Source of the DNA: a virus
IMG/VR virus record: IMGVR_UViG_3300027749_003140
Location: 1-23,960 of that record
Length of the DNA stretch: 23,960 nucleotides
Strand: one strand, 5' to 3'
Notes under the pieces: model-generated
Told to the model about the DNA's origin: nothing
Databases searched by the model: none
Seen by the model: only the letters and a program-made list of their open reading frames with translations
Program-made: the position numbers and the translations under genes
Shown here: in pieces, positions 1 through 23,960 of the stretch
Layout of the letters: each line of letters starts with the position of its first letter
Position numbering within the stretch: the stretch's first letter is position 1

Positions 1-185
1 ACAGAAAAGTTCCAACTACATTGATAGCAAAGAACTTGATGCAGGCACATTACTTTGGTATTAAGACCTTTTATTATAGCCTTATAAATAAGGCAGGAAG
101 CAAAGCGGATGCAGAAGAACCTCCTACAATGCTAGATCCAATAGATTTTGATGATGAGTCCGATTGTGAATCGTGTAAACTTTAA
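1..185 (+). CDS. nrdA: Ribonucleotide reductase class I, large subunit (C-terminal fragment)
   Basis: The reading frame is open from base 3 and stops at 183-185, so only the last 60 residues of a gene that begins upstream are present. The fragment has the HYFGIKTFYYSLINK stretch that matches the end of the catalytic barrel in class I large subunits, then a flexible acidic tail ending in CESCKL. In the family this tail carries two cysteines that reduce the active site and are themselves recharged by thioredoxin or glutaredoxin; here they are spaced CxxC. nrdB follows after 11 bases and a glutaredoxin after that, which fits the identity. A T4-type late promoter motif lies inside the fragment at 83-90. 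Confidence 0.88.
   Translation, partial: RKVPTTLIAKNLMQAHYFGIKTFYYSLINKAGSKADAEEPPTMLDPIDFDDESDCESCKL
79..94 (+). promoter_or_regulatory. TATAAATA late-promoter motif in a perfect dyad (inside nrdA)
   Basis: TATAAATA at 83-90 is identical to the T4 late promoter consensus and is flanked by perfect 7-base arms (GCCTTAT, AA, ATAAGGC). It lies in nrdA coding sequence about 107 bases before nrdB, so it may be functional or a coincidence of the coding sequence. The expected start point is near 96. Confidence 0.3.
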
Positions 186-196
186 AGAGAAAATAA

Positions 197-1297
197 ATGT
201 CACAAGCACAATATAATTTACACACAAAGACAGACTATTTAAATCGTAAGATGTTTCTGGACCCAGCAGGCCCTGTAACTATTCAACGCTTTGAAGAAGT
301 AAAATATCCAAAGATTGCCAAGTTTGAAGAAACAGCACGAGGGTTCTTTTGGCAACCAGAAGAGATTAGTCTAACCAAAGATGCTAACGACTTTAAAGAC
401 GCTAGTAATGCTGTAAAACATATCTTCACTAGTAACTTACTACGCCAAACAGCACTGGATAGTTTGCAAGGTCGCGGGCCAAGCCAAATCTTCATGCCTG
501 TAGTCAGCTTGCCAGAATTAGAAGCACTAGTCTACAATTGGACATTCTTTGAAACTAACATTCATAGTAAGTCATACAGTCACATTATTCGTAACATTTA
601 CAACGTGCCAAAGGATGTGTTCAACACTATTCACGACACGCAAGAAATTATTGATATGGCAAGTAGCGTTGGTAATTATTATGATGACTTGCATAGAATT
701 AACTGTGCAAAAGAATTAGGTCAACCTGTTGAAGAGACTGAACACATAAGAGCTATCTGGATGGCACTACATGCCAGCTATGCACTTGAGGCATTCCGAT
801 TTATGGTTAGTTTTGCTACAAGTTTGGCAATGGTGGAGAATAAAATCTTCATGGGCAATGGTAACATTATCAGTTTGATACTACAAGATGAACTGCTACA
901 CAAAGGCTGGACGGCCTACTTGATCAATCAAGTGATCAAAGATGACCCACGGTTTGCTGCCATCAAACAAGAATGCGAGCAAGAGGTTTATCAGTTATAC
1001 ATGGATGTTATCCGTGAAGAAAAAGACTGGGCAACTTATTTGTTTAACAAAGGTCCAGTGATTGGATTGAATGCCAACATTCTAAAAGACTTTGTAGACT
1101 ACACAGCAGTTGGAGCACTAAAAGATATTGGTATCAAGTACCAAGCTTCGGCACCTAAGTCAACACCTATTCCGTGGTTTAACAAGCACACGGACACAAG
1201 TAAAAAACAAACAGCATTACAAGAAAATGAATCAACAAACTATGTCATTGGCATTATGAGTGAAACATTGGACTATGATGCACTACCAGCACTATAA
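197..1297 (+). CDS. nrdB: Ribonucleotide reductase class I, small (radical) subunit
   Basis: This is the radical-generating beta subunit that works with NrdA to make deoxynucleotides for phage DNA synthesis. At 366 aa it is close to the roughly 375 aa of E. coli NrdB. Family residues are visible: W52, metal ligand D88 in LDSLQGR, E119, H123 and radical Tyr Y127 in ETNIHSKSYSHI, E198 in ALEAFRF, and E232/H235 in DELLH. The Tyr of STNYVIG near the end matches the residue that passes the radical to NrdA. Compared with E. coli (ETIHSRSY) there is one extra residue between the Glu and the His, so the metal-ligand helix differs. An AAGAGA ribosome site precedes the ATG. It is followed by a glutaredoxin in the same direction. 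Confidence 0.95.
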   Translation: MSQAQYNLHTKTDYLNRKMFLDPAGPVTIQRFEEVKYPKIAKFEETARGFFWQPEEISLTKDANDFKDASNAVKHIFTSNLLRQTALDSLQGRGPSQIFMPVVSLPELEALVYNWTFFETNIHSKSYSHIIRNIYNVPKDVFNTIHDTQEIIDMASSVGNYYDDLHRINCAKELGQPVEETEHIRAIWMALHASYALEAFRFMVSFATSLAMVENKIFMGNGNIISLILQDELLHKGWTAYLINQVIKDDPRFAAIKQECEQEVYQLYMDVIREEKDWATYLFNKGPVIGLNANILKDFVDYTAVGALKDIGIKYQASAPKSTPIPWFNKHTDTSKKQTALQENESTNYVIGIMSETLDYDALPAL

Positions 1298-1306
1298 GGA
1301 AATAAA

Positions 1307-1534
1307 ATGAAAGCGACAGTATGGAGTAAGTACCATTGCCCTTATTGCGACCAAGCAAAGGCATTGTTAACCCAAAAGGGTATTCAATTTGAAGAGAAGA
1401 AAATAGGCGACGGATACACTAAAGAAGAATTACTAGAAGCTGTACCTAATGCCAGAACTGTTCCACAAATATTTTTAGACGATAAATTAATAGGCGGGTT
1501 CACAGAACTTAAACAACATTTCGAAAAGGTATAA
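1307..1534 (+). CDS. Glutaredoxin
   Basis: A 75-aa single-domain glutaredoxin. The CPYC redox site is at residues 12-15, followed by the cis-proline motif TVPQIFLDD and the GG(F) motif near the C-terminus that binds glutathione. In T4-like phages such proteins (NrdC type) re-reduce ribonucleotide reductase; its place directly behind nrdA and nrdB supports that role. An AAGGA ribosome site overlaps the nrdB stop codon, and the gene starts 9 bases after it, so the three genes are probably co-transcribed. The partner that reduces it is expected to be host glutathione. Confidence 0.92.
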   Translation: MKATVWSKYHCPYCDQAKALLTQKGIQFEEKKIGDGYTKEELLEAVPNARTVPQIFLDDKLIGGFTELKQHFEKV

Positions 1535-1535
1535 C

Positions 1536-1826
1536 ATGTTCATTTCAAAAGGCGTAACAGAGGGTGAAGTAATCACATTAAAGCTAACAAGCGGAGAAGA
1601 GATTATTGCTAAGTTAGTAGAGGACGGCCCGATGTACTATAAGCTGTCAAAGCCAATGGTCATTGCCATGGGCGCAAAGGGCCCTGGGCTAATGCCGTAC
1701 TTGTTTACCGTTAGTCCAAACGCAGATGTTAGATTATCTAAGAGCACAGTTACAGTAGCAGAAGCAACCGACGAGTCATTTGCTAAACAATTCCTTGAGT
1801 CAACAACTGGTATTGCGTTAGCGTAA
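1536..1826 (+). CDS. Small conserved hypothetical, possible Sm-like beta barrel
   Basis: A 96-aa protein that starts one base after the glutaredoxin stop, with AAAAGG as ribosome site. The N-terminal half (GEVITLKLTSGEEIIAKLVEDG) has the alternating pattern and SGEEIIAKL turn seen in Sm-like small beta barrels, but I see no sequence that proves RNA binding. The middle GPGLMPYLFT segment is glycine and proline rich, and the C-terminal 20 residues look helical. No signal peptide or membrane segment is visible. A short hairpin (GCGTTA, GCG, TAACGC at 1815-1829) overlaps its stop codon. The function is unknown; membership of the nrd operon is positional only. Confidence 0.6.
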   Translation: MFISKGVTEGEVITLKLTSGEEIIAKLVEDGPMYYKLSKPMVIAMGAKGPGLMPYLFTVSPNADVRLSKSTVTVAEATDESFAKQFLESTTGIALA

Positions 1827-1836
1827 CGCCCATAAT

Positions 1837-1858
1837 CATAGTGTATAAATACACTATG
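1837..1858 (+). promoter_or_regulatory. Late promoter TATAAATA inside a 10-bp perfect inverted repeat
   Basis: TATAAATA at 1844-1851 matches the T4 late promoter exactly. It is the centre of a perfect inverted repeat: left arm CATAGTGTAT (1837-1846), AA, right arm ATACACTATG (1849-1858). Three base pairs per arm come from the motif itself; seven more are extra symmetry. The last three bases of the right arm are the ATG of the next gene. By T4 spacing, transcription would start at about 1857, giving a leaderless mRNA. Confidence 0.65.
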
Positions 1859-2095
1859 ACTTACAAAATTAGGGCAGGCGCCCCATTTGATTTAGATAAT
1901 TTATTCAACAGACCGGCTATAGATGCCGGTCCCATCGTTAATCTGTATCCAAATGCTATATTAAGTAATATTGATGGCGGAGATTTTGTGCAGGCTGTAA
2001 CATTTACAGTAGACGGCGGATTCATCCCGGCAGCTGGAACTGCAACGTATGATCCAAGTAGGATATACGACGAAACTGACATAGTGCCTGATTAA
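1856..2095 (+). CDS. Hypothetical protein upstream of tail fibre
   Basis: A 79-aa protein if read from ATG 1856. An in-frame GTG at 1841 is possible but lies inside the promoter motif, so I prefer 1856. The sequence (MTYKIRAGAPFDLDNLF...) has no signal peptide or membrane segment and is rich in Asp, Gly and Pro; it looks like a small beta-structured protein. It has no ribosome site and begins within a base or so of the predicted late transcript start. It sits one base before the fibre gene, so a virion-associated role (fibre assembly or baseplate) is a reasonable guess. I do not recognise the family. Confidence 0.6.
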   Translation: MTYKIRAGAPFDLDNLFNRPAIDAGPIVNLYPNAILSNIDGGDFVQAVTFTVDGGFIPAAGTATYDPSRIYDETDIVPD

Positions 2096-2096
2096 T

Positions 2097-3332
2097 ATGA
2101 CTACTCCAACAGGCAGCATTTTATTACGTCGAGGACCCACTACTGATCGAGTAGCGTTTGTACCACTTGATGGTGAAATAATATACGACAGCAATCAAAA
2201 GAAAATATTTATTGGTGACGGTTCTACCTACGGCGGGAATGCCGTGGGTACTGCACCTGGATCAATGTCAGACAGCTTTACAAACATTGTAGTAGCCGGA
2301 CAATCTAATGTAGTAGCTGATTCAAGTACTGATACATTAACATTAGTAGCTAGTACTGGTATTGCTATAACTACTAACGCAACAACTGATACTATCACTA
2401 TTGCAAGTACCGTAGTTGATACTAATACAACTTACGGAATTAGTGCAGAAACTGTCACAGGCGGTGCGCATCTAAGGTTAACTGGAAGTGACAGTTCAAC
2501 TGATAATGTTAAACTTGCTAGTGGAACTGGAATTACAGTTAGTAGAACAAGTGCAGATGAAATAACAATCACAAATGCATCAACAGGTACAACATATAGT
2601 ATTAGTTCAGAAACTGTTACAGGCGGCGCAAATTTACAATTAACTGGCAGCGATAGTTCAACTGATAATGTAAAAATTACAGGCGCCGGCACAGTTACAG
2701 TTACTCGTCCCGATGCTAACACCATTACAATTACAGGAAGTGCTCTTGGTGATATAGTGTTAGATGATCTAACTGATGTTTCTATAACAACACCAACAAA
2801 TAATCAAGTTTTAAAATATAACGGCAGCTATTGGTATAACGGCACTGATGCAACAACCGGCGGCGGCCTGTCATCTAATAGCTTTGAAACTATTGTAGTA
2901 GCGGGACAATCTAGTGTAGTAGCCGATTCAAGTACTGATACATTAACATTAGTAGCCGGTGCAGGAATTAATATAACTACTAATTCAACCACTGACACTA
3001 TTACTATTGCTAACACCGGGCAATCATCAATTGCTGCGGCTGAAACCGCAGCAGGAACTACACAAGGTACTGCTACTGTATTAACATCGATTGTAAACAA
3101 TGTAACCACTGTCGCTGCGCTAACTGGAGTTAAACTTCCAACAGCTATTGCAGGAACACGTCTGCTTGTGTTTAATAATGGGTTGAACACTATGGCAGTA
3201 TATCCTGCTAGCGGAGCAACTATTAATAGTTTGGCAGCTGATACAGCATTTTCGTTAGGTGTAAGTACACGATTAGAATTTGTTGCGGTATCAACTACAC
3301 AATGGTATACAATGAATGCAACATATGCATAA
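2097..3332 (+). CDS. Tail fibre / receptor-binding protein with internal repeats
   Basis: A 411-aa fibre-like protein. Residues 7-45 (ILLRRGPTTDRVAF, then DGEIIYD and KIFIGDG) match the Mtd-type N-terminal domain found on many phage fibres, which anchors the fibre to the baseplate. The shaft holds two repeat types in A-B-B-A order: A at residues 60-103 and 262-305 (VVAGQS, VVADSSTDTLTLVA), B at 111-159 and 166-214 (SETVTGGA, LTGSDSSTDNVK). A linker (LGDIVLDDLTDV, about 218-230) and a C-terminal domain after residue 310, ending QWYTMNATYA, complete it. Thr/Ser/Gly-rich beta structure and lack of Cys fit a trimeric fibre. It is followed by a PAAR tip protein. The exact receptor is unknown. Confidence 0.85.
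   Translation: MTTPTGSILLRRGPTTDRVAFVPLDGEIIYDSNQKKIFIGDGSTYGGNAVGTAPGSMSDSFTNIVVAGQSNVVADSSTDTLTLVASTGIAITTNATTDTITIASTVVDTNTTYGISAETVTGGAHLRLTGSDSSTDNVKLASGTGITVSRTSADEITITNASTGTTYSISSETVTGGANLQLTGSDSSTDNVKITGAGTVTVTRPDANTITITGSALGDIVLDDLTDVSITTPTNNQVLKYNGSYWYNGTDATTGGGLSSNSFETIVVAGQSSVVADSSTDTLTLVAGAGINITTNSTTDTITIANTGQSSIAAAETAAGTTQGTATVLTSIVNNVTTVAALTGVKLPTAIAGTRLLVFNNGLNTMAVYPASGATINSLAADTAFSLGVSTRLEFVAVSTTQWYTMNATYA
2274..3011 (+). repeat. A-B-B-A internal repeats in fibre gene
   Basis: Two diverged copies of unit A (2274-2405 and 2880-3011, offset 606 bases, with long identical runs around GATTCAAGTACTGATACA) flank two copies of unit B (2427-2573 and 2592-2738). Protein and DNA are both similar, which indicates duplication within the gene and a substrate for recombination between fibre alleles. 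Confidence 0.85.
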
Positions 3333-3341
3333 AGGATTAAC

Positions 3342-3632
3342 ATGACAGGAATTGTTCGAGCTAATGCCGATGCGCATAATGGACATTCAGGATATAGAGT
3401 CCCGTTTCATAAAACATCTTATGCAAGTGGTAGTGGAAATGTTTTTGTAAATGGTGAACCAGCTGTAAGAAAAGGAGACTCGTTGGCGTGTGGGGATACC
3501 GCAGTCGGAGCCTCCTCTAACGTCTTTGTCAACAGTATACCAGTTCACCGACAAGGTGACTCGACTAGCGGACATGGCAATTGGGTTCCGAACGCAGCCG
3601 CCAGCGGTAGCTCTAATGTAATTGCCAATTAG
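3342..3632 (+). CDS. PAAR-domain baseplate spike tip protein
   Basis: A 96-aa PAAR-type protein. It shows the paired repeats of the family: GSGNVFVNGEPAVRKGDSL (about residues 27-45) and SSNVFVNSIPVHRQGDS (about 55-71), with histidines at the start, in the middle and near the GHG turn that would bind the tip metal. In T4 the equivalent protein (gp5.4) sharpens the central spike that pierces the outer membrane. It lacks any C-terminal effector fusion, so it is a plain tip. A strong AAAGGA site precedes the ATG and the gene directly follows the fibre gene, in keeping with a structural module. Confidence 0.88.
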   Translation: MTGIVRANADAHNGHSGYRVPFHKTSYASGSGNVFVNGEPAVRKGDSLACGDTAVGASSNVFVNSIPVHRQGDSTSGHGNWVPNAAASGSSNVIAN

Positions 3633-3633
3633 T

Positions 3634-3662
3634 TTGACTATGTAACTTACATACTGTATAAT
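3634..3662 (+). promoter_or_regulatory. Sigma-70 promoter, TTGACT-17-TATAAT
   Basis: TTGACT at 3634-3639 and TATAAT at 3657-3662 are separated by 17 bases. The expected start at about 3669 is the A of the next gene's ATG, which would make a leaderless mRNA. Confidence 0.75.
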
Positions 3663-3671
3663 AACAGTATG
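3650..3671 (+). repeat. Inverted repeat spanning -10 box and start codon
   Basis: Perfect 8-base arms CATACTGT (3650-3657) and ACAGTATG (3664-3671) enclose ATAATA. The left arm and loop contain the -10 box; the right arm ends with the ATG of the nucleotidase gene. RNA reading through from the fibre operon could fold and hide this start codon. Confidence 0.7.
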
Positions 3672-4187
3672 AATATATACTTAGACATGGACGATGTTGT
3701 TGCCGATTGGCATGGACAGGCACAACGAGTTCTTAAACTACGCTGGAACAAAAACGGTGACCGTATCCCACAGGAACAATGGGACCGAGTCAAAGACGAC
3801 ATGCGGTTTTATCGCAACTTGCCTTTAATGGAAGGCGCACACGAATTGGTATCAATGTGCCAACATTATATTAGTCGTAATCCCCAATTTCATCTACGTT
3901 TCCTTACAGCCGTACCACATGATTACTCAATGCCCCTAGCAGCAAGTGATAAAGTCATGTGGGCATTTGATCACTTCCCCGGAGTTCCGGTCACTATTGG
4001 ACCATTCAGCCACGATAAATGGCGCCACTGTAAAACCAAAGGCGATATTCTAATCGATGATAGGCATAGTAACTGTAAAGAATGGGAAAGTGCGGGTGGT
4101 GTAGCACACATCTTTACTACTTGGGGAAACTGCAAACCATGGTTAGTATCAGTATTGCAAACGCCAACAGACGCTGTAGCTAATTAA
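3669..4187 (+). CDS. HAD-family 5'(3')-deoxyribonucleotidase
   Basis: A 172-aa HAD phosphatase of the NT5C group, which removes the phosphate from deoxynucleoside monophosphates. Motif I is DMDDVVADW with nucleophile D6 and acid/base D8; motif II is the Thr of RFLTAVP near residue 80; a Lys in SHDKWRH near 117 and the motif LIDDRHSNCKEW (D130, D131) bind phosphate and magnesium. Length fits the family. In a phage this may adjust nucleotide pools or salvage bases alongside ribonucleotide reductase. It has its own sigma-70 promoter and no Shine-Dalgarno, so expression appears to depend on a leaderless start. A broader phosphatase specificity cannot be excluded. Confidence 0.85.
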   Translation: MNIYLDMDDVVADWHGQAQRVLKLRWNKNGDRIPQEQWDRVKDDMRFYRNLPLMEGAHELVSMCQHYISRNPQFHLRFLTAVPHDYSMPLAASDKVMWAFDHFPGVPVTIGPFSHDKWRHCKTKGDILIDDRHSNCKEWESAGGVAHIFTTWGNCKPWLVSVLQTPTDAVAN

Positions 4188-4208
4188 TATAACAATAAGG
4201 AGACTATT

Positions 4209-4403
4209 ATGTCAGCAAACAAATATCAAGAATTTACAAAAATTGTCGAAGCAATGGAAACAGACTTTGAAAAATTTTACGACAAAGAAGTTAGTGCTGC
4301 CGGTACTCGTGTTCGTAAGGCTTGCCAAGAGTTAACCAAACTGTGCAAAGACACACGTAACGATGTTACCGCAATTAAAAACGCCCGTAAAGAACCAAAG
4401 TAA
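4209..4403 (+). CDS. Histone H1-like (Hc1 family) DNA-binding protein
   Basis: A 64-aa helical, Lys/Arg-rich protein. KYQEFTKIVEAMETDFEKFYDKE followed by AAGTRVRKACQELTKLCKD closely follows the Hc1 pattern (KYQELKD...DFxKFYxKGxKAAGTRVRKxxQELKxLA) known from Chlamydia and many Bacteroidetes. Those proteins coat and compact DNA. The family's long basic tail is absent; only the N-terminal helical module is present. An AAGGAG ribosome site gives strong initiation, so it may be abundant. It could compact the phage or host nucleoid. Identity rests on motif memory rather than a search. Confidence 0.72.
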   Translation: MSANKYQEFTKIVEAMETDFEKFYDKEVSAAGTRVRKACQELTKLCKDTRNDVTAIKNARKEPK

Positions 4404-4408
4404 GTCAA

Positions 4409-4415
4409 CTAAATA
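4409..4415 (+). promoter_or_regulatory. CTAAATA late-promoter-like motif
   Basis: CTAAATA followed by CTAGTCTA is nearly the same context as the motif at 8805. It lies 38 bases before the secreted-protein ATG at 4454, which here keeps a GGAG ribosome site. Small flanking symmetry ACTA/TAGT is present. Confidence 0.5.
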
Positions 4416-4453
4416 CTAGTCTACGGCGTTATATAAGTATACCGGAGATTATT

Positions 4454-4738
4454 ATGAAAAAGATTATTTTATCAATGCTACTGATAGTTGTAGCAGGAAC
4501 AGCCAGTGCTCAGTGGCGTCATCATGGCCACGGTCCGACAGTTATATATAGAGACAGCAACTGGGCTGCTCCGTTAATCCTAGGCGGTATTGTTGGCGCC
4601 GTTATTGCAAATCAACAACAATCTGTCATTGTTCAACAGCCGCCAGTGTATGTACAACGACAAACTGTGTGTACAGAATGGAAAGAGATTCAATATCCCG
4701 ATGGACAAGTCTATCGTGAAAGGACTTGTACACAATAA
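4454..4738 (+). CDS. Small secreted protein, function unknown
   Basis: A 94-aa protein with a clear signal peptide (MKKIILSMLLIVVAGTASA, cleavage before QW). The mature part starts with a His-rich patch (WRHHGHG), then a hydrophobic Gly-rich segment (APLILGGIVGAVIA, about residues 39-52) that could insert in a membrane, a Gln/Val/Pro-rich stretch, and a Cys-containing end (CTEWKEIQYPDGQ...CTQ) resembling small envelope proteins of proteobacteria. It has a GGAG ribosome site. Its stop overlaps the iscU start as TAATG, so the two are translationally coupled even though one product is exported and the other cytoplasmic. Confidence 0.7.
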   Translation: MKKIILSMLLIVVAGTASAQWRHHGHGPTVIYRDSNWAAPLILGGIVGAVIANQQQSVIVQQPPVYVQRQTVCTEWKEIQYPDGQVYRERTCTQ

Positions 4739-5124
4739 TGGCTTACTCTGAAAAAGTTGTGGATCACTATGAAAATCCCAGGAATGTCGGATCTTTTGAC
4801 AAGAGTGATACTGATATTGGTACTGGTATGGTCGGCGCACCTGCTTGCGGCGATGTAATGAAACTGCAAATTAAAGTAGAAGATGGAATTATTACCGATG
4901 CGAAATTTAAAACGTATGGCTGCGGGTCGGCGATTGCAAGCAGTTCTCTTATTACAGAATGGGTCAAAGGTAAAACACTTGACCAAGCAGGCAGCATTAA
5001 GAATAGTGAGATTGCAGAAGAACTTGCGTTACCTCCGGTCAAAATACATTGTAGCATATTGGCCGAGGATGCCATTAAAGCCGCAGTAGCTGACTACAGG
5101 TCTAAACATGATATCTATAACTGA
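4738..5124 (+). CDS. iscU: Iron-sulfur cluster scaffold protein IscU
   Basis: A 128-aa full-length IscU, the scaffold on which 2Fe-2S clusters are built. ATG 4738 is chosen because [20 protein letters not shown] is the standard bacterial N-terminus; an upstream in-frame ATG at 4726 would add four residues. All functional residues are visible: Cys and Asp of [15 protein letters not shown], Cys of [12 protein letters not shown], the LPPVK loop read by HscA, and the [12 protein letters not shown] Cys/His pair. The sequence is nearly that of a proteobacterial host protein, which suggests recent capture. It overlaps iscA by 17 bases. No IscS, HscA or ferredoxin gene is seen in the window, so host partners are needed; the phage DnaK might also interact. 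Confidence 0.95.
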
Positions 5125-5428
5125 AAAGGCCGCACTTAAAGTACAACAGGTTATTATTCGAAGAGGCAAGGGCCAGGGAATCCGCCTTGGTGTTAGAACC
5201 ACAGGATGTAGTGGACTTGCTTATGTATTAGAGTATGTGGACACACCAACAGTCGACGACATATGTTACGATTGCAGAGATTGTAAAATATTTGTTGATC
5301 CAAAAAGTCGTGTGTATCTACAAGGATTAGAAATAGACTATGTGCGCAACGGTCTTAATGAAGGATTTGAATTTAATAATCCTAATTCCAAAGGCGAGTG
5401 CGGATGTGGTGAAAGTTTTAGAGTATGA
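5108..5428 (+). CDS. iscA: A-type iron-sulfur carrier protein IscA
   Basis: A 106-aa A-type carrier. The three conserved cysteines are present: [13 protein letters not shown] and the C-terminal ECGCGESF. The N-terminus [15 protein letters not shown] and the [13 protein letters not shown] segment are typical of IscA/HesB proteins, which deliver iron or clusters to target enzymes. An extra pair of cysteines (YDCRDC, about residues 56-61) is not usual. It starts inside iscU and ends in ATGA with the next gene, giving a three-gene coupled set. ErpA or SufA would be alternatives, but linkage to iscU favours IscA. Confidence 0.9.
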
Positions 5429-5754
5429 AGAAAGTGTGGGATAGAAAAGCAACTCGAGATTGGATAGCTCAATTAGAGCATAGAATCGAAGACATCGAGT
5501 ACTATCTGCGAAAGACTGTAGAATGGTGTGAAGCCAATGATGTATGCAGTGATCGCAGTGTATTTGCGTGTGTGGTAATGACAGCAGTTTGGGTCAGCCA
5601 TATGCGTAATGAACCAATTTCCAAACAAGAGCTGTTTGAAATTTTGGGCGTCAAGGGCTGGGATAGCATTGATGATGCCGTTTATGAATTTAACCGTGAT
5701 TACGAGACCTTCGAACACGAAGAACTACTGGAACTAGTTGCAAGCTCATTTTAA
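5425..5754 (+). CDS. Hypothetical protein coupled to iscUA
   Basis: A 109-aa protein that starts in an ATGA overlap with iscA. It is acidic and predicted helical, with a coiled-coil-like N-terminus ([24 protein letters not shown]) and a C-terminus rich in Glu, Phe and Tyr. It holds three cysteines ([11 protein letters not shown] and FACVV), spaced so that metal or cluster binding cannot be excluded. I do not recognise a family. Tight coupling to iscA suggests a job in the same process, perhaps as a client or regulator of cluster transfer, but that is positional inference only. Confidence 0.6.
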
Positions 5755-5783
5755 TTGACAGTTGCCAGCTTAGGCAGTATAAT
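5755..5783 (+). promoter_or_regulatory. Consensus sigma-70 promoter, TTGACA-17-TATAAT
   Basis: TTGACA at 5755-5760 and TATAAT at 5778-5783 with a 17-base spacer form a perfect consensus promoter between two genes. The expected start is about 5790, 26 bases before the next ATG. This would be an early or host-polymerase promoter. Confidence 0.85.
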
Positions 5784-5815
5784 TGTTATATGTTCTTAAC
5801 TATTAGTCATAAACT

Positions 5816-6205
5816 ATGAGTATGCATTTATGTGGCCCTGCTCTTACTACTACAGGTAAGAAAAAAGGTAAAAAGAAATTCGCATCTGCGGAACATAAAC
5901 GAAAGGCGGAACAATTGGATCAAGAGTGGAAAGATCTTCAAAAACGCTGGGGCGTTGAAGCAGACAACAGAAAACGAGCTAAGGGATTAGCATCGCCAGT
6001 TTGGCAACCTGAAAAGATCGCATATAGAGGATCAAGTGAGCCAAAGATTCCAAGCCTAAATAGTGGGTTGGGAGTAGCAATCTTAGCACCAGCAAAAGTA
6101 TATACTGGTACTAAGGTTAAAGGTATTGCCACTATGCATAAGAGTAATGCAGTACCAGTTTTTTCAGACGAAGAAGCTGTGGATATTAGTCGAATGCGTA
6201 GATAA
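5816..6205 (+). CDS. Basic phage hypothetical protein (expressed from strong promoter)
   Basis: A 129-aa basic protein. It has an N-terminal MSMHLCGPALTTT, then a Lys-rich stretch (GKKKGKKKFASAEHKRKAEQ), a helical WKDLQKRWGVEAD segment, a low-complexity middle, and a conserved-looking C-terminus (YTGTKVKGIATMHKSNAVPV followed by FSDEEAVDISRMRR). From memory, the N- and C-terminal signatures recur in uncultured freshwater phages with a variable middle; I cannot verify this here. No function is known to me. The consensus sigma-70 promoter upstream suggests early expression. There is no clear Shine-Dalgarno before the ATG. Confidence 0.75.
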   Translation: MSMHLCGPALTTTGKKKGKKKFASAEHKRKAEQLDQEWKDLQKRWGVEADNRKRAKGLASPVWQPEKIAYRGSSEPKIPSLNSGLGVAILAPAKVYTGTKVKGIATMHKSNAVPVFSDEEAVDISRMRR

Positions 6206-6234
6206 GTATTTTTCATAAACACAAAGGAGAAAGA

Positions 6235-6765
6235 ATGATTAAACTCATTAAAATCTTGCTTGTATTACTGGGCCTAGCATTAGTTGGCTGGATTGGATAC
6301 AAAGCGGTCATGTATAAACTTGACCCGTCAAAGCAATTAGTAATGGCCAATACTGCTGTTACCGCAGAAGTACGTAACAAACAATTGGACTGTCTTGCTC
6401 GTAATATCTATTACGAAGCCGGAGGAGAACCATTTGAAGGTAAAGTAGCAGTTGCACAAGTTACTATCAATCGAGCAAACAGTGGGCAATTCCCAAGTGA
6501 CATCTGTAAAGTAGTGTATCAAAAGAATGTAGTGTACGAAAAGGTGCTTTGTCAATTTAGTTGGTATTGCGAAAATACTAGTTTAGTAAAACCAAAAAAT
6601 GCCAAAGTATTTCAAGAAAGTGAAATAGTAGCAAGACAAGTATTGCTAGAAAATTTTAGGCTACCAAGTCTAAAACACGCCCTGTATTTTCATGGTGCTC
6701 AAATTAATCCAAAGTGGGATAAAGAGCGAGTTGGTCAAATTGGAAATCACATTTTTTACAAATAA
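6235..6765 (+). CDS. Cell-wall hydrolase, SleB family (candidate endolysin)
   Basis: A 176-aa protein. One N-terminal membrane segment (residues about 3-26, KLIKILLVLLGLALVGWIGY) is followed by a SleB-type hydrolase domain from residue 50: CLARNIYYEAGGEPFEGKVA with the likely catalytic Glu in YYEA, VAQVTINRA, CQFSWYC and HALYFHG. The family cuts glycan strands in peptidoglycan. The Gly/Ala-bearing N-terminal segment could act as a signal-arrest-release anchor, which would make this an exported endolysin; a virion or spore-type cortex role is unlikely here. AAAGGAG gives a strong ribosome site. A three-helix membrane protein follows after 9 bases, so the pair may be a lysis module. Confidence 0.85.
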   Translation: MIKLIKILLVLLGLALVGWIGYKAVMYKLDPSKQLVMANTAVTAEVRNKQLDCLARNIYYEAGGEPFEGKVAVAQVTINRANSGQFPSDICKVVYQKNVVYEKVLCQFSWYCENTSLVKPKNAKVFQESEIVARQVLLENFRLPSLKHALYFHGAQINPKWDKERVGQIGNHIFYK

Positions 6766-6774
6766 GGAAAAATT

Positions 6775-7095
6775 ATGCAAATTAGTTTAAGAGAATTAGT
6801 TAATGTTAAAAAGATGATGGATAGCCTTCGCGAAAACATCGGACATCTTAGTGCAGAGACATTGGGATGGATTGGGGTCATTCTAGTACATTTGGCTACT
6901 ATTCCAACTTTGGTTGCTGTGCTTACGGGTCTAACCGAAAAGTTACCTCCAGTGGACATTGTTGTCCTAATGTGGTTGGGCTTGTTCATGTTCTTTATTC
7001 GAAGTGTAATCGCCAAAGATCTATTGAACATTGTTACAATTGGATTTGGATTTTTTGTCCAAGCAATCTTGATGGCATTGATTATTTTTAAATAA
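6775..7095 (+). CDS. Three-helix membrane protein (holin candidate)
   Basis: A 106-aa inner-membrane protein with a 28-residue charged N-terminal helix and three hydrophobic segments at about residues 30-52, 60-79 and 83-105; the second and third are separated by RSVIAKDL. Size, three-helix topology and position right behind a SleB hydrolase fit a class I holin, but no holin family motif is recognisable. It could instead be one of the small membrane proteins common in T4-like phages. AAGGA ribosome site. A terminator-promoter structure follows, so this is probably the last gene of the 5816 transcript. Confidence 0.65.
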   Translation: MQISLRELVNVKKMMDSLRENIGHLSAETLGWIGVILVHLATIPTLVAVLTGLTEKLPPVDIVVLMWLGLFMFFIRSVIAKDLLNIVTIGFGFFVQAILMALIIFK

Positions 7096-7105
7096 CCAAA
7101 AGACC

Positions 7106-7134
7106 TTGACATCAACACCCTCTGGTAGTATAAT
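7106..7134 (+). promoter_or_regulatory. Consensus sigma-70 promoter, TTGACA-17-TATAAT
   Basis: TTGACA at 7106-7111 and TATAAT at 7129-7134, spacer 17. Expected start about 7141. The -10 box lies across the left arm and loop of the terminator hairpin described next. Confidence 0.88.
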
Positions 7135-7154
7135 AGATACTACAGAGGGTTTTT
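7117..7154 (+). terminator. Rho-independent terminator overlapping a promoter
   Basis: Left arm 7117-7130 pairs with right arm 7138-7150 (13 pairs, one bulged G; arms begin ACCCTCTG and end CAGAGGGT), 7-base loop, then a U-run at 7150-7154. It would end the 5816-7095 transcript. RNA starting at the embedded promoter (about 7141) contains only most of the right arm, so it escapes termination. Confidence 0.85.
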
Positions 7155-7180
7155 ACTTTAACACACACAGAAAGGCAAAT

Positions 7181-7309
7181 ATGAAAAACTTTGTAATTGG
7201 TACAATCTTCGGATTGATTTTGGCTACCGTTGGATTTAGCGGCATTGCTAGAATTATGGACAAAGGCATTGACACTGTCAAGACCCAAAGTCAGGAGATG
7301 GCAAAATGA
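7181..7309 (+). CDS. Small membrane protein (42 aa)
   Basis: A 42-aa protein from ATG 7181, with an AAAGG site at 7171-7175. Upstream in-frame starts lie in the promoter and are rejected. The sequence has one hydrophobic helix (FVIGTIFGLILATVGFSGIA, about residues 4-23) and a short polar tail with KTQSQEMAK. It may be a single-pass inner-membrane protein or a cleaved export signal without a typical cleavage site. It overlaps the lipoprotein gene by ATGA and heads the transcript from the 7106 promoter. Function unknown. Confidence 0.7.
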   Translation: MKNFVIGTIFGLILATVGFSGIARIMDKGIDTVKTQSQEMAK

Positions 7310-7905
7310 AAAAGGCACTAACACTTATTCCTATTGTAATTGCACTTACCGCTTGCAGTGGGATGACTACTCTTAAAACAGAGAATCTCGAATCAAAGTC
7401 TGTACCTACATGGTATTTGGATTATGCTGATACAGGCAGTGAATCCACTAAATGGTACAAGCCATGGGATCAATCGGGCATGTACTATGCAGTTGCCGAA
7501 GATGTTAGCCCTTCAATGGAAATGTCCATGAAGAAAGCTACGCTCAAAGCCAAAGCAAAGATTGCAGATCGAGTTAACGGTGAAATGAACAACCGTACTA
7601 CTATCAAGTATGATGAAGCAGGATCGCCTGATCGTCCAACTGGAACTGGATCTGCACAAGATGTAATCGTTAATTTGATTGCAGAATCGGTACTACGCAC
7701 ATATGGCGTTGAGAAGAAAATGGTTATCTACAATCCAGAGATGCATAACTATCGCTCGTTTGTCATGTTGAAGATTAGCAAGAAGGACGTTGACTCGCTT
7801 GCATCAACATATGACAGTAACAAGCAAGTTAAGTTGCAAGGTCGGGTTGGCGGCAAGTCTCTAGACGAAACTGCTAGTGAAGTTCTTAAACAATCAAGGC
7901 AATAA
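7306..7905 (+). CDS. LPP20-like outer-membrane lipoprotein
   Basis: A 199-aa lipoprotein. The signal peptide ends in the lipobox LTAC (Cys about residue 17), followed by SGMTT, with no Asp at +2, so outer-membrane sorting is expected. The mature part (PTWYLDYADTGSESTKWY, GMYYAVAEDVSPSMEMSMKK, AKAKIADRVNGEM...) matches the LPP20-family pattern of PxWy...A.g.s.....A...A...lA. In bacteria these are surface lipoproteins of uncertain role. In a phage it might alter the infected cell surface, for example superinfection exclusion; that is inference. It starts in an ATGA overlap and is driven by the strong 7106 promoter. Confidence 0.75.
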   Translation: MKKALTLIPIVIALTACSGMTTLKTENLESKSVPTWYLDYADTGSESTKWYKPWDQSGMYYAVAEDVSPSMEMSMKKATLKAKAKIADRVNGEMNNRTTIKYDEAGSPDRPTGTGSAQDVIVNLIAESVLRTYGVEKKMVIYNPEMHNYRSFVMLKISKKDVDSLASTYDSNKQVKLQGRVGGKSLDETASEVLKQSRQ

Positions 7906-7906
7906 C

Positions 7907-8110
7907 ATGTTCAATCAAACTATTGATCGATTTACGCTGGAACAGCAAATTATGACTTGCTGGAGTGTAGTTGAAGATTTGCAAATGGTAGCTAACCGTG
8001 GCGAAGGCAAGTTAGAAAATTTCCAAGCATTGTCTCGTATCTACCAACTTAAATTTGAAACGCTGTTTGACACGTTTGAACAGTTAATTGCAGAAGGCAA
8101 GATTATATAA
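7907..8110 (+). CDS. Small helical hypothetical protein
   Basis: A 67-aa protein from ATG 7907, preceded by AAGG; a longer in-frame start at 7877 sits inside the previous gene and has no ribosome site. The sequence (DRFTLEQQIMTCWSVVEDLQ followed by NFQALSRIYQLKFETLFDTF) is acidic and fully helical, with no membrane segment. I recall similar short proteins in T4-like environmental phages but cannot name a function. It sits between two lipoprotein genes and ends as TAATG with the next one, so it is co-expressed with envelope proteins although it looks cytoplasmic. Confidence 0.7.
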   Translation: MFNQTIDRFTLEQQIMTCWSVVEDLQMVANRGEGKLENFQALSRIYQLKFETLFDTFEQLIAEGKII

Positions 8111-8451
8111 TGAAATCCGTCATCGCACTATTATGCATATTAAGTCTCGGGGGATGTGGATCAACTACTCCCATTAAGACAAGTGAGCAGTTTTGTGATT
8201 TGAAAAGTAAGACTGTATCAGTTAAAGATAAAACTGGGCGAGTAGTCGATGAGGGATCTATCGATGTTATGGTATGTAATGATAACAAAGTAGATAGATT
8301 GTTTCACGCACAAAGCGGAATGGCTCGTGACTGCGGCGAATACAAGTATGTAATGAATCTTAATGGACGACCTGTGGAAAGGACTGGCTATGCGTGTCAA
8401 AAATATAATGGTACTTGGGAAGTTGTTCCTCATCCTAGCATGTACCAATAG
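8110..8451 (+). CDS. Lipoprotein with surface-antigen-like C-terminus
   Basis: A 113-aa lipoprotein: signal peptide with lipobox LGGC (Cys at about residue 16). The C-terminal part (DCGEYKYVMNLNGRPVERTG, then YACQKYNGTWEVV) resembles the end of rickettsial/legionella-type 16-17 kDa surface antigens, where CREYxxxVxxxGRxxxxYGxACxxxDGxW forms a small beta domain stabilised by the two cysteines. Two further cysteines lie in the middle. The start overlaps the previous stop as TAATG. Its 3' end carries the start and signal peptide of the next gene in another frame. Role unknown; outer-membrane or periplasmic location is likely. Confidence 0.7.
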   Translation: MKSVIALLCILSLGGCGSTTPIKTSEQFCDLKSKTVSVKDKTGRVVDEGSIDVMVCNDNKVDRLFHAQSGMARDCGEYKYVMNLNGRPVERTGYACQKYNGTWEVVPHPSMYQ

Positions 8452-8815
8452 TTACGCTCAATCATGGAGCGGGCCCATGAATCAAGATCGTGTTAAGAAC
8501 GATGGGTTCCTGGCATTTGCCTACAACATGTCAATCTACTACGGATCACGATTAGGTAAGATGGATAATGCTTTGCACACACAAGCAGTATACCACGCAA
8601 TTAATAATCTTGAAAATGGTGAGACCGTAGAATGGTTTAACGATCGCAGTGATAGTCAAGGTAAGGCACGTATTGTCTACACTATACCGGGCAGTGGAAC
8701 AATTTGTAGACGCATACATAGTTGGGTGCGAGTGAATAGTCGTGCCAATAACTATGAAGACACTGCCTGTTATAATAACAACACAAATACATGGGTTTTT
8801 GTCGATAAATACTAG
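8390..8815 (+). CDS. Exported protein with surface-antigen-like domain
   Basis: A 141-aa exported protein. ATG 8390 is chosen because AAAGGA lies 6 bases upstream; 8363 and 8408 are in-frame alternatives. The signal peptide (MRVKNIMVLGKLFLILACTN, cleavage near SYA/Q) also contains ILAC, so lipidation is possible. The mature part has a helical segment (FLAFAYNMSIYYGSR) and a C-terminal domain (GSGTICRRIHSWVRVNSRAN then ACYNNNTNTWVFV) like that of the preceding gene, so the two look like diverged paralogues. It overlaps that gene by 62 bases, meaning its whole signal peptide is encoded inside the neighbour's coding sequence. Confidence 0.7.
   Translation: MRVKNIMVLGKLFLILACTNSYAQSWSGPMNQDRVKNDGFLAFAYNMSIYYGSRLGKMDNALHTQAVYHAINNLENGETVEWFNDRSDSQGKARIVYTIPGSGTICRRIHSWVRVNSRANNYEDTACYNNNTNTWVFVDKY
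8805..8811 (+). promoter_or_regulatory. ATAAATA late promoter directly before 8819 start
   Basis: ATAAATA then CTAGTCT then ATG. With T4 late spacing the start point is about 8817, two bases before the ATG, and no Shine-Dalgarno exists. It lies at the end of the preceding coding sequence. Confidence 0.6.
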
Positions 8816-8818
8816 TCT

Positions 8819-10255
8819 ATGAAAATTACATTAGCCGATAAATTTATCGCATACCTTGCCTTACTAAGTGGACTAACTATATCAGGCGTTGCCATTTGGT
8901 ACTCGGTAGCAGGTCTAGTTAGCATATTTGCGGCCGCAGTAACACCTATTATTGTTATGGGTGTGGCCTTAGAAGTTAGTAAACTTATTGCCACAGTTTG
9001 GCTCAAAATTAATTGGGCTCGTTCTCCTATCTTTATTAGAACATACCTATTAGGTGCCATTTCCATTTTAATGATTATTACATCAATGGGTATCTTTGGT
9101 TTCCTAAGTAAGGCACATAGTGACCAAAGTTTAGTTTCCGGCGACGTTCAAAGTAAGATTGCGATATATGATGAAAAAATTAAAACAGCCAAAGAAAATA
9201 TTGAAGCCAACCGCAAGCAACTTAAACAAATGGATGAGGCGGTTGACCAAGTCATGGGTCGCAGTCAAGATGAAAAAGGTGCCGACAAAGCGGTTTCAAT
9301 ACGCAAAGCTCAGTCTCGTGATCGCAGTGCGGTGGCCAAAGACATTGAAGCCAACCAGAAGCTTATTGCTACTCTTAATGACCAAGCCGCACCTATTCGA
9401 GCAGAAGTACGTAAAGTAGAAGCTGAAGTAGGCCCGATTAAATATATTGCGGCATTTATCTACGGCGACAATCCAGATGCTAACATATTAGAAAAAGCAG
9501 TCACTTGGGTAATAATTATTATTGTGTCAGTGTTCGATCCGCTGGCAGTTATTCTATTGTTGGCTAGCCAATACAGTTTCCAATGGTTTCGCAAAGCTGA
9601 AGAAGAGCAACAAGCAGAGGGTGACAGCCTGACTACGGAGAGAGGAAACAACATAGTTGTTGAACCTACTGTCACAGAAACGCCAGCATATGAGCCTGAT
9701 GATGGCCCGTTGACTGACGATCAGATTACACAAATCAAAGATTCAGTTGCTGAACCAATTCCGTGCAATCTATGTGGTACTACATTAGCAGTTGTTCCGG
9801 GTATCGGATTATTCTGTCCAAATAAAGAATGTGGAGTTATTGAAGAGCCTGTAGAAGAAACTCAATTAGAATTAAATTTTAATACACCTATTACCTTTAA
9901 CGAGCTTAGTCAAGCTGACATTGATAAACTAGATGCAGGTGAGCCATTAGACCAATGGAACAAAATGATCGAAGCTGCCGAGCAGGCAGTGGCCAAAGAA
10001 AAAACCCCAGAAGAAATATTAGATGAAGGATTATCTGAACCTAACAATTTAATATTTCCAGAAAATCCAGATCAAGGAGATCGTGTAGTAATGCTTATTG
10101 ACCTTACTCCTCGGAATTTTATTTTTAACGGAAGTAGTTGGGTTAATGCAGACTTATCTGACCCAGGCGCAGTTAGTGCATTAGACGAATTAAAAAAAAA
10201 GAGCAGCTACATAATCAAAGACCACAATCAACAGATCAAGAAGACCAAAGAGTAA
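8819..10255 (+). CDS. Large membrane protein with coiled coil and zinc ribbon
   Basis: A 478-aa protein. Three membrane segments (about residues 9-30, 33-55 and 74-97) are followed by a long helical coiled-coil region (about 110-205, many Lys/Glu/Gln heptads), another membrane segment (229-250), and a cytoplasmic acidic tail. The tail holds a probable zinc ribbon with C316, C319, C333 and C338 (CNLCG...CPNKEC) and ends with a small beta motif (RNFIFNGSSWVNA) seen at the ends of fibre-like modules. I recognise the N-terminal half from T4-like environmental phages but not its function. Possible roles are membrane anchoring of phage replication or assembly, or exclusion of other phages. It has no ribosome site and an adjacent late promoter. 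Confidence 0.75.
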   Translation: MKITLADKFIAYLALLSGLTISGVAIWYSVAGLVSIFAAAVTPIIVMGVALEVSKLIATVWLKINWARSPIFIRTYLLGAISILMIITSMGIFGFLSKAHSDQSLVSGDVQSKIAIYDEKIKTAKENIEANRKQLKQMDEAVDQVMGRSQDEKGADKAVSIRKAQSRDRSAVAKDIEANQKLIATLNDQAAPIRAEVRKVEAEVGPIKYIAAFIYGDNPDANILEKAVTWVIIIIVSVFDPLAVILLLASQYSFQWFRKAEEEQQAEGDSLTTERGNNIVVEPTVTETPAYEPDDGPLTDDQITQIKDSVAEPIPCNLCGTTLAVVPGIGLFCPNKECGVIEEPVEETQLELNFNTPITFNELSQADIDKLDAGEPLDQWNKMIEAAEQAVAKEKTPEEILDEGLSEPNNLIFPENPDQGDRVVMLIDLTPRNFIFNGSSWVNADLSDPGAVSALDELKKKSSYIIKDHNQQIKKTKE

Positions 10256-10258
10256 CCT

Positions 10259-10327
10259 ATGTTCAAAACAGTGAACAAACTTCAAACTCTTTATGGACAC
10301 GTATTAAGCGTAATGACAACTAAGTAA
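10259..10327 (+). CDS. Possible 22-aa peptide
   Basis: A 22-codon frame (MFKTVNKLQTLYGHVLSVMTTK) fills the 77-base gap between two genes. Its ATG is preceded by AAAGAG at a spacing of six bases, better than the site of the following gene. The peptide is basic with some helical character. It may be a real small protein or merely a translation bridge to the next gene; conservation would decide. Confidence 0.35.
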   Translation: MFKTVNKLQTLYGHVLSVMTTK

Positions 10328-10332
10328 TAGAT

Positions 10333-10761
10333 ATGAGCGAAAATATGAATCTCGGAAAAATTAATCTAATAACACCTCCCGACAAGCTGTTTAACTTGAA
10401 TTTTGGGTATCTGCTAATTAAGCCAAGCACAAAGGTTAAAATGCAGTTTCAACAACTGTTAAGCCAAAGTGACGACGATATTAATGTTTACATATACGAC
10501 ACTGATGAATCAAATATCGAATGGATGTTGAGTGTTAGCCAACAAGCTGATACTATCATTATTGATATTGACAACTGTGATGATATAACCAAGCAGTTTG
10601 TTAGTTTTTTACTAGCGCAACCAAATAGCCACTATTTGACTACTGATGAAATCACACCTTGGGGGTTGATCAGTCGCAATAGGATATATAACTTAGACTG
10701 GATATTAGAAGTTATTAACAAAGAAGAAGACGATAATGAATCAGAGGAATCAGATGAATAG
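10333..10761 (+). CDS. Conserved T4-like phage hypothetical protein
   Basis: A 142-aa acidic soluble protein. It starts MSENMNLGKINLITPPDKLF, contains an alpha/beta core (LLIKPSTKVKMQFQQLL, INVYIYDTD, WMLSVSQQADTIIIDIDNCD) and ends in a Glu/Asp-rich tail. From memory, similar proteins with the same LITPPDKLFN opening and IIDIDNCDD core occur in T4-like marine phages, without assigned function. The core resembles a Rossmann-like sensor fold, but no catalytic motif is evident. It overlaps the bS21 gene, so the two are translationally coupled. Confidence 0.75.
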   Translation: MSENMNLGKINLITPPDKLFNLNFGYLLIKPSTKVKMQFQQLLSQSDDDINVYIYDTDESNIEWMLSVSQQADTIIIDIDNCDDITKQFVSFLLAQPNSHYLTTDEITPWGLISRNRIYNLDWILEVINKEEDDNESEESDE

Positions 10762-10981
10762 AGTTACAGGTACAGCTATCATTTTAAAAGATGGCGAAGA
10801 TATCAATCGGGCACTACGCCGATTTAAAAATAAAATTGAAGATTTGGGTACACTCAAAGTTCTTCAATCCAAAGAGTTTTATGAAAAACCAACTACTGAG
10901 CGTAAGCGTAAGAAGTCGGCTGCTAAGGCTCGTTGGCGAAAGCAGTTGGAAAAAGATGCATTACCCAAGAAAATGTATTGA
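10754..10981 (+). CDS. rpsU: Ribosomal protein bS21 homologue
   Basis: A 75-aa bS21-like protein. The signature ALRRFKNKIEDLG, then EFYEKPTTERKRKKSAAKAR with a basic C-terminal helix, matches bacterial bS21 closely (ALRRFKR...REFYEKPTTERKRAK...). ATG 10754 is preferred over 10736 because AGAGGA lies five bases upstream. In bacteria bS21 binds near the anti-Shine-Dalgarno on the 30S platform and affects initiation. Phage copies are known from pelagic and huge phages and are thought to bias host ribosomes towards phage mRNA. This is notable here because several genes in the window lack a Shine-Dalgarno. Confidence 0.92.
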   Translation: MNRVTGTAIILKDGEDINRALRRFKNKIEDLGTLKVLQSKEFYEKPTTERKRKKSAAKARWRKQLEKDALPKKMY

Positions 10982-11006
10982 CCTTTTAAATTAAATCTGT
11001 TATAAT
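10978..11006 (+). promoter_or_regulatory. Sigma-70 promoter, TTGACC-17-TATAAT
   Basis: TTGACC at 10978-10983 overlaps the bS21 stop; TATAAT at 11001-11006; spacer 17. Expected start about 11013, 19 bases before the exonuclease ATG. Confidence 0.78.
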
Positions 11007-11033
11007 ATAAGTTCACTATGAAAGAGCTTATAT
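11005..11033 (+). repeat. Inverted repeat covering -10 box and exonuclease start
   Basis: Arms ATATAAG (11005-11011) and CTTATAT (11027-11033) with a 15-base loop. The right arm includes the first two bases of the ATG at 11032. Transcripts starting at about 11013 lack the left arm. Confidence 0.45.
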
Positions 11034-11616
11034 GGCAAATACAGATTTGATGATCGACCTCGAAACACTTGCAACTACACCTGATGCGTCAATCTTAACA
11101 ATTGGCGCAGTAAAATTTGATCCATTTGGAGATGATGTTAGAAATCCAAAATGTGAAAAATTTTATTGCAGGGTAGATCTTGACTCTTGTGATGCTTTAA
11201 ACCTTGTAACTAATGATGCAACAGTAGAATGGTGGGCCAATCAAAGTAAAGAAGCACAGGACGAGGCATTCTCGGAGCAAGATCGAATCCCAATTACAGA
11301 AGCATTTAACCGCCTTTACAAATTTGCATGGGGCGCAAAGCGTGTATGGTCACATGGAGCAAGTTTTGACATTGTAATCTGTGAACACGTTTTTCATAAG
11401 ATTGGTAAAGCAGTTCCGTGGCAATTCTGGGAAGCACGTTGCACACGTACACTGTTTGACATTGGCATCAATCCCAATCGTCCACCAGTATTAAAACATC
11501 ACGCACTAGAAGATGCGTGGAATCAAGCAGTTGGTGTACAGAATGTTTTTAATACACTAAAAGCATCTACCACTAGTGCTGGACATTATATCCAACCATT
11601 TGCAAGAGAAAGATAA
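11032..11616 (+). CDS. DEDD-family 3'-5' exonuclease (RNase T/DexA-like)
   Basis: A 194-aa single-domain exonuclease. Exo I is MIDLETLATTPDASI with D9 and E11; Exo II is the SHGASFDI segment with D113; Exo III is KHHALEDAW with H156 and D161, so the DEDDh set is complete. The DLETLAT...SILTIGAVKF opening is typical of the phage DexA / RNase T-like group, which trims single-stranded DNA or RNA ends. A GAG ribosome site is close to ATG 11032; an out-of-frame ATG at 11018 opens only a short frame. It has its own sigma-70 promoter and heads a run of three genes (exonuclease, small membrane protein, MazG). Confidence 0.88.
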   Translation: MANTDLMIDLETLATTPDASILTIGAVKFDPFGDDVRNPKCEKFYCRVDLDSCDALNLVTNDATVEWWANQSKEAQDEAFSEQDRIPITEAFNRLYKFAWGAKRVWSHGASFDIVICEHVFHKIGKAVPWQFWEARCTRTLFDIGINPNRPPVLKHHALEDAWNQAVGVQNVFNTLKASTTSAGHYIQPFARER

Positions 11617-11617
11617 T

Positions 11618-11761
11618 ATGAATGATTTTGTAATTGCACTACTAATGGTGCTAATGTTTATTCAAGGTATTACAGTTGGATACATTCTATGGTCACCACT
11701 AACATCTTTCAAACAAGGACTTATTGATGGTCTATCATTAAAATTCCTTTGGAGAAAATAA
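11618..11761 (+). CDS. Small single-pass membrane protein (47 aa)
   Basis: A 47-aa protein from ATG 11618, one base after the exonuclease stop. One hydrophobic helix (FVIALLMVLMFIQGITVGYI, about residues 4-23) is followed by a short cytoplasmic or periplasmic tail ending LSLKFLWRK. No cleavage site is apparent. Its stop overlaps the MazG start as TAATG. Function unknown; such small membrane proteins are frequent in early regions of T4-like phages. Confidence 0.65.
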   Translation: MNDFVIALLMVLMFIQGITVGYILWSPLTSFKQGLIDGLSLKFLWRK

Positions 11762-12045
11762 TGGACGAACAAACATACGAAGTTATGGCTATCCTACAAG
11801 AGGAAGCCGCAGAAGTTATCCAAGCTGTTAGCAAATGCTACAGGTTTGGACTGGACCATTACAAGCCCGGTAAATCTAAAACTAATCGTCAGCATTTAGA
11901 AGAAGAAATTGGCGATTTATTGGCCATGATTGATATTCTACAAAAAATGGACGAAGTTAGTTTCAACAATATTGAGGCTGCTAGATTAGCTAAAATCGAC
12001 AAGCTAAAACAGTGGTCCACAATTGAAATAGTTCAGGAAATGTGA
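11761..12045 (+). CDS. MazG-like nucleotide pyrophosphohydrolase
   Basis: A 94-aa MazG-fold protein. The metal-binding pattern is visible as EEAAEVIQAVSK (ExxE) and EEEIGDLLAMIDIL (ExxD), separated by a loop containing YRFGLDHYKPGKSK. Start 11761 is supported by GGAG at 11751-11754 and the TAATG overlap. MazG-type all-alpha NTP pyrophosphatases hydrolyse NTPs or dNTPs, and phage MazG has been discussed in relation to ppGpp or dNTP hydrolysis; substrate cannot be read from sequence. Single-domain length matches phage versions, half the size of E. coli MazG. Confidence 0.82.
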   Translation: MDEQTYEVMAILQEEAAEVIQAVSKCYRFGLDHYKPGKSKTNRQHLEEEIGDLLAMIDILQKMDEVSFNNIEAARLAKIDKLKQWSTIEIVQEM

Positions 12046-12046
12046 G

Positions 12047-12053
12047 ATAAATA
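12047..12053 (+). promoter_or_regulatory. ATAAATA late promoter of dnaK
   Basis: ATAAATA immediately after the MazG stop. Expected start about 12059, exactly the first base of the first leader hairpin, giving a 71-base leader before dnaK. Confidence 0.6.
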
Positions 12054-12058
12054 AATTC

Positions 12059-12125
12059 ATACTAAAACGCCGTAAGGGTTTAGTATAGGACATGGTGTCC
12101 AACCAATCTTGCTTAATTAAGGAGA
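12059..12125 (+). promoter_or_regulatory. ROSE-like RNA thermometer candidate in dnaK leader
   Basis: Three stem-loops can be drawn. Stem 1 pairs ATACTAAA (12059-12066) with TTTAGTAT (12079-12086). Stem 2 pairs GGACA (12088-12092) with TGTCC (12096-12100). Stem 3 pairs UCUUGCU (12107-12113) with AGGAGA (12120-12125), loop UAAUUA, with one unpaired G. Stem 3 contains the Shine-Dalgarno and reproduces the ROSE element rule in which UYGCU pairs imperfectly with AGGA around a bulged G. The hsp20 leader carries the same stem. No measured temperature response is known; this is a structural inference. Confidence 0.6.
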
Positions 12126-12129
12126 AAAT

Positions 12130-14001
12130 ATGAGCAAAGTCATCGGTATCGATTTAGGTACAACAAATTCATGCGTAGCCATTATTGAAAATGGTGTTGC
12201 AAAAATCATCGAAAATTCAGAAGGCGCACGTACTACACCTAGTATTGTTGCATACGCTAATGACGAAATACTAGTAGGCGCAAGTGCAAAGCGTCAATCA
12301 GTAACAAATCCCAAAAACACAATCTACGCAAGTAAGCGACTAATTGGACGTAAGTTTAAAGAAGAAGCAGTTCAAAAAGATATCGATCTTATGCCCTATG
12401 AAATTATGGAAGCTAAGAACGGTGATGCATGGGTCCGTGCTAACGATCAAGAATTAGCACCGCCACAAATTTCAGCAGAAGTTCTTCGCAAGATGAAAAA
12501 GACTGCTGAGGACTATTTAGGTGCTACAGTAACACAGGCTGTTATCACAGTACCAGCGTACTTTAATGACAGTCAACGTCAAGCAACTAAGGATGCTGGA
12601 CAAATTGCTGGATTAGAAGTATTGCGTATTATTAACGAGCCCACTGCGGCAGCACTGGCATATGGTGTTGACAAAGCTGACAAGCGTGATCGTAAGATTG
12701 CAGTGTACGATTTAGGTGGTGGTACATTTGACGTATCTATTATTGAAATCGCAGATGTTGATGGTGACAAACAAATTGAAGTGTTGAGCACAAATGGCGA
12801 TACATTCTTAGGTGGTGAAGACTTTGACCAACGTATTATGGATTACTTGGTTGACGAGTTTAAGAAAGAAAATGCAGTTGACCTTAAGAAAGACATGCTG
12901 GCGTTACAACGTTTGAAAGAAGCCGCAGAAAAAGCTAAGATTGAATTATCAAGTTCTGCTCAAACTTCAGTTAACTTACCATACATCACAGCTGACGCAA
13001 CAGGCCCCAAGCACATGAATGTTTCTATTACTCGTGCTAAGTTAGAAAGCCTAGTCGAAGAGTTAATACAACGTTCAATTGAACCCTGTAAGACTGCGAT
13101 GAAAGATGCAGGTGTTACGGGTGCGGATATTGATGAAGTTATCCTTGTTGGTGGTATGACTCGTATGCCCAAGGTGCAAGAAGTTGTTGAACAGTTGTTC
13201 GGCAAGGCCCCACGCCGCGATGTTAACCCAGATGAAGCAGTTGCCGCCGGCGCCGCAGTACAAGGATCAGTACTAGCAGGAGAACGCAGTGATGTGTTAT
13301 TGTTAGATGTTACTCCATTAAGTCTTGGGATTGAAACAATGGGTGGTATTATGGCCAAGTTGATTCAGAAGAATACAACTATTCCAACTAAAGCTAGCCA
13401 AACATTTAGTACTGCCGATGATAATCAACCAGCTGTAACGATTAAGGCATTCCAGGGTGAACGTGAACTAGTGCAACACAATAAATTACTAGGCGAGTTT
13501 AACTTAGAAGGTATTGCACCAGCTCGTCGTGGCACTCCCCAGATTGAAGTTACGCTTGACATTGATGCTAATGGCATCATGCACGTATCTGCTAAAGATA
13601 AGAATACTGGCAAAGAAAACAAGATTACTATTAAGTCTGACTCAGGTCTAACCAAAGAAGAAATCGAACGTATGGTACAAGATGCTGAAGCTAATGCCGA
13701 ATCAGATCAAAAGGCACGGGGATTGATTGAAGCACGTAATACAGCAGAAGCACAAATTCACAGTATTCGCAAGGATATGGAAGAAGTAACAGCTGAATTA
13801 TTGCAAGAGGTTAAAGACAAAGTTGACGAAGCTATTAAGGCAGTTAACGATGCAGTAGTAGCCGAAGATAAAGATGCTATTATACAAAAGCTCAGTGACT
13901 TGAGTGTAGCAAGCCAACCAGTCATTGAGGCTAAGAACAAACGCGACGAGGCCAAAAAGAATGAGACTCCAGTAGACGCAGAGTTTACTGAAGTAATTTA
14001 A
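12130..14001 (+). CDS. dnaK: Hsp70 chaperone DnaK
   Basis: A 623-aa complete DnaK (E. coli 638). The ATPase domain shows [12 protein letters not shown] (residues 6-17), [36 protein letters not shown] (193-204) and [13 protein letters not shown]; the linker [14 protein letters not shown] leads to the substrate-binding domain, and the helical lid ends DAEFTEVI, close to the bacterial DAEFEEVK tail. It folds or disaggregates client proteins in an ATP cycle that needs DnaJ and GrpE, neither of which is seen here, so host co-chaperones are presumed. Sequence looks proteobacterial. AAGGAG precedes the ATG inside a possible RNA thermometer. hsp20 follows with a matching leader. Confidence 0.97.
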
Positions 14002-14013
14002 CACACAGACACA

Positions 14014-14020
14014 ATAAATA
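14014..14020 (+). promoter_or_regulatory. ATAAATA late promoter of hsp20
   Basis: ATAAATA 12 bases after the dnaK stop. Expected start about 14026, a few bases before the GC-rich leader hairpin. Confidence 0.55.
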
Positions 14021-14027
14021 CACAGTG

Positions 14028-14073
14028 GGGTGCTCGGGTGAGGCCCTGCTTATTTCTTGCTTAATAAAGGAGA
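14028..14073 (+). promoter_or_regulatory. ROSE-like RNA thermometer candidate in hsp20 leader
   Basis: A GC-rich hairpin (GGG 14028-14030 with CCC 14044-14046, and CUC 14033-14035 with GAG 14040-14042, loop GGGU) is followed by the Shine-Dalgarno stem: UCUUGCU (14055-14061) pairs with AGGAGA (14068-14073), loop UAAUAA, one bulged G. The segment from TCTTGCTTAAT to AAGGAGAA is the same as in the dnaK leader except for one base in the loop. ROSE elements are best known from hsp20 genes of proteobacteria. Confidence 0.62.
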
Positions 14074-14078
14074 ACATT

Positions 14079-14525
14079 ATGAACACAACATTAAGCCGCA
14101 TTGATACTACCGCACTAGCTCAACTGAGTAGGGCACTTGTGGGATTTGACCGTATGTTTGATACTTACGAATCTAGATTCGCTAGTCAGACATCAAACTA
14201 TCCTCCACACAATATTTTTAAGTATGACGAATACCACTACGCTATTGAAATGGCAGTGGCCGGATTTAAGAAGTCTGAAATCGCAGTAGAAGTTGAGAAT
14301 GATCAACTGACCATCCGCGGCGAAATACAGTCTGCAACTGATCCTAGTCGTCAATATATACACAGAGGACTGAGCAGTCGAGATTTTGAAAGGCGCATTG
14401 GCCTTACTGAGCATATGATTGTTAAAGGTGCCGAAATTCAAGACGGTATATTAACAATTAATATTGAACTTGAACTTCCCGAGGAAAAGAAGCCAAGGGT
14501 AGTTGACATTGTAGAGATTAAGTAA
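14079..14525 (+). CDS. Small heat shock protein Hsp20 (IbpA-like)
   Basis: A 148-aa alpha-crystallin protein. ATG 14079 is chosen because AAGGAG lies six bases upstream; the longer frame from 14025 lies in the structured leader. The N-terminal arm (FDRMFDTYESRF, NYPPHNIFKYDE) is IbpA-like, the core runs through YAIEMAVAGFKKSEIAVEV, LTIRGE, HRGLSSRDFERRI and DGILTINIELELPEE, and the tail VVDIVEIK holds an IxI-like motif for oligomer contacts. It holds unfolded proteins for the Hsp70 system; the adjacent dnaK would complete that path. Hsp20 is common in T4-like cyanophages, but the shared thermometer-like leader with dnaK is unusual. Its 3' end contains a consensus promoter. Confidence 0.93.
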   Translation: MNTTLSRIDTTALAQLSRALVGFDRMFDTYESRFASQTSNYPPHNIFKYDEYHYAIEMAVAGFKKSEIAVEVENDQLTIRGEIQSATDPSRQYIHRGLSSRDFERRIGLTEHMIVKGAEIQDGILTINIELELPEEKKPRVVDIVEIK

Positions 14526-14531
14526 TATAAT
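14503..14531 (+). promoter_or_regulatory. Consensus sigma-70 promoter, TTGACA-17-TATAAT
   Basis: TTGACA at 14503-14508 lies in the hsp20 coding end; TATAAT at 14526-14531 follows its stop; spacer 17. Expected start about 14538. It would drive clpS, heme oxygenase and the bilin reductase. Confidence 0.85.
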
Positions 14532-14553
14532 AAGGGGAAGGAAACTTCCCCTT
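14532..14553 (+). terminator. Strong hairpin between hsp20 and clpS
   Basis: AAGGGGAAG, GAAA tetraloop, CTTCCCCTT: a perfect 9-pair stem. No long U-run follows (TTAATACT), so termination is uncertain; RNA processing or mRNA end protection are alternatives. Transcripts from the 14503 promoter start within the left arm and could not form the full stem. Confidence 0.6.
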
Positions 14554-14573
14554 AATACTATATGGAGAATACT

Positions 14574-14876
14574 ATGAGCACAACAGACGTAAAACTTGAT
14601 GAAAAGATCAAACAAAAAATTGAAGAACCGCATCGTTGGAAGGTTATTCTATTAAATGATGATCACACTCCAATAGACTTTGTAGTCGGTATATTAACAG
14701 AGATTTTTAAACATAGCCAAGAAACAGCCAAAGAAATCACAATTCAGATACATACTGAAGGTAGTGGAGTCGCCGGTGTATACAATTTTGAAATTGCTGA
14801 GGTAAAAGCAGTTGAAGCAACTAATTTAGCTCGAGGTAACGGATTTCCACTCCAGATTAAAATGGAAGAAGAATGA
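14574..14876 (+). CDS. clpS: ClpS adaptor (N-degron recognition)
   Basis: A 100-aa ClpS homologue. ATG 14574 has GGAG eight bases upstream; 14562 is an in-frame alternative. A flexible N-terminal tail is followed by the core HRWKVILLNDDHTPIDFVVGI, with the NDD residues that hold the N-terminal amino group, IQIHTEGSG with the conserved His, and GVYNFEIAEVKA. In bacteria ClpS hands proteins with Leu, Phe, Tyr or Trp N-termini to ClpAP. A phage copy could steer host ClpAP; no ClpA or ClpP is present here. It overlaps heme oxygenase by ATGA, so all three genes to 16097 are coupled. Confidence 0.92.
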   Translation: MSTTDVKLDEKIKQKIEEPHRWKVILLNDDHTPIDFVVGILTEIFKHSQETAKEITIQIHTEGSGVAGVYNFEIAEVKAVEATNLARGNGFPLQIKMEEE

Positions 14877-15424
14877 GCCTAAAAGAACTAACCCACGAAG
14901 CACACCGCAGTGCGGAAACACAGCCGTTTGTAAAAATTTTATTTTCAGGTAAAATTAATCCAAAACTATATGCTGCCTACTTAAAAAATCAGCACCCGTG
15001 TTACGAGATTTTAGAAGTGTGCGCAATGCCCCATGGGTTATTAGCAGGACTCCCTGACATGCGTAGAGCTCCATCAATATTAGCAGACTATTTAGAACTG
15101 CATAAAGAAGGCGACTTGGAACCGACAATTCTGCCGGCAACTGATCGGTATCTCAAATACATTCTAAGTATCAAAGATGATCCTAAGCGTTTAATGGCAC
15201 ACTTATATGTACGACATATGGGAGATCTTGCCGGCGGGCAAATGATTGCCAAACGTATTCCAGGATCTGGAAAAATGTATCAATTTGCTGATCCTGATAC
15301 TCTTAAAACAGCAATCCGTGAACGGTTAGATGACAGCATGGCTGACGAGGCAAAGGTATGTTTTAAGTATGCCGAGGAAATGTTCAAAGATATGATGACA
15401 CTAGTAGAGTATGTTGATGAGTAA
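14873..15424 (+). CDS. Heme oxygenase
   Basis: A 183-aa biliverdin-forming heme oxygenase. The proximal heme ligand is His 11 in LTHEAHRSAE. The distal helix carries the glycine-rich VRHMGDLAGGQMIAKR, equivalent to YLGDLSGGQ in human HO-1. Length is slightly below cyanobacterial Ho1. It opens heme to biliverdin, CO and iron, using reduced ferredoxin in bacteria. It starts in ATGA with clpS and overlaps the bilin reductase by 8 bases, the arrangement of the ho1-bilin reductase operons found in cyanophages and in some uncultured marine phages. The iron released could feed the phage IscU/IscA system; that link is inference. Confidence 0.93.
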   Translation: MSLKELTHEAHRSAETQPFVKILFSGKINPKLYAAYLKNQHPCYEILEVCAMPHGLLAGLPDMRRAPSILADYLELHKEGDLEPTILPATDRYLKYILSIKDDPKRLMAHLYVRHMGDLAGGQMIAKRIPGSGKMYQFADPDTLKTAIRERLDDSMADEAKVCFKYAEEMFKDMMTLVEYVDE

Positions 15425-16097
15425 TGTTTGGGATACATTACAGGGTATTGCAACCTATTTTGAAATGGCTTTTGAGAGAACTGGAAATCCCGTTGAAGAA
15501 CCGGGCATGGAACGATTTAATCAACCAGGATGGGTTAATCGTGTGTATACTAGTAATTTATATAGACGTGCCCACATTGATATTGTCGATGCTAGGGACT
15601 CAAAGGGATTATGGATGATGCACTGTTGCATCTTCCCCCACACTCACAACCCTGCCCCTATTTTTGGATTCGATGTAATAGCCGGTAAGAGTAAGATCAC
15701 TGGCTGTTTCTACGATTACAGTGCCGCTGGCGACAACGAACATCCTATGCTTGAATGGTTTGCCGGGGAAGCTAATCGTTTAGATTGGAATAAAACACGC
15801 AAGCTACCCGATTGGGCTGAACGTATTTTTAGTCCAAGTATGATTGCAGCGGGCAATGTTAGCGATGAAAATGAATTGGCACAGATTTTTGCTATGGCTA
15901 AAAAGGGTGTAGATCACTATCTCAACGCCGTTGGTGAAACTAATAATACGGCATCAAGCACTAAAGATGCACAGAACTACTACTGTGAAAATCAAAAGCA
16001 AAACCCACATACACCCAAAGTTATGGTTAGTTTAGGGCTAAGTGAGGAAGATGTGCAGATTTTCATTCAGGATTGTTTGTTTCCCGAAATCCGCTAA
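15417..16097 (+). CDS. Ferredoxin-dependent bilin reductase (PcyX/PcyA-like)
   Basis: A 226-aa bilin reductase. ATG 15417 is preferred; 15411 is in frame. The core MHCCIFPHTHNPAPIFGFDV contains H69 and D86, 17 residues apart as in PcyA His88/Asp105, the proton-donating pair. The C-terminal YYCENQKQNPHTPKVMVSLG and IFIQDCLFPEI match the family end (QxxN..T, lFp). PcyA Glu76 has no obvious counterpart; Asp residues lie in HIDIVDAR. The family reduces biliverdin to phycobilins with ferredoxin. The short N-terminus and coupling to heme oxygenase resemble the PcyX group from uncultured phages rather than cyanophage PebS. Product and host use are unknown; no phytochrome or phycobiliprotein gene is present here. 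Confidence 0.87.
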   Translation: MSNVWDTLQGIATYFEMAFERTGNPVEEPGMERFNQPGWVNRVYTSNLYRRAHIDIVDARDSKGLWMMHCCIFPHTHNPAPIFGFDVIAGKSKITGCFYDYSAAGDNEHPMLEWFAGEANRLDWNKTRKLPDWAERIFSPSMIAAGNVSDENELAQIFAMAKKGVDHYLNAVGETNNTASSTKDAQNYYCENQKQNPHTPKVMVSLGLSEEDVQIFIQDCLFPEIR

Positions 16098-16100
16098 ATA
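16094..16100 (+). promoter_or_regulatory. CTAAATA late promoter directly before 16108 start
   Basis: CTAAATA overlaps the bilin reductase stop, then TTACACT and ATG. Predicted start about 16106, two bases before the ATG; no Shine-Dalgarno. Confidence 0.55.
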
Positions 16101-16107
16101 TTACACT

Positions 16108-17718
16108 ATGAGAGCAAAAGAATTTTTAACTGAAGCAGCATTAGCACCTAAAACATTCTATGTACGAGATCGGTTACAGACTTTTATTAACCGGCTTAAA
16201 AAACCCGACGAAAAATTCTTAACAGTTGACGGGGACTCTATTTCACTTAGAGCTACCCTTGAAGAATTTAAGTATCTCATTAATTTGCTAAAAACTAACT
16301 ATGATGCTCAGGGCACTGTTATTAGCAATAGTAGAATGCTTAATAAGATTGGCGGAGTGCCGTTATCACAGTTGATGAAGACTGCTGATTTTGGAGGAAA
16401 ATCCGGAGTAGGTGCTAGTGGTGAAAAAGCAGGTAGTCCAAATATTGGACCTACTGTAGAGGCACTAAAGTCTATGGCTATGTTTGCTAAACTGGTAACC
16501 CGTGGCAAGCCAACTATTACAGCAGAAGATGTTCAAGATATTGGTGCTATCATGGCTCAACATGCTGTGGAAGTAAAAGAGAAAGGAAAAAATGTTGCTA
16601 CTACTGAAAGCAAGTACAGCAGACAAGTGTATGATACTTCTAGACAAGTAAAAGACACTATTAAAATTGAAGTTAGATTAAGCAGTCCACCGTTTCAGCG
16701 AGCAATTAATGTAAGCCCTGCAGATAAAAAAGCATGGGGTTCATTACAAGGTATTGTTAATTATGTTAATAACGAAGGCGATATAGCAAAGTACAGTAGA
16801 TTATTTGCAAATAACAATAAACGTGACCCGGTAAATATTGCAGTTGTTGGCATTTCTGGTGCTAAAGCTGACATACAAACAACGTACACTAAATCTGACG
16901 GCACTGTTAAAGAATTAAGTCATATGAGCATGAGCATTAAAGCTGGTAGTTCTATGTACGATCAAGCTAGTGCTATGAACGAAGATGGGATGACTAAATT
17001 CTATGAAATTTTAGGATTGAACCCTCTTGATGCTGCTGATGCAATGCGCCATGTTGGATATGTAGGTAAACGTAAAGGTGAAGAAGATTCGCCTGAAATA
17101 TCAAAACAACGTATTGCCGCAGTTAGGCAAATATACGAAATAGCAGCAACTCAATTAGAAAGCCGTATTAAATCACTTAACGATCAAGGTGAAGCTGAAT
17201 ACATTCATGAATTCTTGGGCAAGTTAAAAAATAGTATCCAAGGTGACGGCAAACTTGTATATGTTAACTTTGACGCCAAAGGAACATATAATAAATTAAA
17301 TCCGCAATTAATTTCGTCATTAGCCCGTAACATTGATTTAAATGTTGAACTCGACTCTGATTCTAAGGCAACTCCTTACCTATATCTAAAAGATAACATT
17401 AGCGGCAAGCCTATTATGCACGTACGGTTGGCTGTCTTAAAGTCAGGGCGTATGACTAATACTTTTGAGCTGGATTATTTGCTTGACATTGTTAGCGACT
17501 CAAAGAAGAAGGACAAAGAAAAAGACATTGCGTCTCAAGAATTGGGTGTAGCCGCAAATCCCGATGCGCAGCCGGCATCTGCCAAACCAATTAAATTAGG
17601 AACACCTAATGCAGCACCTGCCAAAGTTCCAACTAAAGCAAAAGCTACAGGAAATGCTCCACAAGTAGGCGATCAAATGGGCGCTGATCCCGAGTCTACA
17701 GAATACGGTCAAGTCTGA
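16108..17718 (+). CDS. Large phage protein of unknown function
   Basis: A 536-aa soluble protein from ATG 16108; the longer frame from 16042 overlaps the bilin reductase and is not favoured. The N-terminus MRAKEFLTEAA is a type I have seen on several virion or late proteins of environmental T4-like phages. The centre (about residues 230-300) has VNIAVVGISGAKADIQTTYT, then HMSMSIKAGSSMYDQAS; the D(x)n-SIK spacing could be a PD-(D/E)xK-like nuclease core, but this is weak. The C-terminal 70 residues are low-complexity, Ala/Pro/Lys rich. A late promoter and leaderless start suggest a structural or injected protein. Family not recognised. Confidence 0.7.
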   Translation: MRAKEFLTEAALAPKTFYVRDRLQTFINRLKKPDEKFLTVDGDSISLRATLEEFKYLINLLKTNYDAQGTVISNSRMLNKIGGVPLSQLMKTADFGGKSGVGASGEKAGSPNIGPTVEALKSMAMFAKLVTRGKPTITAEDVQDIGAIMAQHAVEVKEKGKNVATTESKYSRQVYDTSRQVKDTIKIEVRLSSPPFQRAINVSPADKKAWGSLQGIVNYVNNEGDIAKYSRLFANNNKRDPVNIAVVGISGAKADIQTTYTKSDGTVKELSHMSMSIKAGSSMYDQASAMNEDGMTKFYEILGLNPLDAADAMRHVGYVGKRKGEEDSPEISKQRIAAVRQIYEIAATQLESRIKSLNDQGEAEYIHEFLGKLKNSIQGDGKLVYVNFDAKGTYNKLNPQLISSLARNIDLNVELDSDSKATPYLYLKDNISGKPIMHVRLAVLKSGRMTNTFELDYLLDIVSDSKKKDKEKDIASQELGVAANPDAQPASAKPIKLGTPNAAPAKVPTKAKATGNAPQVGDQMGADPESTEYGQV

Positions 17719-17737
17719 TCAATTAAACAGCAAGTAT

Positions 17738-17786
17738 AATTCCTCCTATTAGCAGATTAAATAATTTGCAACAGATAGGAGGAATT
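17738..17786 (+). promoter_or_regulatory. Shine-Dalgarno-sequestering hairpin with internal late-promoter-like motif
   Basis: Perfect 12-base arms: AATTCCTCCTAT (17738-17749) and ATAGGAGGAATT (17775-17786). The right arm contains the AGGAGGA ribosome site of the 17790 gene. The 25-base loop holds ATTAAATA (17756-17763), one mismatch from TATAAATA, with an expected start near 17769. Long transcripts would hide the site; transcripts starting in the loop would expose it. The same device is known for the T4 lysozyme gene e and soc. Confidence 0.72.
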
Positions 17787-17789
17787 CTT

Positions 17790-17921
17790 ATGAGTTGGTT
17801 CAAACACAAGCCTAGACCTAAAACACCCCCAAAGCAACGCCCACATCACTCTAGTCCGTTATCTGACCAGGTACTTAACAAGATTAAAGAGAAACAACGT
17901 GGCGTCCCCAAATCTAAGTAA
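17790..17921 (+). CDS. Small basic Pro-rich protein (43 aa)
   Basis: A 43-aa basic protein. It begins MSWFKHKPRPKTPPKQRPHH and ends with a helical SDQVLNKIKEKQRGVPKSK segment. The AGGAGGA ribosome site seven bases upstream is the strongest in the window. Similar short MSWF...KPR proteins occur in environmental T4-like phages by memory, with no known function. A basic, disordered character would suit RNA, DNA or capsid binding. Strong yet hairpin-gated translation suggests that high expression at a specific time (late) matters. Confidence 0.65.
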   Translation: MSWFKHKPRPKTPPKQRPHHSSPLSDQVLNKIKEKQRGVPKSK

Positions 17922-17925
17922 TGTA

Positions 17926-17943
17926 ACATTATTGTAATAATGT
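17926..17943 (+). repeat. Short AT-rich hairpin
   Basis: ACATTA, TTGTAA, TAATGT just after the 43-aa gene, followed by a T-rich stretch (GATAGTTTTATTTGTTTTC). It may be a weak terminator for the upstream transcript. Confidence 0.35.
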
Positions 17944-17962
17944 GATAGTTTTATTTGTTTTC

Positions 17963-17978
17963 ATAGTATAAATACTAT
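17963..17978 (+). promoter_or_regulatory. Late promoter TATAAATA in a 7-bp perfect dyad
   Basis: TATAAATA at 17967-17974 is the centre of ATAGTAT, AA, ATACTAT. Expected start at 17980 is exactly the A of the next ATG, so the mRNA would be leaderless. It heads the uptake/racemase cassette. Confidence 0.65.
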
Positions 17979-17979
17979 T

Positions 17980-18819
17980 ATGAAAAAACTATTAATAACC
18001 CTCTTGGTCTTGTTCTCGTCAGTTGTGTACGCACAATTACCCACTTCAACAATATCACTTCCGTCTGACATTGCTGCAATCAAGAAGAAAAACGTCTTGA
18101 TCATTGCAATGACCAAAAAAGATGTACCTCCATTCTTCTCAGGTGAAGGCGACGACATTCGAGGACTTGACGTTGAAATTGCACGCCGCATTGGTGTAAT
18201 TGTCGGAGTCCCTGTGCAGTTTAGACGAGATGCAGACAGTTTTGCCGAAGTTGTAGAACAGGTTCGTGACGGTCGTGCAGATCTTGCTGTGAGCAAACTG
18301 TCTGTAACTGGACCGCGTTTACAAGTTGTTAGATTTAGTGATCCCTACATCAAACTCAAACAAGCAATGATTATTAACCGTCTTTGGCTAAGTCAAAACT
18401 CACAAGGACGAGAAGTGTATGAAGTGATAAGAACGTTTAACGGAAAGATATCTTTTGTACGTAATTCAAGCTATGATACATTTGCCCGTGCCAATTTCCC
18501 CAAAGCTGTGTATACTCCCGAAGATAGTTGGGACACAATCATCAACAATGTAACCAGCGGTGCAATTGCAGCTGGATATAGAGATGAATTTGAAATTAAG
18601 AAAATTTCATTTGAAAAGCCTGAAGCAGCAATCACTACCAAAACAGTGACCATATCAGACAGCATAGACAACATTGCTGTGGCAGCAAATGTTAACGCAA
18701 CACAACTACTCAGCATAGTTAACTATGTTATTAGAACTGAATACAACAACATTGACACTAAAAGGTTAATGGACCGATACAAGGCTGAGACAAAGACAGC
18801 AACACCTGTAAAGAAATAA
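17980..18819 (+). CDS. Periplasmic amino-acid-binding protein (SBP family 3)
   Basis: A 279-aa periplasmic solute-binding protein. Signal peptide MKKLLITLLVLFSSVVYA, cleavage before QL. Family 3 landmarks follow: VPPFF and RGLDVEIARRIG in lobe 1, VQFRRDADSFAEVVEQVRDG, RADLAVSKLSVTGPRLQVVRF and SDPYIKLKQAMI. The Asp of RADLA and Arg of GPRLQ are the usual amino-acid-carboxylate contacts. Such proteins normally feed an ABC permease, but none is present; instead an SDF-type symporter follows after 12 bases. It may scavenge an acidic or polar amino acid, or act as sensor or decoy. No Shine-Dalgarno; leaderless start predicted. Confidence 0.85.
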   Translation: MKKLLITLLVLFSSVVYAQLPTSTISLPSDIAAIKKKNVLIIAMTKKDVPPFFSGEGDDIRGLDVEIARRIGVIVGVPVQFRRDADSFAEVVEQVRDGRADLAVSKLSVTGPRLQVVRFSDPYIKLKQAMIINRLWLSQNSQGREVYEVIRTFNGKISFVRNSSYDTFARANFPKAVYTPEDSWDTIINNVTSGAIAAGYRDEFEIKKISFEKPEAAITTKTVTISDSIDNIAVAANVNATQLLSIVNYVIRTEYNNIDTKRLMDRYKAETKTATPVKK

Positions 18820-18831
18820 TTAGGAAACATC

Positions 18832-20118
18832 ATGAGCTTTAATTTAAAATCATTTCTCTCTAGTCCCTGGACCATTTTAGGGTCAATCATAATTGGAGTG
18901 TTGGCAGGAGTATATGCACCTGCGGCCAGCATGAACTTTGAAAGTGTTGGAGGGATTTACATCAGCTTGCTTAAAGTGGTTGTGATACCTTTCTTGTTAG
19001 CTACTATTTTGGTTGGTGTTATCAGTCTACTGCAAAAAGAAGGCAGTGCCTCAATGATACGCAAAATTATTATTGGCTTTGTTGCCAGTATGTTCCTTGC
19101 GGCAGTTATTGGTGTTGGCACTGTTGCACTGACTGGCAGCGAAATGACTCCTGCAAAACAAGCACAACTTGGTGCAATTGTCAACGACAAAGAATCTGGC
19201 AGTGATCTTAATATCACGCTAAAAGAACCAATGCCTGTTACGCCGCACGTTGATCCAATGCAGATGGCGCAGAAGTTTATTCCAGAAAATATCTTTAACA
19301 CACTGGCTGCTGGTGAAAGTTTGAAAATTGTTATCTTCTGTTTGATATTTGGTGTTGCTCTGGGCAATATCAAAAGTACAGGTCAAGAAATGCTGGTTGA
19401 TGTATTAAAAAGTGTTCAGCAGGCCAGTATCAGTATTTTCAAGTTCTTAAACTACTTTCTACCGTTTGCATTGTTAGCAATGATCAGTAGTCAGGTTGGT
19501 AAAGTTGGTGTTGGCATTTTCTTGACCATGGTTGAATTTATCATGCAACAGGCTATCGGTGGATTACTGGTTATCATCGCCGGTACTATTGTTATTTGGC
19601 AACGTTCAGGGCTCAGCCTAATGACTGTTATTAAAGAAACTAAAGAAACGCTGATTGTTGCTGTTAGTTCACGTAGCAGTTTAGCCTGTATTCCATACGC
19701 ACAAGAAGCACTGCACAAATTAAAATTTGATAGAAATGGTGTAGAGCTAACTGTGCCACTAAGTTTCACAGTTAACCGCATCGGAAGTATTGTTTATTAC
19801 GCAATTGCCACAGTGTTTATTGCCAACATATACGGTGCACCTATGGGAGTAACTGGTTTGTTGGTTGTGTTATTTGGTAGTATCTTAGCTGGGTTAGCGT
19901 CAGCAGGTACAACAGGTATTCTCACAGTTGCCACTGTGGCAGTTGTTTGTGACTTGTTAAAACTTCCAAGCGAAGCTGTATTAGTATTGTTAATCGCTGT
20001 TGATCCACTAATGGATATGATTCGTACTGCAAGCCATGTACACGGGAATGTAGCAGTGACAGCATTCGTATGTGACAAGGAAGTAGACGATGGACAAACT
20101 GAAAGAGCTACTGCTTGA
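18832..20118 (+). CDS. SDF-family (glutamate/dicarboxylate) symporter with altered cation sites
   Basis: A 428-aa membrane transporter of the DAACS/SDF family. Hairpin HP1 has R281-S-S-LACIP, TM7 has NRIGS (315-319) where the family has NMDGT, HP2 has LASAGTTG, and TM8 has D391, D395, R398, T399, then H402 and N406. Arg398 equals GltPh Arg397, which binds the side-chain carboxylate of aspartate, so an acidic substrate is plausible. Residues equal to GltPh Asp312 and Asp405, both sodium ligands, are Ile317 and Asn406, and Asn401 is His. Coupling to sodium is therefore doubtful. AGGAAA ribosome site; overlaps the next gene by 29 bases. Confidence 0.9.
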   Translation: MSFNLKSFLSSPWTILGSIIIGVLAGVYAPAASMNFESVGGIYISLLKVVVIPFLLATILVGVISLLQKEGSASMIRKIIIGFVASMFLAAVIGVGTVALTGSEMTPAKQAQLGAIVNDKESGSDLNITLKEPMPVTPHVDPMQMAQKFIPENIFNTLAAGESLKIVIFCLIFGVALGNIKSTGQEMLVDVLKSVQQASISIFKFLNYFLPFALLAMISSQVGKVGVGIFLTMVEFIMQQAIGGLLVIIAGTIVIWQRSGLSLMTVIKETKETLIVAVSSRSSLACIPYAQEALHKLKFDRNGVELTVPLSFTVNRIGSIVYYAIATVFIANIYGAPMGVTGLLVVLFGSILAGLASAGTTGILTVATVAVVCDLLKLPSEAVLVLLIAVDPLMDMIRTASHVHGNVAVTAFVCDKEVDDGQTERATA

Positions 20119-20695
20119 ACTGTTAAAGTTCATAGGCGAAAGTCCGTTTAGACTGTTCACCGTTATCCTACTTTGCTTTTTGGGATTCGGAGGATGGATA
20201 GTCTACAGTGAAAAAGATGCCTTTATGGCAAGTTATCGTGCCCAACAGGCCATGCCAAAAATGAATGGCAAGTATGAAGAAGCGGTAAACTTTATATTAA
20301 AAAATACAGATGCTGAGTTAGTTGCAGTGTTTAACGTTAATACATTATTAAACACAAGAAAATTAGTATATCTAACTACACGTGGTGCTGGTCACGACAA
20401 GGCGCATGACGGAACCGATGTGGGATTACTCACCAAGAATCACAGCAACAATGAAGATGTAATTGGCCTAATGTCGGGTAAAATTCCATGTGGTCCATAT
20501 CTAACACCACAAAGTTATATTGGATTCACTTATAAAGATGCAGGGGTAAAATACATGTGTCGTATAAGTGTTCCAGCTGAACCTGGATTATTCATTGGAC
20601 AAATAAGTGTGGGATGGAAGGAACAACCGTCAGAAGTAGAGTTGGCACAGACTGTGTTAATTGTGGCATCAAGTTTACTGTTTGATAAAAAATGA
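20090..20695 (+). CDS. Single-pass membrane protein with extracytoplasmic or sensory domain
   Basis: A 201-aa protein starting inside the transporter gene. Residues 1-18 are amphipathic, 20-40 form one membrane helix (LFTVILLCFLGFGGWIVY), and the rest is a soluble alpha/beta domain: EEAVNFILKNTDAELVAVFN, LNTRKLVYLTTRGAGHDK, SGKIPCGPYLTPQSYIGF and KYMCRISVPAEPGLFIGQIS. The order (helix, AELVAVFNVN strand, later GxI.vGW strand) is reminiscent of a GAF/PAS-like sensor, but I cannot assign a family. Two cysteines could pair. Its stop overlaps the 20-aa peptide by ATGA. It may partner the transporter. Confidence 0.7.
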   Translation: MDKLKELLLELLKFIGESPFRLFTVILLCFLGFGGWIVYSEKDAFMASYRAQQAMPKMNGKYEEAVNFILKNTDAELVAVFNVNTLLNTRKLVYLTTRGAGHDKAHDGTDVGLLTKNHSNNEDVIGLMSGKIPCGPYLTPQSYIGFTYKDAGVKYMCRISVPAEPGLFIGQISVGWKEQPSEVELAQTVLIVASSLLFDKK

Positions 20696-20754
20696 GACTC
20701 CCTAGCGTGATAGCTGTTGGTATTCTAATAATCATCATATTGGTGTTATTATGA
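20692..20754 (+). CDS. 20-aa hydrophobic membrane peptide
   Basis: The frame starts in ATGA with the upstream stop and ends in ATGA with the racemase start, filling the gap exactly. The peptide is MRLPSVIAVGILIIIILVLL: a basic start and one transmembrane helix. Double ATGA coupling in an otherwise unexplained 55-base gap supports a real gene. It could be a membrane micropeptide acting on the neighbouring transporter. Too short for family recognition. Confidence 0.6.
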   Translation: MRLPSVIAVGILIIIILVLL

Positions 20755-21455
20755 TCAAGCGACTTGGTGTACTGGGTGGAATGGGGCCTGCTGCTAGTGC
20801 TGAGTTTATGGTACGTTTGATTGCTCAGACTCCTGCAAAAACTGATCAAGACCATATCCCCACAATACTATGGAGCGACAACACAGTTCCGGACCGTAGC
20901 ACCAGTATGCGTAACGGTGACAACAAACCATTACCTTACCTGTTGCAGGGTATACAGGGATTAGTGTCGGCAGGTTGTAATCTAATTGTTATACCCTGCA
21001 ACACTGCACATCTTTGGTTCAATGAAATGGAAAAACAAGCATCGTGGCATGCAAGAATTGTACACATTGTTGACAGTGTCGCAGATGCACTACGAGATGT
21101 AAACGTAGTCAATTCTAAAATTGGAGTCATGGGCACACAGGCAACCGTTGAGTTGGGGTTGTATCAGTATCGTTTAAACAAACTAGGATGGGATTGTATT
21201 GTGCCTAGTAAAGAAGAAATGGATACACTGGTACAACCAGCAATTGATTTAATCAAGGCTAATCAAATTGACGCTGCACACCCAATGTTAATGACTGTTA
21301 TTCACAGTCTTATTGGCAGAGGAGCAACAGCAGTGGTACTGGGATGTACTGAAATACCACTGAGTGTGAGAGAAGACTCAGTACAGGATACACCAATAAT
21401 AAATAGCATTGACAGTTTGGTCAAGAGTGCTATAAAACAATTCAAAAGGAATTAA
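20751..21455 (+). CDS. Aspartate/glutamate racemase family protein
   Basis: A 234-aa cofactor-independent racemase of the Asp/Glu/hydantoin family. N-terminal GVLGGMGPAASAEFM is the phosphate/carboxylate loop typical of aspartate racemases; catalytic cysteines are C83 in IPCNTAH and C199 in VLGCTEIP, both present. Length fits the family (about 230). It would interconvert L- and D-aspartate or glutamate. The GGMGP...T motif favours aspartate or broad-specificity enzymes over MurI. In this cassette it lies behind an amino-acid-binding protein and an acidic-amino-acid-type transporter, suggesting one pathway. Start is coupled to the 20-aa peptide. Confidence 0.9.
   Translation: MIKRLGVLGGMGPAASAEFMVRLIAQTPAKTDQDHIPTILWSDNTVPDRSTSMRNGDNKPLPYLLQGIQGLVSAGCNLIVIPCNTAHLWFNEMEKQASWHARIVHIVDSVADALRDVNVVNSKIGVMGTQATVELGLYQYRLNKLGWDCIVPSKEEMDTLVQPAIDLIKANQIDAAHPMLMTVIHSLIGRGATAVVLGCTEIPLSVREDSVQDTPIINSIDSLVKSAIKQFKRN
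21409..21436 (+). promoter_or_regulatory. Possible sigma-70 promoter, TTGACA-16-TATAAA
   Basis: TTGACA at 21409-21414 and TATAAA at 21431-21436 in the 3' end of the racemase gene, spacer 16. Expected start about 21443, before the AAAGGA site of the small secreted protein. An AATAAATA motif lies at 21398-21405. Coding constraint makes this uncertain. Confidence 0.4.
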
Positions 21456-21456
21456 C

Positions 21457-21600
21457 ATGAAACTAACATCGTTTATATTTGTCACAGCAGTGTTCGCATC
21501 AGCCTGTGCGTCAGCCTGGACACCCAGTGCAGCAGAAGTTGCATTAAGTGCAAAGGAAGATGCAAGAGAACTTGCATTGTTTAAGCTACTGACCAAGTAG
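21457..21600 (+). CDS. Small secreted peptide (47 aa)
   Basis: A 47-aa exported peptide missed by longer-ORF searches. Signal peptide MKLTSFIFVTAVFASACASA with cleavage before WT, leaving about 27 residues: WTPSAAEVALSAKEDARELA and a short FKLLTK end, an amphipathic helix. SACA could also resemble a lipobox (ASAC). AAAGGA ribosome site. It sits one base after the racemase stop and one base before the amidotransferase-like gene. The mature helix could act in the periplasm or on a membrane; function unknown. Confidence 0.68.
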   Translation: MKLTSFIFVTAVFASACASAWTPSAAEVALSAKEDARELALFKLLTK

Positions 21601-21601
21601 T

Positions 21602-22249
21602 ATGAAACCCACCATTGCACTGTTCTTACACCAGCCCATGTGTAGTACACAGTCAGGCAATGGCATCATGCAGTCACTAAGCACGGATTACAATTTTAAA
21701 ATCTTCACCAAGCACGAGTTAGAAGACGGCTTTTTTGATGATGTCGACATGGTTGCATTTCCAGGTGGTTTTGGCAACTCGGACGCATACGATTACTTGC
21801 TGAGAAACAGTGCAGACCTAGTTAGAGAGTTTGTGCAAACAGGTGGCCGGTACCTTGGCATATGCATGGGTGCATATTGGGCCGGCAGCTATTACTTGAA
21901 TCTATTAGATGATGTGGATGCTGTACAGTATTACAAACAGCCCACAGCAGACACTCGCAGGCCACACACCAAAGCTATTTCAGTATCATGGAACGGCAAA
22001 CCTGACAAAATGTTCTTCAACGATGGATGTGCATTGGTAGGTGACACATCAAAGTTTGCCACAGTTGCTACCTATGCCAACGGAGATGCCATGGCCGTTA
22101 TACAGGGCAGAATAGGGTTGATTGGATGCCATCCAGAAAGTCAAAAATTCTGGTATGACAGTTATAAACAAATGACAGGGCACTGGCATGAAAGGCGTCA
22201 TAACACATTGCTGCTAGAGTTTGTCAACAAGTTAATGGAGCAACCATGA
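21602..22249 (+). CDS. Class I glutamine amidotransferase-like protein (BPL_N type)
   Basis: A 215-aa protein of the type found as the N-terminal domain of eukaryotic biotin-protein ligases. The fold markers are MVAFPGGFGNSDAYD, the nucleophile elbow GGRYLGICMGAYWAG with C88, and GLIGCHPESQKFWY with H177 and E179, completing a Cys-His-Glu triad. It lacks any ligase domain, so it is a free-standing enzyme. It may hydrolyse glutamine or another amide, or handle a small peptide. Next to an Asp/Glu racemase, chemistry on glutamate, aspartate or their amides is plausible but not shown. It overlaps the following small gene by ATGA. Confidence 0.8.
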   Translation: MKPTIALFLHQPMCSTQSGNGIMQSLSTDYNFKIFTKHELEDGFFDDVDMVAFPGGFGNSDAYDYLLRNSADLVREFVQTGGRYLGICMGAYWAGSYYLNLLDDVDAVQYYKQPTADTRRPHTKAISVSWNGKPDKMFFNDGCALVGDTSKFATVATYANGDAMAVIQGRIGLIGCHPESQKFWYDSYKQMTGHWHERRHNTLLLEFVNKLMEQP

Positions 22250-22410
22250 CTGACAATGTTATTAAAACGCTACAAACAGAATTAGCGCAAGACTTAATTA
22301 AATTTGAACACACTGTTAATAACGATACATTAAGTGAAGAAGATTTAAAATTAATCAGTGAAACGTACCAGACAGTATACCAAACATTACACGAAATAAA
22401 CAATCTGTGA
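22246..22410 (+). CDS. Small acidic helical protein (54 aa)
   Basis: A 54-aa protein starting in ATGA with the amidotransferase-like gene. The sequence (MTDNVIKTLQTELAQDLIKF, TVNNDTLSEEDLKLISETY, TVYQTLHEINNL) is acidic and predicts two or three helices, with no membrane or signal segment. It closes the cassette; the next transcript has its own late-type promoter. It could be an accessory subunit of the preceding enzyme. Family not recognised. Confidence 0.68.
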   Translation: MTDNVIKTLQTELAQDLIKFEHTVNNDTLSEEDLKLISETYQTVYQTLHEINNL

Positions 22411-22440
22411 TATAACATAGTTTAATTTTTCAGCATCCTG

Positions 22441-22458
22441 GTCTAAATATATGTAGAC
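22441..22458 (+). promoter_or_regulatory. CTAAATA late-promoter-like motif in a short dyad
   Basis: CTAAATA at 22443-22449 lies between arms GTCTA (22441-22445) and TAGAC (22454-22458). Expected start about 22455. The following gene keeps a GGGAG ribosome site before ATG 22477. Confidence 0.5.
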
Positions 22459-22476
22459 TTACCGGGAGCGAACACC

Positions 22477-23769
22477 ATGCGTCTTAAAATTTTATTGCCA
22501 GCGTTGATGTTGGTACTATCAAGCACCACTGTCTTATCACAGACATTAATCAATCAGGGTACCTACGACTCAAAAAGCCTGGTTGACACTAATAGTACCA
22601 CTACCAGCACAAGTACTATTAACACCAACAATGTTAATAGTGGCACTGTGACTACTAACAACAATACTGCATTAAGTGGCGGTACAACCAACACTAACAA
22701 CAACATTAATGTTAATAGTGGCACACTGACCAACAACAATAACAATAATAATGTTATGAGCGGGTCTGTGACCTATACAAATAACAATAACAACAACAAC
22801 GTTAATAGTGGTACACAGACATTTAATAATAACAATGTCAACACAGGTACAATGACTAATAACAACAACAATGTCAATACCAGCACAAGTGCAAGTACAA
22901 GCACTAATGTTAATCAAAATAACAATGTCAATACTGGTACAATGACTTACAATAATAACAATGTTAGTACCAGTACGAACAACAACAATAATGTTAATAC
23001 TAGTACCAGTGATAACACCAATAGAAATATCAACACAGGTGATATGACCAATCGTAATATCAACACCAGTACAAGTACCAGTGCTAATACCAACAATAAC
23101 ATTAATACTGGTGATATGACTAACCGTAATATTAACAATAGTACATCTACATCTAACAATACTAATAATAATATCAACAGTGGTACAATGACTAACATTA
23201 ACCAAAATGTGCAAAGTGGTAGTATGACCAACAACAATAACAATACAAACACTAGTACAAGCAACAACGTTAATCAGAACGCCAATATTAATCAAAACGT
23301 CAACAGTGGTGATATGACTAACCGTAATATCAACACCACTGAGATTACTCAACGTGTTATTCAACCTCCTCCTACAGCAGTTGCTCCAGCAATGATGAGT
23401 GGTGGTAATACTGACTTATGTAGCACAGGCACAAGTGGAAGTGTACAAACACAAATCTTTGGTGTAAGCGGTGGCGGCACAGTTCGTGATATGAATTGTG
23501 AACGATTGAAACTATCTAAAACTTTATATGATATGGGTATGAAAGTGGCCGCAGTTGCTACCATGTGTCAAGACCGTCGTGTGTTTGATGCCATGTTGGC
23601 CGCCGGAACTCCTTGCCCTTATGACGGCAAGATTGGTCTACAAGCTAAAGCTGAGTGGGAAGCTAACTTGGATAAAATACCAAAACCTGACGAGGATAAA
23701 ATAGATGACACTTATAAGAAAGTGGGCTTCGGTGCTCTGCTTGGTGCTCTTGTGTTCAAACTATTCTAA
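22477..23769 (+). CDS. Secreted Asn-rich repeat protein
   Basis: A 430-aa exported protein. Signal peptide residues 1-21 (MRLKILLPALMLVLSSTTVL). Residues about 39-290 are almost only Asn, Thr, Ser, Gly, Val and Ile, with eleven copies of a [VI]x[ST]G[TSD]xT core (VNSGTLT, VNTGTMT, INTGDMT and others) separated by Asn runs and TSTS variants every 10-16 residues, a pattern that suits a beta-solenoid or amyloid-like rod. After a Pro linker comes a compact Cys domain (about 311-395; C315, C341, C364, C380; VQTQIFGVSGGGTVRDMNCE) that I recall from environmental phages, and a hydrophobic end GFGALLGALVFKLF. Location is periplasmic or outer surface. Function unknown. Confidence 0.8.
   Translation: MRLKILLPALMLVLSSTTVLSQTLINQGTYDSKSLVDTNSTTTSTSTINTNNVNSGTVTTNNNTALSGGTTNTNNNINVNSGTLTNNNNNNNVMSGSVTYTNNNNNNNVNSGTQTFNNNNVNTGTMTNNNNNVNTSTSASTSTNVNQNNNVNTGTMTYNNNNVSTSTNNNNNVNTSTSDNTNRNINTGDMTNRNINTSTSTSANTNNNINTGDMTNRNINNSTSTSNNTNNNINSGTMTNINQNVQSGSMTNNNNNTNTSTSNNVNQNANINQNVNSGDMTNRNINTTEITQRVIQPPPTAVAPAMMSGGNTDLCSTGTSGSVQTQIFGVSGGGTVRDMNCERLKLSKTLYDMGMKVAAVATMCQDRRVFDAMLAAGTPCPYDGKIGLQAKAEWEANLDKIPKPDEDKIDDTYKKVGFGALLGALVFKLF
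22591..23340 (+). repeat. Low-complexity Asn-codon repeat region
   Basis: AAC/AAT-rich tandem degenerate repeats with recurring GTTAATAGTGG, GTCAATACTGG and GATATGACTAACCGTAATAT blocks. Both Asn codons are mixed, so selection acts on the protein rather than on exact DNA slippage. The complementary strand shows long false frames here. Confidence 0.85.
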
Positions 23770-23960
23770 TAGTCAAACAACTGACTCCGTTACCGGTAAT
23801 TTAACAAACTTTACCGGTAGTCCCACGGATACAACAAGTGTCTGGAATAATGCAGGCAGTGTAGGACAGCAGTTGACCTGCTGGCGGGGTGGCGATCCTG
23901 GATACTGTGGACCTGGACCTAGAGTAAGTGCATGGGGTGCTGGAAGTAATGTTATCAATT
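23705..23960 (+). CDS. Secreted protein, partial, overlapping the Asn-rich gene
   Basis: A frame opens at ATG 23705 and is still open at the window end (85 codons seen). GAGGA at 23692-23696 gives a good ribosome site eight bases upstream. The first 22 residues, MTLIRKWASVLCLVLLCSNY, are a signal peptide (cleavage near SNSQ; VLLC could be a lipobox). The mature part contains VTGNLTNFTGSPTDTTSVWN and LTCWRGGDPGYCGPGP with two cysteines, a pattern I recall from phage exported proteins ending in a beta domain. It overlaps the preceding gene by 65 bases in another frame. Likely partner of the Asn-rich protein. The 3' end is cut by the window. Confidence 0.72.
   Translation, partial: MTLIRKWASVLCLVLLCSNYSNSQTTDSVTGNLTNFTGSPTDTTSVWNNAGSVGQQLTCWRGGDPGYCGPGPRVSAWGAGSNVIN

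Follow-up and report, generated by a model that had tools for sequence, protein, structure and literature searches.

The locus studied here raises the question of why a virus should place the same RNA leader before two different heat-shock chaperone genes, and what that leader responds to. The window, i.e. the whole stretch of 23,960 nucleotides that was analysed (positions 1-23,960 of the IMG/VR virus record IMGVR_UViG_3300027749_003140), encodes tail, ribonucleotide reductase, and endolysin genes together with dnaK, hsp20, and clpS, the latter three in this order (Table 1). A preliminary description had taken the two leaders for RNA thermometers of the ROSE type. The Hsp20 of the window, whose structure model has a pLDDT of 80, was mapped onto E. 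coli IbpA by alignment: its Tyr41, Ala61, and Arg101 correspond to IbpA Y34, A54, and R93, and IbpA numbering is used below. The ClpS adaptor gene (14562-14876) is host-like, as are the genes for an SDF dicarboxylate symporter (18832-20118), an Asp/Glu racemase (20751-21455), and, judged by eye, IscU- and IscA-like Fe-S assembly proteins (4726-5428). A further ORF of 430 aa (22477-23769) is Asn/Thr-rich and highly repetitive (e.g. NNNNVNTGTMT), with a signal-like start.

Both leaders indeed end in UCUUGCU, six nucleotides, and AGGAGA, and the pairing rule claimed for them, UUGCU with AGGA around a bulged G, is present in each copy of this Shine-Dalgarno (SD) hairpin as the succession C-G, U-A, U.G, bulged G, C-G, U-A. 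In the dnaK copy, a U114-A119 pair could lengthen the stem, leaving a 4-nt loop. The one or two stem-loops described farther upstream were also recovered, namely hairpins 1 and 2 before dnaK and hairpin 1 before hsp20, and both copies of hairpin 1 carry a bulged G flanked by one Y-G and one C-G pair. The block precedes no other gene of the window, where the exact pattern matches only twice and matches with three mismatches stay at chance level. The leaders had further been said to begin at a late-promoter motif; an ATAAATA does head each of them, but five further copies lie elsewhere in the window.

Table 1. Coordinates of the chaperone genes and their leader features in the window.
Feature	Position	Strand	Basis or detail
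dnaK (Hsp70, 623 aa)	12130-14001	+	Pfam HSP70, E 5e-255; ATG 12130
hsp20 (148 aa)	14079-14525	+	Pfam HSP20, E 4e-18; ATG 14079
dnaK late-promoter-like motif ATAAATA	12047-12053	+	sequence
dnaK hairpin 1	12059-12086	+	fold; bulged G 12069 between C-G pairs, unpaired A 12067
dnaK hairpin 2 (GGAC/GTCC)	12088-12100	+	optional in family
dnaK SD hairpin UCUU(G)CU...AGGAGA	12107-12125	+	exact sequence; model R1; bulged G 12111
hsp20 late-promoter-like motif ATAAATA	14014-14020	+	sequence
hsp20 hairpin 1	14024-14050	+	fold; bulged G 14032 between U.G and C-G
hsp20 SD hairpin UCUU(G)CU...AGGAGA	14055-14073	+	exact sequence; model R1; bulged G 14059

The element has a far wider distribution than could be seen from the window alone. 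Relatives of dnaK were drawn from viral contigs by similarity of the DnaK protein alone, which gave 59 distinct leaders. All 59 contain the SD hairpin (CTYRCT...AGGAG; 0 of 1180 shuffles), and hairpin 1 scores above 16 in 98% of them compared to 1.4% of the shuffles. We also ran four DNA-pattern scans of about 26 bases, without gene information, over 2.9 million viral contigs; the counts from three of these scans are samples. Among the matches listed, the TCTTGCTT scan gave 119 distinct sites (103 hsp20, 12 dnaK, 1 groES, 3 other), the TCTTACTT scan 127 sites (52 hsp20, 38 dnaK, 2 groES, 35 other), and the CTCGCTT scan 119 sites (106 hsp20, 1 dnaK, 12 other), whereas the 65 sites listed for CTCACTT included 9 dnaK, the remainder being mostly chance. 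The hairpin with a bulged G (G-type) was found, among the matches listed, almost exclusively at hsp20, dnaK, or groES. The restriction to heat-shock chaperone genes proposed from the window is thus supported there, and the family scans add groES to it.

Both hairpins also precede hsp20 in eleven annotated phages, most of them isolates: the cyanobacterial phages S-SM1, Bellamy, S-CAM1, Sf-FR1, and P-TIM68, the Pelagibacter phages HTVC115P and Mosig, Melnitz-3 (Methylophilales), Phosso and Atu_ph07 (rhizobia), and C48C1 (host not given). Hairpin 1 of HTVC115P is the largest departure from the motif among them. Many chaperone-carrying phages place the same two-hairpin, ROSE-related leader before those genes. 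In bacteria, where the wide scan covered the G-type, the element precedes hsp20 mainly in alphaproteobacteria and dnaK in two cases (Micavibrio L710 and L734); the A-type pattern was essentially absent from the 385 genomes sampled (class of one alphaproteobacterium). A record labelled 'Campylobacter phage A11a' (L292, MG065691, unverified) was not counted as a phage, since it carries an E. coli ibpA leader (ROSE_2, 100 bits) and looks like bacterial contamination.

Two side observations came from the same searches. Genes for small proteins (65-88 aa), helical and by eye similar to phasins but with no Pfam or PHROGs assignment, also have the element in front of them (L190:4207, L270:10544, L530, L547, L567, L598, and L646, the last at G003:205987) and may belong to the regulon as well. 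A separate set of viral hsp20 leaders (L087-L154, e.g. L094 and L104) reads GACCTGCCC...GGGGGGTC followed by TAGTTATCGTCTAAGGAGATA and has a different SD hairpin (UAUC-G-UC UAAG GAGAUA), seemingly also with a bulged G.

Covariation in homologous leaders, which the preliminary description had named as a check on its reading, came out in its favour for hairpin 1. As a MAFFT alignment of leaders of mixed geometry misplaced this hairpin, we used a more uniform set of 33 leaders of like geometry, chosen by a parser that requires pairs; the unbiased figure for hairpin 1 is therefore the 98% obtained above with the 59 dnaK leaders. Within the 33-leader set, 91.5% of cells pair, and 61 cells are changed on both sides against a shuffled mean of 17.8. 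Every one of these double changes falls in hairpin 1, whose covariation score is 0.448 compared to 0.197 for shuffled and at most 0.182 for slid alignments. The SD hairpin shows no covariation because the SD itself is fixed: its variation is confined to the anti-SD side (U.G to C-G), and some of its unpaired cells are mis-registered loops of 6.

A covariance model (R1) finds both leaders of the window, that of hsp20 at 14024-14075 with 38.1 bits (E 1.7e-7) and that of dnaK at 12086-12128 with 25.8 bits (E 4e-4). On whole viral records of 80-490 kb it gave 1 to 3 strong matches each, and those that were identified lie at dnaK, hsp20, and groES, plus one before an unassigned ORF of 88 aa. Seven annotated phage genomes yielded exactly one match each, at the hsp20 locus; the C48C1 leader was not recovered by R1.

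How closely the element corresponds to ROSE was judged by anatomy and by the Rfam models. The anti-SD U(U/C)GCU pairs with AGGA around a bulged G in the window, and the relatives keep Y-R-C, with R being G or A. Position before the start of a small heat-shock gene holds for the hsp20 copy, the dnaK copy lying outside the usual definition, and the further upstream stem-loop is the conserved, covarying hairpin 1. The Rfam ROSE models had been suggested as a check, and they gave no match in the window up to E 5; the dnaK leader scored 16 bits with ROSE_2 (E 0.39, cut-off 65) and the hsp20 leader matched no ROSE model. Some relatives match below the cut-off, the best phage one being Melnitz (ROSE_3, 34.1 bits, cut-off 43) and the others scoring lower or not at all. 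No phage leader tested reaches the Rfam ROSE cut-offs, and bacterial hsp20 leaders of the same kind fail to reach them too. Of the ROSE thermometer reading, the ROSE-type anatomy and the restriction to chaperones stand; the Rfam match does not, and folding does not support opening with temperature for the window (see below). We are highly confident that the leaders are structured translational control elements of ROSE type; the phage element is predicted to work like ROSE and is probably descended from it.

Across the relatives, ATAAATA lies 35-110 nt upstream of the start in 106 of 109 phage dnaK leaders and in none of 322 control stretches inside genes, and in hsp20 leaders it occurs in 92 of 221 (TATAAATA-type test for a T4-like late promoter, on sequence only). 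Hairpin 2 is present in 79 of the 109 dnaK leaders, with compensatory changes among its stems (GGGC/GCCC, GAGC/GCTC, GGAC/GTCC). DnaK or the promoter as the cause of the shared leader was considered and rejected, because hsp20 leaders without ATAAATA carry the element as well.

The preliminary description had expected the SD to open as temperature rises. Taken in isolation, the SD hairpin has a computed Tm of 46.8 °C (dnaK) and 48.6 °C (hsp20) in the window, with family medians of 43-51 °C; the same calculation gives 68.2 °C for E. coli ibpA. When the leaders were folded, the anti-SD of the window dnaK leader preferred a partner at the beginning of the coding sequence, so that the SD was predicted to be 97-100% unpaired throughout 10-50 °C; opening of the window hsp20 SD showed no rise with temperature. 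The family mean does rise modestly, e.g. from 0.32 to 0.51 between 5 and 45 °C for hsp20 leaders with bulged A (A-type). Temperature-dependent opening is thus not supported for the window and is only modest across the family, and since the energy model is without the non-canonical ROSE pairs, folding neither supports a thermometer nor argues decisively against one. The weak hairpin fits either a ligand-dependent element or one tuned to cool water, and we see the chances for and against a relevant thermal response as about evenly balanced. In the window, pairing of the dnaK anti-SD with the gene start (AUGAGCAAAG, within 12107-12140) can hide the region of the start codon, not the SD.

A clue that the preliminary description missed is the coupling between the bulged purines. 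Of 338 leaders, 208 carry G in both hairpin 1 and the SD hairpin (G/G) and 109 carry A in both (A/A); the two letters are identical in about 317 of 322 leaders, visual inspection leaving approximately 5 true mismatches. Ahead of its bulge, hairpin 1 has either a U.G (196) or a C-G pair (102), which matches the choice made in the SD hairpin, so that both hairpins carry Y-R-C opposite G-G. The dnaK and hsp20 leaders within one phage have the same bulge letter in 68 of 69 cases, and the groES leader, where present, agrees with the other leaders of its phage. At least 4 switches of the letter fall on supported branches of the DnaK tree, each accompanied by the corresponding change in hairpin 1; the Hsp20 trees give 2 to 5 independent bulge switches. 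With so few independent switches, sign tests on independent pairs did not reach significance. Pagel's test of hairpin 1 versus SD hairpin gave a likelihood ratio of 41.2.

The letter is also tracked by the Hsp20 protein. Only one of 137 columns of the Hsp20 alignment splits the types almost perfectly, and it is the position of IbpA A54, which lies in the alpha-crystallin core and precedes a conserved glycine. The residue is Ala for 144 of 145 G/G leaders and Thr for 52 of 54 A/A leaders. In mixed leaders (G in hairpin 1, A in the SD hairpin) it is Ala, in one clade, or Ser, and Ser is also found in L278, which combines a G-type dnaK SD with an A-type hsp20 leader; the exceptions to the letter code are L278, L332, and the L324 clade. 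In Pagel's test against the SD letter, residue 54 ranked first of the 15 columns tested with a likelihood ratio of 36.2, a statistic inflated by ancestry, since the other columns also reached 22-33. As a prediction on fresh data, Thr54 was found in 4 of 4 new A-type (CTCACTT) dnaK phages with a readable hsp20, and fresh G-type Hsp20s had Ala54 in 103 of 104 cases among the matches listed. Running across hairpins, genes, and one Hsp20 residue, the coupling suggests that the leader may have a protein ligand.

A candidate for this ligand is offered by E. coli IbpA, which binds its own 5' UTR and represses translation, with R93 as the key residue and R97, K98, and an aromatic residue at 34 also needed (PMC10474464). 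Of 212 phage Hsp20s, 184 have R and 27 have K at position 93, Y or F occupies position 34 in 210, and R or K occupies position 97 in 196; the window Hsp20 keeps both the arginine (R101) and the tyrosine (Y41). A basic residue at position 98 is not kept in the phage proteins (of the 212, 29 have K, 8 have R, and most have T, E, or S), although the window protein has R there by sequence (DFERR). The 27 proteins with Lys93 count against Hsp20 as the ligand, given that R93K abolishes suppression by E. coli IbpA, and so do the loss of K98, the exceptions to the letter code, and the place of residue 54 in the alpha-crystallin core. From the retained RNA-binding residues of IbpA together with the tracking of residue 54, we infer that the phage Hsp20 may be the ligand of the leader, for which the case is in our judgement slightly stronger than the case against.

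Other explanations have to be weighed against these data. In a pure RNA thermometer, the SD hairpin would melt without any protein, and hairpin 1 would aid folding or shield the 5' end of the mRNA. The anatomy equals that of the short two-hairpin Pseudomonas ROSE-like element, in which hairpin II is the thermosensor and alone confers thermoregulation and the role of the 5' hairpins is only partly understood (PMC3669281). The weakness of the isolated SD hairpins (window Tm 47-49 °C, E. coli ibpA 68 °C) and the family-wide increase in mean SD opening point the same way. However, the window dnaK SD is predicted to be open from 10 to 50 °C and the opening of the hsp20 SD does not increase with temperature, and melting does not account for the repetition of the bulge motif in hairpin 1, for the joint switching of the two purines, or for their link with an Hsp20 residue. 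We consider a thermometer of this kind unlikely.

The matching letters within single leaders could instead reflect direct contact of the two bulges (homopurine G-G or A-A) without a ligand, but such contact leaves both the letter shared by the dnaK, hsp20, and groES leaders of one phage and the link with residue 54 unexplained, except by shared descent, and we regard it as very improbable. A repeated pair of bulged hairpins is a typical protein target, and the element might serve as the operator of a protein other than Hsp20, i.e. a RegA-like phage repressor, another phage factor, or a host factor; regA does lie directly upstream of hsp20 in four cyanophages (L287, L291, L293, and L294). On the other hand, we know of no need of T4 RegA for such hairpins, and neither the tracking of residue 54 by the bulge letter nor the co-occurrence of the element with Hsp20 in very different phages would be expected of another protein, which leaves this explanation improbable in our estimate.

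We favour Hsp20-mediated feedback as the control of the phage chaperone regulon, possibly joined by heat melting as a second input, and hold this reading, drawn from comparison of sequences, to be somewhat likelier than not to be correct. The element would then be a ROSE-type translational operator common to hsp20, dnaK, and, in relatives, groES. In the mechanism that we infer, from the transcript start and the repression to Hsp20 as the ligand and its titration as the signal, the late transcript would start just upstream of the stable hairpin 1, and the weak second hairpin, bearing the same bulged-purine motif, would cover the SD. The phage's own IbpA-like Hsp20 would bind both bulged hairpins and thereby keep the SD hairpin shut. 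Unfolded or aggregating proteins, whether heat or massive late protein synthesis gives rise to them, would titrate Hsp20 away, upon which the weak hairpin would open and Hsp20, DnaK, and GroES would be made; melting by heat may be an added input. The most specific version, in which Hsp20 would be a sequence-specific RNA-binding repressor that reads both bulges (Ala54 for G, Thr54 for A), senses aggregation, and controls the hsp20/dnaK/groES regulon, is put forward tentatively, as its chances fall a little short of even.

Several known systems resemble the phage element in part. The Pseudomonas ibpA ROSE (PMC3669281) has a hairpin I followed by a U(U/C)GCU/AGGAG SD hairpin just before the hsp20 start, and the Rfam ROSE_2 and ROSE_3 consensus structures (RF01832, RF02523) show these two hairpins as well, each bearing a bulged G; unlike these, the phage element also stands before dnaK and groES, and its bulge may be A in both hairpins. 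E. coli ibpA (PMC10474464) likewise has a ROSE-type hsp20 leader, and most phage Hsp20s retain both the arginine that binds RNA and an aromatic side chain at 34, but the phage set comprises several chaperones and a possible letter code (Ala54-G, Thr54-A) seen only in phages here. Alphaproteobacterial leaders (e.g. L661 and L710) carry the same two-hairpin element before hsp20 and rarely before dnaK, in cellular genomes. Thermosensing by a phage as such is already known, and the statement that temperature control of genes by a virus would be unprecedented was too strong: in the lambda cIII leader (PMC4166951), as proposed for the phage element, an mRNA leader structure controls initiation of translation. 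The cIII thermosensor, however, switches between two alternative folds in the opposite sense (the product being made at lower temperature) and is neither ROSE nor linked to a chaperone. In the literature searched, we found no description of ROSE in phages or before dnaK or groES, and the cyanophage small heat-shock protein literature searched makes no mention of leader structure.

The role of the first hairpin in ROSE elements is an open question, to which the coupling offers a direct and testable answer: if Hsp20 does read the bulges of both hairpins, the presence of a first hairpin in ROSE elements would be accounted for too. Residue 54 and the bulge may form a letter by which a small heat-shock protein recognises RNA, and cultured phages that carry the element (e.g. 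Bellamy, S-SM1, and Melnitz) provide test systems. If the favoured reading is true, the ROSE-type leader would rank among the common elements of translational control in environmental phages, and viruses would run several chaperone genes as one feedback-controlled set.

Follow-up and report, generated by a model that had tools for sequence, protein, structure and literature searches.

What does an amino-acid importer do in a large T4-like phage, and what is the membrane protein encoded directly behind it? The question is raised by positions 17963-22410 of the virus record IMGVR_UViG_3300027749_003140, a stretch of 23,960 bases referred to here as the window, whose gene content is T4-like (nrdB, a baseplate gene, PAAR, an exonuclease, Hsp20, an endolysin and a bilin reductase). 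A preliminary description had read these positions as a single unit of eight genes, with a content for which it knew no precedent among phage operons. The answer favoured here, at a probability of roughly 0.6, is a late phage operon that couples the uptake of acidic amino acids to lysis. The most important part of the cassette is the holin-like gene at 20090, left without a name of its own in that description as a 'membrane factor'; it probably encodes a T4 T-type holin, which would make the locus a late lysis-region operon and not a metabolic cassette alone.

The cassette and its conserved core

All eight ORFs are recovered on the plus strand with the coordinates first reported. Their junctions had been given as ATGA overlaps or spacings of 1-12 bases, which is right for most of them (three ATGA overlaps, two 1-base gaps and one 12-base gap) and wrong for one, the gene of the SDF carrier (18832-20118) and the gene at 20090 overlapping by 29 bases.

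The expected co-occurrence of the families in viral contigs is borne out. With the SDF protein as the query, the order binding protein (SBP), SDF, 20090 homologue is found in 22 loci, wherever the contig extends far enough; with the 20090 protein as the query, 78 loci are obtained. Among phage loci where the SDF gene is complete and the contig continues beyond it, a 20090 homologue comes next in 79 of 79, and SBP and SDF genes lie directly upstream of 45 out of 54 distinct 20090 homologues, an association beyond chance. The other nine stand without them, so that 20090 is independent of the two. The triad is found in dozens of IMG/VR contigs and is kept in divergent phages that have no racemase gene. 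Of the 47 SDF loci whose contig continues far enough, 12 lack the racemase, and the most divergent loci are among these 12. Because 20090 adjoins SDF in every such locus and mostly follows both SBP and SDF, while the other genes come and go, SBP-SDF-20090 is the true unit, with the racemase as an optional member and the last three genes as accessories. The proposed single unit thus stands as one operon, but its constant part is confined to this core, with the racemase and the amidotransferase-like gene outside it. Scattered single genes in homologous phages are ruled out by the 79 of 79 loci, and an assembly chimera or host DNA by the dozens of independent contigs; related contigs of up to 345-353 kb mark the cassette as phage DNA.

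The SDF gene is under very strong purifying selection (dN/dS about 0.02-0.07), and values are 0.06-0.09 for 20090, 0.08-0.14 for SBP and 0.10-0.21 for the racemase. The minor genes are less constant. An ORF for a membrane peptide of 20 amino acids (20692-20754), which shares ATGA overlaps with both neighbours and begins MRLPxVI, recurs at the same place in 18 of 47 loci. The three genes at the end of the cassette are occasional in relatives and lie outside the conserved unit. The 47-residue exported or lipoprotein-like peptide (21457-21600) is found in some relatives at varying positions, between SBP and SDF in one locus (L047) and after the holin in another (L082). The protein encoded at 21602-22249, described at first as an amidotransferase-like enzyme, does match the class-I family (GATase, E 3e-4), its strongest match being BPL_N (PF09825, E 2e-10); its GICMGA cysteine and HPE motif are read from the sequence, no solved relative was found, and only a few relatives have the gene, in part at a place outside the cassette. 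Finally, the helical protein of 54 residues (22246-22410), an ORF with an ATGA overlap, has a homologue in place solely in two loci (L006 and L067).

The transcript of this unit is predicted to be late. An exact match to TATAAATA, the T4-type late-promoter box, lies on the plus strand at 17967-17974, 13 nt before the SBP start. Of 43 related loci, 34 carry the motif [TC]ATAAATA in the 65 nt that precede SBP, against 0.33 expected; as the loci are related, this count is evidence of conservation and does not represent 43 independent trials. The window has its other copy at 1844, ahead of the baseplate gene that starts at 2097.

The putative importer and the racemase

The gene at 17980-18819 encodes an exported periplasmic amino-acid-binding protein (SBP_bac_3, PF00497, E 6e-16), with a signal peptide read from the sequence. 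Its residues Arg113 and Asp202 are invariant across 16 divergent phage homologues; from HisJ-type proteins they are presumed to hold the carboxylate and the amino group of the amino acid. The carrier is of the SDF/DAACS family (PF00375, E 4e-65, 220.8 bits for a cutoff of 27.9) and belongs to a GltPh-like, SBP-linked subfamily. With GltPh/GltTk, GltP and DctA it shares the fold family and the Arg/Asp/Arg/Thr set of the substrate site, R281, D395, R398 and T399 being invariant and equivalent to GltPh R276, D394, R397 and T398. It differs from these carriers by its linked binding protein and by the replacement of the residues corresponding to GltPh M311, D312, N401 and D405. The sodium-coupling motif NMDGT and Asp405 are absent from all 16 phage sequences, in which the motif reads NR(I/V/L)GS and Asp405 is Asn; Asn401 is replaced by His.

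The altered motif has bacterial counterparts. In bacterial SDF relatives with the same TM7 arginine, an SBP gene lies directly upstream in nine of nine loci having upstream sequence, whereas classical SDF genes from the same search have none there. The operon annotated in Gemmobacter aquarius, on a plasmid, consists of SBP, SDF, racemase and a second SDF; SBP-SDF-racemase operons are also found in Cupriavidus (sp. P-10) and Paraburkholderia, there inside type VI secretion clusters, unlike the phage cassette. These operons have the same families, the same order and the altered TM7 motif, but they lack a holin, usually carry a second SDF and are about 30-46% identical to the phage proteins. The content of the cassette thus has bacterial precedents. 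In the tree, the phage SDFs group together in a single clade (support 98/99), inside which a single gene from a Burkholderiales MAG is nested. Since bacteria possess related operons with no holin, the importer was probably recruited by phages once. Matches to the SDF protein in cultured phages are mostly bacterial contigs filed as phages.

We infer that SBP and SDF work as a single importer, for which aspartate, glutamate, cysteate or their D-forms may be the substrate. A review of secondary transporters that depend on binding proteins lists TRAP and TTT only (PMC5812351), so that the pair, if its members do work together, would be a third kind and would bring binding-protein dependence into the family of glutamate transporters. 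TRAP and TTT likewise combine a binding protein with a secondary carrier, but their membrane parts are unrelated to the phage carrier by Pfam family: its membrane component matches PF00375 only, with no DctQM or TctAB subunit among the Pfam matches.

The fifth gene (20751-21455) encodes a PLP-independent amino-acid racemase of Asp/Glu/cysteate type (PF01177, E 2e-38), whose catalytic cysteine motifs CNTA and GCTE are present in 63 of 63 phage homologues. Pfam thus upholds the first naming of this gene as well as those of SBP and SDF. Among NCBIfam models the racemase scores 222 bits for CuyB (cutoff 190) and 160 bits for asp_race. The CuyB score is not discriminating: a Salmonella racemase annotated as acting on aspartate also passes (227), so cysteate was dropped as a settled substrate and aspartate, glutamate and cysteate are all candidates. 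The slot behind the holin is occupied in some relatives by a D-amino-acid dehydrogenase-like gene, which with 434 bits for PRK12409 narrowly misses the cutoff of 494.

The first alternative to a lysis-coupled operon is a plain auxiliary metabolic cassette, that is, bacterial amino-acid scavenging genes that by chance are transcribed late together with a membrane gene to which they are unrelated. The bacterial operons with the same SBP-SDF-racemase order speak for it, as do the catalytic and ligand residues, all intact, and the optional racemase or dehydrogenase-like gene downstream. It is nevertheless a doubtful reading, if a possible one, considering that distant phages keep SBP-SDF-holin with no racemase, that not one SDF gene is found away from an adjoining holin gene (79/79), and that the promoter is late and not early.

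A holin T-like protein behind the carrier

The protein of 201 residues encoded at 20090-20695 has no Pfam, NCBIfam or PDB-chain match by sequence. Its assignment relies first on AlphaFold models. In a model built with 16 close homologues (pLDDT 70.8), a Foldseek search of the PDB places the periplasmic domain of T4 holin T at ranks 1-3; with 37 diverse homologues (pLDDT 88.7), T4 holin T stands at ranks 2-4, behind an artificial GAF fusion, and matches in a viral library include T4-type holins. The T4 entries among the top matches are 6psk, 6px4 and 6pxe, with target TM values of 0.58-0.69. The match is one of fold, at 12% identity and a TM of about 0.5-0.7, and the scores of other GAF domains are close behind. 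When the profile of the protein is compared by hhalign with aligned holins of T4, T5 and their relatives, the E-value is 4e-6 over 174-187 columns.

The modelled layout comprises a helix at residues 2-16, amphipathic by its hydrophobic moment, a helix at 19-53 that forms one transmembrane/bridge helix, and a periplasmic GAF-like globular domain, in which C134 and C157 are invariant among 37 sequences. In the literature this layout is regarded as peculiar to T4 T, whose pore is formed by the amphipathic helix at the N terminus; antiholins regulate T through its globular domain, and a periplasmic disulfide is important (PMC12162936). The phage protein thus has in common with the T/RI system the amphipathic helix, the single transmembrane/bridge helix, the GAF-like domain and the cysteine pair, and with T itself, as predicted from the late box, T4-type late expression. 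It differs from T in being only about 12% identical and outside PF11031 (Phage_holin_T), which none of 19 homologues matches. Moreover, T4 t lies near rI and tail-fibre genes, whereas 20090 stands behind an amino-acid importer and no RI gene is recognised in the triad.

Gene neighbourhoods bring further support. A paralogous holin-like family, about 28% identical to 20090 and represented by 49 loci, adjoins small exported two-cysteine proteins, with GH19 or GH24 endolysins in several contigs. Each of two loci (L007 and L015) holds, contiguously, the triad, the racemase, a paralogous holin, a two-cysteine protein and a GH19 enzyme; in another locus (L038), a GH19 endolysin directly follows 20090. 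In the window itself the endolysin is 13 kb away, and an endolysin lies within 7 kb of the gene in just 12 of 63 loci. In addition, all 15 related records, the largest of 525 kb, contain a 20090 homologue, and none has a PF11031 holin at E 0.1. In its size, its export and its pair of cysteines, the small protein next to the paralogous holins is like T4 RI, a likeness that was not established as homology.

The fold, the layout, the hhalign result, the cysteine pair, the amphipathic helix, the lysis-gene neighbourhoods and the absence of PF11031 holins together argue that 20090 is probably a distant relative of T4 holin T, and as such it would form holes. The main doubt concerns a membrane-anchored GAF-type sensor, since numerous GAF domains come close to T4 T in their match to the model and PF11031 is not matched. 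We consider this reading rather unlikely, as the amphipathic N helix and the single transmembrane and bridge helix are exactly T4 T-like, the paralogues sit in lysis-gene neighbourhoods, hhalign connects the protein to the T4 and T5 holins, and it carries no effector domain.

Amino-acid uptake and the moment of lysis

Under the favoured reading of a late operon coupling uptake to lysis, a T4-type late promoter would yield one message for SBP, SDF, the T-type holin and the optional racemase. SBP would capture an amino acid of the aspartate, glutamate or cysteate type and pass it to the SDF carrier, and the racemase, or the D-amino-acid dehydrogenase-like enzyme of some relatives, would make the imported stereoisomer usable. 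Uptake would feed the late phase and the holin would end it, later opening the membrane for the endolysin; the GAF-like domain would correspond to the part of T4 T by which the antiholin holds T back. Uptake and lysis would then be connected functionally, through the feeding of a prolonged late phase, beyond mere co-transcription.

In T4, the antiholin RI binds T, and a more direct coupling can be conceived on this pattern, a nutrient-sensing lysis timer in which SBP, in its loaded or its empty state, attaches to the holin's periplasmic domain, lysis is delayed or triggered by an amino acid outside the cell, and SDF clears or reports the ligand. It is the gene company that makes this version attractive: a domain homologous to the antiholin-binding domain of T is encoded in one operon with a periplasmic ligand-binding protein, and the paralogous holin-like genes precede instead a small exported two-cysteine protein, as RI serves T. 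Control of sensor domains by binding proteins is a known principle, but neighbouring SBP and sensor genes frequently encode partners that do not interact (PMC11113362). SBP and holin distances do correlate after removal of the SDF contribution (partial Mantel r 0.32, p 0.0005). However, the correlation is equal for the cytoplasmic/transmembrane and the periplasmic parts of the holin, so it is not specific to an interface and is no proof of SBP-holin co-evolution, which was discarded as a direct argument. Furthermore, the holin occurs without SBP in nine loci, and its alleles have been exchanged independently of SDF and the racemase (in L002, dS is saturated against 0.38). A sensing timer is hence unlikely. 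Its fuller form is likewise unlikely; there, a metabolite outside the cell would gate the lysis clock, SBP would read the level of the amino acid and hold or release the holin, SDF and the racemase would reset the signal, and the importer would be the third kind beside TRAP and TTT.

Cell-wall editing, in which the racemase would make D-Asp, D-Glu or the like and SDF would move the product for insertion into peptidoglycan, tuning lysis or blocking superinfection, draws on the D-amino-acid enzymes recurring in the slot and on the type VI secretion clusters of Cupriavidus and Paraburkholderia, but it is improbable given divergent core loci with no racemase, an SBP that speaks for uptake and a cassette with no transpeptidase.

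Phage lysis timing responds to superinfection, as in T4 lysis inhibition. To our knowledge, no phage lysis operon is built around a nutrient transporter, and a literature search found none. The SBP-SDF-holin unit under a late promoter suggests that these phages link the uptake or the sensing of a nutrient to the moment of burst. If so, amino acids in the environment would determine when cells burst in a widespread group of large T4-like phages, whose sample identifiers, as we read them, point to lakes.

Variation at and within the triad

Between the window (18832-21455) and the related locus L002, the holin T-like allele of the triad (SBP, SDF and the holin T-like gene) is much more diverged than the SDF and racemase genes flanking it, a contrast that suggests that recombination has taken place there. 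Two triad copies, non-identical and oppositely oriented, lie on a single IMG/VR contig of 524,565 bases (loci L011 and L022); a jumbo phage may carry the triad twice, or the assembly may have fused separate sequences.

Genes accompanying the triad and the paralogous holin-like gene

The paralogous holin-like gene is immediately followed on its 3′ side by a small exported protein with two invariant cysteines in L168 (4646-4990), L025 (8588-8821) and relatives; these small proteins are candidate RI-like antiholins. The phage genome also carries a ferredoxin-dependent bilin reductase gene (15411-16097; Fe_bilin_red, 2e-14). Several relatives (L006, L009, L040, L075 and L079) conserve this gene, with the triad downstream of it. 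An exported protein of 430 aa (22477-23769) with long Asn/Thr/Ser-rich repeats (NNNNVNTGTMT...), for which no Pfam family matched, is likewise kept in relatives, its position relative to the triad shifting.

Bacterial relatives

A Burkholderiales MAG contig (L108) has an SBP–SDF pair without the holin; its SBP and SDF are 61 and 66% identical to the phage pair and fall inside the phage clade. Phage-to-host transfer is possible, and the contig may hint at the phage host. On Cupriavidus and Paraburkholderia megaplasmids, SBP–SDF–racemase–SDF2 operons (L165, L166 and L167) are flanked by VgrG on one side and by T6SS_VasE/TssK or ClpB-type genes on the other; on these replicons the importer-racemase unit therefore belongs to type VI secretion clusters.
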